64,000 nt of DNA from Clostridium ljungdahlii DSM 13528 (GTDB taxonomy: Bacteria; Bacillota; Clostridia; Clostridiales; Clostridiaceae): assembly GCF_000143685.1 (NCBI RefSeq), contig NC_014328.1, positions 1,364,001-1,428,000 of the forward strand, given 5' to 3'. A program made the translations under genes and the position numbers. Under the pieces are notes generated by a model that worked only from the letters and a program-made list of their open reading frames with translations, ran no database searches and was not told where the DNA came from. The first letter of the stretch is position 1. Every line of letters starts with the position of its first letter. Shown in pieces: positions 1-64,000 of the stretch.

Positions 1-297
1 CAAAGCATAGGAGGATCACAGCAAGTTAAAGAAGGTACTACGGTAAGCTTAACTTATTATGAATATAAAGAAACTCAAAATGATCAAAGTAGTAATTTAG
101 GAACCCCAACTGGAGGAAAAAGCACTGGAAGCAGCGGACAAAGTAAGGATGGAAGCGATACAGGAAGCGGAAGCGGGTCTAGCGGAAGTAAATCTGATAA
201 TGGAAGCGGCACAGGCAGTTCTTCTTCTGATGGAGGTACAGGAAACAATGGAAATACAAATACGGGTGGTACAGGAAATTCAGATAAAACAAATTAG
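1..297 (+). CDS. prkC: C-terminal end of PASTA-domain Ser/Thr protein kinase (5'-truncated)
   Basis: The reading frame is open from base 1 and stops at 295-297, giving the last 98 residues. Residues about 1-23 (ending in VSLTYYEYK) look like the last strand of a PASTA domain, the extracellular peptidoglycan/muropeptide-binding repeat of PrkC/Stk1 kinases. The remaining 70-odd residues are a low-complexity tail made mostly of Gly, Ser, Thr, Asn and Asp. The kinase domain and transmembrane helix would lie upstream of the window. The assignment rests on the PASTA-like end and on the next genes, rsgA-rpe-thiN, which follow prkC in Bacillus. A stop-to-start gap of 9 bp to rsgA implies one transcript. 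Confidence 0.72.
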   Translation, partial: QSIGGSQQVKEGTTVSLTYYEYKETQNDQSSNLGTPTGGKSTGSSGQSKDGSDTGSGSGSSGSKSDNGSGTGSSSSDGGTGNNGNTNTGGTGNSDKTN

Positions 298-306
298 GAG
301 GAATTT

Positions 307-1170
307 ATGCAGGGAACTATAGTTAAGGGTATAGGAGGATTTTATTATATAAAAACAGATAATGGGGTAATTGAATGTAAGGCAAGGGGAAAGTTTAGGC
401 ATAATTCACTTTCCCCTATGGTAGGAGATAAAGTTGATATTGCACTAGAAAAAGAGCAGGGAGTTATTAATAGAATCTATTCTAGAAAAACTAAATTGAA
501 GAGACCTGCTGTAGCTAATGTAACCCAGGCACTGGTAGTTTTTGCATTTAACCGTCCTGAAATAAATGAAGATCTATTAAATAGATTTCTTATAAGCTGT
601 GAATTGAATAATTTGAAAATAGTAGTTTGCTTTAATAAGCTGGATTTAGCAGAAGAAAAGGAAAAATCCGATATAGCCAATACTATGAAAAAAATAGGCT
701 ATGACGTAATATTTTTAACGGCAAAAGAGAATTGTGGAATTGATAAAATTAAAGAAAAGCTTAAAGGAAATATTACGGTATTGTGTGGTCCATCGGGAGT
801 TGGAAAATCTACTATTTTAAATGCCATTTCAGGAAAAGAGATTATGGAAACGGGTGAGATAAGTCAAAAATTGAAGAGAGGAAAACACACTACAAGACAT
901 AGTGAGCTAATAGAATTGGAAGAAGGGCTTATAGTGGATACTCCGGGATTTTCCTCTCTGGATATATCTGATATATCAGAGGAAAAACTTCAGTATTGTT
1001 TTCCAGAGTTTACTGACCTTATAGGGAAATGTAAATTTACAGGTTGTTTTCATTATAAAGAACCGAATTGTGCTATTAAAGCTTCTGTTGAAGATGGCAA
1101 AATAGATAGAAAAAGATATGAGTTTTACATTAAGGTTTTAAATGAAATTATAAGTAAAAAAAAGTATTGA
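307..1170 (+). CDS. rsgA: Small-subunit-dependent ribosome biogenesis GTPase RsgA
   Basis: This is a circularly permuted GTPase that checks late maturation of the 30S subunit. An OB-fold fills about residues 1-65. The G4 motif NKLDL (110-114) comes before the P-loop GPSGVGKST (161-169) and G3 DTPGF (211-215), the permuted order diagnostic of RsgA/YloQ. A C-terminal zinc site is visible as C242, C247, H249 and C255. Length 287 aa is normal. An SD (AGGAGG) overlaps the end of the kinase gene, 4-5 nt before the ATG, so the kinase and the GTPase are co-transcribed; in Bacillus the homologue is a substrate of PrkC. Confidence 0.96.
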
Positions 1171-1210
1171 GCTGCTCATATAGCAGTATAAATTAAGGAG
1201 AGAGAAACAT

Positions 1211-1861
1211 ATGATAAGAATAGCACCTTCAATATTATCTGCAGATTTTTCAAAATTAGGGGAAGATATAAAAAGTCTGGACAAATATGGGGCCGATTTA
1301 ATTCATATAGACGTAATGGATGGAAATTTTGTACCGAATATATCTTTTGGAGTACCTATTATTAAAAGCATAAGGCCTCTTACAAAGTTGCCTTTTGACG
1401 TACATTTAATGATAGAAGAACCTTCAAGATATGTGGAGGATTTTGTAAAAGCAGGAGCAGATATTATAACAGTTCATTTCGAGGCGGATAGGCATATAGA
1501 TAGAACTATAAATTATATAAAAAGTTTTGGGGTAAAAGCTGCAGTTGCACTGAACCCAGCTACCTTAGTAGATAATATAAAGTACTTAATACCTTATTTA
1601 GACATGGTTCTCATAATGTCTGTAAATCCAGGATTTGGAGGACAAAAATATATAGAGTATTGTTCTGATAAACTTAAGTACATAAAAGAATTAAGCAGTA
1701 AATGTAACAAAAATTTAATGATAGAGGTAGACGGCGGTGTTTCAAAGGGCAATATAGCAAAAATAGTAGATAGCGGTGCTAATGTAATAGTAGCGGGTTC
1801 TGCTGTATTTAAGGGTGGAAATATAGAAGAGAACATAAGATTATTAAGAGGGGAAATTTAA
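1211..1861 (+). CDS. rpe: Ribulose-phosphate 3-epimerase
   Basis: Interconverts D-ribulose 5-phosphate and D-xylulose 5-phosphate in the pentose phosphate pathway. The 216-aa TIM barrel shows the N-terminal PSILSADFSKL motif, the metal-site segment HIDVMDGNFVPN (about 32-43), the MSVNPGFGGQ loop and a VDGGV phosphate-binding turn near residue 174. Length matches the family. It starts 40 bp after rsgA with an AGGAGAG SD and is followed by thiN after a single intervening base, as in the Bacillus rsgA-rpe-thiN order. Confidence 0.96.
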   Translation: MIRIAPSILSADFSKLGEDIKSLDKYGADLIHIDVMDGNFVPNISFGVPIIKSIRPLTKLPFDVHLMIEEPSRYVEDFVKAGADIITVHFEADRHIDRTINYIKSFGVKAAVALNPATLVDNIKYLIPYLDMVLIMSVNPGFGGQKYIEYCSDKLKYIKELSSKCNKNLMIEVDGGVSKGNIAKIVDSGANVIVAGSAVFKGGNIEENIRLLRGEI

Positions 1862-1862
1862 A

Positions 1863-2498
1863 ATGAAAGCAATCATAGTATCTGGGGGCAGTGCTCCATC
1901 TAGAAAATTAATTGAAGAGGAAATTGATGAAGATTCTATTTTGATTTGTGCAGATGGAGGGGCAAATTGTCTCTATGAGTATAAAATTATACCGGATTAT
2001 TTAATTGGAGATTTTGACTCTATAGACAAGAATGTTTTAACGTTTTTTAAAAGTAAAAAATGTTCTATAGATACATATCCTAGGGCTAAGGATTTTACGG
2101 ATACTGAAATTGCAGTAGAAAAGTCCCTGGAATTAGAAGTAGACCAGATAGTAATGCTTGCATGTACTGGAAGCAGGATAGACCATGTTTTAGCCAACTT
2201 AGGTATGCTTTTAAAATGTAACCGCAGTGGAGTGAAGGCATATATAAAGGATGAACATAATATTATTGAATTATTATGCAAGACAACGACAATAAAAGGA
2301 TATCCTGGAGAGACCTTTTCCCTCCATGCCTACTGCAATGTAGTCAAAAATTTAAATATAATAGGTGCTAGATATAAGTTAAGTAATTATGATTTGGCTT
2401 TAGGTGATGCAAGGACAGTATCTAATGAATTTATTGAAGAGGAAGCCCGTATAGTGTTTGATAGCGGTATGCTTTTGTGTATGCACAGTAAGGATTGA
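1863..2498 (+). CDS. thiN: Thiamine diphosphokinase
   Basis: Transfers pyrophosphate from ATP to thiamine to make the cofactor thiamine diphosphate. The 211-aa protein has the family features: ICADGGAN near residue 30, PDYLIGDFDSI at about 45-55, a DFTDTE motif near 78 and GSRIDH near 101. The ATG follows the rpe stop after one base, and an SD-like GAGGGG lies within the end of rpe, suggesting translational coupling. A perfect 12-bp inverted repeat follows the stop codon (2511-2546). Confidence 0.93.
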   Translation: MKAIIVSGGSAPSRKLIEEEIDEDSILICADGGANCLYEYKIIPDYLIGDFDSIDKNVLTFFKSKKCSIDTYPRAKDFTDTEIAVEKSLELEVDQIVMLACTGSRIDHVLANLGMLLKCNRSGVKAYIKDEHNIIELLCKTTTIKGYPGETFSLHAYCNVVKNLNIIGARYKLSNYDLALGDARTVSNEFIEEEARIVFDSGMLLCMHSKD

Positions 2499-2510
2499 AC
2501 AGACAATAAG

Positions 2511-2546
2511 ACAAACTTTTAATAGTATAGATGGTTAAAAGTTTGT
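2511..2546 (+). terminator. Inverted repeat after thiN (possible terminator or attenuator)
   Basis: The 12-nt arms ACAAACTTTTAA (2511-2522) and TTAAAAGTTTGT (2535-2546) are perfectly complementary with a 12-nt loop. No clear U-tract follows, so efficient termination is doubtful. It could separate the vegetative thiN transcript from the small genes downstream. Confidence 0.4.
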
Positions 2547-2620
2547 AATTATAAAAAGTAGTAACGATATGAAGGTATTATGCATATAATAGTATAAAGC
2601 AATTTTTAAGGGATAATAAC

Positions 2621-2794
2621 GTGAAAAAGAAAAGCTGTATTAGAAGAAGGACAAAGAAAAAAATAGGATTAATAGCTTTATCTATAGGTGTTGGATTTTT
2701 AATGACAGTTATTATCCCAATATGGGGCTGGATAATAGCTGCAGGTATGGGACTAATTTATTGTGGATGGTATTTAATAAGTTATCATAGATAA
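2621..2794 (+). CDS. Small two-helix membrane protein, unknown function
   Basis: A 57-codon frame starts with GTG after an AAGGG SD (8-nt spacing). The product has a strongly basic start (KKK, RRR, KKK within residues 2-14), then two hydrophobic stretches (about 15-33 and 35-54), consistent with a cytoplasmic basic N-terminus and a membrane hairpin. It ends 12 bp before spoVM, whose SD overlaps its stop. A CATATAAT sequence at 2583-2590 resembles a sigma-E -10 element with one mismatch, but no matching -35 was found. I do not recognise the family. Its position makes a sporulation-related or envelope role possible. Confidence 0.5.
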   Translation: MKKKSCIRRRTKKKIGLIALSIGVGFLMTVIIPIWGWIIAAGMGLIYCGWYLISYHR

Positions 2795-2806
2795 GGGGGT
2801 AGTTTA

Positions 2807-2878
2807 ATGAAAATTATTGCATTTAAGCTTCCAGGAGTTCTATCTGCAATTATAAAATTTTTCACTAAAAAAAAATAA
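2807..2878 (+). CDS. spoVM: Stage V sporulation protein M (SpoVM), 23 residues
   Basis: The 23-codon frame starts with ATG 6 nt after a strong AAGGGGGT SD. The peptide begins MKIIAFKLP and ends in FFTKKK: a short amphipathic helix with Lys2, a Pro at position 9 and a basic end, the same layout as SpoVM of Bacillus (26 aa), where Pro9 is needed for recognising the convex forespore membrane. SpoVM anchors the SpoIVA coat basement layer. Location clinches it: in Bacillus spoVM also lies between thiN and rpmB. It is followed directly by a bidirectional terminator. Confidence 0.85.
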   Translation: MKIIAFKLPGVLSAIIKFFTKKK

Positions 2879-2890
2879 GTACTTAAAAAC

Positions 2891-2930
2891 AAAAATGCAA
2901 TTGTATATAAACAACTGCATTTTTATTTTT
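2891..2930. terminator. Bidirectional terminator between spoVM and rpmB
   Basis: Arms AAAAATGCAATTGT (2891-2904) and ACAACTGCATTTTT (2911-2924) pair along 14 positions with one G-T/A-C imperfection and a 6-nt loop. T-runs lie on both sides, so the hairpin can end the spoVM transcript and the convergent rpmB transcript. Confidence 0.8.
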
Positions 2931-3121
2931 TATATAGCACGCTGAACCTTTCCTGAACGAAGGCATCTTGAACAAACATGTATAGTTTTTGGTGTTCCAT
3001 TAACTATAGCTTTAACTTTTCTTACGTTTGGAGTCCAAGTCCTTTTAGATTGACGGTGGGAGTGGCTGTATTGTACTCCAAATACTACACCTTTTCCACA
3101 TATTTCACACTTCTTTGACAT
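2930..3121 (-). CDS. rpmB: 50S ribosomal protein L28, zinc-binding form
   Basis: Basic 63-aa protein of the large subunit. It carries two CxxC pairs (CEIC near residue 5-8 and CSRC near 50-53), marking the zinc-containing L28 paralogue, and the TWTPNVRKV core. The ATG at 3121 is chosen because GGAGGTG lies 6 nt upstream on the minus strand; a GTG nine bases earlier overlaps that SD and would leave no room for it. It is a single gene facing spoVM, as in Bacillus. Confidence 0.95.
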   Translation of the reverse strand: MSKKCEICGKGVVFGVQYSHSHRQSKRTWTPNVRKVKAIVNGTPKTIHVCSRCLRSGKVQRAI

Positions 3122-3246
3122 TAAAAACACCTCCTTATGAGTCCTCTAAAATTCAAACACCACTTATTTTATCACAGAAAGCATAATAAGTGCAAGTAAA
3201 TAGTAAAATTTAAGTAAATGTCCTTTTTCATAGAGCTAATATTTCC

Positions 3247-3275
3247 TTGAATAAATGTTTTATTTAATATAAAAT
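3247..3275 (+). promoter_or_regulatory. Sigma-A-type promoter for the yloU-fakA-recG unit
   Basis: TTGAAT (3247-3252) and TAAAAT (3270-3275) are separated by 17 bp, 49 bp before the next start codon. The region is AT-rich, so a chance match is possible. Confidence 0.5.
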
Positions 3276-3323
3276 ATGTTTATGGTATTATAGAATATAA
3301 TACTTTAGTAAGGAGGTTTTTGT

Positions 3324-3674
3324 ATGATAGCTAGTATTGCTGGAGAAAATGGGTATATTGACTATTCGGAAGAAGTAGTTGCAAACATAGTTGGGTTATC
3401 AACTATGGAATGCTATGGAGTAGTGGGTATGGCTTCCAAAAACGCAAAAGATGGCTTTTGGGAATTAATAAAAGGTGGAAGTTTTAATAAAGGAGTAAGG
3501 GTTCGTTCTCAAAATAATGAACTTATAATAGAGCTATATATAATAGTGGAATATGGAACAAAAATATCAGTGATTTCAAATAGTATAATACAGAGGATAA
3601 AGTATAATGTAGAAAACTACACAGGACTCAAAGTATCAACTATTACAGTAAATGTTCAAGGTGTTAGAGTCTAG
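3324..3674 (+). CDS. Asp23/Gls24 family envelope-stress protein (YloU-like)
   Basis: 116-aa Asp23-domain protein: the start ENGYIDYSEEVVANIVGLS, the central GVVGM segment and the C-terminal VSTITVNVQGVRV are typical. These proteins are membrane-associated or cytosolic and tied to cell-envelope homeostasis; biochemical function is unclear. AAGGAGG precedes the ATG. The stop is 17 bp before the fatty acid kinase-like gene, the same pair as yloU-yloV in Bacillus. Confidence 0.9.
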   Translation: MIASIAGENGYIDYSEEVVANIVGLSTMECYGVVGMASKNAKDGFWELIKGGSFNKGVRVRSQNNELIIELYIIVEYGTKISVISNSIIQRIKYNVENYTGLKVSTITVNVQGVRV

Positions 3675-3691
3675 GGAGGTAATTCGTAAAA

Positions 3692-5356
3692 ATGGAATAC
3701 TTAAATATAGATGGACATCACTTTTACAACATGGTTGTAAATGCTAGCAATAAACTCGAGAATCAAAAAGATTTTGTTAACTCATTAAATGTGTTTCCTG
3801 TTCCCGATGGTGATACGGGAACTAATATGTCTATGACCTTTAAAAGTGCAGTACTTGAGGTAAGTAATTCTAAAGATAGCTCTATAGAAAGTATCTCTAA
3901 ACAATTAGCAAGAGGTGCGCTTATGGGGGCAAGAGGAAATTCAGGGGTAATACTGTCTCAGATATTTAGAGGAATAGCAAAAGGTCTTCAGGGAAAAAAG
4001 CAGGTAAATTCAGAAGAATTTGCAAATAGCTTACAAGAGGGAGCAAAATCTGCTTATAAAGCTGTTATGCGTCCTACAGAAGGGACCATATTAACTGTTA
4101 TAAGAGCTGCTGGCGAAAGTGCTGTTAAGTCCAGTAAAGAGGATATAACTGAGTTACTTCAAGATGTATGTAGTTATAGTAGAACTATATTGAATAAAAC
4201 GCCTGACATGCTTCCTGTTCTAAAAAAAGCAAAAGTAGTAGATGCAGGTGGAATGGGCCTTCTAATAATACTTCAAGGAATGCAGGAAGTTTTAAGGGAT
4301 GGTAAGGAAAATGTAGTTGTAGAAGAGGCTCACGATAAAGAAGTTAAATCTGCAGTTAAAGATTTAGGACAGCAGGATATAAAATATGGATATTGCACAG
4401 AATTCTTTATCCATTCTAAAGGAACTTGTATAAATGAATTTAAGAAAAAGTTAGAGACCATAGGAGATTCTATGGTAGTGGTGGATGATGAAGATATAAT
4501 TAAGGTGCACATTCACACAAATGATCCAGGATGGATTCTTTCAGAGGCAATTAAGCTAGGGGAACTGTCAAAAATAAAAGTAGATAATATGAGAGAACAG
4601 CACAGACATCTTTTAAGTATAGAAAATTTTGAGGAAAATTCTGATGAAGATAAGGCTTATGATAGTGAGAAACTTAGTTATGAAGAAAAAACTGAGTCAC
4701 AAAAGTATGCACTTATTTCAGTAGCTATGGGAGATGGAATTAAGAGTATATTTGAGGACTTGGGAGTAGATTACGTAATAGAAGGCGGACAGACCATGAA
4801 TCCCAGTACTGAAGATATATTGAATTGTATAAATAAAGTAAATGCTAAAAATATAATTATATTGCCTAATAATAAAAATATAATTATGTCTGCTAATCAG
4901 GCAAAAGAAATATCCAATAAAAATGTAAAGATTGTGCCTAGTAAGACAATACCACAAGGTATTACGGCAATAACATCATTTAATTCAGATATGGATATAG
5001 ATGAAAATATAAGTACTATGGAAAGGGCACTAACTACAGTGACTACTGGTTCTGTGACCTATGCGGTTAGAGATACAGAAATAGATGATATAAGCATAAA
5101 AAAGGGAGATATATTAGGACTTATTGATGGAAAGATAGAGCAAGTTGGAAAGGACATTTTTGAAGTTTGTGGCGAGCTTTTAAACCATATGATAAAAGAA
5201 GATAGTGAACTTATAAGTATATATTATGGTATAGATTGTGAAGAAGAAAAAGTAAAGCATTTTGTAGAAGAAATTGAGAAGAAGTATACTGAAATGGACG
5301 TACAATGTTATAGTGGAAAACAGCCTTTATACTATTTTATAGTTTCTGTTGAATAA
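3692..5356 (+). CDS. fakA: DAK2-domain fatty acid kinase FakA-like protein (YloV)
   Basis: 554-aa protein with an N-terminal DhaL/DAK2 nucleotide-binding domain (about 10-205), a middle domain and a C-terminal DegV-like region. The metal/nucleotide loop VPDGDTGTN is at 37-45 and GARGNSGVILSQ at 79-90. In Staphylococcus, FakA phosphorylates fatty acids held by FakB (DegV family) to feed exogenous fatty acids into phospholipids via PlsX/PlsY. plsX and acpP are 10 kb downstream, but no fakB is in view. The function is inferred from family; some clostridial homologues are annotated only as DAK2-domain proteins. Confidence 0.85.
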   Translation: MEYLNIDGHHFYNMVVNASNKLENQKDFVNSLNVFPVPDGDTGTNMSMTFKSAVLEVSNSKDSSIESISKQLARGALMGARGNSGVILSQIFRGIAKGLQGKKQVNSEEFANSLQEGAKSAYKAVMRPTEGTILTVIRAAGESAVKSSKEDITELLQDVCSYSRTILNKTPDMLPVLKKAKVVDAGGMGLLIILQGMQEVLRDGKENVVVEEAHDKEVKSAVKDLGQQDIKYGYCTEFFIHSKGTCINEFKKKLETIGDSMVVVDDEDIIKVHIHTNDPGWILSEAIKLGELSKIKVDNMREQHRHLLSIENFEENSDEDKAYDSEKLSYEEKTESQKYALISVAMGDGIKSIFEDLGVDYVIEGGQTMNPSTEDILNCINKVNAKNIIILPNNKNIIMSANQAKEISNKNVKIVPSKTIPQGITAITSFNSDMDIDENISTMERALTTVTTGSVTYAVRDTEIDDISIKKGDILGLIDGKIEQVGKDIFEVCGELLNHMIKEDSELISIYYGIDCEEEKVKHFVEEIEKKYTEMDVQCYSGKQPLYYFIVSVE

Positions 5357-5380
5357 AAAAAGCGTAAAGCTTTTTTTATT
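5355..5380 (+). terminator. Weak terminator or attenuator between fakA and recG
   Basis: AAAAAAAGC (5355-5363) pairs with GCTTTTTTT (5369-5377) around a 5-nt loop and runs into a T-rich stretch. The stem starts inside the stop codon. It has only two GC pairs, so read-through into recG is likely. Confidence 0.5.
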
Positions 5381-5413
5381 TTTGGTATTTAATAAGAAGG
5401 CAGGTGAGAGTTT

Positions 5414-7453
5414 GTGAAGCTAAGTGAGGATATCGGATCTTTAAAAGGAGTAGGTAAGGTAACTTGTAAAAACTTAAACAGATGTTGTATATTCAACATA
5501 CTTGACTTGCTCTTATATTTTCCAAGAGATTATGATATTATTTCTAGTTGCAGTGATTTAAAAGGGAACACAGAAGGAAAGGTCATGATAGATTGTAAGG
5601 TTAATTCGATAGAAAGAGATATAAGGACTAGGACTGGTAAAATAATCTCTACAATTGTTTTTGAAAATAGAAATGGACTTTTTAAGGCAAAATGGTTTAA
5701 TCAACCTTATGTGAAAAAGAAGTTTAAGATAGATGCTGAATATAGAATAGCAGGTAAAATCCAACATTACAGAGGAAACAGTGTTATAACAAATCCTAAA
5801 GTGGTAAATATTAATTCAAATAGCAAAATTGAAGAAAAAATACTTCCTATATACCCTTTAAAGTCAGGAATAACTAACAATACATTTATAAAACTTATAT
5901 CTTATGTACTTACTAAAGTGAGTATAGATGAAAATTTACCTAAGTGGATAATTACAAAATATAAGCTCTGTAGTTTGGATAAAGCTATAAGGATAATACA
6001 TAATCCAGTTAATTTTAGAGAATTGAGAGAAGGGAAAAAGAGACTTAAATTTCAGGAACTTTTTACTTACTCTCTAAAAATTTTGATGTTAAAAGAGTAT
6101 TTTGGGAAAAATAAAAAAGGGGTAGCCTTTAAAATAGCTCCAGAGTTAATAGAACTAAAGAATAAATTACCATATAAACTTACAAAAGCTCAAAATAAAG
6201 TTATAAGAGAAATACTTATAGATGAAAAAAGAGAGGTTCCTATGAATAGGCTGCTGCAAGGAGATGTAGGAAGTGGGAAGACTGTAGTGGCGTTAATATC
6301 TATTTTTAATGTAGTAAAGAACGGTTATCAAGCAGTTCTAATGGCCCCCACCGAAATATTGGCACAGCAGCACTATGAAGAAGCTATGAAGCTTTTAGAG
6401 GGTTTTGACGTAGAAATAGAACTATTGTGTGGAAGTGTTACCCCAAAAAATAAAGATGAAATAAAAGAAAAATTAAAAATGGGTGAAATAGATATTATAA
6501 TAGGAACCCATGCTTTAATTGAAGATAATGTGGAGTTTAAAAATATAGGAATAGTAGTTACAGATGAGCAGCATAGATTTGGAGTGATACAGAGAAGTAA
6601 ACTTGTAAATAAGGGAGATCATGTAGATACTCTTATTATGACAGCTACGCCTATTCCAAGAACTTTGAGTTTGTATTTATATGGTGATTTAAATGTATCA
6701 ACTATAGATGAACTTCCTCCAGGAAGGCAGAAGATAGATACTTATTACAGAGATAAAAATTCAAGAGACAAAGTTTATAAATTTGCTTTGGAGGAAATAA
6801 AGAGGGGAAGACAAGTATATGTAGTATGTCCTCTTGTAGAGGAAAACGAGGAGTTAGATTTAAGTTCTGTAGAAGATATATATGAGGAATTAAAAGAGAA
6901 ATATTTTAAAAACATACAGATAGATATACTGTATGGAAAAATGCAGCCGAAACTTAAAGAAGAAAAGATGAATAAATTTAAAAATGGCGAGATAAAAGTT
7001 ATAATTTCAACTACGGTTATAGAAGTAGGCATAAATGTGCCAAATGCTACGGTTATGATAATAGAAAATGCAGAGAGATTTGGGCTTGCACAGCTGCATC
7101 AGTTGAGGGGAAGAGTAGGAAGAGGCTCTTATAAATCATATTGCATTTTGATTGCAGATATTAAAAATGACATAATAAGAAAAAGAATGGAGATAATGAG
7201 AAGCAGTAATGATGGATTTTTTATTGCAGAGCAAGATCTGAAGATAAGGGGTTCAGGAGAAATTTTTGGATTTAGGCAGCACGGGGAAGATGAACTTGTT
7301 TTCTCTAATCTAGTAGAGGATATAAATATACTTAAAGAAGCTAATAGGGAAGCTAAAAGACTTTTAGCAAGTAGAGATGAGGAAGATATAAGAATAAAAG
7401 AAGAAATATTAAATAATTTAGAAAGAACTTCAAAATTTATAAGTTTTAATTAA
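5414..7453 (+). CDS. recG: ATP-dependent DNA helicase RecG
   Basis: 679-aa superfamily 2 helicase that remodels stalled forks and Holliday junctions. It has an N-terminal wedge/OB region (about 60-150), Walker A GDVGSGKT near 283, a DEQH box near 385, a TATPIPRTL motif and QLRGRVGRG near 562, followed by the RecG C-terminal domain. Length matches Bacillus RecG. The start is GTG at 5414, with AGGTGAG 5 nt upstream. In Bacillus sdaAB separates yloV and recG; that pair is absent here. A structured repeat begins about 25 bp after the stop. Confidence 0.97.
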   Translation: MKLSEDIGSLKGVGKVTCKNLNRCCIFNILDLLLYFPRDYDIISSCSDLKGNTEGKVMIDCKVNSIERDIRTRTGKIISTIVFENRNGLFKAKWFNQPYVKKKFKIDAEYRIAGKIQHYRGNSVITNPKVVNINSNSKIEEKILPIYPLKSGITNNTFIKLISYVLTKVSIDENLPKWIITKYKLCSLDKAIRIIHNPVNFRELREGKKRLKFQELFTYSLKILMLKEYFGKNKKGVAFKIAPELIELKNKLPYKLTKAQNKVIREILIDEKREVPMNRLLQGDVGSGKTVVALISIFNVVKNGYQAVLMAPTEILAQQHYEEAMKLLEGFDVEIELLCGSVTPKNKDEIKEKLKMGEIDIIIGTHALIEDNVEFKNIGIVVTDEQHRFGVIQRSKLVNKGDHVDTLIMTATPIPRTLSLYLYGDLNVSTIDELPPGRQKIDTYYRDKNSRDKVYKFALEEIKRGRQVYVVCPLVEENEELDLSSVEDIYEELKEKYFKNIQIDILYGKMQPKLKEEKMNKFKNGEIKVIISTTVIEVGINVPNATVMIIENAERFGLAQLHQLRGRVGRGSYKSYCILIADIKNDIIRKRMEIMRSSNDGFFIAEQDLKIRGSGEIFGFRQHGEDELVFSNLVEDINILKEANREAKRLLASRDEEDIRIKEEILNNLERTSKFISFN

Positions 7454-7475
7454 TTGTTAATTTGACCACATAATC

Positions 7476-7674
7476 AAGTGATTCTTAGGTTCAGGTGGAG
7501 TTTGCTTATAAGGAATACCTTTTCTCCATCTGAACCTTAGAAGAACTTATCCAGGCGCGTAGCAGTGCTTATCCCACACTTTGAAGAAAAGCAGATATCC
7601 CAAATCTTTGATTTGGTGATAGTCGATTTCACTGTGTGCGATGGGGGTGTTAGCAATGGTAGCGATCGGATAAA
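7476..7674 (+). repeat. Structured repeat copy A (downstream of recG)
   Basis: One of three related elements (others at 16799-16938 and 36866-37061). Domain I is a long hairpin from TTCTTAGG (7482-7489) to CCTTAGAA (7534-7542) with an internal T-T mismatch. Domain II is closed by TTATCC (7547-7552) and GGATAA (7668-7673) and contains a second helix, TAGCAGTGCT with AGCAATGGTA (8 of 10 pairs). Between the arms of domain II, copy A carries an extra segment of about 55 nt with its own hairpin. Relative to copy B it is nearly identical outside the insertions. No match to a named RNA family is known to me. Confidence 0.85.
7599..7650 (+). repeat. Mini-element nested in repeat copy A
   Basis: CCAAATC (7600-7606) and GATTTGG (7610-7616) form a tight hairpin with a TTT loop, followed by GTG and a GTCGATTT...GCGATGGGG tail. 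A similar unit, with the same hairpin and an AGTC...TTCGACCC tail, lies at 42290-42332. Copy B lacks this segment at the equivalent place, so it appears inserted into the terminal loop of domain II. Confidence 0.6.
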
Positions 7675-7839
7675 TTAAATTAATATGAGAATAATGAAAA
7701 CTGAATTAATGTACAATTCATAATAATTGTGTAGGATGCATTATGAATTTTAAATAATTTTTGAATAATATAAAAATATATGCTAAAATATTATAAAATG
7801 ACTATAGTATGTAAAAAACATAAAGTAGGAGGAAAATTT

Positions 7840-8400
7840 ATGAGAATAATTGCAGGTCTTGCCAGAGGAAGAAAATTAATGTCTCCTAATGGGTATAATA
7901 TTACGAGACCTACTTTAGATAGAGTTAAGGAAGCCATGTTTAATATAATTCAGAATAGAGTCTATGGTTCGAAAGTATTAGACGTATTTGCAGGTACAGG
8001 GAGCTTAGGACTTGAAGCTGCAAGCCGTGGCGCAGAAAAATGTTATTTAGTTGACAGAAGTAGTGACACTTTTTACTTTTTAGACAAAAATGTGGAGAAT
8101 TTAGGATTTTCTAATATATGTAAAACTATTAATAAGGATTCTTATGAAGCCTTACAGGAACTTTCAAGAAAAAATTTGATGTTCGACATAATATTTATTG
8201 ATCCACCTTATAAAAAGGATATGATTCCACCAGCTGTAGAGATAATTGAAAGTAAAAACCTACTGCAAAAAGATGGAATTATAGTTACTAAAATTGATAC
8301 CAGTGAAGAAATATATCAAGGAAATATTAATATAGTTTTAATGGATCATAGAAAATATGGAAAAACTACGGTATGCTTTTATAAATATAAGGAGGATTAA
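7840..8400 (+). CDS. rsmD: 16S rRNA (guanine(966)-N2)-methyltransferase RsmD
   Basis: SAM-dependent methyltransferase modifying G966 of 16S rRNA. It starts [13 protein letters not shown], has the SAM-binding loop [11 protein letters not shown] near 48-58 and the catalytic FIDPPYKK (about 119-126), the (N/D)PPY motif of N2-guanine methylases. The ATG at 7840 is preferred over an in-frame ATG 60 bases upstream because AGGAGG lies 6 nt before it. The 186-aa length fits. coaD follows after 5 bp, a conserved rsmD-coaD pair. Confidence 0.95.
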
Positions 8401-8405
8401 TTATT

Positions 8406-8900
8406 ATGAAGACTGCGGTATATCCCGGAAGTTTTGATCCAATAACCAATGGGCATTTAGACATAATAAATAGGGCATCTAAAGTATTTGATCATTTGAT
8501 AGTTGGAGTACTAATTAATCCTGAAAAACAGGGCCTATTTAATATTGAAGAAAGAGTAAAATTAATTCAAAAGGTAGTGAAAGATATACCTAATGTAAAA
8601 GTTGAAAGCTTTAGCGGTCTGTTAATAGATTTTATGAAAAAAAATGACATTCAAGTTATAGTAAAAGGACTGAGAGCAGTATCAGATTTTGAATATGAAT
8701 TTCAGATGTCTCTTATGAATAAAAAGCTAGATTCTGATAAAGAGACAGTATTTATGATGACTAGTGCCATGAATTCCTATTTGAGCTCATCCTCGGTAAA
8801 GCAAGTTGCTATGTTTGGGGGATGTATTAAAGGTTTAGTACCTGAAGAAATAAGGTTTGATATTATAAACAAGATTAATAGAGTTTATAAAAAGTGCTAA
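8406..8900 (+). CDS. coaD: Phosphopantetheine adenylyltransferase
   Basis: Adenylates 4'-phosphopantetheine with ATP to dephospho-CoA, the penultimate step of CoA synthesis. The nucleotidyltransferase motif [12 protein letters not shown] (5-16, T/HxGH type), the [14 protein letters not shown] region and SSSVKQVA (about 127-134) are all present. The 164-aa length is standard. An AGGAGG SD lies in the end of rsmD. Confidence 0.97.
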
Positions 8901-8921
8901 GGTATCTTAGGGGGAAAAATT

Positions 8922-9446
8922 ATGGATGCTATTAAATTAATAGAATATCTTGAAGAAATTATAAATACATCTGCAAAAGTTCCTATGACAGGGAAGGTTA
9001 TGGTGAATAAAAAGGAAATTTTAGATGTGCTTCAAAAAATAGTGGATTATCTTCCTAGCGAGCTTAAAAAGGCACAGTGGATAGTAAACGAAAAAGAGAG
9101 AATTTTAAGTGAAGCTGTACAAGAATCTGAAACTATGAAAAAAGAAAATTTGAGTTTGTTAAGACGTCAAATAGAAAACCATGATATTACCAAAGAAGCT
9201 AATATGAGGGCAGAAGAAATTATATCATCTGCGAAGAAAAACGCCAAGGCAATAAGACTAGGCGCTCGAGACTATGCAGATGAACTATTAAGCCAGTTGG
9301 ACAATGAATTATCAAGGAAAAATGATGAGATGCTAGCAACGCTGAAAGTAGAACTTCAAAAGATGTTAAATAATTTAGTAAACAGCATGGATCTAAAGAC
9401 TGAAGATATAAGAGCAAATATAAAAGAACTAAGAGACATGAAATAA
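8922..9446 (+). CDS. Coiled-coil protein downstream of coaD, function unknown
   Basis: 174-aa protein, predicted mostly helical: a short N-terminal segment with a VPMTGKVMVNKKEILD stretch, then a long charged region (about 60-170) rich in E, K, A, N and L that resembles ATP synthase subunit b/E stalks or DivIVA-type coiled coils. Homologues follow coaD in other clostridia and are sometimes labelled ATPase, but no nucleotide-binding motif is visible. Its last 18 bases overlap the end of convergent ylbJ. Confidence 0.75.
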   Translation: MDAIKLIEYLEEIINTSAKVPMTGKVMVNKKEILDVLQKIVDYLPSELKKAQWIVNEKERILSEAVQESETMKKENLSLLRRQIENHDITKEANMRAEEIISSAKKNAKAIRLGARDYADELLSQLDNELSRKNDEMLATLKVELQKMLNNLVNSMDLKTEDIRANIKELRDMK

Positions 9447-10604
9447 TTGCTTTAATTTATATAAAATCCAGGGAGTAATAAGCAAAATTATAGTAAGTAT
9501 AAACAAGTTATTAAAGTATGTAGTTATTTTATAATAAGGTAGAAAAGTTTCTTGCGATAATTTTAAAGAGAATAGGTTATAAAGTGATAAGCTAAATATG
9601 GAACATATTATTCCCTGTAGTATTTTTCTAAGAGAATATTTTTTTAAAGATATTTTAAATTTATAAGTAAAAGAGTACACTTGAGATATAATTGATAGTC
9701 CGCTGAAGGTGAATAAAAAACTTACTAGTATAATTTTTAAATTAAGGGAGGCAGTAGAAGATGATATTAAGCTGCATCCATTAGTCATTTCTATCATTCC
9801 AAGGAAGATTCCTTCCATTATGTTACCCGAAATATGAGTTATACGTGAAATGCTACTAATTAGTAAATTAAATAGAATATTATTTTTTAAAATACTATTT
9901 ACAACAGAAAATAATATGACAAATCCACCTATTGATATGCAGTTTTTTAAAGAATCTTCAATACTGTTTTTAAATACCTTTCCGATATTTTCACTTTCAT
10001 GAGAGTGATTTCTATAAGCAATAGGTTTGTAATATGTTTTTTTAGAAGGTATCAAAAAACTCATAACTATACAAGATAGCAAATTAGAAAGTAATAGTAT
10101 ATACCCTATAAAAGAGCTCTTTAGCATGGAAACTCCAACAGAACCTAGCATAAAGAGAGGACTTGCATTAGAAGCTATATTTAAAAGCCTCTCGCAGGTG
10201 AAAAGGTCTATTATTTTTTTTTCATAAAGTTGACAAGCATATTTTGCTCCAAGGGGATACCCACAAAGTGTGCTTATAATTAATACGAAGCTGCAGTTAG
10301 TTGGGAGTCTTAAGGGTTTGCACAGGGCTTTGCCTATTAATTTTGAATATATGTACACTCCATCACAAGAGAGTATTATGTTGGATACAACTAAAAATGA
10401 AAATAAAGATGGAAATACCTTGTAAAAAAATAATAGACTACCTGAAATTACCCCATCTATACATAGCTTTGGTGCAAGTATAATTTCAATTATAAAAATT
10501 GAACATACTATAGTTATAAGTAAATTTTTATCTTTTAGTAAAATAAAAAGAAGTATTAATATTGCAAATATTAATAGATAAAATAAAACTTCCAAGAATG
10601 TCAC
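9429..10604 (-). CDS. ylbJ: Sporulation integral membrane protein YlbJ
   Basis: 391-aa polytopic membrane protein with about eight hydrophobic segments; the LIISTLCGYPLGAKYACQLYE region is characteristic of YlbJ, related to nucleoside-transporter-like (Gate domain) proteins. In Bacillus ylbJ is a sigma-E gene needed for heat-resistant spores. It is 71 bp downstream of tmcAL on the minus strand and converges on the coaD operon, preserving the ylbH-coaD-ylbJ-ylbM neighbourhood of Bacillus in altered order. Confidence 0.9.
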   Translation of the reverse strand: MTFLEVLFYLLIFAILILLFILLKDKNLLITIVCSIFIIEIILAPKLCIDGVISGSLLFFYKVFPSLFSFLVVSNIILSCDGVYIYSKLIGKALCKPLRLPTNCSFVLIISTLCGYPLGAKYACQLYEKKIIDLFTCERLLNIASNASPLFMLGSVGVSMLKSSFIGYILLLSNLLSCIVMSFLIPSKKTYYKPIAYRNHSHESENIGKVFKNSIEDSLKNCISIGGFVILFSVVNSILKNNILFNLLISSISRITHISGNIMEGIFLGMIEMTNGCSLISSSTASLNLKIILVSFLFTFSGLSIISQVYSFTYKFKISLKKYSLRKILQGIICSIFSLSLYNLFSLKLSQETFLPYYKITTYFNNLFILTIILLITPWILYKLKQLFHVS

Positions 10605-10675
10605 CTACTTTTTAAAAAATTTATTGAATATAAACACAGTTTATTAAATTATATTTAAAAAGTAGGAAACTTATT

Positions 10676-11905
10676 CTAAATTTGATCTGCCATGATGGGA
10701 CTTTGAAGGTAATCATTGTTAAAAGGTATATTTTTGTTTAATAGACTATAGGCTTTTGTGCACTGTATGTCTAATTCAAGCATTTCACTTATTTTTTTTG
10801 GCATTTTTACGTAAATTGGAATAGAAGAGTTATTTTTCATTTCCTTAAGTACTTTTATACCGGTAGAATTAAATCCTAAGACTCTTCCATAGGGACATAT
10901 ATTTCTTCTCAATATTTCAGAATTTAAATTTTCAAATCCTAAAAAAAACTGGCATAATATTCTACTTATTCTGCTGTAAGTATATCTTTTGGTTTTAGAT
11001 TTAATTATTATATCGCTGTAGGAACAATTATTCTGTAGAGATTTGAGTATTCTATTTTCAATTCCTTCGGATATGTCAGGTAAATTTTTAATTTTATTTT
11101 CATATAGAAAGGATTTATATCTTAAATAGGGCACCATACAATCTTCGAAAATAAAGCCACATCCAGTAGATTGAACTTTCTTTAAAATAGAAAGTACATT
11201 TTCTGGAATATTAGAACTTAAGTCATTTATGTTCCCATTTAATTTTAAGAAATTACGTATAGATGATGCACTGGAAAAAGATTGCTCTATGTTTAAGCTA
11301 TTATATGAACTTCCAATTCTTTTTATTGATATGGGAGTAATATTGCTTTTTATTCTTATTAGGTTTTTTAAATATTCTATACCTAAAATATTGTTTGGAG
11401 ATTGAAGTATTTCATCTATATTGTACTTTGTAAGAGAACTTTTAGTATTTAATAGAAAATTATTTAAAGCACTATTTCGTGCAGAAGGATAGGACATACC
11501 CTGTGACATTTTTTCCTTTAAAAATAATTTAAATTGGGTAGGCTCTTCTGCAAGAATTTTTGCAATAGATTTCAGCAAGTTTATATTACTATATTCGCTT
11601 CCAAAACAAAGATTTTTTACTACACCCAAGTTTTCTAAGAGACTTACAGCACCATAGGCAAAAAATTCAGCAGAAGATAGACTGTAGATAACAGGAAGTT
11701 CAAATACCAGGTCTACTCCATTTAGAAGTGCCATTTTGGTTTTAGTCCATTTGTCAACTATAGATGGTGAACCTCTTTGCACGAAGTTACCACTCATAAC
11801 TGCTATTACAGCATCACATTTTGTAGCAGAACGAGCACTTTCAATATGATATTTATGTCCATTGTGAAAGGGATTATATTCAACTATTATTCCAGTTACG
11901 TTCAT
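10676..11905 (-). CDS. tmcAL: tRNA(Met) cytidine acetate ligase TmcAL
   Basis: Makes N4-acetylcytidine at the wobble position of elongator tRNA-Met from acetate and ATP through acetyl-adenylate. The N-terminal adenylate-forming motif GIIVEYNPFHNGHKYH (5-20) has the HxGH signature, followed by VMSGNFVQRG (about 36-45) and PSIVDKW. At 409 aa it matches YlbM of Bacillus. The SD GAAAGGAAA precedes the ATG on the minus strand. It is divergent from pta-ackA, whose product acetate is its substrate. Confidence 0.94.
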   Translation of the reverse strand: MNVTGIIVEYNPFHNGHKYHIESARSATKCDAVIAVMSGNFVQRGSPSIVDKWTKTKMALLNGVDLVFELPVIYSLSSAEFFAYGAVSLLENLGVVKNLCFGSEYSNINLLKSIAKILAEEPTQFKLFLKEKMSQGMSYPSARNSALNNFLLNTKSSLTKYNIDEILQSPNNILGIEYLKNLIRIKSNITPISIKRIGSSYNSLNIEQSFSSASSIRNFLKLNGNINDLSSNIPENVLSILKKVQSTGCGFIFEDCMVPYLRYKSFLYENKIKNLPDISEGIENRILKSLQNNCSYSDIIIKSKTKRYTYSRISRILCQFFLGFENLNSEILRRNICPYGRVLGFNSTGIKVLKEMKNNSSIPIYVKMPKKISEMLELDIQCTKAYSLLNKNIPFNNDYLQSPIMADQI

Positions 11906-12315
11906 AGAAATTTTCCTTTCTAAAATATTTTATTCCATGTCAAGAACTCTGTTTATTTCATTAAAGAACTATAAGTACAAAGTATAGGGCATTTGAAAAA
12001 ATAGGCTAGTATATTGATTGATTATTTATTTTAAAATGCCTAAGTGAAATATATACATATTATAACAATAAAATAAGTATTAGTGTAGGATTTTTAAATA
12101 GAGTATCTATTTTCAGATTAAATTTTTGCTTATTTGATTTACATTATATAATATTGAGTAAAGTATTGACTAGCAAAATTTTTTGATACTTTAATTTGTG
12201 AAATTTCTTATCAAAAGTTATATTTTTGAATGATTTTTATTGAAAAATACAACTAAAAAGGATTATAGTATAAGTGTGTGTAATTTTGTGTTAAATTTAA
12301 AGGGAGGAAATGAAC
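11906..12315. other. Divergent tmcAL / pta intergenic region
   Basis: About 400 bp, very AT-rich, without a credible frame. It holds the pta promoter near its right end (12240-12269). At 11937-11956 the minus strand reads a 20-nt word identical at 19 positions to the left edge of repeat copy C (16799-16818), and it contains TTGACAT, but no well-spaced -10 was found for tmcAL. Confidence 0.6.
12240..12269 (+). promoter_or_regulatory. Promoter for pta-ackA
   Basis: TTGAAA (12240-12245) and TATAGT (12264-12269) with an 18-bp spacer, 46 bp before the pta start codon. Strong central metabolism genes would be expected to have such a promoter. Confidence 0.55.
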
Positions 12316-13317
12316 ATGAAATTGATGGAAAAAATTTGGAGTAAGGCAAAGGAAGACAAAAAAAAGATTGTCTTAGCTGAAGGAGAAGAAGAAAGAACTC
12401 TTCAAGCTTGTGAAAAAATAATTAAAGAGGGTATTGCAAATTTAATCCTTGTAGGGAATGAAAAGGTAATAAAAGAAAAAGCGTCAAAATTAGGTGTAAG
12501 TTTAAATGGAGCAGAAATAGTAGATCCAGAGACTTCAGATAAACTAAAGGCATATGCAGATGCTTTTTATGAATTGAGAAAGAAGAAGGGAATAACGCCA
12601 GAAAAAGCGGATAAAATAGTAAGAGATCCAATATACTTTGCTACAATGATGGTTAAACTTGGAGATGCAGATGGATTGGTTTCAGGTGCGGTTCATACTA
12701 CAGGTGATCTTTTGAGACCAGGACTTCAAATAGTAAAGACAGCTCCAGGTACATCAGTAGTTTCCAGTACATTTATAATGGAAGTACCAAATTGTGAGTA
12801 TGGTGACAATGGTGTACTTCTATTTGCTGATTGTGCTGTAAATCCATGCCCAGATAGTGATCAATTGGCTTCAATTGCAATAAGTACAGCAGAAACTGCA
12901 AAGAACTTATGTGGAATGGATCCAAAAGTAGCAATGCTTTCATTTTCTACTAAGGGAAGTGCAAAACACGAATTAGTAGACAAAGTTAGAAATGCTGTAG
13001 AGATTGCAAAAAAAGCTAAACCAGATTTAAGTTTAGACGGAGAATTACAATTAGATGCCTCTATCGTAGAAAAGGTTGCAAGTTTAAAGGCTCCTGGAAG
13101 TGAAGTAGCAGGAAAAGCAAATGTACTTGTATTTCCAGATCTCCAAGCAGGAAATATAGGCTATAAACTCGTTCAAAGATTTGCAAAAGCAGATGCTATA
13201 GGACCTGTATGCCAAGGATTTGCAAAACCTATAAATGATTTGTCAAGAGGATGTAATTCTGATGATATAGTAAATGTAGTAGCTGTAACAGCAGTTCAAG
13301 CACAAGCTCAAAAGTAA
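12316..13317 (+). CDS. pta: Phosphate acetyltransferase
   Basis: Converts acetyl-CoA and phosphate to acetyl phosphate and CoA; with AckA it yields acetate and ATP, and in acetogens it is the main substrate-level ATP step. This is the short form (333 aa), with only the PTA_PTB catalytic domain; it has [11 protein letters not shown] near residue 18, [17 protein letters not shown] near 114-130 and the C-terminal [17 protein letters not shown]. The ATG at 12316 is chosen over the one at 12310, since GGGAGG (12302-12307) gives 8-nt spacing to the former and only 2 nt to the latter. ackA follows after 44 bp. Confidence 0.96.
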
Positions 13318-13361
13318 TAACAAAAAGCATAAATGATTCATTTTTAGGAGGAATATTAAAC

Positions 13362-14558
13362 ATGAAAATATTAGTAGTAAACTGTGGAAGTTCATCTTTA
13401 AAATATCAACTTATTGATATGCAAGATGAAAGTGTTGTAGCAAAGGGTCTTGTAGAAAGAATAGGAATGGACGGTTCAATTTTAACACACAAAGTTAATG
13501 GAGAAAAGTTTGTTACAGAGCAAACAATGGAAGACCACAAAGTTGCTATACAATTAGTATTAAATGCTCTTGTAGATAAAAAACATGGTGTAATAAAAGA
13601 CATGTCAGAAATATCCGCTGTAGGACATAGAGTCTTGCACGGTGGAAAGAAATATGCAGCATCCATTCTTATTGACGAAAATGTAATGAAAGCAATAGAA
13701 GAATGTATCCCACTAGGACCACTACATAATCCAGCTAATATAATGGGAATAGATGCTTGTAAAAAATTAATGCCAAATACTCCAATGGTAGCAGTATTTG
13801 ATACAGCATTTCATCAGACAATGCCAGATTATGCTTATACTTATGCAATACCTTATGATATATCTGAAAAGTATGATATCAGAAAATATGGTTTTCATGG
13901 AACTTCTCATAGATTCGTTTCAATTGAAGCAGCTAAATTATTAAAGAAAGATCCAAAAGATCTTAAGTTAATAACTTGTCATTTAGGAAATGGAGCTAGC
14001 ATATGTGCAGTAAACCAAGGAAAAGCAGTAGATACAACGATGGGACTTACTCCTCTTGCAGGACTTGTAATGGGAACTAGATGCGGTGATATAGATCCAG
14101 CTATAGTACCATTTGTAATGAAAAGAACAGGCATGTCTGTAGATGAAGTGGATACCTTAATGAATAAAAAGTCAGGAATACTTGGAGTATCAGGAGTAAG
14201 CAGTGATTTTAGAGATGTAGAAGAAGCTGCAAATTCAGGAAATGATAGAGCAAAACTTGCATTAAATATGTATTATCACAAAGTTAAATCTTTCATAGGA
14301 GCTTATGTTGCAGTTTTAAATGGAGCAGATGCTATAATATTTACAGCAGGACTTGGAGAAAATTCAGCAACTAGCAGATCTGCTATATGTAATGGATTAA
14401 GCTATTTTGGAATTAAAATAGATGAAGAAAAGAATAAGAAAAGGGGAGAGGCACTAGAAATAAGCACACCTGATTCAAAGATAAAAGTATTAGTAATTCC
14501 TACAAATGAAGAACTTATGATAGCTAGGGATACAAAAGAAATAGTTGAAAATAAATAA
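13362..14558 (+). CDS. ackA: Acetate kinase
   Basis: Reversibly converts acetyl phosphate and ADP to acetate and ATP. It has the ASKHA fold signatures: [10 protein letters not shown] at 7-16, GHRVLHGG near 89-96, the KYGFHGTSH segment around 175-183 and [11 protein letters not shown] near 240. Length 398 aa is standard. AGGAGG lies 8-9 nt upstream of the ATG. The gene ends the pta operon; the next gene starts 63 bp downstream. Confidence 0.97.
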
Positions 14559-14621
14559 GACTTGACTTTTAATGCTCATCTCTATATAATAGGTTGTGGC
14601 TAATATATAGAGGTGAGTGAT

Positions 14622-15125
14622 ATGAAATTAAATGTATCAGATTTACTAAGTGAAGAAGTTGTTACAAAGGACATAAATGTTACAGTAGAAGAAAAGGGAT
14701 TCTATGATGGAAGTGAATACATAAAGTTATTAGAGCCTCTAAAGTTTAGCGGAACTTTAAGTAAAGAAGGAGATATTCTTCTGTTGGAAGGAAGAATTAA
14801 TACTTTACTAGAGCTCACTTGTTCACGATGTCTAGGTAAATTCTCTTATGCTGTGAATGTTGCTATTACTGAAAAATTTACAAATAATAACAAGGAAAAT
14901 AAGGATGATGAAGCCATCTTTATAGATAGTAATATCATTGATATTACGGAAATAATAGAAAATAACATTATATTAATTTTACCAATTAAGAGGCTTTGCA
15001 GCGAGAATTGTAAGGGGTTATGCCAACAGTGCGGCACTAACTTAAATAATTCTAAATGTCAGTGCAAAAGCGATGATATTGATCCGAGATTGGCAAAGCT
15101 AAAAGATATGTTTTTCACTGATTAA
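14622..15125 (+). CDS. DUF177 (YceD) family protein
   Basis: 167-aa YceD-like protein that commonly precedes rpmF; linked to 23S rRNA accumulation in other bacteria. It shows paired cysteines: CSRC near 70, [13 protein letters not shown] near 131-142 and a CQC near 152, suggesting a metal site. ATG at 14622 is chosen because GAGGTGAG lies 4-5 nt before it; the in-frame GTG nine bases earlier lies inside that SD. It ends 13 bp before rpmF, so the two are co-transcribed. Confidence 0.88.
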
Positions 15126-15138
15126 GGAGGTGTTTACT

Positions 15139-15324
15139 GTGGGAAATCCAGCCAGCAGAATATCAAAAGCAAAAAGAGACTCAAGAAGAGCACAGACTTT
15201 TAAATTAGGTTTACCAGGTTTAGTTGAGTGTCCTCAGTGCCATGAAATGAAACTTGCACATAGAGTTTGTAAGAATTGTGGATATTATAAAGGTAAGGAA
15301 ATCATTTCAACTGAAAATAAATAA
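15139..15324 (+). CDS. rpmF: 50S ribosomal protein L32
   Basis: 61-aa zinc-ribbon L32: [18 protein letters not shown] start, CPQC near 34-37 and CKNC near 47-50. Start is GTG at 15139, 8 nt after AAGGAGG; an earlier in-frame GTG at 15130 overlaps the SD. The start lacks the usual PKRR sequence but otherwise fits clostridial L32. It is closed by a strong terminator. Confidence 0.95.
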
Positions 15325-15352
15325 AAGAAAGTCATTTGACTTTCTTTTTTTG
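15323..15352 (+). terminator. Rho-independent terminator after rpmF
   Basis: AAAGAAAGTCA pairs perfectly with TGACTTTCTTT around a 2-4 nt loop and is followed by a run of T (to 15351). Confidence 0.88.
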
Positions 15353-15380
15353 TTCATGGGGTCTATAAAAGTTAGATCAT

Positions 15381-15406
15381 ATTAAGTAACAAAATTAGGT
15401 AACAAA
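15381..15406 (+). promoter_or_regulatory. Tandem 13-bp direct repeat upstream of plsX
   Basis: ATTAAGTAACAAA (15381-15393) is followed immediately by ATTAGGTAACAAA (15394-15406), 12 of 13 identical. It lies 31 bp before the plsX start. It may be an operator for a lipid-synthesis regulator, but it does not match the FapR inverted-repeat consensus I know. Confidence 0.35.
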
Positions 15407-15436
15407 GGTCCAGATTATAGGATAGGATGTGAAAAT

Positions 15437-16450
15437 ATGATAATTGCTGTGGATGGTATGGGAGGAGATTTTGCACCTTGTGCTGTAGTGGAAGGTGTGG
15501 TAGAAGCAGTTAAAAAGCAAAACGTAAATATAATAATAACCGGCCAAAAAGAGCAAATTGAAAATGAATTAGCTAAATATAATTATCCTAAGGACAAAAT
15601 AGATATTTTAAGCACTAAAGAGGTTATAACTACAGGTGAATCCCCAGTTATGGCTTTAAGAAAAAAAAAGGACTCTAGCTTAGTTAAAGCACTTAATCTT
15701 GTAAAAGAAGGTAAAGCAGATGCTGTTATATCAGCAGGAAGCACAGGGGCGTTTATGGCAGGTTCCACTTTAATCGTAGGGCGAATTAGAGGGGTAGACA
15801 GAGTAGCATTAGCTCCTATAATGCCGGGAAAAAACGGAAATTTTATGGTAATAGATGCAGGAGCAAATGTTGACTGTAAGCCTCAGTATTTGCAGCAATT
15901 TTCTCTTATGGGCAAGATATATTTTGAGAGCATACTAAAGGTAAATAACCCATCTATAGGCCTTATAAATATAGGTGAAGAAGAAGAAAAGGGAAATGAA
16001 CTGGCTAAAAGTGCATATAAACTTTTGAAAAGCATGGATTTTAACTTTGTAGGAAATGTAGAACCAAGAGATGTTACTAATGGAGATGTGAACGTATTAG
16101 TTTGTGATGGAGTAGTAGGAAACACAGTTTTAAAGATGTATGAAGGTGTAGCGTTAAATTTATTTTCCATGTTAAGAGAAGAGGTTATGAAATCCTTTAG
16201 CAGTAAGCTAGCAGCTTTTATTTTAAAACCTGCTTTTAAAAGTTTAAAAGGTAAATTAGATTATACAGAATATGGTGGCTCTCCTTTTTTAGGATGTAAG
16301 GGTATATGTGTAAAGGCTCATGGAAGTTCTAATGGAAAAGCTTTTAAAAATGCAGTAATGCAAGCTATAAGCTGTTATGAAAATAATGTTGTTGGTAAAA
16401 TAAAATCTGAAATAGAAAAAATACATAATGTAGAAAGTAATAATATATAA
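15437..16450 (+). CDS. plsX: Phosphate acyltransferase PlsX
   Basis: Makes acyl-phosphate from acyl-ACP, the donor for PlsY in phospholipid synthesis. The 337-aa protein starts [13 protein letters not shown] (2-14), has [11 protein letters not shown] near 100-110, [10 protein letters not shown] near 142 and [19 protein letters not shown] near the C-terminus, all family hallmarks. In Bacillus fabD and fabG sit between plsX and acpP; here they are missing and acpP follows after 118 bp with its own promoter. Confidence 0.96.
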
Positions 16451-16508
16451 AGTATATAATATAAATGTATTGATATAATATAAGTTAGTATAATAAATAT
16501 ATTTATTA

Positions 16509-16537
16509 TTGACGGTATATAACTTATGTAATATTAT
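16509..16537 (+). promoter_or_regulatory. Promoter for acpP
   Basis: TTGACG (16509-16514), 17-bp spacer, TATTAT (16532-16537), 31 bp before the acpP start. The match is close to consensus. Confidence 0.7.
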
Positions 16538-16568
16538 TTATGTATGAAAAATTTTTGGAGGCGAAATT

Positions 16569-16802
16569 ATGATTTTTGAAAAAATACAAAAAATAATATC
16601 TGAACAACTTGGAATTGGCTCTGATGAAATAAAAATGGAATCATCTTTTATTGACGATTTAGGTGCAGATTCCCTTGATATCGTTGAGTTAATAATGGCT
16701 CTTGAAACAGAGTTTGATATTGAAATACCAGACGAAGAAGCTGAAAAGGTAAAAACAGTGGGAGATGTAGTTGAGTACATAAAAGCTCATACTGAAGAAT
16801 AA
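16569..16802 (+). CDS. acpP: Acyl carrier protein
   Basis: 77-aa acidic ACP carrying growing acyl chains on phosphopantetheine. The attachment site is Ser35 within [22 protein letters not shown] lies 8 nt upstream of the ATG. It has its own promoter and is followed by repeat copy C and a terminator, so it may be expressed as a short transcript, with rnc 274 bp further on. Confidence 0.96.
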
Positions 16803-16938
16803 ACAGAGTTCTTGGCATCAGGTGGAGTTTTTAACTCCACCTGATGCTTAGAAATCGTTATCCAGGGACATAGCTGCTCTTTACTCACACTTGGATAAGT
16901 GGGAGTATTAGAGCAGGTAGTTACCGGATAAACAGAGT
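16799..16938 (+). repeat. Structured repeat copy C (downstream of acpP)
   Basis: Divergent third member of the family. Domain I: 21-nt arms (16809-16829 and 16833-16853) with a 3-nt loop, one T-T mismatch and one G-T pair. Domain II: TTATCC (16858-16863) with GGATAA (16926-16931), enclosing TAGCTGCTCT with AGAGCAGGTA (9 of 10 pairs) and an inner ACTC-CACTT / AAGTG-GAGT stem. The paired bases differ from copies A and B but pairing is kept. ATAAACAGAGT occurs at both edges (16799-16809 and 16928-16938), resembling a target duplication. Confidence 0.82.
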
Positions 16939-16944
16939 ATATGC

Positions 16945-16978
16945 TTAAAAGTCCCGTTAAATCGGGACTTTTAATTTA
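16945..16978 (+). terminator. Terminator between acpP and rnc
   Basis: TTAAAAGTCCCG (16945-16956) and CGGGACTTTTAA (16963-16974) pair perfectly around a 6-nt loop, then TTTAAAT. It ends the acpP transcript beyond repeat copy C. Confidence 0.82.
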
Positions 16979-17076
16979 AATCTTTGATTACAGTAATGAA
17001 TTTATTCTTGAGTTTGTTTTTTATATAGTTGGTCTATGGCAAACTGAAGAATAAACTTCAAAAGGAGAATTAGAAA

Positions 17077-17784
17077 ATGGAAGAGATAGGCTTTATTGAA
17101 TTACTAGAAAAGAAGTTCAATATGAGTTTTAGTAACAAGGAAATCATAGAAGTAGCTTTAACTCATAGTTCATATGCTAATGGTAGAAAAAATATAAAAT
17201 TCAATGAAAGATTAGAATTTTTAGGAGATTCTGTATTGCAGCTTTGTATATCAGAATACTTATTTTTAAAATATAAAAGTAAACCTGAAGGAGAGCTTAC
17301 AAAAAAAAGGTCTCTTATAGTTTGTGAAAATTCCCTTTATCATGTAGCTAAAAAATGGAATCTTGGTAAATACATAAAAATGAGTAAGGGAGAAGAAATT
17401 ACAGGAGGAAGAGAAAGAACTTCCATATTGGCAGATTGTGTTGAAGCGATTATTGCTGCAATTTATTTAAATTTTGGATATGAGAATACAGGAAAATTTA
17501 TAATTGAAAATTTTCAAGATATTATAGAAAATGCTATTAAAAATAGAATAATAATGGATTATAAAACTAAGCTTCAAGAAACTTTACAAAAAGACGGAGA
17601 TGTATCTATAGAATATAACCTCGTAAAATATGAAGGACCTCCTCATAGAAGAAAGTTTTATACTGAAGTGTGTACAGAAAAAAATGTTTTGGGCAGCGGC
17701 GTAGGATACAGCAAAAAGGAGTCAGAGCAGAATGCAGCTCAGGATGCTTTGATGAAATTAAATGTAAAAGTAAGTATGCTTTAG
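17077..17784 (+). CDS. rnc: Ribonuclease III
   Basis: Double-strand-specific endonuclease for rRNA and mRNA processing. The catalytic signature NERLEFLGDSVL is at 43-54, a second acidic site (ADCVEAIIAAIYL) near 116-128, and the dsRNA-binding domain fills about 159-232. Length 235 aa. AAAGGAGA precedes the ATG. rnc-radical SAM-smc-ftsY follows the Firmicute order. Confidence 0.96.
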   Translation: MEEIGFIELLEKKFNMSFSNKEIIEVALTHSSYANGRKNIKFNERLEFLGDSVLQLCISEYLFLKYKSKPEGELTKKRSLIVCENSLYHVAKKWNLGKYIKMSKGEEITGGRERTSILADCVEAIIAAIYLNFGYENTGKFIIENFQDIIENAIKNRIIMDYKTKLQETLQKDGDVSIEYNLVKYEGPPHRRKFYTEVCTEKNVLGSGVGYSKKESEQNAAQDALMKLNVKVSML

Positions 17785-17802
17785 GAATGAGGATAAGTCA
17801 AA

Positions 17803-18870
17803 ATGAAACATTATATAATACCTATATTTGTACCTAATGAAGGATGCCCCCATAACTGTGTATTTTGTGATCAGACTGCAATTACAGGAAATGAGGAAAA
17901 AGTTGATGCCTGTTTTACTAGAAATACTATAAATCAGTATTTAAAAACTATAAAACGAGAAAATTCCGTAGTAGAAGTATCTTTTTTTGGAGGTACTTTT
18001 ACTGCAATTCCGATGGAAAGGCAAAATGAACTTTTAAGTGTGGCTAAAGAGTATAAGGATAGAGGAGATATAGATCTTATACATATGTCAACAAGACCAG
18101 ACTATATAGACAAAAGTATACTGGATAACTTAAAAAGCTATTCTGTAGACGTTATAGAACTTGGTGTACAGTCATTAAATGAAGAAGTACTTATAAAATC
18201 AGGAAGAGGACATTCCGCGGAAGATGTTGTTAAAGCATCTTCTCTTATAAAGGAGTATGGATTCACATTGGGACACCAGATTATGCTGGGGTTACCTTCA
18301 GATACTTTCGAAAAAGATATGGAAACTGTAAAAAGATCCGTACTTATGAATCCGGATATATACAGATTATACCCTGCTCTTGTAATAAAGGGAACTTTCA
18401 TGGAGACCATGTACAAAAAAGGTGTATATAAACCTTATACATTAGATGAAGCAGTGGATATATGCAGAAATTTATATTACATTTTGCGAAAAAATAAAAT
18501 AAACGTAATAAGAATGGGACTCCAACCTACAGAAGAAATAAATGTAGGTAAAGATGTAATAGCAGGTCCTTTCCATCCTGCCTTTAGGGAACTGGTAGAA
18601 GGAAATATTTACAATAATATGATAGAGGACAGTATATCAGAGTCTTATGAGGGAAATGTAGTTATAAAGATAAACAATAGGGATATTTCAAAGTTGTATG
18701 CAAATAAAAGAAAATATTTCAATGATATGAAAAAGAAATTTGGTAAATGTTTTGTAAAAGTTATTCAAGATCCTTCAATTAGTAGGGAAAACGTAGTTAT
18801 AATTGAAGAGGGAGTAACTAAATTTGTATCTATAGATGAATATATAGCAGATAAATGTAAGGAAAGGTAG
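17803..18870 (+). CDS. Elp3-like radical SAM protein (no acetyltransferase domain)
   Basis: 355-aa radical SAM enzyme: the 4Fe-4S motif is C15-x3-C19-x2-C22 (GCPHNCVFC), followed by SFFGGTFTA near 66 and an Elp3-type C-terminal radical SAM extension. It lacks the GNAT domain of true Elp3 tRNA-uridine modifiers. In clostridia it lies between rnc and smc; the substrate is unknown, with RNA modification an inference from the Elp3-like fold. GAATGAGGA precedes the ATG, 18 bp after rnc. Confidence 0.85.
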   Translation: MKHYIIPIFVPNEGCPHNCVFCDQTAITGNEEKVDACFTRNTINQYLKTIKRENSVVEVSFFGGTFTAIPMERQNELLSVAKEYKDRGDIDLIHMSTRPDYIDKSILDNLKSYSVDVIELGVQSLNEEVLIKSGRGHSAEDVVKASSLIKEYGFTLGHQIMLGLPSDTFEKDMETVKRSVLMNPDIYRLYPALVIKGTFMETMYKKGVYKPYTLDEAVDICRNLYYILRKNKINVIRMGLQPTEEINVGKDVIAGPFHPAFRELVEGNIYNNMIEDSISESYEGNVVIKINNRDISKLYANKRKYFNDMKKKFGKCFVKVIQDPSISRENVVIIEEGVTKFVSIDEYIADKCKER

Positions 18871-18895
18871 AGTTTTTTAAAGGAGTGTGTGTATT

Positions 18896-18991
18896 ATGAA
18901 AAAGAATACTAGAGATAAGATGATGAAGGTAATGATAGTTTTTGTAGTGCTTATGTTTTTAGTTACGCTTCTTCCAATGCTTTTTAGATAA
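18896..18991 (+). CDS. 31-residue single-pass membrane peptide (DUF4044-like)
   Basis: ATG at 18896 follows AAAGGAG with 10-nt spacing. The product has a basic head (KKNTRDK), then a hydrophobic helix (about residues 11-29) and a final Arg. This layout resembles DUF4044 peptides and the Prli42 class of tiny Firmicute membrane proteins; the resemblance is from memory and is general. It lies in the 135-bp gap between the radical SAM gene and smc, co-directional, with its stop 14 bp before smc. Confidence 0.6.
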   Translation: MKKNTRDKMMKVMIVFVVLMFLVTLLPMLFR

Positions 18992-19005
18992 GGGGCTGCT
19001 TTTCG

Positions 19006-22000
19006 ATGTTTTTAAAGAATATAGAGATAAGAGGATTCAAATCCTTTGCAGACAAGACGGAACTTATATTTAAAGGAGGAGTTACCTCTATAGTAGGGCC
19101 AAATGGAAGTGGAAAGAGCAATATTTCTGATGCAATTAAGTGGGTGTTAGGGGAACAAAGTGTCAAAAGCCTTAGAGGCGGAAAGATGGAAGATGTAATT
19201 TTTGCTGGTACTCAATATAGAAAACCAGTTGGATTATGTCAGGTTTCTCTTACCTTAAATAATGAGGATAAGAAACTCCCTATTGATTATTCTGATGTAA
19301 CTGTTTCAAGAAGACTTTATAGGTCTGGAGAAAGTGAATACTATATAAATAATACTCAGTGTAGATTAAAAGATGTAAATGAACTATTTATGGATACAGG
19401 TATTGGAAGAGAAGGTTATTCAATAATAGGACAAGGTAAAATAGATGCTTTATTGAGTGGAAAACCTGAGGATAGAAGGAGTGTACTGGAAGAGGCTGCA
19501 GGCATTGTTAAATTTAAGTGGAGAAAAGAAGAAGCAGAAAAAAAACTATCAAATACTGATGCCAATTTGGTAAGAATAGAAGATATTTTAGAAACTCATA
19601 CTGAAAGGTTAGAATCACTTAAAGAGGAAAATGACAAGGCTAATGAATTTTTGAAACTATCAAAGAATCTGAAGGAAAAGGAAATAAATTTATTAGTTCA
19701 TTCTATGGAAAAAATAGAAAGTAAAATTGGAGAAAATCAAAAATCTACAGATTTTATGGATAAAGAAGTTAAAGAATTGAATTTGGAATTTGTGGATTTA
19801 AAATGTAAGATAACAAATGGAAATGAGCAAATTGAGGATTTTAACAATAAAAATTCTGACTGTAAAACAAATTACTATGGAGACCGAGAACGTGTTCAAC
19901 AAACAGAGGGTGAAATAAAGCTTTTAAAACAAAGAATAGAAAATTTAAAGGAAACTATAGAAAAAAATTTTTTAGAGTTAAAACAAGTTGAAAAATCTAA
20001 CAGAAAAAAGCTGCAGCAGGTGGAACTTCAAAAAGATGGCATTTCCAAGTTAAAAGCGGATAAGGATAAATTAGAGAATGATATATCTGAGTATAACGAT
20101 AATATAGGAAATGTACAAAGAAATGCAGTAGAAAGAGAAGATTTATATAAGAAATTAAAGGATGATCAGATAGAATATTTAAGTAATATATCTAACTTAA
20201 AAAATGACATATCTTCTGCACAAAAGGAAATAGAAGATACGCTGGATAAAATTAATAATATGAAAAGCTCCTGTGAAAGCTATGTTCATTCTATAAAAAT
20301 AAATGCTAGTACCAAAGATATGCTGGTTTCAAAAGTATCTAGTATAAAAAAACTAATATCGGAATATCAAGACAAGGTTAAAGAAAATAAAAGGAAAATT
20401 TCAAAATTTAATACTAATCTTGTTTTAGAAGAAAAAAATCTTAAAGAATTAAACAAAACTTATAACAAATTAGAGGCAAATTATGCTGTGCTTTTGAATT
20501 TACAGCAGCACTATGAAGGATATAATAGGTCCGTAAAATCACTTATGAAGGATATAAAAGATAAGGCAGTAAGAGTACCTGAAAACAGCTGTTTTTTGCT
20601 TGGAGAGGTTATAGAGTTACCTAAAGAGTATGAAACTTGTATAGAGGTTGCCCTTGGCAGTGCTATATCCAATATAATAACTGAAGACGAAATTACGGCC
20701 AAAGCTCTCATAAAGCATTTGAAGAATAAAAATATGGGAAGAGCTACTTTTTTGCCCCTTAATATAATAAAGGGAAAAAAGATTTCTAATAGTGAAAGGT
20801 TTAAGGGTATAAGTGGATATATAGGGATCGCTAGTGAGGTCATAAATTATAAAGATAAGTTTAAAAATGCACTTGAATATGTACTTGGAAGAACAGTTAT
20901 ATGTGAAGACATGGATAGTGCGCTTAAAATAGCTAAATTAAGTGGATATAGTTTTAGAATAGTTACTTTAGCTGGAGATGTAGTAAATTCAGGAGGATCC
21001 CTTACTGGTGGAAGTTTTCAAAAAAAGAGCAGCAATATAATAGGGCGAAAACGTGAAATAGAAGAAAGTGCAATTAAAATAAATAAAACAAGTGAATCTC
21101 TAAAAGATTTAAATGGAAAAGTACAAGAATATAAAAAATGTATAAAAGAATTGGATGAAGAAATTTTAGATTTAAAGGAAAAAGGTTATTCTGAAAATAT
21201 AGAATTGACTAAGATTCAGGGGAAAATAAATAATATAGATAATGAAAGCTCTAAATTAATAGAAAATATGAAAATATCAAATAGAGAGATAGATATTTTG
21301 ACTAAAAATAAAGAGCTGAAGGAAAAAAATCTGGAGGATAAAAAGAAAAAATTAGAAAATTCCTTGGGACAACAAAACAAAAATGACAGCTCTATTTTAA
21401 AAATAGAAAAGGAATTGGAAGAAAATAAAAGTAATATAGAAAAAATGAAGGAAAAACTTTTAGATTTCAAAGTAAAAAAGGCTCAATTAGATGAAAGTAT
21501 CTTAAATAAAAACAGAGAACTTAAGAGATTGACAGATGAAATACAAGAATTAAGTGTGAAAAAATCCAGGATAATTGAGCAAAATAAAGATTGTGAAAAT
21601 AATATACATAATCAAGAGTTGAAGGTAAATGAGAATAAAGAAAAAATACAAGTCTTAAAGAAAAGTATAGAAATTTTAAAAAATAATATAGAGGAAAATG
21701 ATAAAGAACTTATAAAATTAAAGGATAGCGTAAAAAAATGTAATGAAAAGTTAGAAAGTTTAACTCTTTTAATAAATAAGAAAGAAGAAAAGCTTCATAA
21801 AGTGCAGGTAGTTTTAGCTAGGCTTAATTCAGAAAAAGAAAATATGTGTTTAAAACTAAAAAATGAAATTAAAATTACTTACGAAGAAGCCCTAAAATAT
21901 AAAAAAGACATAGAAAATTTAGATAAATATAATTCAGATGTAGTAAATTTGAAAAATAGTATTTCTAAATTAGGAATAGTAAATTTGGGTGCTATACAGG

Positions 22001-22569
22001 AGTATAGCGATTTGAGAGAAAAGGTAACATTCTTAAGTACTCAAAGAGAAGATTTGGTAAAATCAAAAGAAGAGTTAAATAATGTAATAGATGCTATGAC
22101 TGAAAAAATGAGAACCGTATTCAAAAAAAATTTTGATAGATTAAAAGAAAGTTTTAATGAAACGTTTAAAGAGTTGTTTAAAGGTGGAAGTGCAGATTTA
22201 ATAATTACAGGTGGAGATGAACTTAGTGGGAATATAGATATAACAGTTCAGCCCCCAGGAAAAAGGCTTCAAAACATAAATCTAATGTCTGGAGGGGAAA
22301 AGGGGTTATCTGCTATAGCACTTTTATTTGCAATACTTAAGATAAAACCTACTCCTTTTTGTATATTGGATGAAATAGAAGCTGCCCTTGACGATGCAAA
22401 TGTAGCACGATATGCAAGCTTCCTAAAGAAGTTTTCAAATGAGACTCAGTTTATTGTTATAACTCATAGAAGAGGAACTATGGAGGCAAGTGATGTGCTT
22501 TATGGAGTTACTATGCAGGAAAAAGGTGTTTCAAAAATTGTTTCTGTAAGTTTAAAAGATGAATATTAA
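19006..22569 (+). CDS. smc: Chromosome segregation ATPase SMC
   Basis: 1187-aa condensin ATPase that, with ScpA and ScpB, organises the chromosome. N-terminal Walker A is GPNGSGKSN (31-39). Long coiled coils run about 170-500 and 680-1010, with the hinge near 520-640 (GGSLTGGSF just after it). The C-terminal signature LMSGGEKGLSAIA and Walker B CILDEIEAALDD complete the ATPase head. The length is normal. It is followed by ftsY, a common smc-ftsY operon. Confidence 0.98.
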   Translation: MFLKNIEIRGFKSFADKTELIFKGGVTSIVGPNGSGKSNISDAIKWVLGEQSVKSLRGGKMEDVIFAGTQYRKPVGLCQVSLTLNNEDKKLPIDYSDVTVSRRLYRSGESEYYINNTQCRLKDVNELFMDTGIGREGYSIIGQGKIDALLSGKPEDRRSVLEEAAGIVKFKWRKEEAEKKLSNTDANLVRIEDILETHTERLESLKEENDKANEFLKLSKNLKEKEINLLVHSMEKIESKIGENQKSTDFMDKEVKELNLEFVDLKCKITNGNEQIEDFNNKNSDCKTNYYGDRERVQQTEGEIKLLKQRIENLKETIEKNFLELKQVEKSNRKKLQQVELQKDGISKLKADKDKLENDISEYNDNIGNVQRNAVEREDLYKKLKDDQIEYLSNISNLKNDISSAQKEIEDTLDKINNMKSSCESYVHSIKINASTKDMLVSKVSSIKKLISEYQDKVKENKRKISKFNTNLVLEEKNLKELNKTYNKLEANYAVLLNLQQHYEGYNRSVKSLMKDIKDKAVRVPENSCFLLGEVIELPKEYETCIEVALGSAISNIITEDEITAKALIKHLKNKNMGRATFLPLNIIKGKKISNSERFKGISGYIGIASEVINYKDKFKNALEYVLGRTVICEDMDSALKIAKLSGYSFRIVTLAGDVVNSGGSLTGGSFQKKSSNIIGRKREIEESAIKINKTSESLKDLNGKVQEYKKCIKELDEEILDLKEKGYSENIELTKIQGKINNIDNESSKLIENMKISNREIDILTKNKELKEKNLEDKKKKLENSLGQQNKNDSSILKIEKELEENKSNIEKMKEKLLDFKVKKAQLDESILNKNRELKRLTDEIQELSVKKSRIIEQNKDCENNIHNQELKVNENKEKIQVLKKSIEILKNNIEENDKELIKLKDSVKKCNEKLESLTLLINKKEEKLHKVQVVLARLNSEKENMCLKLKNEIKITYEEALKYKKDIENLDKYNSDVVNLKNSISKLGIVNLGAIQEYSDLREKVTFLSTQREDLVKSKEELNNVIDAMTEKMRTVFKKNFDRLKESFNETFKELFKGGSADLIITGGDELSGNIDITVQPPGKRLQNINLMSGGEKGLSAIALLFAILKIKPTPFCILDEIEAALDDANVARYASFLKKFSNETQFIVITHRRGTMEASDVLYGVTMQEKGVSKIVSVSLKDEY

Positions 22570-22603
22570 ATATACCTAAAAAAGATGAAAGGATGTGCCA
22601 AAC

Positions 22604-23515
22604 ATGCTAAAAGGATTTTTTGATAAATTAAAAAATGGACTTGAAAAAACCAAAAGTAATTTAACTGGAAAAATAAGCGACATGTTAACTAGTGCTGTTA
22701 GTATAGATGATGACTTGTATGAAGAATTGGAAGAGATACTTATAACAGCAGATATAGGTGTTGAAACAACTACTTATATTATAGATAAATTAAAAGAAAA
22801 GATAAAAGAACAAAAAATAAAGGACCCTTCTCTTATAAACCAGTGCTTAAAGGAAGTTATTATAGACATATTAGGGGATGAAAAAAATAGCATTGAACCT
22901 GAAAAAACTCCTGAAATAATCCTTGTAATAGGAGTAAATGGCGTGGGAAAAACTACTTCAATAGGGAAAATGTCTTCAAAACTTAAAGATAGTGGTAATA
23001 AAGTAATTATGGCAGCTGCAGATACTTTTAGGGCAGCAGCTATAGATCAATTAGAGGTGTGGAGCAGGAGAGCCGGCGTTGATATAATAAAACATCAGGA
23101 AGGTTCTGATCCTGCAGCAGTCATATTTGATGCCATTCAGGCAGCAAAAGCACGAAAAGCTGAAGTGCTCATATGTGATACTGCAGGTAGATTGCATAAC
23201 AAGAAAAACTTAATGGACGAATTGAGTAAGATAAATAGAGTAATAGAGAGGGAATACAAAGAGGCATTTAAACAAACTTTACTTGTATTAGATGCAACTA
23301 CGGGGCAAAATGCAGTACAGCAGGCAAAACAATTTACTGAAGTATGTCCTATAGATGGTATAATACTTACTAAGCTAGATGGTACTGCTAAGGGTGGAAT
23401 TGTAATATCTATTAAACACAGTTTAGATATACCTGTAAAATTAATAGGAGTTGGAGAAGGTATAGATGATCTTCAGGAATTTTGTAGCAGAGATTTTGTA
23501 GAGGCATTATTTTAA
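22604..23515 (+). CDS. ftsY: Signal recognition particle receptor FtsY
   Basis: SRP receptor GTPase that delivers ribosome-SRP complexes to the membrane. NG domain with GVNGVGKTTS (about 107-116), DTAGRL near 192 and TKLDGTAKGG near 255. The acidic A domain is reduced to a short basic/amphipathic N-terminus. ATG at 22604 is chosen since GAAAGGAT leaves almost no spacing to the in-frame GTG at 22595. 303 aa. Confidence 0.96.
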   Translation: MLKGFFDKLKNGLEKTKSNLTGKISDMLTSAVSIDDDLYEELEEILITADIGVETTTYIIDKLKEKIKEQKIKDPSLINQCLKEVIIDILGDEKNSIEPEKTPEIILVIGVNGVGKTTSIGKMSSKLKDSGNKVIMAAADTFRAAAIDQLEVWSRRAGVDIIKHQEGSDPAAVIFDAIQAAKARKAEVLICDTAGRLHNKKNLMDELSKINRVIEREYKEAFKQTLLVLDATTGQNAVQQAKQFTEVCPIDGIILTKLDGTAKGGIVISIKHSLDIPVKLIGVGEGIDDLQEFCSRDFVEALF

Positions 23516-23535
23516 AATCTGTTAAGTAAAAGTAC

Positions 23536-23564
23536 TTGACACTATTCGAAAATTTTGATATCAT
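23536..23564 (+). promoter_or_regulatory. Promoter for ylxM-ffh
   Basis: TTGACA (23536-23541), 17-bp spacer, TATCAT (23559-23564). The untranslated leader to ylxM is about 70 nt. Confidence 0.7.
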
Positions 23565-23639
23565 ATATTTCGTTGGATGAAGAGCTTTTAATTTAGGCAG
23601 TCTAGCTTCTAATAAATTAATTTAAGTTGAGATGGTATT

Positions 23640-23975
23640 ATGGAAGAGAGAGTACAGCTTTCCATATTACTTGATATATATGGTAAGCTTTTAACTGAGA
23701 AACAGCAAGATGTGATGGACTTGTACTATAATGAAGATCTTTCTTTAGCAGAAATATCTGAACACACTAGTACTAGTAGGCAGGCAGTATATGACATAAT
23801 AAGGAGATGCCACAAACTTTTATTGCAGTATGAAGAAAAGCTTCATTTGTTAGAAAAGAATGAAAAGCTGAAAAAAAGTAAGCAATCTCTTTTAAAATTT
23901 ATAGATTCACTTTGCTGCAATGAAAATAAAGAAATACTTAGTAAAATAAAGAATTACATAATAGATAATATTTGA
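23640..23975 (+). CDS. ylxM: SRP-associated HTH protein YlxM (UPF0122)
   Basis: 111-aa helix-turn-helix protein of the sigma-70 region 4 type: [20 protein letters not shown] followed by the recognition helix [11 protein letters not shown] (about 46-56). Family members stimulate the SRP and are almost always next to ffh, which starts 16 bp downstream here. SD is weak (GAGATGG). Confidence 0.92.
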
Positions 23976-23991
23976 ATTTAGGAGGATTATC

Positions 23992-25341
23992 ATGGCTTTT
24001 GAAGGATTGGCATCTAAACTTCAGGAAACTTTAAAAAAGCTTAGAGGCAAAGGCAAACTTTCTGAAAAAGATATAAAAGATGCTATGAGAGAAGTGAAAT
24101 TGGCACTTTTAGAGGCAGATGTTAATTACAAAGTTGTGAAAAATTTTATTAAAAGTGTCAGTGAAAAATGTATGGGAGAAGAAGTACTAAAAAGTTTGAC
24201 TCCAGCACAGCAAGTTATAAAAATAGTAAATGAAGAACTTACGTTATTAATGGGTAAAAATGAGAGTGGAATTGAGTATAATTCCAATGGATTGACTGTA
24301 ATAATGCTTGTCGGACTTCAAGGTGCAGGAAAAACTACCATGTGTGGTAAATTGGCGCTTCAACTTAGGAAAAAGAATAAGAAACCCCTTCTAGCAGCTT
24401 GTGATATATATAGACCTGCTGCAATAAAACAACTTCAAGTAGTTGGAAAAGAAATAGATGTTCCAGTATTTTCAATGGGAGATAAGGTAACAGCAGTAGA
24501 TATATGTAAAGGGGCTTTAGAATATGCAAAAAACAACAATTTAAATGTAGTTATAATAGATACAGCAGGTAGACTTCAAATAGATGAAGAACTTATGGGT
24601 GAATTGAAGCAAATTAAGGAAAATATAAACCCTGATGAAATTATGCTTGTAGTAGATGCAATGACAGGTCAAGATGCAGTTAATGTGGCTTCCAGCTTTA
24701 ACGAGCAGTTAAATATAAGTGGAGTCATACTTACAAAATTAGACGGAGATACAAGGGGTGGAGCAGCACTATCCATAAGAGCTATGACTGATAAACCTAT
24801 AAAATTTGTAGGTATGGGAGAAAAAATGAATGACCTTCAAGTATTCTATCCAGATAGAATGGCCTCGAGAATACTTGGCATGGGGGATGTGCTTTCGCTT
24901 ATAGAAAAAGCACAGCAGTCTATAGATAAAGAAGAAGCTGAGAAGTTAGGAAATAGAATGCTGAATAAGGAGTTTAACTTTGAAGATTTTTTGGCTATAA
25001 TGCAGCAGACTAAAAAAATGGGACCTATAAGTAAGCTTATGGAGATGGTACCAGGAGTTAATATGAAGGAATTGAAGGGAGTAGATTTTTCCAAGGGAGA
25101 ACAGGAACTTGCAAAAATCGAATGTATAATTAATTCCATGACAGTAAAGGAAAGAAGAAATCCTTCTATTATAAGTGGTTCGTCTTCAAGAAAAAAGAGA
25201 ATAGCATTGGGTTCTGGTACTACTATACAGATGGTAAATAAACTTCTAAAGGATTTTGAAAAGATTAAGAAGACTATGAAACAGTTAAATGGAATGAAAA
25301 AAGGATTTAAGAAGGGATTATTTGGAAAAATGCCTTTTTAA
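23992..25341 (+). CDS. ffh: Signal recognition particle protein Ffh
   Basis: GTPase of the SRP that binds signal sequences and 4.5S/6S RNA. N domain 1-90; G motifs GLQGAGKTT near 104-112, DTAGRL near 187 and TKLDGDTRGG near 245. The methionine-rich M domain (about 300-449) contains MQQTKKMGPISKLMEMVPG and the RNA-binding GSGTTIQMVNKLLKDF. Length 449 aa. AGGAGG lies 8 nt upstream. Confidence 0.97.
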   Translation: MAFEGLASKLQETLKKLRGKGKLSEKDIKDAMREVKLALLEADVNYKVVKNFIKSVSEKCMGEEVLKSLTPAQQVIKIVNEELTLLMGKNESGIEYNSNGLTVIMLVGLQGAGKTTMCGKLALQLRKKNKKPLLAACDIYRPAAIKQLQVVGKEIDVPVFSMGDKVTAVDICKGALEYAKNNNLNVVIIDTAGRLQIDEELMGELKQIKENINPDEIMLVVDAMTGQDAVNVASSFNEQLNISGVILTKLDGDTRGGAALSIRAMTDKPIKFVGMGEKMNDLQVFYPDRMASRILGMGDVLSLIEKAQQSIDKEEAEKLGNRMLNKEFNFEDFLAIMQQTKKMGPISKLMEMVPGVNMKELKGVDFSKGEQELAKIECIINSMTVKERRNPSIISGSSSRKKRIALGSGTTIQMVNKLLKDFEKIKKTMKQLNGMKKGFKKGLFGKMPF

Positions 25342-25400
25342 AATAGAGATTTATTGATATGAAAGCCATATGCTTTAATATTTTAAGGAGGTGATTATTA

Positions 25401-25658
25401 ATGGCTGTAAAGATAAGATTGAGAAGAATGGGTGCTAAAAAAGCTCCATTTTATAGAATAGTTGTGGCAGATTCTAGATGTCCAAGAGATGGAAGATTTA
25501 TAGAAGAAATAGGATACTATAATCCTACAACTGATCCAACCACTGTTAAATTTGACGAAGAAAAAGCTGTCAAATGGATAAAAGATGGTGCTCAACCAAC
25601 TGATGTTATAAAAAAGCTTTTTGATAAAGCTGGGCTAAAAGATAAGCTTGATAAGTAA
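25401..25658 (+). CDS. rpsP: 30S ribosomal protein S16
   Basis: 85-aa S16, needed for 30S assembly: [24 protein letters not shown] is the family start, with [10 protein letters not shown] near 37-46. AAGGAGGTG precedes the ATG. rpsP-khpA-rimM-trmD-rplS is a conserved order. Confidence 0.97.
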
Positions 25659-25676
25659 TAACTGGGGGTGTATTGA

Positions 25677-25904
25677 GTGAAAGAGTTAGTGGAAATTATT
25701 GCTAAGTCATTAGTGGATAACCCAGATATGGTTCAAGTAAATGAAATTGCAGGTGAGCAATCTATAATTCTTGAATTAAAAGTTGCACCAGATGATATGG
25801 GAAAGGTAATAGGAAAACAGGGAAGAATAGCCAAGGCTATAAGAACTGTTGTAAAAGCAGCGGCTATAAAAGAGAATAAAAGAGTTGTTGTAGAGATAAT
25901 ATAA
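25677..25904 (+). CDS. khpA: KH-domain RNA-binding protein KhpA
   Basis: 75-aa protein that is essentially one KH domain; the GxxG loop is [13 protein letters not shown] (about 43-55). In Gram-positives KhpA partners with KhpB (Jag/EloR) in RNA binding and cell elongation. Start is GTG at 25677 after GGGGGTG. It lies between rpsP and rimM, as in many Firmicutes. A strong hairpin begins within its stop codon. Confidence 0.93.
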
Positions 25905-25935
25905 GAGTTAGATATTCTAACTCTTATATTTATAT
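25899..25935 (+). terminator. Terminator after khpA
   Basis: The 13-nt arms ATATAAGAGTTAG (25899-25911) and CTAACTCTTATAT (25917-25929) are perfectly complementary, loop ATATT, followed by TTTATAT. The stop codon is inside the left arm. Confidence 0.75.
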
Positions 25936-25946
25936 ATATAATTTTA

Positions 25947-26006
25947 AAATTAAGCGAAGGGAGTGAAATTATCCTCTTTTAGAAATTAAGCTTGAAACCT
26001 TAATTT
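25947..26006 (+). other. Competing-helix leader upstream of rimM
   Basis: AAATTAAG occurs twice (25947-25954 and 25983-25990), and each copy can pair with the single CTTAATTT (25999-26006), so the two pairings are mutually exclusive. A GGGAG...CTCTT segment lies between. The rimM SD is weak (CGGGAT). This may be a chance result of AT-richness. Confidence 0.3.
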
Positions 26007-26028
26007 TTGATATGCGGGATATTGTTCT

Positions 26029-26517
26029 ATGAAAGATTTTATAACTGTAGGACAGATAATAAATACTCATGGAATAAAAGGAGAATTAAAGGTGTATCCT
26101 TTAACTGATGATATTGAAAGATTTAAAAAATTAAAATCTGCATATATAGATGGTACACTAAAAAATATAATAGAATGTAAACTCCAGTCAAAGAAGGTTA
26201 TACTTAAAATTGAGGGTATAGATTCTATAGAAGAAGCTATGGCTTATAAACAAAAATATATAGAAATTCCACGAAATGATGCAGTTAAATTAGAAGAAGG
26301 AACATATTTTATTACAGATATAATAGGATGCAGTGTAGTGGATGAGGATGGAACTTTTTATGGCAAGGTTGGGGATGTAATTCATACCCATAATAATGAT
26401 GTTTACTGGATAAAGGGAGAAAATGAGCTTTTAATTCCTGCTATAGAAAATGTTGTAGTCAGCATAGACGTAGAAAAAGAAGAGATAGTTATAAAGCCGG
26501 TGAAAACATGGATGTAA
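26029..26517 (+). CDS. rimM: 16S rRNA processing protein RimM
   Basis: 162-aa assembly factor that binds S19 for 30S head maturation. N-terminal domain starts [21 protein letters not shown]; a C-terminal PRC-barrel contains [12 protein letters not shown] and NDVYWIKG. The last 10 bases overlap trmD, so the two are translationally coupled. The SD is poor. Confidence 0.95.
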
Positions 26518-27236
26518 AAATAGATATATTGACACTTTTTCCTGAAATGTTTGACATATTTAATTATAGTATAATTGGAAGAGCAATTAACAAAGGTATT
26601 TTGCAAATAAATACTTTTGATATAAGAGAATTTACCATAGATAAGCATAGAAAAGTAGATGATTATCCCTATGGTGGAGGAGCAGGAATGGTGATGGCCG
26701 CCCAGCCAATTGTAGACTGTATAAGAAAAGTTAAATGTCAAAATAATGGAAAAGTGATTTATCTAGGCCCTCGAGGAAAAACTTTTAACCAGTCTATGGC
26801 TAAAGAATTTTCAAAAGAGAGGGAAATGATATTTTTATGTGGACATTATGAGGGAATAGATGAAAGAGTTTATAAATATATAGACACTGAAATATCTATA
26901 GGAGATTTCGTAATAACTGGGGGAGAAATGGCATGTATTCCAGTTGTAGATAGTATATGTAGAATGATTCCTGGTGTACTTGCCAAAAGCGAAAGCTATA
27001 TGGAAGAATCTTTTTATAATGGATCACTAGAATATCCACAGTATACTAGACCGGAATGTTTTGAGGGAGATAACGTACCAGAGGTTCTTTTATCTGGTCA
27101 CCATGAAAATATAAAAAAATGGAGACGAATGAAATCGCTTGTAATAACTAAAAGTAAGAGACCAGATTTATTTGAAAAACTTAAATTATCCACAGAAGAC
27201 AAAAAACTCATTGACTTATATAAAAAGAACATATAA
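26508..27236 (+). CDS. trmD: tRNA (guanine(37)-N1)-methyltransferase TrmD
   Basis: Forms m1G37 in tRNAs, preventing frameshifts. SPOUT trefoil-knot enzyme: [11 protein letters not shown] start, [10 protein letters not shown] near 85, [12 protein letters not shown] near 110 and [11 protein letters not shown] near 131. Length 242 aa. It starts inside rimM. Confidence 0.97.
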
Positions 27237-27256
27237 TGTAAATTTTTAATTATATA

Positions 27257-27285
27257 TTGAATTTGATATGTAAATATGCTAGAAT
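27257..27285 (+). promoter_or_regulatory. Extended -10 promoter for rplS
   Basis: TTGAAT (27257-27262), 17-bp spacer, TAGAAT (27280-27285) preceded by TGC, giving an extended -10. It places an about 75-nt leader before rplS. Confidence 0.7.
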
Positions 27286-27306
27286 GTATTTTGTGTGCTA
27301 TACAGA

Positions 27307-27345
27307 CGTTCCTCTATCTGCTATAAGCTGGGTAAGAACGTTGAA
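27307..27345 (+). promoter_or_regulatory. rplS leader hairpin (candidate L19 autoregulatory leader)
   Basis: ACGTTC and GAACGT, about 25 nt apart, form a helix in the leader just before the AGGAGG of rplS. L19 leaders are known in Bacillus; whether this one belongs to that family cannot be told by eye. Confidence 0.4.
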
Positions 27346-27368
27346 TAATTATTAGGAGGTAATGCACA

Positions 27369-27716
27369 GTGTTAGAAATAATAAAACAAATAGAAAATGA
27401 ACAGATAAGAACAGATCTTCCAAAATTCAATGTAGGTGATACAGTAAAAGTTCATGTAAAGATTAAAGAAGGAAATAGAGAAAGAATACAGGTTTTCGAA
27501 GGTGTAGTTTTAAAAAGACAAAACGGTGGAATAAGAGAAACCTTTACTGTTAGAAGAGTTGCTTATGGTGTTGGTGTTGAAAGAACTTTTCCAGTAAATG
27601 CTCCTATAATAGATAAAATAGATGTAATTAGAAGAGGTAAAGTTAGAAGAGCTAAATTATACTATTTAAGAGATAGAGTAGGTAAAGCAGCTAAAGTTAA
27701 AGAAATATTAAAATAA
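27369..27716 (+). CDS. rplS: 50S ribosomal protein L19
   Basis: 115-aa L19 at the 30S-50S interface. The segments [32 protein letters not shown] and RAKLYYLR are invariant family features. Start is GTG, 10 nt after AGGAGG; the closer ATG at 27362 is out of frame. Confidence 0.97.
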
Positions 27717-27748
27717 GAAAAGGGGGCTTTATAAAGTCCTTTTTTTAT
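27717..27748 (+). terminator. Terminator after rplS
   Basis: GGGCTT and AAGTCC form a short stem (one G-T pair) inside A- and T-runs, ending in TTTTTTT. lepB begins 24 bp later and may be partly read through. Confidence 0.65.
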
Positions 27749-27771
27749 ATTTAAGGTGGTGTAAAGTTTTT

Positions 27772-28296
27772 ATGAAGGAATTGCTAGATTTAGGTAAATC
27801 CATACTGGTAGCTATAATAGCAGCATTTTTAATTATAACTTTTGTATTTGAAACTGTAAGTGTAGATGGGCATTCTATGGATCCAACTTTAAATAATAAG
27901 GATAGATTAATTGTAGAAAAAGTTAGCTATTATTTTAGGGCTCCAAAGCCTGGTGATATAGTTGTAATAAAGTACCCTGCAAATCCTAAAGAAAAGTTTA
28001 TTAAAAGAGTAGTTGCAGTAGGTGGAGACAAAGTTAAGATTGAAAATGGAAAACTTTATGTAAATGATGTGGCTAAAAATGAACCTTATATATTAGAACC
28101 TATGGTTACAGGAGACTTTAATGAAGTTACTGTACCTAATAATACGGTATTCGTACTTGGAGATAATAGAAATAACAGCAGGGATAGTAGATTTTCTGAT
28201 GTAGGATTTGTAAATTATAAACTGGTAGTGGGAAGAGCTGCTTTTAGGATATATCCATTTAGCAGATTTGGAACGTTGAAGTCGGCCCATAAGTAG
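27772..28296 (+). CDS. lepB: Signal peptidase I
   Basis: Membrane peptidase that removes signal peptides on the outer face. One N-terminal transmembrane segment (about 11-28); catalytic Ser35 in GHSMDPTL and general base Lys78 in KFIKRVVAVGGD; GDNRNNSRDSR is the C-terminal box. Length 174 aa, normal for the Gram-positive type. AAGGTGGTG precedes the ATG. It lies between rplS and rbgA. Confidence 0.95.
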   Translation: MKELLDLGKSILVAIIAAFLIITFVFETVSVDGHSMDPTLNNKDRLIVEKVSYYFRAPKPGDIVVIKYPANPKEKFIKRVVAVGGDKVKIENGKLYVNDVAKNEPYILEPMVTGDFNEVTVPNNTVFVLGDNRNNSRDSRFSDVGFVNYKLVVGRAAFRIYPFSRFGTLKSAHK

Positions 28297-28311
28297 AAAG
28301 GAAGAAATTAT

Positions 28312-29166
28312 ATGGATATAAATTGGTTTCCAGGGCATATGGCCAAGACAAAAAGAGAGATGAAACAAAATCTTAAGTTGGTAGATGCAGTTATAGAGAT
28401 AAGGGATGCTAGGATAATAAGGTCCAGCAAAAATCCAGAGGTAGATGATATTTGTGGATCAAAACCTAGAATAATACTTCTAAATAAGAATGATCTAAGT
28501 GAGGATAGTGTAACCAAAAAATGGATTAAATATTTATCAAATAAAAACATCAAGGCTCTTGCTGTAAATTCAAATACAGGACAGGGTATTAAAAGTATAA
28601 AACCATTATTAGATGAGCTCTTAAAAGAAAAGCATGATAGAATGAACAATAAGGGCATTTTAGGTATAACTGATAGGGTAATGGTAGTAGGTATACCTAA
28701 TGTAGGTAAATCTTCATTTATAAACAAAATGGCTAAAAACAGCATAGCAAAAACAGGAGATAAGCCGGGAGTCACAAGGAGCAAGCAGTGGATTAAAACT
28801 AAGCTTGGAATAGAACTAATGGACACACCTGGAATATTATGGCCTAAGCTGGAAAGCCAGGAAACTCAGCTACATTTAGCCTTTACGGGAGCTATAAAGG
28901 ATGAAATCATGGATATTGAAGAGCTTGCATTAAGTCTTTTGAAGGACTTATGTGAAAGATATCCTAAAAGGCTAATGGACAGATATAAGTTATCTGAATT
29001 AAGTGAAGATCCTTTAGTAAATATGGATAATATAGCAAGAAAGAGAGGAGCTATAGTATCTGGAGGAAAGATAGATTACAATAGAGTTTCTGTTATAATT
29101 TTGGATGAATTTAGAGGAGGAAAGCTAGGACCTATTTCTCTTGAAGATCCATTAGATTTTAATTGA
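28312..29166 (+). CDS. rbgA: Ribosome biogenesis GTPase RbgA (YlqF)
   Basis: Circularly permuted GTPase for late 50S assembly. It begins INWFPGHMAKTKREM, with G4 NKND (58-61) preceding the P-loop GIPNVGKSS (127-135) and G3 DTPG (171-174). Length 284 aa. rnhB follows after 30 bp, the ylqF-rnhB order of Bacillus. Confidence 0.96.
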   Translation: MDINWFPGHMAKTKREMKQNLKLVDAVIEIRDARIIRSSKNPEVDDICGSKPRIILLNKNDLSEDSVTKKWIKYLSNKNIKALAVNSNTGQGIKSIKPLLDELLKEKHDRMNNKGILGITDRVMVVGIPNVGKSSFINKMAKNSIAKTGDKPGVTRSKQWIKTKLGIELMDTPGILWPKLESQETQLHLAFTGAIKDEIMDIEELALSLLKDLCERYPKRLMDRYKLSELSEDPLVNMDNIARKRGAIVSGGKIDYNRVSVIILDEFRGGKLGPISLEDPLDFN

Positions 29167-29196
29167 ATTAAACTTCTGAAAGGTGTATTTTAAATA

Positions 29197-30054
29197 ATGG
29201 AAGATAGCGAAAGTGTAGATTTTGATATAAATAAAGAAAATTTTTCGTGGAATGAACTAGAAAATTTTAAATTCGATAAAATAAAGTATGCAATAAAAAA
29301 TTTAGAAGAAGGCTATTTTGACTTAAATGAGGATGAAATCAAAAAAGTTATAGGAAATTTAAAGTTAGACAAAAGAAAAAATGTAAGGTCGTTGTCTTCA
29401 AGTTTTTACAAATTCATTTTAAATAAAAATTCAGAGATTTCCAGAGTAAGAAAAATGTATGAATTTGATAAGTCTTTTGGAAATCATATATATACAGCTG
29501 GTGTAGATGAAGTTGGAAGGGGGCCTTTGGCAGGTCCAATAGCTGCTGGGGCAGTGATACTTAATTTGAATTATAATGAAGATAGAGAATTAATTTTAGG
29601 TATAAAGGATTCTAAAAAGCTTACGCCAAAACGTAGATGTGAGCTTGCAAAGGTTATAAAAGAAAGGGCGCTTGCTTATAATATTGCGGTTATAAACAAT
29701 ATTGAAATAGATAAGAGGGGAATATCCTGGTGTAATAATGAAGTACTAAAGAGAGCAGTAGAAGGTCTCAAATTACCTGTAACCATGGCATTATCTGATG
29801 GGTATGCAGTAAAAAACTTGTCCACTAATAATGAGTTTGTAATAAAAGGTGATACGAAGAGTGCTAGTATAGCTGCAGCTTCAATTATTGCGAAAGTATA
29901 CAGGGATAGTCTCATGGAAGAATACTCTCATCTGTATACAAATTATAAGTTTGAACAAAATTCTGGATATGGAACTAAAGATCATATAGAATCTATAAAA
30001 AAATATGGAATTTGTAAAATACATAGAGTAAGTTTTTTAAAAAATATATTGTAG
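29197..30054 (+). CDS. rnhB: Ribonuclease HII with N-terminal extension
   Basis: Cleaves RNA in RNA-DNA hybrids, including single ribonucleotides. The catalytic [13 protein letters not shown] (D104, E105) starts about residue 102, with [10 protein letters not shown] near 135 and a later Asp in ALSDGY. About 95 acidic, helical residues precede the catalytic core; a shorter extension is common in Firmicute RNase HII, so the exact start is less certain. It ends 6 bp before the convergent yraN gene. Confidence 0.94.
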
Positions 30055-30060
30055 ATAAGT

Positions 30061-30429
30061 TTATATTTCAAAGGCATCTTTAATTAGCTTTATAGATGAA
30101 ATGCCGTCATGAGGCTTAACCATAACTTCTATTACATCAAACCTAAAATTGAATTTAAATAGCTTTTTTTTAGCTATATACATTTTAGCAGTATTACATA
30201 TTCTTATACGTTTGGTGTAATTTACGGCTTCACCAGGACTGCCATATTGAGTATTACATCGTGTTTTCACTTCTATAAAGCAAATATAATTTCCGTCTTT
30301 TCCTATTATATCGATTTCCCCAAGTTTACAATGAAAATTTCTTTCTAGCAGAGTATATCCAATTTGCTTGAGATAAATTTCAGCTATATCCTCCCCTAGA
30401 GAACCTATATCTTTATTAAAAGAATGCAT
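30061..30429 (-). CDS. UPF0102 (YraN-like) nuclease-fold protein
   Basis: 122-aa protein with the PD-(D/E)xK-type core: GEIDIIGKDG (about 37-46) and FIEVKTR (about 51-57), plus the N-terminal GEDIAEIYLKQIGYTLLERNF. Function unproven; the family sits near rnhB in many Firmicutes and is thought to act on DNA. AAGGAGA lies 5 nt before the ATG on the minus strand. Confidence 0.9.
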   Translation of the reverse strand: MHSFNKDIGSLGEDIAEIYLKQIGYTLLERNFHCKLGEIDIIGKDGNYICFIEVKTRCNTQYGSPGEAVNYTKRIRICNTAKMYIAKKKLFKFNFRFDVIEVMVKPHDGISSIKLIKDAFEI

Positions 30430-30464
30430 AAAAATCTCCTTTTATTTTTAAATTATGAATACGA

Positions 30465-30665
30465 TTACCATAGACTAGATATACTTATTAAGCCTGTTTT
30501 TAAACTATGTACAACATCAGGTATATATATATTTATGAAAATCAATAAAAAGAATATAGAAAGTACGCTTCCAATACTTATGATATCAGAATTTTTGTTT
30601 TGTATTCCAGTAAAAAATAATATGAAACTGAAAAACATACCAAGTATAACAAGTAAAAAATACAT
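30465..30665 (-). CDS. Small two-helix membrane protein, unknown
   Basis: 66-aa frame upstream of yraN on the same strand. The ATG at 30665 has AGGAG 8 nt upstream; an in-frame GTG at 30674 overlaps that SD. Two hydrophobic segments (about 2-20 and 30-50) flank a short polar loop. A TATAAT -10 like sequence is present on the minus strand at 30716-30721. I do not recognise the family. Confidence 0.55.
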   Translation of the reverse strand: MYFLLVILGMFFSFILFFTGIQNKNSDIISIGSVLSIFFLLIFINIYIPDVVHSLKTGLISISSLW

Positions 30666-30768
30666 ACACATCACTCCTATTAAATTGATTTTATGTAAAA
30701 AAATAACTTAATTTTATTATACAATTTTTATAACTTAAAATAAAGCTCTTTGAGGAGTTTTATGGAAA

Positions 30769-32286
30769 TTACAAAAATTTTTCATCTAAAAATTTTCTAT
30801 AGTGAAGAGCTTCTGCTAGGTGGGATTCTTGTATTTTTTTGCTATTGTTTAAATCAGCTATAGTTCTAGCTACTTTTAATATTCTGCTATAAGCTCTGGT
30901 TGTTAAGTTGTACTTAATATAAATTGATTTTATAAGTAACAGACATCTTTCATCTAGATTGCAGTATTTTCTTATTAATTTGCTGCTCATTTCTGAATTG
31001 TAGTGTATTCCTTCATTTTTAAATCTTTGTTTTTGAATTCTTCTTGCCTTTTCTACTCGGCTTTTTATATTTTTAGAAGGTTCACCTCTGGAGCAATTTT
31101 CAATATCTTTGAAGTCTAGAGAATTTACGAAAGTAAATAAATCTATCCTATCTAGAATAGGTCCGGATAGTTTTGATATATATCTTTTCCTTTGAAAATC
31201 AGTACAATTACACTCCTTTTTAGAGGCAAAATTTCCACAGGGACATGGATTAGTGGCTAATACAGTCATAAAATTACAGGGAAAGGTTACCCTACCATAT
31301 GCTCTATTTATAGTTATCTTTTTTTCTTCTAAAGGTTGCCTTAAAGTTTCAAGGACATTTTTCTTAAATTCTAAAATTTCATCTAAAAAAAGTACTCCAT
31401 TATGAGCTAGGGATATTTCACCAGGCATTAAATTTTTTCCACCTCCTATTAGAGAAGCAGTTGTACTTGTATGGTGTGGATTTCTAAAGGGAGGTCTTGT
31501 TATTAGACCTTCATTTTTGTTTAAACTTCCAGTTACACTGTATATTTTAGTTACTTCTAGAGCATCCTCATAACTCAAATTTGGTAGGATAGTTGGAATC
31601 CTCTTTGCCATCATAGTCTTACCAGATCCGGGAGGACCTATCATAAGTATATTATGATTTCCTGCAGCAGCAACTTCTAAAGCCCTTTTACAGCTTTCTT
31701 GTCCTAATATATCTGAAAAATCTAATGCATTTTTACTTTCAACATTTATTGTTTTATGATTAAATGGTACCAAATCTCTATATTTTATAAAATACACAAC
31801 TTCCTTTAAATTATTGAATGCATAGCAATTAATTTTATTTATGGCAGAGCATTCTTCTGCATTTCCTATAGGAACTATAAAATTCTTAATATTGTTTTTC
31901 ATACCTTCTATTGTTATAGGAAGAACACCTCTTACCTTGTTAAGTTCTCCAGATAAAGACAATTCACCCATGATTAAAAAGTTTCTACAATCAGCAAAGT
32001 TTATTTGATTTGTAGCCATTAATATACCAAGGGCTATAGGTAAGTCAAATAAAGATCCAACTTTTCGCATATCAGCAGGAGCTAAGTTTACTATTATTTT
32101 TTTTACAGGAAATTCAAAACCTGAATTTATGATAGAAGCTTTAACTCTCTCTTTAGATTCTTTTACAGAAGTATCCGCAAGACCTACTATATTAAAGCAG
32201 GGAAGCCCTCTTTCTATATCTACTTCTACGGATACTATATTTCCTTCTACACCTAAAAATGAAGCTGTATTTAGTTTAACTGCCAT
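30769..32286 (-). CDS. comM: Mg-chelatase-like AAA+ ATPase ComM/YifB
   Basis: 505-aa ComM: an N-terminal Lon-like fold (MAVKLNTASFLGVEG...), AAA+ core with Walker A GPPGSGKTMMAKR, a GEISLAHNGVLFLDE Walker B and a cysteine-rich insertion (CPCGNF...CNC), then the Mg-chelatase C-terminal domain. ComM drives branch migration during transformation in Gram-negatives. ATG at 32286 is chosen because GAGGTGAT precedes it; the GTG at 32298 is inside that SD. It is divergent from dprA, also a DNA-uptake gene. Confidence 0.94.
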   Translation of the reverse strand: MAVKLNTASFLGVEGNIVSVEVDIERGLPCFNIVGLADTSVKESKERVKASIINSGFEFPVKKIIVNLAPADMRKVGSLFDLPIALGILMATNQINFADCRNFLIMGELSLSGELNKVRGVLPITIEGMKNNIKNFIVPIGNAEECSAINKINCYAFNNLKEVVYFIKYRDLVPFNHKTINVESKNALDFSDILGQESCKRALEVAAAGNHNILMIGPPGSGKTMMAKRIPTILPNLSYEDALEVTKIYSVTGSLNKNEGLITRPPFRNPHHTSTTASLIGGGKNLMPGEISLAHNGVLFLDEILEFKKNVLETLRQPLEEKKITINRAYGRVTFPCNFMTVLATNPCPCGNFASKKECNCTDFQRKRYISKLSGPILDRIDLFTFVNSLDFKDIENCSRGEPSKNIKSRVEKARRIQKQRFKNEGIHYNSEMSSKLIRKYCNLDERCLLLIKSIYIKYNLTTRAYSRILKVARTIADLNNSKKIQESHLAEALHYRKFLDEKFL

Positions 32287-32456
32287 AATTATTATCACCT
32301 CTACTTAATTCTTGACAATAAATTTGCATTTTAAACTTTTAAATATAGGTGGGAATAAATCAAATTATGAAGCTAATACTAATTTTGATTTGAATAAAAT
32401 GTATGGATTATGAGCATAATTTTTACATAATTATAGATATGGGATGTGAATAATAT

Positions 32457-33557
32457 ATGAATATATATGATTTGTGGTTTGCTTGTGTTAAAATATCAAA
32501 TAAGTTGAAAATTTCTATCTTAAAAAAATTTAAAAGTACAAGGGAAATATATATTCACAGTATTTACAATGATGATTTTACACTTTTACGTAAAAGTTAT
32601 CCTAAAATATACGATGAACTTAAAAAGGCTTGGAATAGTTATGAATTGGAGAATATGCTGCAATACTGCAGTACAAATGGAATTAATGCTATAAACTTTT
32701 GTGATAAAGTATATCCTGAGAGATTAAAAAATTATGAGGATTCTCCAGCAGTTTTATTTTATAAAGGAAATATAAAAAAACTCAATGATAATTTTAGTGT
32801 ATCTATTGTAGGTGCTAGGGATTGTAGTTTGTATGGTAAAAATTTAGCTACATTAATAAGTAGGGAAGTTGCTGTAAATAATATAAATATAATAAGTGGT
32901 ATGGCAAGAGGAGTTGATAGCTATGCACAGAATGCAGCCGTTGAAAAAAATGGATATACCTGTGCTGTGCTTGGATCAGGGGTAGATGTTATATATCCCA
33001 GACAAAATAGAAAGTTATATGAAAATATCTTGAAGGGAGGATGTGTGCTGTCAGAGTTTGTTCCTAAGACAAAACCTTATTATTATAATTTTCCACTTAG
33101 AAATAGAATTATAAGTGGATTGAGTGATGTGGTAATTGTAATTGAAGCAGGGGATAAAAGTGGAGCACTAATAACAGCAAGCTGTGCTTTGGAACAGGGT
33201 AAAGATGTTATGGCAGTACCAGGATCTATATTTTCTTCTAAGAGTAGGGGAACGAATAAACTTATAAAAGATGGAGCCTATGTATTTACATGTTTAGAGG
33301 ACTTATTTGATATATTACCTGTAGAGTATATGAATAAGACTTGTGAAAAAAAGCATAAATTAAGCTGTAAAGAAGAAAAAATATGTAATGTAATAGGACA
33401 TATTCCCATGCATATAGATGAAATAAGTAGAATAACTAATGTTGACATAAAACGATTATATGAGTTATTATTTGAATTGCAGTTAAAAGGTGAAATAATG
33501 TGTCTTGCAGGTAATTATTATGTAAAAGCTGAAGGCAGCGAGAGTATTACAAGATAG
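32457..33557 (+). CDS. dprA: DNA processing protein DprA
   Basis: Loads RecA on incoming single-stranded DNA in transformation; widespread also in non-competent species. 366 aa: Rossmann-fold domain with SIVGARDCSLYG near 118, SGMARGVDSYA near 145, PRQNRKLYENI and RNRIISGLSD, then a C-terminal winged helix (about 300-360). It precedes topA in Firmicutes, as here. Confidence 0.95.
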   Translation: MNIYDLWFACVKISNKLKISILKKFKSTREIYIHSIYNDDFTLLRKSYPKIYDELKKAWNSYELENMLQYCSTNGINAINFCDKVYPERLKNYEDSPAVLFYKGNIKKLNDNFSVSIVGARDCSLYGKNLATLISREVAVNNINIISGMARGVDSYAQNAAVEKNGYTCAVLGSGVDVIYPRQNRKLYENILKGGCVLSEFVPKTKPYYYNFPLRNRIISGLSDVVIVIEAGDKSGALITASCALEQGKDVMAVPGSIFSSKSRGTNKLIKDGAYVFTCLEDLFDILPVEYMNKTCEKKHKLSCKEEKICNVIGHIPMHIDEISRITNVDIKRLYELLFELQLKGEIMCLAGNYYVKAEGSESITR

Positions 33558-33631
33558 TACATATAATTTAATTAAAAATAATATTTAGTCAAGGGTTTAA
33601 ATATGATGGCTAAAATCTAAGGGGGGTGTAC

Positions 33632-33669
33632 ACTCTGGAGTGAGCTTAAATATGCCAGAGTATATATAA
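33632..33669 (+). promoter_or_regulatory. topA translation leader: hairpin and five-codon mini-ORF
   Basis: A GGGGGGTG SD-like run (33621-33628) lies about 41 nt before topA. ACTCTGG (33632-33638) and CCAGAGT (33655-33661) form a 7-bp stem between it and the start; folding would bring that SD within about 11 nt of the ATG. Alternatively GGAGTGAG (33637-33644) serves ATG at 33652, a five-codon frame (MPEYI) ending in TAA at 33667-33669, which abuts the topA ATG. Confidence 0.45.
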
Positions 33670-35778
33670 ATGGGACAAAAATTAGTTATAGTTGAATCAC
33701 CAGCAAAGGCTAAAACCATAGGAAAATATTTAGGTAAAAATTATGTAGTCAAGGCTTCAATGGGCCATGTTAGGGATCTTCCCAAAAGTCAACTGGGAGT
33801 TGATATAGATAATGAATATACTCCTAAATATATAACTATAAGAGGAAAAGGTGAGCTTTTAGATAAGCTGAGAAAAGAAGCAAAGAAAAGTGAAAAAGTC
33901 TATTTGGCTACTGACCCTGATAGAGAAGGGGAAGCTATTTCCTGGCATCTATCTCATGCGTTAAAATTAGATGAAAATGAAAAGTGTAGAATAGAATTTC
34001 ACGAAATTACAAAAAATGCTGTAAAAAGTTCAATAAAATCTGCTAGATTAATAAATATAAATTTAGTTAATGCACAGCAGGCTAGGAGAGTACTTGACAG
34101 GCTAGTTGGATACAAGATAAGCCCTATACTTTGGAGAAAAATTAAATGGGGTCTAAGTGCAGGAAGAGTACAATCAGTAGCTCTCAAAATGATATGTGAG
34201 AGAGAAAAGAAAATAGTAGATTTTGTGCCACAGGAATACTGGACTATAGAATGTGAACTTCATAAAGAAAATGAGAGTAAATGTTTTAATGTAAAGCTTA
34301 CTACATTTAATAAGAAAAAAATTGAAATTGGTAGTAAAGATGAAGTAGATAAAATTATAGAAGAGTTAAAACAAGGACAATTTATTGTAAAATCAATAAA
34401 AAATACTAATAAAAATAGGACTCCTCTTCCTCCATTTACTACAAGTACATTACAGCAAGATGCCTACAAAAAATTAAATTTTTCTACTAAACGAACTATG
34501 TCCATAGCCCAACAGATATATGAAGGAGTGGACATAAAAGGGTATGGAACTATAGGTCTTATCACATATATGAGAACTGATTCAGTTAGAATAGCACAAG
34601 AGGCTCAGGAAGCTTGTAGAGATTTTGTAGCAAATAAATTTGGAAAGGAGTATATTGAAGAAAAGCCTAGAAACTTTAAAAGTAAAAAAAATATACAGGA
34701 TGCGCATGAAGCTATAAGACCTACTAATGTAGAAATAACACCTGAAATAGCAAAGGAAAATTTAAAACCAGAACAGTATAAACTTTATAATTTAATATGG
34801 AATAGATTTGTAGCAAGTCAAATGTCATCCTGCCAGATCGATGTTAAATCCATAGATATAGTGAATAGCAATTATGGATTAAAAGTCAGTGGATCACGAA
34901 TAAAATTTGACGGATTTATGAAAGTATACAAATATGCCACAGAAGAAGAAAAATCCGATATATCCCTCCCTAAGCTTGAAGAAGGAGAGAAATTATTAAG
35001 AAAGTCTATAGATGGAAAGCAGCATTTTACACAACCTCCAGCTAGATTTTCTGAGGCATCTCTTGTAAAAACCTTAGAAGAAAATGGAATAGGTAGGCCT
35101 AGCACTTATGCTCCAATTTTATCAACTCTTTTGGATAGAAAATATATACAGAGGGAAAAGAAAACTTTAATTCCAACTGAACTAGGAGATATAGTTAATA
35201 ATATAGTAAGTCAGTATTTTAAGCAGGTAGTAGATGTGGAATTTACTGCTGCAATGGAGTCCAAGTTAGATAGTGTTGAAGATGGAAAAGATGATTGGAG
35301 AAAAGTAGTAGGTGAATTTTATGAGCCTTTAAAAAAATCCATTGAAATAGCAGAAAAGGAAGTTGCTAGAATTACTATAGAAGATAAGGTTACAGATATA
35401 AAGTGCGATAAATGTGGTAGAAATATGGTTATAAAGCATGGAAGATTTGGAGATTTTCTAGCATGCCCAGGATATCCGGAATGTAAGAATACAAAACCAA
35501 TAGTGGAAGAGTTGGATGTAAAATGTCCTAAATGTCAGGGAAAAGTTTTGATAAAAAGAAGTAGAAAAGGCAGAAAGTTTTATGGGTGCAGTAATTACCC
35601 TGACTGTGATTTTGTAAGTTGGTTTGAACCTACAAATGAAAAGTGTAAGGAATGTGGAAATTATATGGTGAAAAAATATAATAAATCCAAAGGAAATTAT
35701 TTGGAATGTTCTAATTCAGAATGTAAACACAGGGAATATAAAGCTGTGGAAGATGGAGATGAAAAAACAGCTAAGTAA
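33670..35778 (+). CDS. topA: DNA topoisomerase I
   Basis: Type IA topoisomerase that relaxes negative supercoils. TOPRIM starts VIVESPAKAKTIGKYLG (5-21); DPDREGEA near 105; catalytic Tyr300 in GLITYMRTDS; HEAIRPT near 353. Three C-terminal zinc ribbons with CxxC pairs span about 578-695. Length 702 aa. An in-frame TAA directly precedes the ATG, so no longer start exists, yet no SD lies in the normal window. Confidence 0.97.
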   Translation: MGQKLVIVESPAKAKTIGKYLGKNYVVKASMGHVRDLPKSQLGVDIDNEYTPKYITIRGKGELLDKLRKEAKKSEKVYLATDPDREGEAISWHLSHALKLDENEKCRIEFHEITKNAVKSSIKSARLININLVNAQQARRVLDRLVGYKISPILWRKIKWGLSAGRVQSVALKMICEREKKIVDFVPQEYWTIECELHKENESKCFNVKLTTFNKKKIEIGSKDEVDKIIEELKQGQFIVKSIKNTNKNRTPLPPFTTSTLQQDAYKKLNFSTKRTMSIAQQIYEGVDIKGYGTIGLITYMRTDSVRIAQEAQEACRDFVANKFGKEYIEEKPRNFKSKKNIQDAHEAIRPTNVEITPEIAKENLKPEQYKLYNLIWNRFVASQMSSCQIDVKSIDIVNSNYGLKVSGSRIKFDGFMKVYKYATEEEKSDISLPKLEEGEKLLRKSIDGKQHFTQPPARFSEASLVKTLEENGIGRPSTYAPILSTLLDRKYIQREKKTLIPTELGDIVNNIVSQYFKQVVDVEFTAAMESKLDSVEDGKDDWRKVVGEFYEPLKKSIEIAEKEVARITIEDKVTDIKCDKCGRNMVIKHGRFGDFLACPGYPECKNTKPIVEELDVKCPKCQGKVLIKRSRKGRKFYGCSNYPDCDFVSWFEPTNEKCKECGNYMVKKYNKSKGNYLECSNSECKHREYKAVEDGDEKTAK

Positions 35779-36094
35779 AAGTTATATATTTTACATTTTA
35801 ATAAACATTTAAAATAAAAACTAGTTAAAAGTATAATTTTCGAGTGTAAATAAAGGTAAAATCTAGTCGAATTAAAATGATTATATTGAATTAAAATCAT
35901 TATTATGTTATCATAATTAATGAATAAAGAATAATTCTAAATATTTCAAAAAGTCTAAATTATTAATAATGTAATTAAAGAAAATTTTTTATGCGGATAT
36001 TTGCAAAAGATATATCTTTTTTATTAATAGGTAGAAATGTATATGCAATGTTTATGTGTAAGAGATAATGCAGTGGTAACAAGGAGGGTTATAA
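35779..36094 (+). other. topA-codY gap with candidate CodY site
   Basis: 316 bp, very AT-rich, no credible frame. TAATTAAAGAAAATT (35972-35986) matches the CodY box AATTTTCWGAAAATT at 11 of 15 positions and may be an autoregulatory site. TTGCAA at 36001 could be a -35, but the -10 options (TATTAA or TTAATA near 36022-36029) are weak. No clear terminator for topA is visible. Confidence 0.35.
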
Positions 36095-36871
36095 ATGTCA
36101 ACACTATTAGACAAAACAAGAAAATTGAACAAGATATTACAGAAGTCAGGAACAGAACCAGTAGCTTTTGAAGATATATGTAAATTGTTAAGTGAAGTTT
36201 TGGAATGTAACGTTTATATTATAAGTAGAAGAGGGAAAATATTAGGATATAATTTTCCAGATGGTTTTGAATGTTATATGCTTAAGGAGAAAGTAATAAA
36301 TGAAATGAAATTCCCTGAGCAGTATAATAATAAGCTTTTAAATGTACATGAGACTTTGGCCAATTTAAGTAATAATGGAATTTGTGTTTTTGAAGATGGA
36401 ACTCCCTGTGATATAGATAATAAGCTTACAACTATAGTTCCTATAGTAGGTAATAGAGAAAGATTAGGAACCTTATTATTAGCAAGTTTTGGAGAAAAAT
36501 TTACTGATGAAGATCTAGTATTAGGGGAATATAGTGCAACTATAATTGGACTTGAGATATTAAGATCTAAAAATGAAGAAATAGAAGAGGAAGCTAGAAA
36601 GAAAGCAGTAGTTCAATTAGCTATTGGGACTTTGTCGTACTCAGAATTGGAAGCAGTGGAACATATATTCAGTGAGTTGGATGGAAATGAAGGATTACTT
36701 GTAGCATCAAAAATAGCTGATAAGGTTGGAATAACCAGGTCTGTTATTGTAAATGCACTTAGAAAATTTGAAAGTGCAGGAGTTATAGAATCTAGGTCAC
36801 TTGGAATGAAGGGGACTCATATTAAGATATTAAATGAAAAATTAATGGATGAGTTGAAGAAGATAAAGTGA
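36095..36871 (+). CDS. codY: GTP-sensing global transcriptional repressor CodY
   Basis: Senses branched-chain amino acids and GTP and represses nitrogen and starvation genes. 258 aa: N-terminal GAF domain (about 1-155), linker, and a winged helix with [20 protein letters not shown] and [13 protein letters not shown] at the C-terminus. AAGGAGGG lies 9 nt upstream. In Bacillus codV-clpQ-clpY precede codY; here topA does. The TGA stop lies within the left edge of repeat copy B. Confidence 0.96.
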
Positions 36872-37061
36872 TTCTTAGGTTCAGGTGGAGTTTGCTTATA
36901 AGGAATACTTTTTCTCTACTGAACCTTATTAACAATATTCTTAGTGTCTTTAGCACTTAGAATACGTTATCCTTTAGGGGAAGAACTTATCCAGGCACGT
37001 AACAGTGCTTATCGCCCACTTTGAAGAAAATGGTGGTTAGCAATGGTAGCGATCGGATAAA
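36866..37061 (+). repeat. Structured repeat copy B (downstream of codY)
   Basis: Near-identical to copy A over domain I (first 42 bases match) and domain II. It starts in the last codons of codY, so AAG-TGA belongs to both. Domain II is closed by TTATCC (36987-36992) and GGATAA (37055-37060), with TAACAGTGCT / AGCAATGGTA inside. It lacks the mini-element of copy A but has about 50 extra bases (36929-36979) containing another TTCTTAG...CTTAGAA hairpin and a second CGTTATCC. Confidence 0.85.
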
Positions 37062-37082
37062 ATAAAAAATACTAATTTTTTG

Positions 37083-37111
37083 TTGAATACATTTAAGCCT
37101 TGTGGTATACT
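37083..37111 (+). promoter_or_regulatory. Promoter for rpsB
   Basis: TTGAAT (37083-37088), 17-bp spacer, TATACT (37106-37111), with a TG two bases before the -10. The start of transcription would give a leader of about 100 nt. Confidence 0.72.
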
Positions 37112-37141
37112 ACATAAGGTAATTAATACACACATTATCTA

Positions 37142-37176
37142 ATTCACAAAAAGGTGCCAAAAGGTATTTTGTGAAT
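37142..37176 (+). promoter_or_regulatory. rpsB leader hairpin
   Basis: ATTCACAAAA (37142-37151) and TTTTGTGAAT (37167-37176) pair perfectly with a 15-nt loop, 25 bp before the rpsB SD. This fits a leader used for S2 autoregulation, but no U-tract suggests a terminator. Confidence 0.45.
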
Positions 37177-37215
37177 ATGAAGATGATGGAGGAAAAACCT
37201 AGGAGGGAAAAATTA

Positions 37216-37923
37216 ATGTCAGTTATTTCAATGAAACAATTATTAGAAGCAGGTGTTCATTTCGGACATCAAACAAGAAGATGGAACCCTAAAATGGCTC
37301 CTTATATTTTTACAGAGAGAAATGGAATCTATATAATAGATTTGCAGAAAACAGTAAAAAAGGTAGAAGAAGCTTATAATTTTATAAGGGAAATTGCATC
37401 AGAAGGAAAAGATATATTATTTATTGGAACTAAAAAGCAAGCCCAAGAAGCTATTAAAGAAGAAGCAAAAAGAAGCAATATGCATTATGTAAACAACAGA
37501 TGGCTTGGAGGTATGCTTACAAACTTTGCAACTATAAAGACAAGAATAGCTAAATTAGAAGAGTTAGAGAAAATGGAAGAAGACGGAACATTTGAAGTTC
37601 TTCCTAAAAAAGAAGTTATAAAGTTAAATAATGAAAAAGAAAAGTTAGAGAAAAATTTAGGTGGAATAAAGACAATGAATGCTGAAAATGTAGGAGCACT
37701 TTTCATTGTTGATCCAAGAAAAGAAAAGAATGCTATATCTGAAGCTAAAATTTTAGGCATTCCAGTAGTAGCTATAGTTGATACAAATTGTGATCCTGAC
37801 GAAATAGATTATGTTATACCTGGAAATGACGATGCAATAAGAGCTGTAAAATTAATTACATCTAAAGTTGCAGATGCAGTAATGGAAGGAAGACAGGGAG
37901 AACAATTAGCTGAAGAAGAATAA
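37216..37923 (+). CDS. rpsB: 30S ribosomal protein S2
   Basis: 235-aa S2: [19 protein letters not shown] start, [23 protein letters not shown] near 95 and [33 protein letters not shown] at 37216 follows AGGAGGG with 8-nt spacing; the open frame extends 15 codons upstream with several Met codons but the added residues are not S2-like. The usual partner tsf follows, though 250 bp away. Confidence 0.96.
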
Positions 37924-38173
37924 TATATGAAAATTAGAGAATGTTTATATATAGGTCGAATACAAGTAGGAGAGGAGCTGAAAAACCGTTGATTGGCAAT
38001 TGCTTAAAAATTATGATTGCCATATAAGTAGGGTGTAATGCATCCGAATTTACGCTCTGGGAGTGTCAGACCAAGAGAAGACAAAACTTCAGACACTGTG
38101 AGCAGAGAAGTAAGCTATAAGGTTTTATTGCGTTTTTGGATAATTTATAGCTTTTAGATGACGGAATATAATT
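37924..38173 (+). ncRNA. Structured rpsB-tsf intergenic region (candidate regulatory RNA)
   Basis: 250 bp without a frame but with several helices: TGGCAAT/ATTGCCA (37994-38000 with 38016-38022); GGGTG/CATCC (38031-38035 with 38041-38045); AGTGTC/GACACT (38062-38067 with 38092-38097) extended by CTCTG/CAGAG (38055-38059 with 38103-38107); and AAGCTATAA/TTATAGCTT (38112-38120 with 38145-38153). The last ends about 20 nt before tsf, whose SD is poor. GC content is higher than in neighbouring gaps. I do not recognise a known riboswitch. Confidence 0.5.
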
Positions 38174-39094
38174 ATGATAACTGCACAGATGGTAAAAGAA
38201 CTTAGAGAAAGAACCGGAGCAGGAATGATGAACTGCAAAAAAGCTTTAAATGAAGCAAATGGTGATACTGAAAAAGCCATTGAAATATTAAGAGAAAAGG
38301 GTCTATCAGCTGCAGCTAAAAAATCTGGCAGAGTAGCTTCTGAAGGACTAGTTAAAACATACATTTCAGAGGATGGAAAAATTGCTTCAATAGTAGAAGT
38401 AAACTGCGAAACAGACTTTGTATCTGTAAATGAAGATTTTGTAGGTTTTGCAGATAATATAGCAAAACAGGCAGCTTTAACAAGTGCAACTACTGTAGAA
38501 GAATTAGAAAAAGAAAAATATATAGCAGATGATACTAAGACTGTAAAAGATGCATTAGTAGACTTAATTGCAAAATTAGGTGAAAATATGACACTTAGAA
38601 GATTTAAGAAATTTTCTGTTTCAAAGGGCTTAATCGAAAGCTATATTCACGGCGGCGGAAGAATAGGAGTTTTGGTTAAACTTGAATGTGAAAATGAAAG
38701 TCCTGTTCTAAAGGAAGTTGCAAAAGATGTAGCTATGCAGGTAGCTGCTGCTAATCCACTATTCTTAGATAAGAATACAGTTGATACTGATGCTTTAGAA
38801 AAGGAAAAAGAAATATATAAGGTTCAAGCTTTAAATGAAGGAAAACCAGAAAAAATTGTTGATAAGATAGTTATGGGAAAAGTTCAAAAATATTATAAAG
38901 AAAACTGCTTAGTAAATCAAGTATGGGTTAAGGATTCAGATTTTACTATAGATAAATACCTTAAAGATAAATCAAAGGAAGTTGGAGCTGAAATAAAGAT
39001 TTCTGATTTTGTTAGATTTGAAAAAGGTGAAGGAATAGAGAAGAAAGAAGAAAACTTTGCCGAAGAGGTTCGTAAGCAGATGGAAGGTAAATAG
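38174..39094 (+). CDS. tsf: Elongation factor Ts
   Basis: Nucleotide exchange factor for EF-Tu. 306 aa: N-terminal UBA-like domain with [19 protein letters not shown], the EF-Tu-contacting TDFV at 80-83, and the C-terminal coiled-coil subdomain. No AGGAGG precedes the ATG (only GACGGA), unusual in this window and possibly tied to the structured leader. Followed by a strong terminator. Confidence 0.97.
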
Positions 39095-39100
39095 TAACTG

Positions 39101-39131
39101 AAAAGAGAACACGCCGTGTTCTCTTTTTTTG
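39101..39131 (+). terminator. Terminator after tsf
   Basis: AAAAGAGAACACG and CGTGTTCTCTTTT pair perfectly and run into seven T. Confidence 0.9.
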
Positions 39132-39190
39132 GGGTATGAACTTTTTAAGTTTTATATTTCATTTTATCATAATTTGGAGGTATAATATAG

Positions 39191-39904
<714 letters not shown>

Positions 39905-39924
39905 AAATGAGGAGGTATTTTCTT

Positions 39925-40482
39925 ATGATCAAGGATACTTTAAATAAAGCAGATGGAAAAATGGGTAAGACCATAGATGCTTTAAAAAGTGAATTAGCTT
40001 CTATGAAAGCAGGGAGGGCTAGTGCAGCACTACTTGATAGAATAGAGGCAGAATACTATGGTTCAATGACTCCTATAAATCAATTGGGAAACATATCTAT
40101 TCCAGAACCAAGAGTACTTTGTATACAACCTTGGGATAAAACGGCCTTAAAGGCAATAGAAAAGGCAATATTGAAATCTGACCTAGGTATAAATCCATCC
40201 AATGATGGAGAAGTTATCAGATTGGTTATACCTGAACTTACAGAAGAAACTAGGAAAGATATAGTAAAGAATGTAAAGAAAGCAGGAGAAGATTCAAAGG
40301 TTGCTGTAAGAGCAATAAGAAGAGAGTGCAATGATAATATTAAAGCTCTTAAAAAAGAAAATGATATTTCTGAAGATGAAATAAAAAAGGCTGAGGCAGA
40401 TGTTCAGAAAAAAACTGATGACTTTATAAAAAAGATAGATGAAATAATTAAAAAGAAAGAAAATGAAATTATGTCACTATAA
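39925..40482 (+). CDS. frr: Ribosome recycling factor
   Basis: Dissociates post-termination ribosomes with EF-G. 185 aa, the standard size: GRASAALLDRIEAEYYG near 29-45, NISIPEPRVLCIQPWD near 59-74 and a long C-terminal helix rich in K and E. ATG at 39925 follows AGGAGG with 9-nt spacing; the in-frame ATG at 39907 precedes the SD. Confidence 0.96.
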   Translation: MIKDTLNKADGKMGKTIDALKSELASMKAGRASAALLDRIEAEYYGSMTPINQLGNISIPEPRVLCIQPWDKTALKAIEKAILKSDLGINPSNDGEVIRLVIPELTEETRKDIVKNVKKAGEDSKVAVRAIRRECNDNIKALKKENDISEDEIKKAEADVQKKTDDFIKKIDEIIKKKENEIMSL

Positions 40483-40521
40483 AGCAAGCGGTTATTGTAT
40501 AAAAAATATATTTAGATTTTT

Positions 40522-40549
40522 AAAACCTGCGCAAATCCGCAGGTTTTTG
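40522..40549 (+). terminator. Terminator after frr
   Basis: AAAACCTGCG (40522-40531) and CGCAGGTTTT (40538-40547) pair perfectly, 6-nt loop, followed by TT. Confidence 0.88.
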
Positions 40550-40642
40550 CTAAATATGCTTTTATCTAATGACTATCCCCTCTAATACTCATACGCACTC
40601 TGTTTATTAAAACTAAAACTTTGTATTGAAATGAGGTATACT

Positions 40643-41410
40643 ATGGTAAAATTTTTTAATTTAAATAAAAACGAAGACCAGGACGATAGAGAAGTACATA
40701 TTGATTTAAACAATATTCCCAAACATATAGCTATTATAATGGATGGAAATGGAAGATGGGCAAAAGAAAGAAATTTACCTAGAACTATGGGACATAGGGC
40801 AGCAGTAGAAGCTATAAGAGACATTGTGAAAGAGTGCAGTAAGTTAAATGTGAACTATTTAACATTATACGCTTTTTCTACAGAAAATTGGAAAAGACCT
40901 AAAGATGAAGTAAGTGCACTTATGAGGCTTTTAGTTGAATATTTAAAAAAGGAATTGAATGAATTAGATAAAAATAATGTTATCATAAATTGTATTGGAG
41001 ATATAAGTAAGCTGCCTTTGGCCTGTCAAGAACAATTGATCATATCTTGTGAGAAAACTAAAACAAATACTGGACTTACTTTAAATTTAGCATTAAATTA
41101 TGGTGGAAGATATGAAATCGTGAGAGCTTTTAAGCTCATGTATGAAGATATAAAATCTAAAAAAATAAATGAAGAAGATATAAATGAGGAAACTGTGTCA
41201 AAGTATCTGTATACTAAAGGTATGCCAGACCCTGATATTATAATAAGACCAAGTGGAGAACAGCGTTTAAGCAATTTTCTATTGTGGCAGTGTGCATACT
41301 CTGAGTTTTGGTATTCTGATATAAAATGGCCAGATTTTAAAAAGGAACATCTGTATAAAGCTATTTCTGATTATCAAAATAGAGATAGAAGATTTGGAGG
41401 ATTAAAATAA
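40643..41410 (+). CDS. uppS: Isoprenyl transferase (undecaprenyl diphosphate synthase)
   Basis: Adds isopentenyl units in cis to make the C55 lipid carrier for peptidoglycan. 255 aa: HIAIIMDGNGRWA with catalytic Asp34, the ALNYGGRYEI segment near 150 and IRPSGEQRLSNFLLWQ near 199. ATG at 40643 follows GAGGT with proper spacing; the ATG at 40631 precedes that SD. cdsA follows after 73 bp. Confidence 0.95.
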   Translation: MVKFFNLNKNEDQDDREVHIDLNNIPKHIAIIMDGNGRWAKERNLPRTMGHRAAVEAIRDIVKECSKLNVNYLTLYAFSTENWKRPKDEVSALMRLLVEYLKKELNELDKNNVIINCIGDISKLPLACQEQLIISCEKTKTNTGLTLNLALNYGGRYEIVRAFKLMYEDIKSKKINEEDINEETVSKYLYTKGMPDPDIIIRPSGEQRLSNFLLWQCAYSEFWYSDIKWPDFKKEHLYKAISDYQNRDRRFGGLK

Positions 41411-41483
41411 CTGTATATTGGGGATATAAGTTATAATTTTACTTAAAATCCCCATTGATACTTTATTCTATGGAGGTGGAGCT

Positions 41484-42281
41484 TTGAATAATAGATATTT
41501 AGGAGCATTTGCACTCATACCATTTATTTTAATATTATTCTTAGGGGGAATTTATTTAAAATATGGAATTATGATCATTTCTCTTATGGGAATGTATGAA
41601 TTTTATAAAGTAATAAAACAAAAAAATATAAATTCTATAAATATAGTAGGTTATCTACTTTGCATATCCTACTATATAACCTTAAGAGTAGAGGCAAATT
41701 ATAAATTTGTATTTTTTGCTATTATAGTGTCAATTTTTATGGCGCTTTGTATTCCAGTTTTAGATGTGGAATATAATTTTTTAGATGTAGCAACTACCTT
41801 GTTTGGTTTTCTATATGTGGCAGTATTTTTTAGCACTATAGTTTTAGTAAATAGCAGTAGTTATGGTAACTATTTAGTGTGGATTATAGTTATATCTTCC
41901 TGGTGCTGTGATACAGCAGCTTATTATACGGGTAAGTTTTTAGGTAAGAAAAAATTATGTCCTAAGGTGAGTCCTAAAAAGACTGTGGAAGGTTCTATAG
42001 GTGGAATAATTGGTAGTGCAGTGGCTTGTGGAATCTTTGGATTTTTTTCAATTCAAAGGGGTGTTCCTATATCATTTTATCATTATATAGTAATGGGAGT
42101 AATTTGTGGAGCATTTTGTCAGTTCGGGGATTTAGCAGCTTCTTCTATAAAGAGATATGTTGGAGTAAAGGACTATAGCAACCTTATACCAGGTCATGGT
42201 GGGATCTTAGATAGATTTGACAGCATACTTTTTTCAGGAGTTATAGTTTATTATTATCTAACCTTTGTAGCTGTAATTTAA
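41484..42281 (+). CDS. cdsA: Phosphatidate cytidylyltransferase
   Basis: Makes CDP-diacylglycerol from phosphatidate and CTP. 265-aa integral membrane protein with about seven to eight helices; the family signature GHGGILDRFDSILFS is near the C-terminus and SPKKTVEGSIGG near 166-177. Start is TTG at 41484 with GGAGGTGG 4-5 nt upstream. Confidence 0.95.
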   Translation: MNNRYLGAFALIPFILILFLGGIYLKYGIMIISLMGMYEFYKVIKQKNINSINIVGYLLCISYYITLRVEANYKFVFFAIIVSIFMALCIPVLDVEYNFLDVATTLFGFLYVAVFFSTIVLVNSSSYGNYLVWIIVISSWCCDTAAYYTGKFLGKKKLCPKVSPKKTVEGSIGGIIGSAVACGIFGFFSIQRGVPISFYHYIVMGVICGAFCQFGDLAASSIKRYVGVKDYSNLIPGHGGILDRFDSILFSGVIVYYYLTFVAVI

Positions 42282-42289
42282 GTAGCGAA

Positions 42290-42332
42290 CCCAAATCTCT
42301 GATTTGGTGTGAGTCACTTACTCATTCGACCC
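42290..42332 (+). repeat. Mini-element, second copy
   Basis: CCAAATC (42291-42297) and GATTTGG (42301-42307) with a TCT loop, followed by TGAGT/ACTCA and TTCGACCC. The hairpin is identical in its arms to that nested in repeat copy A (7600-7616). A further partial AACCCAAATCC occurs about 30 bp downstream. Confidence 0.6.
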
Positions 42333-42374
42333 AAGGGAGAAGGAGTTACATAAATTAGAACCCAAATCCTAACA

Positions 42375-42460
42375 AGTTAAGAATTAATAATGAAAAGTTA
42401 ATAGTGAAGGATGATTTTTAGCTATCGCAAAAAATCTACATTAACTATTAATTAAAAAAA
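42375..42460 (+). repeat. Imperfect palindrome (REP/MITE-like)
   Basis: TTAATAGTGAAGG-type left arm and a TTAACTATTAA-type right arm pair over about 24 positions with mismatches. The centre is GATTTTTAGC, loop TATC, GCAAAAAATC. I recall similar palindromes scattered between genes in clostridia, but only this copy is clear here. Confidence 0.5.
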
Positions 42461-42484
42461 TTTTACATGTGCGAAAGTTGAGTT

Positions 42485-42540
42485 AATAATAGAGAAATAT
42501 ATTCTATAAAAAGGATATGTTTCTCTATTATTTTATTTCA
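42485..42540 (+). terminator. Terminator downstream of cdsA
   Basis: AATAATAGAGAAA (42485-42497) and TTTCTCTATTATT (42520-42532) are perfectly complementary, 22-nt loop, with TTATTTC after. The large loop and AT-rich stem make efficiency uncertain. Confidence 0.6.
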
Positions 42541-42680
42541 TGTATTAGCTGTGAGTTTAATATAGATCATGTGCGTATTTATTTTATAGCATAAATATGG
42601 TATAGTTAATCATGTTAAAAATCTTAAAAATCTTATTTAATGTGTTATAAGGACTAGAGGAAAATGAGGAGTTGTTATGA

Positions 42681-43838
42681 ATGAAGAGAATTTCAATAAT
42701 TGGAGCCACAGGTTCTATAGGAACCCAAACTCTTGATGTACTTAGAAAACAAAAAGGAGATTTTCAGCTTATAGGTGTATCTGCAAATAGTAGTGTAGAT
42801 AAACTTTTACATATAATAGATGAATTTAACCCCAAATATGCGGTGCTAACCGAAAAAGAATCATATTTAAAGATAAAAGATATTTTTAGTAATAAAAAAT
42901 CAAATACAAAAATATTATTTGGAGTAGATGGATTAAATACTATAGCTAGTCTTCCTGAAGTTGATATGGTTGTAACATCTGTAGTTGGAATGATAGGTCT
43001 TGTACCAACTATAAAAGCAATTAAAGCGAAGAAAGACATAGCTTTAGCTAATAAGGAGACATTAGTTGTAGGAGGAGAACTGGTTACAAAATTATCGAAA
43101 GAAAATAATATAAAAATATTTCCTGTAGATTCAGAGCATAGTGCTGTTTTTCAATGCCTTCAGGGAAATAATTTTGACGAAGTTGCTAATTTGATTTTAA
43201 CCGCTTCAGGTGGACCATTTAGGGGAAAAACAAAAGATCAACTCTCAAAAGTAACTGTAAAAGAGGCGTTGAATCATCCAAATTGGAGTATGGGAAAAAA
43301 GCTCACAATAGATTCTGCTACTCTTATGAATAAGGGACTTGAAGTTATAGAAGCTCACTTCTTATTTAACTTACCTTATGAAAATATAAAGGTTGTAGTT
43401 CATCCACAAAGTATAGTACATTCTATGGTGGAATATAGGGATGGAAGTGTTATGGCACAGCTTGCCACTGCAGATATGAGGTTACCTATACAATATGCAC
43501 TGAATTATCCGAAAAGAAAGGAAGCTGTAATAGATAAATTGGACTTCTATAGCGTAGGAAATTTAAGTTTTGAAAAGCCTGATACAGATACATTCAGACC
43601 ACTTAAATTAGCTTATGAAGCAGGGAGGATAGGAGGCACAATGCCAGCTATACTAAATTGTGCAAATGAGGAAGCAGTAAGTTTATTCCTTGCTAATAAA
43701 ATAAATTTTTTGGATATAGGCAACATATTAGAAGAGTGTATGAATAAATTTACTTCACAAAGTACGTATACTCTGGATGATTTACTTGACCTAGAAATAA
43801 AAGTTAAGAAATATGTAAAAGATAAATTTATCAAATAA
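42681..43838 (+). CDS. dxr: 1-Deoxy-D-xylulose 5-phosphate reductoisomerase
   Basis: Second enzyme of the MEP isoprenoid pathway, making 2-C-methyl-D-erythritol 4-phosphate with NADPH. 385 aa: NADPH-binding GATGSIGTQTL (8-18), ALANKETLV near 120, PVDSEHSAVFQCL near 147 and SATLMNKGLEVIEAHFLF near 214. It heads dxr-rseP-ispG, pairing it with a later enzyme of the same pathway. Confidence 0.97.
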   Translation: MKRISIIGATGSIGTQTLDVLRKQKGDFQLIGVSANSSVDKLLHIIDEFNPKYAVLTEKESYLKIKDIFSNKKSNTKILFGVDGLNTIASLPEVDMVVTSVVGMIGLVPTIKAIKAKKDIALANKETLVVGGELVTKLSKENNIKIFPVDSEHSAVFQCLQGNNFDEVANLILTASGGPFRGKTKDQLSKVTVKEALNHPNWSMGKKLTIDSATLMNKGLEVIEAHFLFNLPYENIKVVVHPQSIVHSMVEYRDGSVMAQLATADMRLPIQYALNYPKRKEAVIDKLDFYSVGNLSFEKPDTDTFRPLKLAYEAGRIGGTMPAILNCANEEAVSLFLANKINFLDIGNILEECMNKFTSQSTYTLDDLLDLEIKVKKYVKDKFIK

Positions 43839-43857
43839 GAATTGGGAGGAATACCAT

Positions 43858-44868
43858 TTGTATATAATAGCAGCGATAATAGCCTTTGGCGTATTGATTA
43901 TAATTCATGAACTGGGACATTTTACTATGGCGAAATTAAATGGAGTAAAAGTAGAAGAATTTTCTATAGGAATGGGTCCTAAGCTCTTTGGAATAAAGGG
44001 CAAGGAAACGGAATATCATATAAGGCTTCTTCCTATTGGTGGTTATGTAAAGATGCTGGGTGATGAGGGTGAAAGTGATGACCCTAGGGCATTTAATAAT
44101 AAAAGTCCTCTTAGAAAACTTAGTGTAGTAACAGCTGGACCCATAATGAATTTTGTACTTGGAGTTATACTATTTGCAATAATAGCTTCTGCGAGGGGGT
44201 ATCTGTCTCCTATAGTGAGTAAAGTAATGCCAAATCAACCTGCAGCTTTAGCGGGTATAAAGCTAGGAGATAAAATAACTAGGGTAAATAATTCAAAGAT
44301 ATCTACCTGGGAAGACTTTGTAACAGAAGTTTATACTGCAGGAGGAAATCCAATTAATATAACTTATGAACGTAATGGAAACACAAATCAGGTAAGAGTT
44401 ATTCCAATAAAAGATAAAAAAGAAAATAGGTATGTTGTAGGTATTGAATCAACTCAAGTCACTAAGCCTACTTTGGGGCAGTCAGTATCCTATGGGTTTA
44501 TAGAAACTAAATCCCTAATCAAGCAGACATTTAGTTTTTTTAAAACACTATTTAGAGGAAAAGCATCTATGAATGATGTAGGGGGACCTGTTACTATAAT
44601 AAAAATATCAGGTGCAGCAGCAAAAGCAGGAATATTGAGTTTGATGGCATTTTCAGCTTATATAAGTATACAGCTTGCTATATTTAACATAATACCTTTT
44701 CCAGCTTTGGATGGAGGATATATATTTTTATTTTTGTTTGAAATAATAACAGGTAAAAAAGTAGATGAAAATAAGGTTGGAACGATAAATTATGTTGGAT
44801 TTGCAATACTTATGGCACTTATGGTACTAGTTACCGTAAAGGATATATTCTATCCTATAAAATTTTAA
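43858..44868 (+). CDS. rseP: Site-2 intramembrane metalloprotease RseP/RasP
   Basis: Cleaves anti-sigma factors and signal-peptide remnants in the membrane. 336 aa: zinc motif HELGH (17-21) in the first helix, one PDZ domain (about 110-195), and the C-terminal NIIPFPALDGGYI carrying the third ligand. Start is TTG at 43858, 8 nt after GGGAGG. The dxr-rseP-ispG order is typical. Confidence 0.95.
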   Translation: MYIIAAIIAFGVLIIIHELGHFTMAKLNGVKVEEFSIGMGPKLFGIKGKETEYHIRLLPIGGYVKMLGDEGESDDPRAFNNKSPLRKLSVVTAGPIMNFVLGVILFAIIASARGYLSPIVSKVMPNQPAALAGIKLGDKITRVNNSKISTWEDFVTEVYTAGGNPINITYERNGNTNQVRVIPIKDKKENRYVVGIESTQVTKPTLGQSVSYGFIETKSLIKQTFSFFKTLFRGKASMNDVGGPVTIIKISGAAAKAGILSLMAFSAYISIQLAIFNIIPFPALDGGYIFLFLFEIITGKKVDENKVGTINYVGFAILMALMVLVTVKDIFYPIKF

Positions 44869-44909
44869 GAAATGCTTAATTGTGAATTGAATAAATTGGT
44901 GGTGAAATT

Positions 44910-45959
44910 TTGAATAGAGTAAAAAAGAAAACAGTAAAGGTAGGCAATATATTTTTAGGTGGAGATTTTCCAGTAGCCGTACAATCTATGACAAATACGG
45001 ATACTAGGGATGTAGAAGCCACTACAGCTCAGATATTTCAGCTAAAAGAAGCAGGTTGTGATATCGTCAGATGTGCGGTGCCTGATGATATAGCTTGCAA
45101 TTCCATGAAAAAAATCATAGAAAGAGTAGATATTCCACTTGTAGCAGATATACATTTTGATTATAAGTTGGCGCTTAAATCTATAGAAAATGGGATATCT
45201 GCACTTAGAATAAATCCTGGAAATATTGGAAGCATAGAAAGAGTACGAGAAGTGGCAAGAGCAGCAAAAGAAGCTAATATTCCAATTAGAATAGGGGTAA
45301 ACTCTGGATCATTAAAAAAGGATATTTTAAATAAATATGGTAGAGTTTGTTCGGATGCACTAGTAGATAGTGCTCTAGAACATGTAAAAATTTTCGAAAA
45401 CGTAGGATTTTATGATATAGTCATATCCATAAAATCTTCAAATGTAAATCAAATGATAGAAAGTTATAGAAAAATATCTCAAATTGTAAATTATCCACTT
45501 CACCTTGGAGTAACAGAAGCAGGAACTATTTGGCGAGGAACTATAAAATCAAGCATAGGCATAGGTACTCTTTTGATGGAAGGTATAGGAGACACTATAA
45601 GAGTATCCCTTACAGGAAATCCAGTGGAAGAAGTAAGAGTGGGAAAAGAAATATTAAAATCCTGTGGAATTATAAAAGAAGGTGTGGAATTTATATCATG
45701 TCCCACCTGTGGTAGAACTGAAATTGATTTAATTAAAATAGCTGAGCAAGTGGAAAAAAGACTTTTAAATATGCATAAAAACATAAAGGTTGCTGTTATG
45801 GGATGTGTAGTAAATGGACCAGGTGAGGCTCGGGAAGCAGATATTGGTATAGCAGGTGGCAAAGGTGAAGGCATTATATTTAAAAAAGGAAAAATAGTAA
45901 AAAAAGTAAGTGAGGAAAATTTAGTAAAATCACTTATAGAAGAGATAAAAAACATTTGA
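44910..45959 (+). CDS. ispG: 4-Hydroxy-3-methylbut-2-en-1-yl diphosphate synthase
   Basis: Penultimate MEP-pathway enzyme; a 4Fe-4S protein using ferredoxin or flavodoxin. 349 aa: TIM-barrel domain with VQSMTNTDTRDV near 24, and the cluster site C264, C267, C299 with Glu306 in GCVVNGPGEA. Start is TTG at 44910 after GGTGGTGA. Many clostridia place polC or proS after ispG; here rimP follows after a 264-bp leader. Confidence 0.96.
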   Translation: MNRVKKKTVKVGNIFLGGDFPVAVQSMTNTDTRDVEATTAQIFQLKEAGCDIVRCAVPDDIACNSMKKIIERVDIPLVADIHFDYKLALKSIENGISALRINPGNIGSIERVREVARAAKEANIPIRIGVNSGSLKKDILNKYGRVCSDALVDSALEHVKIFENVGFYDIVISIKSSNVNQMIESYRKISQIVNYPLHLGVTEAGTIWRGTIKSSIGIGTLLMEGIGDTIRVSLTGNPVEEVRVGKEILKSCGIIKEGVEFISCPTCGRTEIDLIKIAEQVEKRLLNMHKNIKVAVMGCVVNGPGEAREADIGIAGGKGEGIIFKKGKIVKKVSEENLVKSLIEEIKNI

Positions 45960-46017
45960 TTTTTACATGATTAATTCAAATTATTTACATTTAGGGTAAC
46001 CTTGTGAATAATTTTTC

Positions 46018-46046
46018 TTGAAATAAAAATTACAGTGTGTTAAAAT
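46018..46046 (+). promoter_or_regulatory. Promoter for the rimP-nusA-infB operon
   Basis: TTGAAA (46018-46023), 17-bp spacer, TAAAAT (46041-46046). It leaves an about 170-nt leader before rimP. Confidence 0.72.
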
Positions 46047-46084
46047 ATAAATGGTAAATCTACAGAAGTTTATTTAGAATGTAG

Positions 46085-46145
46085 GAGTGGGTTTTAACCC
46101 GCTCTTTCTATTTGTGAAAAACGCAGCGAAAGTTGCGTTTTTAAA
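46085..46145 (+). promoter_or_regulatory. rimP-nusA leader: two hairpins with an attenuator-like U-tract
   Basis: Hairpin 1: GAGTGGGTT (46085-46093) with AACCCGCTC (46096-46104). Hairpin 2: AAAACGCA with TGCGTTTT (about 46117-46142) with a loop GCGAAAGT, running into T-rich sequence about 80 bp before rimP. A terminator inside the leader of the operon encoding NusA suggests attenuation control; this is inference. Confidence 0.55.
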
Positions 46146-46223
46146 TTTAATTAGCTATTTAACATTTTTTTTAGCAAGATTGTATAACATAAACGTATAA
46201 CCTGTAAATGGAGGAGGATTTAA

Positions 46224-46688
46224 ATGACAAAAAATACTTTTATGGAAAGAATGTCAGCATTAATACAACCTATAGTTAATAATTTAAATTATGAATTATA
46301 CTATTTAGAGTTTAAAAAAGAAGGTAACAATAATTATTTAAGAATATACATAGATAAAAAAGAAGGAAACATATCATTAGAAGATTGTGAAAGTGTAAGT
46401 AGAGCAGTCAGTGATATGTTGGATAAAGAAGATCCTATAAAAGATCCTTATTACCTAGAAGTTTCATCACCAGGTGTAGAGAGAAAGCTATATACGGAAG
46501 AACACTTAAAAAGATACATTGGATATAGCGTACAGGTTAATATATCAGGACTTTTAAAAGGAAAGAAAAAATATGAGGGGGAACTTCTAGATTTTAATTC
46601 AAATGAATTGAAGATAAAATGTGAAGAAGAAGATATCGCTATTCCAAGGGACAAAATTTTAAACGTAAATTTAAAAGGTGATTTTTAG
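46224..46688 (+). CDS. rimP: Ribosome maturation factor RimP
   Basis: 154-aa 30S assembly factor: N-terminal domain with [29 protein letters not shown] and [14 protein letters not shown] near 78-91, and a C-terminal SH3-like domain. GGAGGA precedes the ATG. First gene of the rimP-nusA-ylxR-ylxQ-infB-rbfA operon. Confidence 0.95.
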
Positions 46689-46705
46689 GGGAGGTATATT
46701 TTAAA

Positions 46706-47770
46706 ATGAATCAGGAGTTTATAGAGGCCTTAAAAGAAATAGTTAAGGAAAAGGGAATAAGTGAGGATTTACTATTTACTACCATAGAGGATGCATTAGT
46801 AGCTGCGTATAAAAAGAATTATATGGGGCATGGAGCAGGTAGCCAAAATGTTAAGGTTACTATGAATAGAGAAAATGGAGAAATTCATGTGTATTCACAA
46901 AAAAATGTAGTAGAGGAAGTTTGTGATAAATTTGGTGAGATAAGTGTAGAAGATGCTAAAAGCATGGATTCAAGTTATGAGGTAGGTGATATAGCAAACA
47001 TAGAAGTTACACCTAGAAAATTTGGAAGGGTAGCTGCACAGGCTGCAAAACAAGTAGTTATACAGAGGATAAAAGAAGAAGAAAGAAGAATTATATACAG
47101 TGATTTTGCGGAAAAGGAAGACGATATAATAACAGGTACAGTCATAAGAAAAGATAAAAATAATGTACTTATAGATTTAGGAAAGACAGAAGCAGTACTT
47201 GGACCAAATGAGCAGATACCGGGAGAAAAGTATAACTTCAATGACAAACTCAAATTATATATTATTGAAGTAAAGAATACTACAAAGGGAGCTCAAATTG
47301 TAATATCGAGGACTCATCCTGGACTTATAAAGAGATTGTTTGAACTAGAAGTACCTGAGATATTTGATGGAACGGTTGATATAAAGTCCATAGCAAGGGA
47401 AGCTGGTTCTAGAACAAAAATTGCAGTACACTCTAACGATGAAAATGTAGATCCTATGGGAGCTTGTGTAGGACCTAAAGGAGTAAGGGTTCAAAATATA
47501 GTAAACGAGCTAAAAAATGAAAAGATAGATATAATAAAGTGGAGCAAACTTCCAGAAGAGTATATAGCTAATTCACTAAGTCCTGCCAAGGTATTGGATG
47601 TGGATTTAAATGAAGACATTAAATTTGCACAAATTGTAGTAGATGACAATCAGTTATCTCTGGCTATAGGTAAAGAAGGTCAAAATGTAAGATTGGCAGC
47701 AAAGCTTACAGGATGGAAAATAGACATAAAGAGCAAATCACAGGTTGAGACGCAAAATGAAGAAAATTAA
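46706..47770 (+). CDS. nusA: Transcription termination/antitermination factor NusA
   Basis: RNA polymerase-binding factor for pausing, termination and rRNA antitermination. 354 aa: N-terminal domain (about 1-130), S1 domain (about 135-200; ITGTVIRKDKNNVLIDLG), then two KH domains with GACVGPKGVRVQ and the IGKEGQNVRLA loop. It lacks the C-terminal repeats of enterobacterial NusA, as expected in Firmicutes. Confidence 0.97.
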   Translation: MNQEFIEALKEIVKEKGISEDLLFTTIEDALVAAYKKNYMGHGAGSQNVKVTMNRENGEIHVYSQKNVVEEVCDKFGEISVEDAKSMDSSYEVGDIANIEVTPRKFGRVAAQAAKQVVIQRIKEEERRIIYSDFAEKEDDIITGTVIRKDKNNVLIDLGKTEAVLGPNEQIPGEKYNFNDKLKLYIIEVKNTTKGAQIVISRTHPGLIKRLFELEVPEIFDGTVDIKSIAREAGSRTKIAVHSNDENVDPMGACVGPKGVRVQNIVNELKNEKIDIIKWSKLPEEYIANSLSPAKVLDVDLNEDIKFAQIVVDDNQLSLAIGKEGQNVRLAAKLTGWKIDIKSKSQVETQNEEN

Positions 47771-47787
47771 TTAAGGTGGTGTTTAGA

Positions 47788-48057
47788 ATGAAGCAAAAAA
47801 AAGTACCACAGAGAATGTGTACAGGATGCATGGAAATGAAACCAAAAAAAGAACTCATACGAATAGTAAAAAGCAAAGAGGGAGAAGTTTCTGTAGACCC
47901 TACAGGAAAGAAAAATGGTAGGGGAGCTTATGTATGCAAAAATGTGGAATGTTTGGAGAAAGCTTTTAAGAACAAAAGGCTCCAGAAAAATCTTGAAATT
48001 CAGATAGACGAAACCTTATACCAAAGTTTAAAGGAACAGATAGAAAATGGTAGATAA
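47788..48057 (+). CDS. ylxR: YlxR family RNA-binding protein (DUF448, RnpM-like)
   Basis: 89-aa basic protein starting KQKKVPQRMCTGCMEMKPKKELIRIV, with GRGAYVC near 48. In Bacillus the protein binds RNase P RNA and modulates the enzyme. ATG at 47788 fits the AAGGTGGTG SD; the in-frame GTG at 47776 is inside it. Overlaps ylxQ by 11 bases. Confidence 0.92.
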   Translation: MKQKKVPQRMCTGCMEMKPKKELIRIVKSKEGEVSVDPTGKKNGRGAYVCKNVECLEKAFKNKRLQKNLEIQIDETLYQSLKEQIENGR

Positions 48058-48364
48058 ATTTCTTCAGTTTATGGGATTAATAAAGCGTGCAGGAAAACTT
48101 TTAGAGGGATATAATAAATGTGAAGAAGCAATCAGGAGGAATAGAGTGCATTTTGTGATAATGTCTCAAGATGTTTCTAAAAATACATGGGAAAAATTTT
48201 TAAACTACAATAATAAATATAAAGTACCAGTTGTAAAGACAATATATACTGGAGAAGAAATTGGAAATGCAATTGGATCAAGTGAAATAAAAGTTGTAGG
48301 GGTTACAGATAAAAACATGGGTAAGGCACTAATGAATTTATTGAAGAAAAATGAGAAACTTTAG
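48047..48364 (+). CDS. ylxQ: L7Ae-family ribosomal/kink-turn protein YlxQ
   Basis: 105-aa L7Ae/L30e-fold protein expected to bind kink-turn [25 protein letters not shown] (8-29), [12 protein letters not shown] near 38-49 and [14 protein letters not shown] near the end. Starts within ylxR, so translationally coupled. Confidence 0.92.
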
Positions 48365-48381
48365 TTTCGGGGGTGTATAAT

Positions 48382-50484
48382 TTGTCAAAAATAAGAATAT
48401 ATGAATTAGCCAAAGAATTGAATATATCCAGTAAAACATTAATATCCATACTTCTAGATGAGTTTGGAGTAAAAGTGAAAAACCATATGAGTGTAATAGA
48501 AGAGGAAGATGCAGAACTAATTAAAGAGTTCATAGAAGAAAATGAAAGCAGCGAAGACGGAGAAGAGAGCATAGAGGATAAATACAAAAATTTAGTGCAG
48601 GAGAATTCTCCAAAAGTTAAAAAGAAAACCATAAGTGTTAAAAATAATACTAAGAGTAAAAGCACTCAAGGAAAGAAAGAATCAAAGGACGGAGAGTTAC
48701 AAGAAACTGAAAGAGCTGAAATAGAAATGGAAGATACTATAACTGTAAAAGAGTTTTCTGAAAAAATAGGTAAGCCATCTACAGAAGTTATTAAACAACT
48801 TATATTTATGGGAGTAATGGCAGCTATAAATCAAGAAATAGACTTTAATACAGCTGAAAAACTAGGAGAAAAGTTTGATGTAACTGTACTTCGAAAAGAA
48901 GAAGACATTAATAAGGAAGCGGTAGAACAAGAAGTAGAACAGGAAGATGCTGAGGATGATGATCCTAATTCAGAAAAAAGACCGCCAGTTATAACTGTTA
49001 TGGGACACGTTGACCATGGTAAGACTTCTCTTTTAGATGCCATAAGGAAATCAAAGGTAACTGAGACGGAAGCTGGAGGTATAACCCAGCACATAGGTGC
49101 TTATACTGTTAATATAAATGGAGAAAAGATAACCTTCTTAGATACCCCTGGACATGAAGCTTTTACTGCCATGAGAGCAAGAGGAGCTCAAATTACAGAT
49201 ATAGTTATTTTAGTTGTAGCTGCGGATGATGGAATAATGCCGCAAACTGCAGAAGCAATAAATCACTGTAAAGCTGCAAATGTACCTATAGTAGTAGCTA
49301 TAAATAAAATAGATAGACCAGGAGCCAATGTAGATAAAGTTAAACAGGAACTGTCAGATTATGGATTAATATCAGAGGACTGGGGTGGAGATACTATATG
49401 TGTACCAGTGTCTGCTCATACTAAAGAAGGTATTGATAGTTTACTTGAAATGGTACTTTTAACTGCTGAAATGCAGGAAATTAAGGCAAATCCTCATAGA
49501 AATGCAAAGGGAACAGTAATAGAAGCAAAATTGGATAAAGGAAGAGGAGCAGTTGCTACACTTCTTGTCCAAAATGGAACTCTTCATGTTGGGGATTCTA
49601 TAATAGTCGGAAGTACTTATGGTAGAATTAGAGCTATGTTTGATGATAAGGGAAAGAAAATTAAAGTTGCAGGACCATCAATACCAGTAGAGATACTTGG
49701 ATTGTCAGAAGTGCCTGCAGCAGGAGATAGATTCCATCAAGTTAAAGATGAAAAGACTGCAAGGGATATAGCAGCAAAGAGAAAACAAAAGGTAAGAGAG
49801 GAATATCTACAGTCCGCTCATAAAGTTTCTCTGGAAGATCTTTATAATCAAATAAAAGAGGGAAAAGTAAAGGAACTTAACATAATAGTTAAGGCAGACG
49901 TACAGGGATCTATAGAAGCATTAAAACAATCTCTTCAAAAATTATCAAATGAAGAAGTTAAGGTAAGGGTACTTCATGGAGCAGTTGGTGCTATAACAGA
50001 AACAGATGTCACATTAGCATCTGCATCAAATGCTATAATAATAGGATTTAATGTTAGACCTGATAGTAATGCTCAGGCAGCAGCAGAAAAAGAATCAGTT
50101 GATATAAAAACTTATAGAGTTATATATAATGCAATAGAAGATATAAAGGCTGCTATGGTTGGTATGCTTGAACCTGATTATAAAGAAGTTGTGCTCGGAA
50201 AAGCTCAAATCAGGCAGACTTATAAAATATCTAATGTAGGAACAATTGCAGGATGTTATGTACAGGAAGGAAAAATAGTTAGAAACTCCCAGGTAAGGAT
50301 AATAAGAGATGGTATAGTTATATTTGAATCTGAGCTTGCTTCCCTAAAGAGATTTAAAGATGATGTAAAGGAAGTAGCAGAAGGATATGAATGCGGACTT
50401 TCTATTGATAAGTTCAATGACATAAAAGATGGAGACATAGTTGAGGCCTATACCATGGAGGAAATTAAGAAAAAAGAGTTATAA
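48382..50484 (+). CDS. infB: Translation initiation factor IF-2
   Basis: GTPase that brings fMet-tRNA to the ribosome. 700 aa: N-terminal IF2 domain ([19 protein letters not shown]), an acidic linker (about 50-120), a second N domain, G1 GHVDHGKTS (208-216), DTPGHE, NKID near 308, and the C-terminal tRNA-binding domain. TTG at 48382 is chosen: GGGGGTG gives 6-7 nt spacing, whereas the in-frame GTG at 48373 is part of the SD. Confidence 0.96.
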
Positions 50485-50502
50485 ATAGTGAGGTGGTAGT
50501 TT

Positions 50503-50868
50503 ATGACTAACTACAGAAGTGGAAGAATAAATGAAGAAATGAAAAAGGAAATAAGCAATATAATTAGAAGTGATATCAAGGATCCTAGAGTTACTGCTAT
50601 GGTAAGTGTTACTAAGGTTGATGTTACAAAAGATCAAAAATATGCAAAAGTATATGTGAGCGTTTATGGTGAAGGCAAATCAAAGGAAGATACTTTTGAG
50701 GCACTTAGAAATTCAGCAGGTTTTATAAGGAGAGAAGTTGGGCATAGAGTAAAACTTAGAAATACTCCAGAAATAATTATAGAACAGGACAATACTATAG
50801 AATATGGCATGCATATAGATAAAATTCTCCAAGAGATAAAGGAGAATAAGAAAAATGATAATGAATGA
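50503..50868 (+). CDS. rbfA: Ribosome-binding factor A
   Basis: 121-aa single KH-like protein for 16S 5' maturation and cold adaptation: YRSGRINEEMKKEISNII, DPRVTAMVSVTKVDVTKD and RREVGHRVKLRNTPEIII. GAGGTGG precedes the ATG. Overlaps nrnA by 14 bases. Confidence 0.96.
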   Translation: MTNYRSGRINEEMKKEISNIIRSDIKDPRVTAMVSVTKVDVTKDQKYAKVYVSVYGEGKSKEDTFEALRNSAGFIRREVGHRVKLRNTPEIIIEQDNTIEYGMHIDKILQEIKENKKNDNE

Positions 50869-51817
50869 TATTATAAGTGAGATAAGAAGAAGTAATAAAA
50901 TTGCAATTACTTTTCATTCTTCTCCAGATGGTGATTCTATAGGAAGTTCTTTAGCCCTATTTCAAGGCATGAGAAAATTGGGAAAGGAAGTTGAAATACT
51001 CTCAAAGGAAAAAATTCCGGAGAGTTTCAGCTTTTTACCCTGTAGTGAAAATATAAATGGCAAAAAGTTTGAGGTGGACCCTGAAGTAGAATGTGTTATA
51101 GTGCTTGATTGCGGAGATGTAAAAAGAATAAATGCAGATTTGAAATTTGAGCAAGGAAGCTATACTGTAATAAATATAGACCACCATCTAACAAATGAGT
51201 TATATGGAAATTTAAATTATGTGGATACTAATGCAGCTGCTGTATCTGAAATAGTATATCAGTTATTAAAACTTATGGATGTTGAACTGGATAAAAATAT
51301 AGCTCAGTGTCTTTACACTTCAATAATAACAGACAGCGGATCCTTTAGATATCCCTCAACTACTTGTGTAACCCATACTATAGCAGGAGATTTGATAAAT
51401 ACAGGTATTGATTTTAGTGAAATTCACAGGATAATTTTCGAAAACAAGAAGTTTAATAGAATAAAACTTTATGGAAAAGCAATTGAGAGTATGGAGCTTA
51501 TAGGAGACAGTATCTGTGTAATAAGTATCACTAAAGATATGCTATCTGGGGTTGGCATAGAAAGAGATACAGACACTTCAGATATTGTAAATATAGGCAT
51601 GAAGGTGAATACTGTAGAAGTTGGAATTTTGTTAAAGGAAGTAGAAGATAAGATAAAAGTAAGTTTGAGGTCTAAATCAAAGGTAGATGTAAGAAAGATA
51701 GCAGAAAAATTCAATGGCGGAGGACATGTAAGAGCAAGTGGTCTTGCAGTTAGTGATAAATCTATAGATGAAGTAAAAGATATGATATTAAAAGAGGTTG
51801 AGAAAGAACTGATATGA
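50855..51817 (+). CDS. nrnA: DHH-family oligoribonuclease / pAp phosphatase NrnA
   Basis: Degrades nano-RNA and pAp. 320 aa: HSSPDGDSIGS (21-31), IVLDCGD near 82-88, DHH at 109-111 and the DHHA1 GGGHVRASG near 288. AAAGGAG (50838-50844) is 10 nt before ATG 50855. Conserved between rbfA and truB, which it overlaps by 4 bases (ATGA). Confidence 0.95.
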   Translation: MIMNDIISEIRRSNKIAITFHSSPDGDSIGSSLALFQGMRKLGKEVEILSKEKIPESFSFLPCSENINGKKFEVDPEVECVIVLDCGDVKRINADLKFEQGSYTVINIDHHLTNELYGNLNYVDTNAAAVSEIVYQLLKLMDVELDKNIAQCLYTSIITDSGSFRYPSTTCVTHTIAGDLINTGIDFSEIHRIIFENKKFNRIKLYGKAIESMELIGDSICVISITKDMLSGVGIERDTDTSDIVNIGMKVNTVEVGILLKEVEDKIKVSLRSKSKVDVRKIAEKFNGGGHVRASGLAVSDKSIDEVKDMILKEVEKELI

Positions 51818-52695
51818 TTGATGGAATTTTAAACATAAATAAACCTGTTGGAATGACTTCCTTTGATGTAGTTAAGAAAATTAGATCAATATCAGGTAAT
51901 AAAAAAGTTGGCCACACAGGTACTCTTGACCCTATTGCATCAGGAGTACTTCCTATTTGTATAGGTGGTGCCACAAAATTTGCAGATTATATAATGAAAA
52001 GCCATAAAATTTATCTAGCTGAGTTGAAGCTTGGAGTTAATACGGATACCTATGATAGGGAAGGAACTATAGTAGGTACTTCAGAAGTTAAGCTTGATGA
52101 AAAAAGTGTAAGAGATACAATTTTAAGTTTTCAGGGGGAAATAGAACAACTTCCACCTATGTATTCAGCAATTAAGATTAATGGAAAAAAGCTTTATGAT
52201 TTAGCAAGACAAGGTATAGAAATAGAGAGAAATAAAAGAAAAATCAACATATATTCTATAGAAATTATTAATATAGAATTACCTTATGTAGTGTTTCAAG
52301 TTAAGTGTTCTAAAGGAACTTATATAAGAAGTTTATGCCATGATATTGGCGAAAAATTAAATTGTGGTGGCATAATGTGGAACCTAAAGAGAATGGCTAC
52401 GGGAAATTTTAATATTTCAAATTCTATTTTACTAGAGGACCTGCAGAAAGATATCATATCAAAATACATTATTCCAGTAGATAAAGCACTAGAAGAATAT
52501 CCTAAGGTTATAGTTCAGGATAAATATTTAAAACACGTTTTAAATGGTATCACAATAAAAGACAAAGAGTTTATAGATAAAATTCAAGAAGGTAAAATCT
52601 ATAGGGTATATATACATGAAAATAAATTTATAGGTATTGGAAGTAGGGGAACTTTTGGATTTAAGATGGTAAAATTATTCGTTAGAGGTAACTAG
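51814..52695 (+). CDS. truB: tRNA pseudouridine(55) synthase TruB
   Basis: Makes pseudouridine 55 in the T loop. 293 aa: NINKPVGMTSFDVV, catalytic Asp39 in GHTGTLDPIASGVLPI, the QLPPMYSAIKINGKKLYDLAR segment and KGTYIRSLCHDIG. C-terminal PUA-like domain. Coupled to nrnA by an ATGA overlap. Confidence 0.97.
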   Translation: MIDGILNINKPVGMTSFDVVKKIRSISGNKKVGHTGTLDPIASGVLPICIGGATKFADYIMKSHKIYLAELKLGVNTDTYDREGTIVGTSEVKLDEKSVRDTILSFQGEIEQLPPMYSAIKINGKKLYDLARQGIEIERNKRKINIYSIEIINIELPYVVFQVKCSKGTYIRSLCHDIGEKLNCGGIMWNLKRMATGNFNISNSILLEDLQKDIISKYIIPVDKALEEYPKVIVQDKYLKHVLNGITIKDKEFIDKIQEGKIYRVYIHENKFIGIGSRGTFGFKMVKLFVRGN

Positions 52696-52697
52696 TT

Positions 52698-53636
52698 ATG
52701 ATAATAATGGAAGATAATTTTAAAAAACATTTTACGAAAAGTACATATATTGCTTTAGGAAGCTTTGACGGACTTCATTTAGGACATATAAACCTTATAA
52801 ATAAAACTGTTAAACTTGCAAGAAATAACAAGGCAAACAGCATGGTGTTTACCTTTAAAAATCATCCACTTTCTATAATAAACCCTGAGGTATCTCCTAA
52901 AATTTTAATGAATAATGAATCGAAAATAAATGTATTGAAAGATGCTGGTTTAGACATAATAAATATGGCTAACTTTAATGAAGAATTTATGAAAATATGT
53001 CCTGAGGATTTTGTTATTCATCTTTTAAACAATTATAGAGCTAAAGGACTCATAGTTGGTTTTAACTATAGATTTGGGTATAAGAACTTGGGGGATGTAA
53101 GTTTACTCAAAAAAATGAGCAAGATACATAAGTTTTCTTTAAATGTTATAGATTCAGTAAAATATAAAGGACAGGTAGTTAGTAGTTCGATAATAAGAAC
53201 TATTATATCCGATGAAGGGGATATAAAAAAAGCGAATAAACTTTTGACAAGACCTTTTATGCTGCAGGGCGAGGTAATACACGGTAAACAACTAGGAAGA
53301 AAATTGGGATTTCCAACTGTAAACCTTGACTATGATAAGAGGTTTGTTATACCTAAAGGTGGTGTATATTACACTATAGTTGAATGCAATAATGATTTGT
53401 TTAAAGGTATAACAAATGTAGGTTATAATCCGACTACCTGTGACAATAAGCTGAGCATTGAAACACATATACTTAATTTTAATGAAAACATGTATGATAA
53501 GAATATAAAGATATATTTTATTGAGAGAATTAGGGATGAATCAAAATTTGGCAGTTTAACAGAACTGGCAGATCAGTTAAAAAAAGATAAGATGTATGCA
53601 AGTAAGAAAAGAATAGAAATTAATTTAAAAAATTAA
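52698..53636 (+). CDS. ribF: Bifunctional riboflavin kinase / FAD synthetase
   Basis: Makes FMN and FAD. 312 aa: N-terminal adenylyltransferase with ALGSFDGLHLGHINLI (HxGH-type), VGFNYRFGYKNLGD and SSSIIRTII; C-terminal riboflavin kinase with HGKQLGRKLGFPTVNLDYD and GITNVGYNPTT. AGAGG is 9 nt before ATG 52698. Last gene of the operon; rpsO has its own promoter. Confidence 0.96.
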   Translation: MIIMEDNFKKHFTKSTYIALGSFDGLHLGHINLINKTVKLARNNKANSMVFTFKNHPLSIINPEVSPKILMNNESKINVLKDAGLDIINMANFNEEFMKICPEDFVIHLLNNYRAKGLIVGFNYRFGYKNLGDVSLLKKMSKIHKFSLNVIDSVKYKGQVVSSSIIRTIISDEGDIKKANKLLTRPFMLQGEVIHGKQLGRKLGFPTVNLDYDKRFVIPKGGVYYTIVECNNDLFKGITNVGYNPTTCDNKLSIETHILNFNENMYDKNIKIYFIERIRDESKFGSLTELADQLKKDKMYASKKRIEINLKN

Positions 53637-53665
53637 TTTACAATAACGACTTTATTTGCTATAAT
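53637..53665 (+). promoter_or_regulatory. Extended -10 promoter for rpsO
   Basis: TTTACA (53637-53642), 17-bp spacer, TATAAT (53660-53665) with TGC before it. Adjacent to the ribF stop codon. Confidence 0.78.
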
Positions 53666-53673
53666 TACAATCG

Positions 53674-53733
53674 TGATCCGTATGCTAAGAATTCCGAATT
53701 GCCGACGACATTCTTGGAATATAGGGGATTAAC
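53674..53733 (+). promoter_or_regulatory. rpsO leader, two nested helices (candidate S15 autoregulation)
   Basis: Outer helix TGATCC (53674-53679) with GGATTA (53726-53731); inner helix CTAAGAAT (53685-53692) with ATTCTTGG (53710-53717). The outer helix ends about 7 nt before the rpsO SD (TGGAGG), so folding could affect ribosome access. Confidence 0.5.
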
Positions 53734-53751
53734 AATTGGAGGTGTAACAAA

Positions 53752-54015
53752 ATGGAAAAGGCATTAAAAGAAGAAATAATGAAGAAATATGCAAGACATG
53801 AAGGAGACACAGGCTCACCAGAAGTTCAGATAGCATTACTTACTGAGAGAATTAATCATTTAAATGATCATTTAAAGATCCATAAGAAAGATCATCACTC
53901 AAGAAGAGGTCTTTTAATGATGGTTGGTAAGAGAAGAGGTCTTCTTAACTATTTAATTAAGCAAGATATTGAAAGATACCGTGCTATTATTAAAGCGTTG
54001 AATTTAAGGAAATAA
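53752..54015 (+). CDS. rpsO: 30S ribosomal protein S15
   Basis: 87-aa S15 that binds the central domain of 16S r[28 protein letters not shown] and [30 protein letters not shown] precedes the ATG. Followed by a terminator and pnp, the conserved order. Confidence 0.97.
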
Positions 54016-54020
54016 TCTTT

Positions 54021-54050
54021 AGAGCGGCTGTAACCGCTCTATTATTTTAA
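54021..54050 (+). terminator. Terminator between rpsO and pnp
   Basis: AGAGCGG (54021-54027) and CCGCTCT (54034-54040), 6-nt loop, then ATTATTTT. The T-run is interrupted, so some read-through is likely. Confidence 0.75.
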
Positions 54051-54086
54051 CAAAATTGTAACCTATTGAGAGGAGGTATGTTTTTT

Positions 54087-56231
54087 ATGAGTGAAATAAT
54101 TCAAACTACTGTTGCTGGAAGAACTTTGAAAGTTGATTATGGTAAAATAGGAAAACTTTCTAATTGTGCTTTTTTTATAAGTTATGGCGATACGGTAGTT
54201 TTAATCAATGCTAATGCTTCAGATAAACCTAGAGAAGGAGTGGACTTTTTTCCTTTAAGCATAGAATATGAGGAAAGGTTGTATTCTGTTGGAAAAATAC
54301 CTGGAGGTTTTATAAAGAGGGAAGGAAAGCCTTCTGAAAAGGCTATATTACATGCCAGGGCAATAGATAGACCTCTTAGACCACTGTTTCCGAAAGGATA
54401 CAGAAATGATGTTCAAGTCGTTTGTACGGTAGTATCTGTAGATCAAGATAATGCGCCAGATATATTAGCTATAAATGGAGCATCACTGGCTCTTTGTATG
54501 TCAAGCATTCCTTTTACTACTCCAGTAGGAGCAGTATCTGTAGGACTTGTAGATGGTAAGTTCGTAATAAATCCTGGCTTAGAGGAAAGAAGTAAAAGCA
54601 GTTTAAATCTCACAGTATGTGCTACGGATGAAAGAGTTATGATGGTAGAGGCTGGTGGAGATGAAATACCAGAAGATACCATGTATGATGCTATAATGTT
54701 TGGATTTGAAGAATGTAAGAAGATAGTTGCATTTCAAAAAGAAACTATGAATAAATATGGAAAGCAAAAGGAAGAACCAGAACTCTATAAAGTAGAGGAA
54801 TCCATAGAAGAAGAAGTTAGAAAATTTGCATTTCAAAAAATAAAAGATGCCATGTACATAATGGATAGAGACGAGAGAAATGCAGCTTTAGAAGATGTGG
54901 ATAAAGAATTAAATGAGCAATTTTCAGAGAAGTATCCAGATAATGGACCAGATATAGCAGAGGTAGTATATAAGATTAAGAAAGAAATAGTAAGAAATAT
55001 GATGTTAAACGAACACAGGAGAGTTGATGGAAGGGCTTTTGATGAAATAAGGCCAATAAGTTGTGAGGTTGGTATTCTTCCAAGAACTCATGGAACTGGA
55101 TTGTTTACAAGAGGATTGACCCAGGTAATGACTGTTGCCACCCTTGGTTCTTTAGGTGATGTACAAATACTTGATGGAGTAGGTTCTGAAGAATCAAAGA
55201 GATATATACATCATTATAATTTCCCATCGTACAGTACAGGCGAGACTAGACCTTTAAGAGGACCTGGAAGAAGAGAAATAGGACACGGTGCGTTAGCTGA
55301 GAAAGCTTTAGAACCACTTATACCAAGTGAAGATCAATTCCCATATACTATAAGACTTGTATCAGAGGTATTGAGTTCTAATGGATCTACTTCCCAGGCA
55401 AGTATATGTGGAAGTACACTAGCACTTTTAGATGCAGGAGTTCCTATAAAGAGACCAGCAGCTGGAATAGCCATGGGACTTATAACTAGTGAAGATTTGT
55501 CTAAGGAAGAAATAGTTACTGACATACAAGGAATTGAGGATTTCTTTGGAGACATGGATTTTAAAGTTGGTGGAACAGAAAAAGGTATTACTGCCATTCA
55601 ATTTGATACAAAGATTCATGGATTATCTGAAAACTGTATAAGAGAAACTCTTAATAGAGCAAGGACAGCTAGGTTATTTATATTGGATAAAATTCACAAG
55701 TGTATTCCAGAAGCTAGAGAAGAATTATCAGAGTATGCCCCAAAGACATATACAATGTCCATACCTCCAGATAAAATAAGAGATGTAATAGGAGCTGGCG
55801 GAAAAGTTATCAATAAGATAATAGCAGAAACTGGTGTAAAGATAGACATAAAGGAAGATGGAAAAATATTTGTAATGTCAGAGGACAGTAGTAGTGCTAA
55901 GAAAGCATTAAAGATTATAGAGGATCTTACTAGAGAAGTAAAAGCAGGAGAAATATACTTAGGTAAAGTTACTAAAACAACTAATTTTGGTGCTTTTGTA
56001 GAAATACTTCCAGGAAAAGAAGGATTAGTACACATATCGAAGTTAGACTTTACAAGAGTTAATAAGGTAGAAGATATAGTTTCAGTAGGAGATAAGATAT
56101 TAGTAAAGGTAACAGATATAGATAATCAGGGTAGAATAAATCTCTCCAGAAAAGATGCAATAAAAGATTCTGAGGAAAATAGCACTAAAGAAAATAATTC
56201 CAAAGAAAGCAACTTAAAGCAAAATAAGTAA
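54087..56231 (+). CDS. pnp: Polyribonucleotide nucleotidyltransferase (PNPase)
   Basis: Phosphorolytic 3'-5' exoribonuclease of the degradosome. 714 aa: two RNase PH domains ([18 protein letters not shown] type near 90; [23 protein letters not shown] near 380-402), a KH domain ([19 protein letters not shown]) and a C-terminal S1 domain ([21 protein letters not shown]), ending in an Asn/Ser/Lys tail. ATG at 54087 is 10 nt after AGGAGG; ATG 54078 is too close. Confidence 0.96.
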
Positions 56232-56236
56232 TAAAT

Positions 56237-56266
56237 AGAAGGGCTTATATGCCTTTTTATTTTTTA
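56237..56266 (+). terminator. Terminator after pnp
   Basis: AAGGGC and GCCTTT with a TTATAT loop, then TTTATTTTTTA. Confidence 0.72.
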
Positions 56267-56289
56267 AAGATGAAAGGGGTGAAAAACTC

Positions 56290-56307
56290 TTGCAGTATAG
56301 TGTGTAG
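56290..56307 (+). other. Five-codon mini-ORF upstream of the M16 peptidase gene
   Basis: A strong SD AAAGGGGTG (56273-56281) stands 8 nt before TTG at 56290, which opens a five-codon frame ending in TAG. The peptidase ATG at 56339 has only a weak AGGG about 12 nt away. The mini-ORF may be a leader; it is not likely to encode a functional peptide. Confidence 0.3.
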
Positions 56308-56338
56308 GGTTAATATCACTATAGGGCAGTAAAAGCCA

Positions 56339-57637
56339 ATGTATAATCTGTTTCAATTGGATAATGGACTTAAAGTAATTGTAGAGAATATAGATTATGT
56401 AAATTCTATAAGTGTAGGTCTATGGGTGAAAAATGGATCTAGAAATGAAAATGAAAAAAATAATGGCATCTCCCACTTTATAGAACATATGTTTTTTAAA
56501 GGAACATCAAATAGAACATCTCTTGAAATAGCTGAATGCATAGAAGATGTAGGAGGACAGATAAACGCTTTTACGGGTAAGGAAGCTACATGCTTTTATG
56601 TAAAAGCATTGGATTCACATTTCGAACTGGCAATAGATGTTATATCAGATATGTTATTTAACAGCAAATTTTCCAATGAAGATATAGAAAAGGAAAAAGG
56701 AGTTATAATTGAAGAGATAAACATGAATGATGATTCTCCAGAAGATGTACTGTCGGACCTACATAGCAAAGCTATGTGGGGAGATGATTCGATATCATTA
56801 CCAATACTCGGAAATGCTGATACTGTAAAATCTTTTACAAGAGAAGAGCTGCTAGAATATATAAGATCTCATTATACACCTGAAAATTCTGTAGTGTCCA
56901 TAGCAGGCAAAATTGACATGAATACAGTTGAAAAACTGATGGAAAAGTATTTTGGGAAATGGAATTCCAATGGAAAGAGTTTAATTAATTATTCTAGCCC
57001 CCAATTTTTAAAAAATCATCTTTTTAAAAGAAAAAGTATAGAACAGCTACACATAAGTCTTGGTGTACCTGGAGTTGAAAGCGGTAATGATGATATTTAT
57101 GCACTTTTGCTTTTAAATAATGTGTATGGAGGAGGGACTTCTTCCATACTATTTCAAAAAATAAGAGAGGAAATGGGAATTTGTTATTCAATTTATTCTT
57201 ATCCAGCTTCTTTTAATAACATAGGAGTAGTTAATATTTATACTGGATTAAATGTAAAATATTCTTATGATGTAATATGCAGGATAAAAGACGAACTCCA
57301 AAAATTTGTAAAAGAAGGCATAGACTCTAACAGATTGAAAAAAGCAAAGGAACAATTAAAAGGAAATTATGTATTAGGGCTTGAAAGTATGAGCAGCAAA
57401 ATGTTTAATAATGGAAAGTCAGTCTTGCTTTTAAATAAGTTGAGTACTCCATCAGATATAATAGATAAAATAAATAAAATAGATCAAGACACTATTAAAA
57501 GGGTTATGAAAAATACTTTTTGTAAGGGAATAGTAAATTCTGCTTTTGTAGGAGAAAAAGTAGATATACATCTTATGGAAAATTTATTAGAGAAAGATAC
57601 AGACTTATTTCCAAAATCGGAAGACACTTTATTGTAA
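56339..57637 (+). CDS. M16 family zinc peptidase (MlpA/YmxG-like)
   Basis: 432-aa inverzincin: zinc motif HxxEH at H46-E49-H50 (HFIEHMFFKG) with the distal Glu126 exactly 76 residues later. Second M16 domain in the C-terminal half (GGGTSSILFQKIREEMGICYS). It follows pnp in Firmicutes; in Bacillus mlpA influences extracellular protease levels. An in-frame TAA just upstream rules out an earlier start. Confidence 0.93.
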   Translation: MYNLFQLDNGLKVIVENIDYVNSISVGLWVKNGSRNENEKNNGISHFIEHMFFKGTSNRTSLEIAECIEDVGGQINAFTGKEATCFYVKALDSHFELAIDVISDMLFNSKFSNEDIEKEKGVIIEEINMNDDSPEDVLSDLHSKAMWGDDSISLPILGNADTVKSFTREELLEYIRSHYTPENSVVSIAGKIDMNTVEKLMEKYFGKWNSNGKSLINYSSPQFLKNHLFKRKSIEQLHISLGVPGVESGNDDIYALLLLNNVYGGGTSSILFQKIREEMGICYSIYSYPASFNNIGVVNIYTGLNVKYSYDVICRIKDELQKFVKEGIDSNRLKKAKEQLKGNYVLGLESMSSKMFNNGKSVLLLNKLSTPSDIIDKINKIDQDTIKRVMKNTFCKGIVNSAFVGEKVDIHLMENLLEKDTDLFPKSEDTLL

Positions 57638-57723
57638 AGCGTTTAATTATTAAAAAATTAGTTGGTAATAAAGAGAAAATATCCCTCATAGTATTTAATA
57701 TACAATTGATAGGGGGATATAAT

Positions 57724-57996
57724 ATGGATGAAAATATAAAGTTTTATAGTGAAATGGAAAGATATGAGATTATAAATGTAAATGACGGAAATAAATACAA
57801 TTGTCTGGGAAATAATGATATAATAGTGGATTCTTCTGGAAACTTAAAAATACTTATTTTAAGCGAAAACAAATCAAAATTTTCAATTTTTGGTAAAAGT
57901 GAATTTATAGAAGTTCCTTGGGAATACGTAAAAAAAATAGGGGCTAAGACTATTATAATAGATGTAGAAGAAAAATCTTTAAAAAGAGTTCATTAA
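57724..57996 (+). CDS. ymxH: YlmC/YmxH family PRC-barrel sporulation protein
   Basis: 90-aa protein: FYSEMERYEIINVNDG start, then a PRC-barrel-like strand pattern (DIIVDSSGNLKILIL) and VPWEYVKKIGAKTIIID. Family members are linked to sporulation in Bacillus and Clostridium. ATG at 57724 follows AGGGGG by 7 nt; the longer frame would start inside the SD. Confidence 0.88.
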   Translation: MDENIKFYSEMERYEIINVNDGNKYNCLGNNDIIVDSSGNLKILILSENKSKFSIFGKSEFIEVPWEYVKKIGAKTIIIDVEEKSLKRVH

Positions 57997-58102
57997 AATA
58001 AATATGATTTTAATATAAAAGATCAATTTATGAGCTTCATTCAGAAAGGTATATGAATCTCCTAAAATGCATAAGCTAAACTTGTTCAAGGAGGAGATTA
58101 AA

Positions 58103-58768
58103 ATGCCAGAAGATGAAGCTAAGAATAGAAAATTGGAAAATATTAAAGAACTAGGGTCTGTAAATGTAGCTGAAGGAAGAGATAATATTCAGATACTTCC
58201 AATAATAGGTCAAATAGAAGGTCATGTAAATCTTTCATCTGAAACTAAAACTACTAAATATGAACATGTGATACCAAATTTAATAGCAATTGAAAATGAT
58301 AAAAGAGTAGAAGGATTGCTTGTAGTTTTAAATACTGTAGGAGGAGATGTAGAAGCAGGCCTTGCTATAGCAGAGATGATAAGAAGCTTAAGTAAACCTA
58401 CGGTATCTCTTGTTATAGGAGGAGGACATTCTATAGGGGTGCCACTTGCTACAGCCTCTGATTATTCCTTTATATCGCCTAGTGCAACCATGATTATACA
58501 TCCAATAAGGATGAGTGGTATGGTTATTGGAGTACCTCAGACTTTTGAATATTTTAATAAAATGCAGGAGAGAATAAATGAATTTATAGTTCGAACATCT
58601 AAAATAACAGGAGAAAAGTTAACTGAGTTGATGCTTCAGACAGATGAGCTTCTAAATGATATGGGTACTATATTGATTGGAAAACAGGCAGTGGAGCAAG
58701 GCTTAATTGATGAAGTGGGTGGAATAAGTCAGGCTATTAACAAACTAAATGAAATGATGGCAAAATAA
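58103..58768 (+). CDS. tepA: ClpP-like serine protease TepA (YmfB)
   Basis: 221-aa Clp-fold protease of the TepA type, linked to forespore or translocation functions. Catalytic Ser110 in GGGHSIGV and His133 in MIIHPIRMSG; LNTVGGDVEAGLAIAEMI near 77-94. ATG at 58103 has AAGGAGGAG 6 nt upstream. As in Bacillus, it precedes the FtsK/SpoIIIE gene. Confidence 0.93.
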   Translation: MPEDEAKNRKLENIKELGSVNVAEGRDNIQILPIIGQIEGHVNLSSETKTTKYEHVIPNLIAIENDKRVEGLLVVLNTVGGDVEAGLAIAEMIRSLSKPTVSLVIGGGHSIGVPLATASDYSFISPSATMIIHPIRMSGMVIGVPQTFEYFNKMQERINEFIVRTSKITGEKLTELMLQTDELLNDMGTILIGKQAVEQGLIDEVGGISQAINKLNEMMAK

Positions 58769-58781
58769 ATTTACTTTTATT

Positions 58782-58818
58782 AAATTAGCCATAGGATTTA
58801 TCCTATGGTAATTTATGT
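58782..58818 (+). terminator. Terminator after tepA
   Basis: AAATTAGCCATAGGAT and ATCCTATGGTAATTT form a long, almost perfect stem with a 2-4 nt loop, followed by TTTT. Confidence 0.82.
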
Positions 58819-58951
58819 TTTAATATAAATATGTAAAGTCTTATCTATTAAAAACATTAAAGGAAAAAGGAAAGCTGTGTAGAATATTTAATTTAGAAAT
58901 ATCTATTTTTAAATTAAAGTGTGTCTGTAATTTACTGGAGGCGATATAGAT

Positions 58952-61210
58952 ATGGCTAAAAGCAGAAAAAAAGAAACTCATGTACTTGACAAAGAAATAA
59001 AGGGAATAGTGCTATTTACAGTAGGCGTGCTTATGATAATAAGTGTATTTTCACCGTCTTCCTCTGGTATCATTGGTAGATTTATAAAAAAAATTTTAAT
59101 AGCAGTATTCGGAATAGGATCTTATATATTACCATTCCTTATAATATTTATAGGATGCTGCTGTATAGTGAAGAAAAATAAGATAAATTTCAACAAAAAA
59201 TTTTATGGAATTTTACTATTTATTATAAATACACTGTTATTTATACAACTAATAGTTATGTCTGACTATTATGTAGAAGATAGCTTGATTTCAGGCATAC
59301 AACGATTGTATGAATCAAATACTGTATTTCATGGAGGAATAATAAGTTTCCTAATAGATGTTCCACTTTTTAAATTGTTTGGAAAAACAGGCTGCTATGT
59401 TATATTTATATCAATTTACATAATATCTTTTATAATAATGAGTAAGGTTACTATATATGATATATTACATAATATAAAGAATTTTTTCTTTGAAAAAGGT
59501 ACAAATAAGGATACTAAGATTGAAGACAAAATTTTAAATCAGGGTAAAATTGAAAATGAAGAGGCAAACAAAGATGACTTCATTAAAAATATAAACAATA
59601 GAATAAAGATATTAGATTTTATGAAATCATCAGATATAAAAGATAATTATAGATCAGAAAAGCCTAAGGAAAACAGTGAAAATTTAACGTATCCTGCTGA
59701 ACTTGAAAATGATACTTACAAAAAAAATTGTGAATTAATAAATGAAGAACTTGAAAAAAATATGACAGAGAGTGAAAAAAACTTAGTTTCAGTATATAAT
59801 TTTCCGCCTGTGGATTTATTAAAGCAGAATATACAATCAAAGTTAAACAAGCATGATAAAAAAGAATTAATAAGCAGTGCCAATAAGCTAGAAGAAACTC
59901 TTGCAAATTTTGGGGTAGATGCAAAAGTGCTTCAAGTAAGCAAGGGACCATCTGTAACTAGATTTGAACTTCAGCCAAGTCCTGGAGTCAAGGTAAGTAA
60001 AATTGTAAATTTATCGGATGACATAGCCCTTGGACTTGCAGCTTCAGGAGTGAGAATAGAAGCTCCCATACCAGGAAAATCTGCCATAGGTATAGAAGTA
60101 CCAAATAAAGATTTGACACCAGTTTATTTAAGGGAAGTTGTAGAATCGGAGGAATTTATAAATTCAAAGTGTAAACTGGCTTGCTGTCTTGGAAAAGACA
60201 TAGGAGGAAATTGTATAGTATCAGATCTTACTAAAATGCCACATATGCTTATTGCAGGTGCAACGGGGTCTGGTAAAAGTGTGTGTATAAATACTCTTAT
60301 AATAAGCTTGATTTATAAGTATTCTCCTGATGACGTTAAACTTTTGATGGTAGATCCTAAAGTGGTAGAATTAAATGTATATAATGGCATCCCACATCTT
60401 CTTATACCCGTAGTTGTAGACCCTAAAAAGGCATCAGGTGCGTTAAATTGGGCTGTACAAGAAATGACAAGGAGATATAAGCTATTTGCAGAAAATAATG
60501 TAAGAAATATAGAGGGATATAATCAATTGTTTCAAGAAGGAAAAACAGATAGTAAGCTCCCTTTTGTAGTCATAATAATTGATGAACTTTCTGATTTGAT
60601 GATGGTATGTCCAAATGAAATTGAAGATTATATAGGACGTCTCGCTCAAATGGCAAGGGCAGCTGGAATGCATTTGGTTATAGCTACTCAGAGACCTTCT
60701 GTAGATGTAATTACTGGAGTAATTAAAGCAAATATACCTTCAAGAATATCTTTTGCAGTATCCAGTCAAATTGATTCTAGAACTATACTGGATAGTGCTG
60801 GAGCTGAGAAATTACTTGGAAAAGGAGATATGCTATTTTATCCTGTAGGTGAAGCAAAACCTATAAGAATACAGGGAGCCTTTATATCCGAAAGTGAAGT
60901 TGAAAGGGTAGTAAATTATATAAAAGATGAACAAGGTGGGCCTAATTATGAAGATAAAATAATTGAGCAAATAGATACAAATGTAGTGAAAACTAGTAGT
61001 GATAGTGATGAACTTTTAGATGAGGCAATTAGAGTTGTAGTAGATGCAGGACAAGCATCTACATCTTTACTTCAAAGAAGGCTTAGAATAGGATATAATA
61101 GAGCGGCTAGAATAATAGAAGAAATGGAAGACAGGGAAATAATATCAAAAAAGGATGGAACAAAGCCAAGACAAATTTTAATTGACAGAAATCATTATGA
61201 AAATACGTAA
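58952..61210 (+). CDS. ftsK: DNA translocase FtsK/SpoIIIE
   Basis: Pumps DNA through the division or sporulation septum. 752 aa: four N-terminal membrane helices (about 17-175), a charged linker, then the motor with Walker A GATGSGKSV (436-444), Walker B VVIIIDELSDLM and a C-terminal gamma winged helix (about 690-745) for DNA sequence reading. GGAGG precedes the ATG. One copy serves both names; which role dominates cannot be told here. Confidence 0.96.
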   Translation: MAKSRKKETHVLDKEIKGIVLFTVGVLMIISVFSPSSSGIIGRFIKKILIAVFGIGSYILPFLIIFIGCCCIVKKNKINFNKKFYGILLFIINTLLFIQLIVMSDYYVEDSLISGIQRLYESNTVFHGGIISFLIDVPLFKLFGKTGCYVIFISIYIISFIIMSKVTIYDILHNIKNFFFEKGTNKDTKIEDKILNQGKIENEEANKDDFIKNINNRIKILDFMKSSDIKDNYRSEKPKENSENLTYPAELENDTYKKNCELINEELEKNMTESEKNLVSVYNFPPVDLLKQNIQSKLNKHDKKELISSANKLEETLANFGVDAKVLQVSKGPSVTRFELQPSPGVKVSKIVNLSDDIALGLAASGVRIEAPIPGKSAIGIEVPNKDLTPVYLREVVESEEFINSKCKLACCLGKDIGGNCIVSDLTKMPHMLIAGATGSGKSVCINTLIISLIYKYSPDDVKLLMVDPKVVELNVYNGIPHLLIPVVVDPKKASGALNWAVQEMTRRYKLFAENNVRNIEGYNQLFQEGKTDSKLPFVVIIIDELSDLMMVCPNEIEDYIGRLAQMARAAGMHLVIATQRPSVDVITGVIKANIPSRISFAVSSQIDSRTILDSAGAEKLLGKGDMLFYPVGEAKPIRIQGAFISESEVERVVNYIKDEQGGPNYEDKIIEQIDTNVVKTSSDSDELLDEAIRVVVDAGQASTSLLQRRLRIGYNRAARIIEEMEDREIISKKDGTKPRQILIDRNHYENT

Positions 61211-61269
61211 ATTAATGCAATGGTAGTATTTTACGTAAGATTAAAAATAACTAAGTAGGAGGAAGTTTG

Positions 61270-62592
61270 GTGGATAAACTAAGAGTTGGACTAATAAGTT
61301 TAGGCTGTGACAAAAATAGATTGGATTCTGAAGTAATGTTAAGTAATTTAAATCAAGAATACAGTTTAGTTCATGATCCTAAATTAGCGGATGTAATAAT
61401 TATAAATACATGTGGATTTATAGAATCAGCTAAACAGGAATCCATAGATACAATACTTGAAATGTCACAGTATAAAGAAAAATTTAATTGCAAATTAATT
61501 GTAGTAACAGGATGCCTGGCTCAGAGGTATGGTAAGGAACTTATGGAGTTATTGCCAGAAATAGATATAATGCTTGGAGTAAATGATTATGATAAGTTAA
61601 ATGAAACTATAAGGAAATGTATTGAAACTGACAACAGTAGGATTTATAATTGTGATTACAGTGATTCTAATATAAATGAAGGAAAAAGAATACTTACTAC
61701 TTCAACATATACTGCTTATTTGAGAATTGCAGAGGGATGTGACAATCACTGTACCTACTGTATAATTCCTAAAATTAGGGGAAAGTATAGAAGTAGAACC
61801 ATTGAAAACATAATAAATGAATGTAATGATTTAGCTAATCAAGGTGTTAAGGAGATAATACTTATTGCACAGGATACTACAAGATATGGAATAGACATAT
61901 ATGGTAAAAAAATGCTTCCTGAACTCATTCAAAAAATATCTAAAATTAATGAAATAGAGTGGATAAGGCTTTTGTATTGCTATCCTGAAGAGTTAACAGA
62001 TGAAATCATAAATGAAATTTCAATGAATGATAAAGTATGTAAGTATATAGATATACCTATTCAGCACATAAGTGATTCCATACTGAAGCTTATGGGAAGA
62101 AGAGGAAGAAAATTAGACATAATAGAAAATATAGATAAGCTTAGAGCTAGAGCAAAAGGTATTGCAATTAGGACTACAATAATAGTTGGCTTTCCTGGAG
62201 AGACAGAAGAAAATTTTGAAGAACTAAAGGACTTTGTAAGTACTATGAAATTTGATAACTTAGGTGTATTTAAGTATTCCAGAGAGGAAGGAACTGCAGC
62301 TGCAGAAATGAAAAATCAGGTTCCCGAGGAGATTAAGTCTGCAAGGGAAGGAGAACTTATGGTACTTCAAAAGCAGGTAATGACTTCCATAAATAAAAGT
62401 AAAATTGGCAGCACTTACAAAGTAATTGTGGAGGGAAAAAAGGGAGAACTGTGGTACGGAAGAAGTTATGAAATGGCTCCAGATATAGACGGAGTTATAT
62501 ATATAAAGTGTAAAAAAACTTTAAAAATAGGTACTATGGTTAACGTAAAAATTACTCATATCCTTGAATATGATTTAGTAGGAGTTGTATGA
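61270..62592 (+). CDS. rimO: Ribosomal protein S12 methylthiotransferase RimO
   Basis: Radical SAM enzyme that methylthiolates Asp of S12. 440 aa: UPF0004 domain with [11 protein letters not shown] (C13) and NTCGF, radical SAM cysteines C157, C161, C164 (CDNHCTYC), [16 protein letters not shown], and a C-terminal TRAM domain. GTG at 61270 has AGGAGG 7 nt upstream; TTG at 61267 is also possible. Confidence 0.95.
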
Positions 62593-62593
62593 A

Positions 62594-63181
62594 ATGAATC
62601 TAGCAAACAAACTTACAATGCTTAGAATGATATTGATTCCGTTTTTTTTAATATTTATAACGGTAAAGGGGATGCCCTATGGTAAGCTTATTGCAATAGC
62701 TATTTTTATATTAGCATCTATTACAGATAAATTAGATGGGTATATAGCTAGAAGCAGAAATCAAATAACAAATTTTGGGAAATTTATGGATCCCCTAGCA
62801 GATAAACTTTTGGTTACTACTGCACTTATATGTCTTGTAGAGTACCATATAATACCATCTTGGGTTGCAGTGATAATAGTAGCTAGAGAATTTGCAGTTA
62901 CAGGGCTTAGGACAATTGCAGCAGCAGAAGGAATGGTAATAGCTGCAAGTCCTTGGGGAAAAGCTAAAACTGCAACACAAATAATTGCTATAATTCTTGC
63001 TCTTTTAAATTTAACTTATAATCATGTATCCTTAAGTTTACTTAGGGGATTTTTGAACCGTCCTCACAAAGTTTTAAATTTAGTTACAGATGTTGCTATG
63101 GGTATAGCTATAATAATGACTTTAATTTCAGGTATAGATTATTTTCTGAAAAATAAAGAAGTTATAAGGACAGACAGATAA
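62594..63181 (+). CDS. pgsA: CDP-diacylglycerol--glycerol-3-phosphate 3-phosphatidyltransferase
   Basis: Commits CDP-diacylglycerol (from CdsA) to phosphatidylglycerol. 195 aa, four to six membrane helices; CDP-alcohol phosphotransferase motif is DKLDGYIAR...GKFMDPLADK. ATG at 62594 is 9 nt after AGGAG; a TTG at 62585 within rimO gives a longer frame. One base separates it from the rimO stop. Confidence 0.95.
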   Translation: MNLANKLTMLRMILIPFFLIFITVKGMPYGKLIAIAIFILASITDKLDGYIARSRNQITNFGKFMDPLADKLLVTTALICLVEYHIIPSWVAVIIVAREFAVTGLRTIAAAEGMVIAASPWGKAKTATQIIAIILALLNLTYNHVSLSLLRGFLNRPHKVLNLVTDVAMGIAIIMTLISGIDYFLKNKEVIRTDR

Positions 63182-63255
63182 TTATAAGTATAGTTGATTA
63201 AAATGTTTTTAAGTGTTCATAATTAAAGCTAAATACAGAATTATGAAAAAAACTG

Positions 63256-63284
63256 TTGACTGTATAGTGTAGATAGTATATAAT
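63256..63284 (+). promoter_or_regulatory. recA promoter
   Basis: TTGACT (63256-63261), 17-bp spacer, TATAAT (63279-63284): five of six and six of six consensus bases. Confidence 0.88.
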
Positions 63285-63291
63285 TTATACA

Positions 63292-63303
63292 GAACATGCG
63301 TTC
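63292..63303 (+). promoter_or_regulatory. LexA (SOS) box of recA
   Basis: GAACATGCGTTC fits the Gram-positive LexA/DinR consensus GAAC-N4-GTTC exactly, and starts 7 bp after the -10, so bound LexA would block initiation. Confidence 0.88.
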
Positions 63304-63326
63304 GTATTAGAGAGGAAGTGAACTTC

Positions 63327-64000
63327 TTGGCAAATTTAAGTAATGAGAAATTACAGGCTATAGAATCAGCTATGGGACAGATAGAAAAACAATTTGGAAA
63401 AGGTGCCATAATGAAACTAGGAGAACACAGTGTATTAAATGTGGATGCCATTTCAACAGGCTGCCTTGACTTAGATATAGCATTAGGTATAGGTGGTGTT
63501 CCAAGAGGAAGGGTAATAGAAATATTTGGTCCTGAATCTTCAGGTAAGACTACGGTGGCACTTCATATAATTGCGGAAGCTCAGAAAAATGGAGGGGCTG
63601 CAGCTTTTATAGATGCAGAGCATGCACTAGATCCTTCTTATGCTCAAAATTTAGGAGTAGATATAAATAATCTTATTGTATCCCAACCAGATACTGGAGA
63701 ACAGGCTATGGAGATAACAGAAGCACTTGTAAGATCTAATGCCATAGATGTTTTGGTAGTGGATTCAGTAGCAGCACTTGTGCCGAAAGCTGAAATAGAG
63801 GGAGAAATGGGAGACTCACATGTAGGACTTCAAGCTAGGCTTATGTCTCAAGCCCTTAGAAAACTTACATCTTCTATAAATAAATCAAAGTGTGTAACAG
63901 TATTTATAAATCAATTAAGAGAAAAAGTAGGAGTTATGTTCGGCAATCCTGAGGTTACGCCTGGTGGAAGAGCTTTAAAGTTTTATTCTTCAGTTAGAAT
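63327..64000 (+). CDS. recA: Recombinase RecA (3' end outside window)
   Basis: ATP-dependent strand-exchange protein and LexA co-protease. 224 codons are present and the frame is open to the window end. Walker [10 protein letters not shown] is at 68-76; EIFGPE and the [10 protein letters not shown] segment near 94-103 are visible, as is [18 protein letters not shown]. Start is TTG at 63327, about 7 nt after AGAGGAAGTG. SOS-regulated by the LexA box. Confidence 0.95.

What the first reader, a model, noticed from the sequence alone, without database searches (positions are those of the whole stretch)
36866..37061. Three-copy structured repeat family behind recG, acpP and codY
Copies A (7476-7674), C (16799-16938) and B (36866-37061) share one architecture: a long 5' hairpin, then a domain closed by TTATCC/GGATAA with an inner helix (TAGCAGTGCT/AGCAATGGTA in A). 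In C the inner helix is TAGCTGCTCT/AGAGCAGGTA: both sides changed and pairing preserved or improved, including a conserved G-G or A-G mismatch at the third position. Domain I also covaries (AGGTTCAGG in A and B, GGCATCAGG in C). Selection for RNA structure, or recent spread of a folded element, explains this better than chance. All copies follow a stop codon on the coding strand. I cannot name the family.
Basis: partly seen in the sequence, partly recalled or inferred. Interest (0 to 1): 0.82.

Follow-up and report, generated by a model that had tools for sequence, protein, structure and literature searches.

The report
Modular mobile DNA repeat of Clostridia
The three look-alike folded stretches are copies of a short, gene-less jumping DNA repeat that is scattered in high numbers through many Clostridia, lands beside the letters ATAAA, and gains or loses small hairpin modules; it looks more like a passenger moved by a borrowed enzyme than like a working RNA gene.

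Summary
The window has three, the genome at least 98 places, partial ones included. A covariance model finds it in 81 of 206 genomes of the family and 30 of 391 of the class. Covariation is strong (31 of 39 pairs), but G-U wobbles do not exceed A-C mismatches (68 vs 71), so it does not show RNA-level selection. Copies lie in either orientation to genes. All three window sites lack the element in C. ljungdahlii ERI-2 and hold it in C. ragsdalei; of 20 sampled sites resolved in both, 9 lack it in both. Empty sites show one ATAAA (21 of 25 read); it stays on one side while the other end is element-encoded (ATAAA or ATCAA). On the opposite strand this is insertion 3' of TTTAT, right end TTTAT or TTGAT, no target duplication: the IS200/IS605 pattern. 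Two 51-nt modules come and go at fixed sites. Best reading: a non-autonomous, modular, IS200/IS605-like repeat, closest in kind to B. cereus bcr1. No helper transposase was found; this genome has no detectable Y1 transposase.

The parts
7473..7669 (+). Copy A: inserted element (A-type hairpin I, A-type domain II with apical insert), between recG and the next gene
   Evidence: ERI-2 lacks it (CATA|ATAAATTAAC) and C. ragsdalei holds it with an extra B-module; R1 110.9 bits
7482..7542 (+). Copy A hairpin I
   Evidence: fold; aligned
7547..7673 (+). Copy A domain II, TTATCC...GG|ATAA; the last four bases are target
7589..7640 (+). Copy A apical hairpin insert (about 51 nt; boundaries approximate)
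   Evidence: presence/absence at orthologous copies
7670..7674 (+). Target ATAAA (TTTAT on the other strand)
   Evidence: single ATAAA in ERI-2
16799..16927 (+). Copy C: inserted element (C-type), directly at the acpP stop codon
   Evidence: ERI-2 lacks it, ragsdalei holds it; R1 148.9 bits
16809..16853 (+). Copy C hairpin I
   Evidence: fold
16858..16931 (+). Copy C domain II, TTATCC...GG|ATAA; the last four bases are target
   Evidence: fold
16928..16932 (+). Target ATAAA, followed by CAGAGT, which equals the element's own left end (11-nt direct repeat ATAAACAGAGT on both sides)
36863..37056 (+). Copy B: inserted element (A-type hairpin I, B-module, A-type domain II), at the codY stop
   Evidence: empty in ERI-2 and in G003, G006, G008, G009, G010; filled in ragsdalei and G011; R1 64 bits
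36869..36871 (+). codY stop codon TGA supplied by the element (ATA AAG TGA; ERI-2 reads ATA AAA TAA, same Ile-Lys-stop end)
36872..36928 (+). Copy B hairpin I
   Evidence: fold
36929..36979 (+). Copy B: 51-nt B-module, a small hairpin unit resembling a shortened hairpin I plus GTTATCC
   Evidence: presence/absence at orthologous copies
36987..37060 (+). Copy B domain II, TTATCC...GG|ATAA; the last four bases are target
   Evidence: fold
37057..37061 (+). Target ATAAA
   Evidence: single ATAAA in ERI-2

Best explanation
A non-autonomous, modular mobile DNA repeat (about 130-250 bp, no gene). Shown: it is repeated at many unrelated places, sites are filled or empty between near relatives, empty sites hold one ATAAA, and 51-nt hairpin modules differ between orthologous copies. 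Inferred: it moves as single-stranded DNA by an IS200/IS605-type (Y1, HUH) transposase supplied in trans. Read on the bottom strand, it inserts 3' of TTTAT, which stays in the flank; its own right end is TTTAT (C-type) or TTGAT (A-type). Domain II is then the left-end structure and hairpin I the right-end hairpin. Inferred: the closing helix TTATCC/GG-ATAA is guide-target pairing, because the ATAA of that helix belongs to the target, as the guide of IS608 pairs with its target. Modules probably spread by transposition of module-bearing variants and by gene conversion among copies. The fold is then a DNA-level signal; when a copy lies in a transcript, any RNA effect is secondary.
For: At least 98 places in this genome; 81 of 206 genomes of the family and 30 of 391 of the class positive. 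Single ATAAA at sites lacking the element: 21 of 25 sites read (3 of 5; 3 of 3 window sites in ERI-2; 15 of 17); background ATAAA is 0.0075 per position in the flanks. Left end is type-specific: ATAAA in 37 of 40 C-type, ATCAA in 27 of 33 A-type; right ATAAA in 57 of 75. At six A-type sites the filled copy has ATCAA while the empty relative has ATAAA (1461140, 2792391, 3171781, 3141629, 787906, recG), so the left end is element-encoded and no full 5-bp duplication occurs. Copies in both orientations to genes. Site 4068365: the C-type copy is absent in both relatives, and ERI-2 holds an inverted A-type copy about 20 nt away starting 3' of a TTTAT. GU = AC. Passages read: group A IStrons (IS200/IS605) insert downstream of TTGAT, ATTAT or TTTAT without duplication (PMC4227781); ISDra2 3' of TTGAT (PMC2806898); IS608 chooses its target by guide base pairing (PMC5934647); ends-only PATEs are often moved in trans (PMC7290912).
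Against: No helper found. G000 has no Y1_Tnp match (0 of 10 candidates), and at least 9 genomes with the repeat have none. 30 Y1 loci have no element within about 1.5 kb, and none of five Y1 element groups, 20 loci, has similar ends by eye. No replication-strand bias: 54 leading, 44 lagging of 98, p 0.36, origin assumed at position 1 (by type), although IS200/IS605 elements are known to be biased (recalled). Domain II is far larger than an IS608 hairpin. The guide-target helix is nearly invariant, so its pairing to the target is not tested by covariation; one row changes TTG/CAA together, others change one side only. A 2-bp AT duplication, hence another recombinase, is not excluded. Some 'empty' sites may be losses: ERI-2 at acpP could come from deletion between 11-nt direct repeats, and sites 3384986 and 4531600 carry older element ends.
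Confidence: 0.66

Rival explanations
1. A MITE-like or site-specific-recombination element with a 2-bp AT core or duplication, moved in trans by a DDE, DEDD or serine recombinase that is not yet identified.
For: AT lies on both sides of both types (AT-AAACAGAG...CGG-AT, AT-CAAGTG...CGG-AT). [quoted passage not shown] No Y1 in G000.
Against: No terminal inverted repeats seen by eye. TA, the IS630/mariner target (recalled), is absent on the left of the usual A-type (ATCAA). The pentamer ATAAA is the specific feature of the target.
Confidence: 0.2
2. A functional structured RNA (cis-acting 3' UTR element or small RNA) kept by selection, spread by duplication.
For: Strong conserved folding and covariation (31 of 39 pairs; 261 double-change cells against 64.8 sd 6.4 shuffled; slid versions at most 48). 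The three window copies follow stop codons.
Against: GU = AC (68 vs 71), against 34 GU and 0 AC in 384 pairs of 18 tRNAs (ARAGORN draws standard pairs only, so that control is biased). No orientation preference. Sites empty in near relatives. Modules change at fixed sites.
Confidence: 0.08
3. An RNA-intermediate, SINE-like bacterial retroelement, with the structured RNA copied back into DNA at ATAAA.
For: Whole-element structure, high copy number, precise ends, no gene inside.
Against: No tail or 5' truncation bias noticed by eye; GU = AC. No reverse transcriptase was searched for, so this is weakly tested.
Confidence: 0.04

Closest known systems
bcr1 of the Bacillus cereus group (group A of bcr1-bcr18)
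   Same: Short structured chromosomal repeat, tens of copies, TTTAT motif, MITE-like, part of UTRs when transcribed (passages in PMC6542083 and PMC3446304). TTTAT is the reverse complement of ATAAA.
   Different: Sequence homology not tested: no bcr1 sequence could be had (PMC524882 not held). bcr1 is described there as restricted to the B. cereus group; this family is spread over class Clostridia and is modular.
PATEs, ends-only derivatives of IS200/IS605 elements
   Same: Palindromic ends, no gene, insertion 3' of a fixed tetra- or pentamer without duplication, presumed trans mobilisation (passages in PMC7290912).
   Different: No full IS with the same ends was found; far more copies and a larger, modular structure.
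Group A IStrons (CdISt1 type)
   Same: Clostridial IS200/IS605-type elements inserted downstream of TTGAT, ATTAT or TTTAT (passage in PMC4227781).
   Different: No group I intron and no transposase gene; group A IStrons end TCAG according to the paper, here ...TTTAT or ...TTGAT.
Modular or stem-loop repeats: BOX and RUP (pneumococcus), EFAR/Efa-1 (enterococci), Clop-1 and Clot-1 (C. perfringens, C. tetani)
   Same: Short intergenic families with common secondary structure (tables seen as passages in PMC2267715; MITE list in PMC3733652). Modularity of BOX and EFAR is recalled.
   Different: Homology to Clop-1 or Clot-1 was not tested (no sequences in the text seen).

Membership tests
Non-autonomous IS200/IS605 element (PATE) | Insertion next to a fixed tetra- or pentanucleotide kept in one flank | tested here: met
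   One ATAAA (TTTAT) at 21 of 25 sites lacking the element
Non-autonomous IS200/IS605 element (PATE) | No target-site duplication; other end element-encoded | tested here: inconclusive
   A-type left end ATCAA against empty ATAAA at six sites speaks against a 5-bp duplication; a 2-bp AT duplication remains possible
Non-autonomous IS200/IS605 element (PATE) | Subterminal hairpins at both ends, no terminal inverted repeats | tested here: met
   Folds and pairing; absence of inverted repeats judged by eye
Non-autonomous IS200/IS605 element (PATE) | An autonomous relative or a Y1 transposase acting on the same ends | tested here: not met
   None in 30 Y1 loci or five Y1 groups; no Y1 in G000. Part of the Y1 diversity was not examined. 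The element is therefore filed as IS200/IS605-like, not as a member
Non-autonomous IS200/IS605 element (PATE) | Replication-strand bias of insertions | tested here: not met
   54 leading, 44 lagging of 98, p 0.36
bcr1 | TTTAT at the ends, structured, mobile, many copies | tested here: met
   against passages
bcr1 | Sequence similarity to bcr1 | not tested
   No bcr1 sequence obtained
Rfam RNA family | Match above gathering score | tested here: not met
   0 matches in the window. At E up to 5 in 4 loci, 7 sub-threshold matches, the best 27 bits against a cut-off of 47 (rimP); three of them overlap copy C
Functional RNA | G-U substitutions favoured over A-C in helices | tested here: not met
   30 vs 33 and 68 vs 71; 18 vs 27 in the 25 best rows
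IscB/HEARO or TnpB omega-RNA element | Linked iscB or tnpB gene | tested here: not met
   RRXRR in 18 of 206 genomes, none in G000. Elements near 3 of 30 TnpB loci; the one pair compared in detail, L226/L235, shows the element beyond the duplicated tnpB region

The most novel reading that the evidence does not exclude
The family is moved by a so far unrecognised route: its own folded DNA or RNA carries the target guide (TTAT pairing with ATAA of the target) and works with a host or unrelated enzyme that is not a Y1 transposase, which would explain why it stays high-copy and polymorphic in C. ljungdahlii, whose genome has no detectable Y1 transposase.
Probability: 0.14. Interest if true: 0.82.

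Novelty: new variant of a known kind. Interest (0 to 1): 0.52.

Why it matters
A repeat family in a large share of the Clostridiaceae examined, including the industrial acetogens C. ljungdahlii, C. ragsdalei and C. carboxidivorans, has no Rfam name and was not described in the papers I could search. It gives a concrete, testable mechanism (single-strand insertion 3' of TTTAT with guide pairing) for a kind of repeat, bcr1-like, whose mobility is described in the passage I saw only as possibly site-specific-recombination-like. It also shows that strong covariation in an interspersed repeat need not mean a functional RNA: the GU-versus-AC count is a simple check. Practically, insertions can supply stop codons (codY) and lie just behind recG, acpP and codY, and they differ between close strains.

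Tried and rejected
Rfam: no accepted match. Literature: nine answered searches found no description of this family; most subscription papers are not in that library. Y1 transposase: present in 161 of 206 genomes, absent in at least 9 repeat-bearing genomes on the lists shown; 25 further negative genomes were not listed. TnpB and IscB links rejected. Y1 elements in G193, G009, G010 and G167 have other ends. Plasmids: no match for one element. Viral contigs: one exact-pattern match, with no model match. Exact-pattern hits in Pseudomonas, Shewanella, Cytophagaceae, Cyclobacteriaceae and Peptococcaceae records have no model match and are probably chance; Desulfosporosinus is real (92.6 bits). Replication-strand bias: none. 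A first count of 10 C. ljungdahlii-only sites was mended to 9 after one search showed a truncated element at site 3384986 in ERI-2.

Full report
What was checked. The three stretches read as described. Folding is exceptional for C (-67.4 kcal/mol, z -11.6) and A (z -5.4), marginal for B (z -2.2; 8 of 200 shuffles as good). Rfam gave no match in the window; a permissive scan of four loci gave seven sub-threshold matches. The window is G000:C1:1364001-1428000 of a 4,630,065-base single-contig genome, which matches C. ljungdahlii DSM 13528 in size (recalled).

Copy number and spread. A covariance model R1 (133 positions, 39 pairs) was built from 42 own-genome copies. With filters off it finds only the three window copies as full forward matches above 13.1 bits. 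At E up to 1e-5 it is positive in 81 of 206 genomes of the taxonomic family (21 of 46 genera, own genome included) and 30 of 391 genomes drawn from the class, 14 of them in this family and 16 in eight other families.

Anatomy. Left end ATAAACAGAG (C-type) or ATCAAGTGATTC (A-type); hairpin I; optional 51-nt B-module; domain II closed by TTATCC/GGATAA with a bulged inner helix and an apical stem; optional apical insert of about 51 nt. C-type, A-type and a third type differ in the inner helix with pairing kept. On 59 class-wide matches (55 loci given), 31 of 39 pairs show changes on both sides, 93.8% of cells pair, and double-change cells number 261 against 64.8 (sd 6.4) shuffled and at most 48 in slid controls. 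The alignment was fitted to the model, which leans towards the structure.

RNA or DNA. In helices, G-T and A-C cells are about equal: 30 and 33 in A1, 68 and 71 in A2; 18 and 27 in the 25 best-scoring rows, 50 and 44 in the rest. Eighteen tRNAs in the loci held gave 34 and 0 of 384 pairs, a biased control because ARAGORN draws standard pairs. Copies show no clear orientation preference to genes in 75 cases and none to replication in 98. This removes the argument from covariation to RNA function; it does not disprove a function of single copies.

Mobility. In H. lingqiaonensis (G192) and Clostridium sp. KNHs214 (G193) 20 fetched stretches hold near-identical copies with sharp ends, some in duplicated surroundings. 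Joined flanks found five sites without the element: three with one ATAAA, one with TTAAA, one unclear. At acpP, ERI-2 shows ATAAACAGAGT, which equals the element's left end, so loss by deletion between 11-nt repeats is possible there. Of 46 full-length copies with clear ends, 26 of the 43 outside the window were sampled: C. ragsdalei 12 empty, 11 filled, 3 unclear; ERI-2 15 empty (one with an inverted copy nearby), 4 filled, 1 truncated remnant, 6 unclear; of 20 resolved in both, 9 lack it in both. One of these nine, 4531600, carries an older element end.

Target and ends. Across, 21 of 25 sites lacking the element show one ATAAA in at least one relative. The rest: TTAAA once, three not readable. 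In filled copies the right pentamer is ATAAA in 57 of 75; the left is ATAAA in 37 of 40 C-type and ATCAA in 27 of 33 A-type. Six A-type sites have ATCAA where the empty relative has ATAAA. Three A-type copies with left ATAAA in this genome have ATCAA in the relative (1243643, 1711051, codY). So the right pentamer is best read as the target and the left as element-encoded. On the opposite strand this is insertion 3' of TTTAT with an element right end TTTAT or TTGAT. A passage in PMC4227781 gives TTGAT, ATTAT or TTTAT for IS200/IS605-type group A IStrons.

Mechanism, marked. Shown: repeated insertion at ATAAA, type-specific ends, module exchange. Inferred: Y1-type single-strand transposition in trans; TTATCC/GG-ATAA as guide-target pairing, since ATAA is target and TTAT is in the element; 37 of 59 rows keep exactly TTATCC/GGATAA, five change the element-encoded pair together to TTATCT/AGATAA. 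Against: no helper, no strand bias, no Y1 in G000.

Modules. Of 14 sites filled in both C. ljungdahlii and C. ragsdalei (11 sampled plus 3 window), B-module or apical insert differs at 7: 103915, 109379, 3141629, 3171781, 3224007, recG, codY. At 103915 ERI-2 agrees with C. ljungdahlii, and at 3224007 ERI-2 agrees with C. ragsdalei, which suggests gains in both lineages. Two further sites differ in other ways (2107052, 3914377), and acpP by a shorter apical stem in C. ragsdalei.

Comparison and novelty. Works like bcr1 and like PATEs; membership is not claimed, because no helper with the same ends was found and bcr1 similarity could not be tested. Papers were seen as passages only.

Noticed in passing
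window 36863-36871: The element supplies codY's stop (ATA AAG TGA), keeping the Ile-Lys end that ERI-2 has from ATA AAA TAA.
   Followed up: partly
L493 (G005:C7:45440-46030): ERI-2 holds an inverted A-type copy about 20 nt from the place where C. ljungdahlii holds a C-type copy, an independent insertion in the same gap.
   Followed up: partly
L148 401-535, L317 1058-1472: Tandem copies sharing one ATAAA at the junction (L148), and a domain II alone between two copies (L317).
   Followed up: no
G000 copies 1243643, 1711051 and codY: A-type left end ATAAA in C. ljungdahlii where the relative has ATCAA, at all three orthologous pairs compared that have it; cause unknown.
   Followed up: no
L490 (G004:C79:78080-78700): C. 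ragsdalei copy with a different insert of about 67 nt in the apical loop.
   Followed up: no
L149, L159 (G193): An element inserted in sequence that looks like the end of a group I intron or IStron; a sister copy without the element is present (identification by eye).
   Followed up: no
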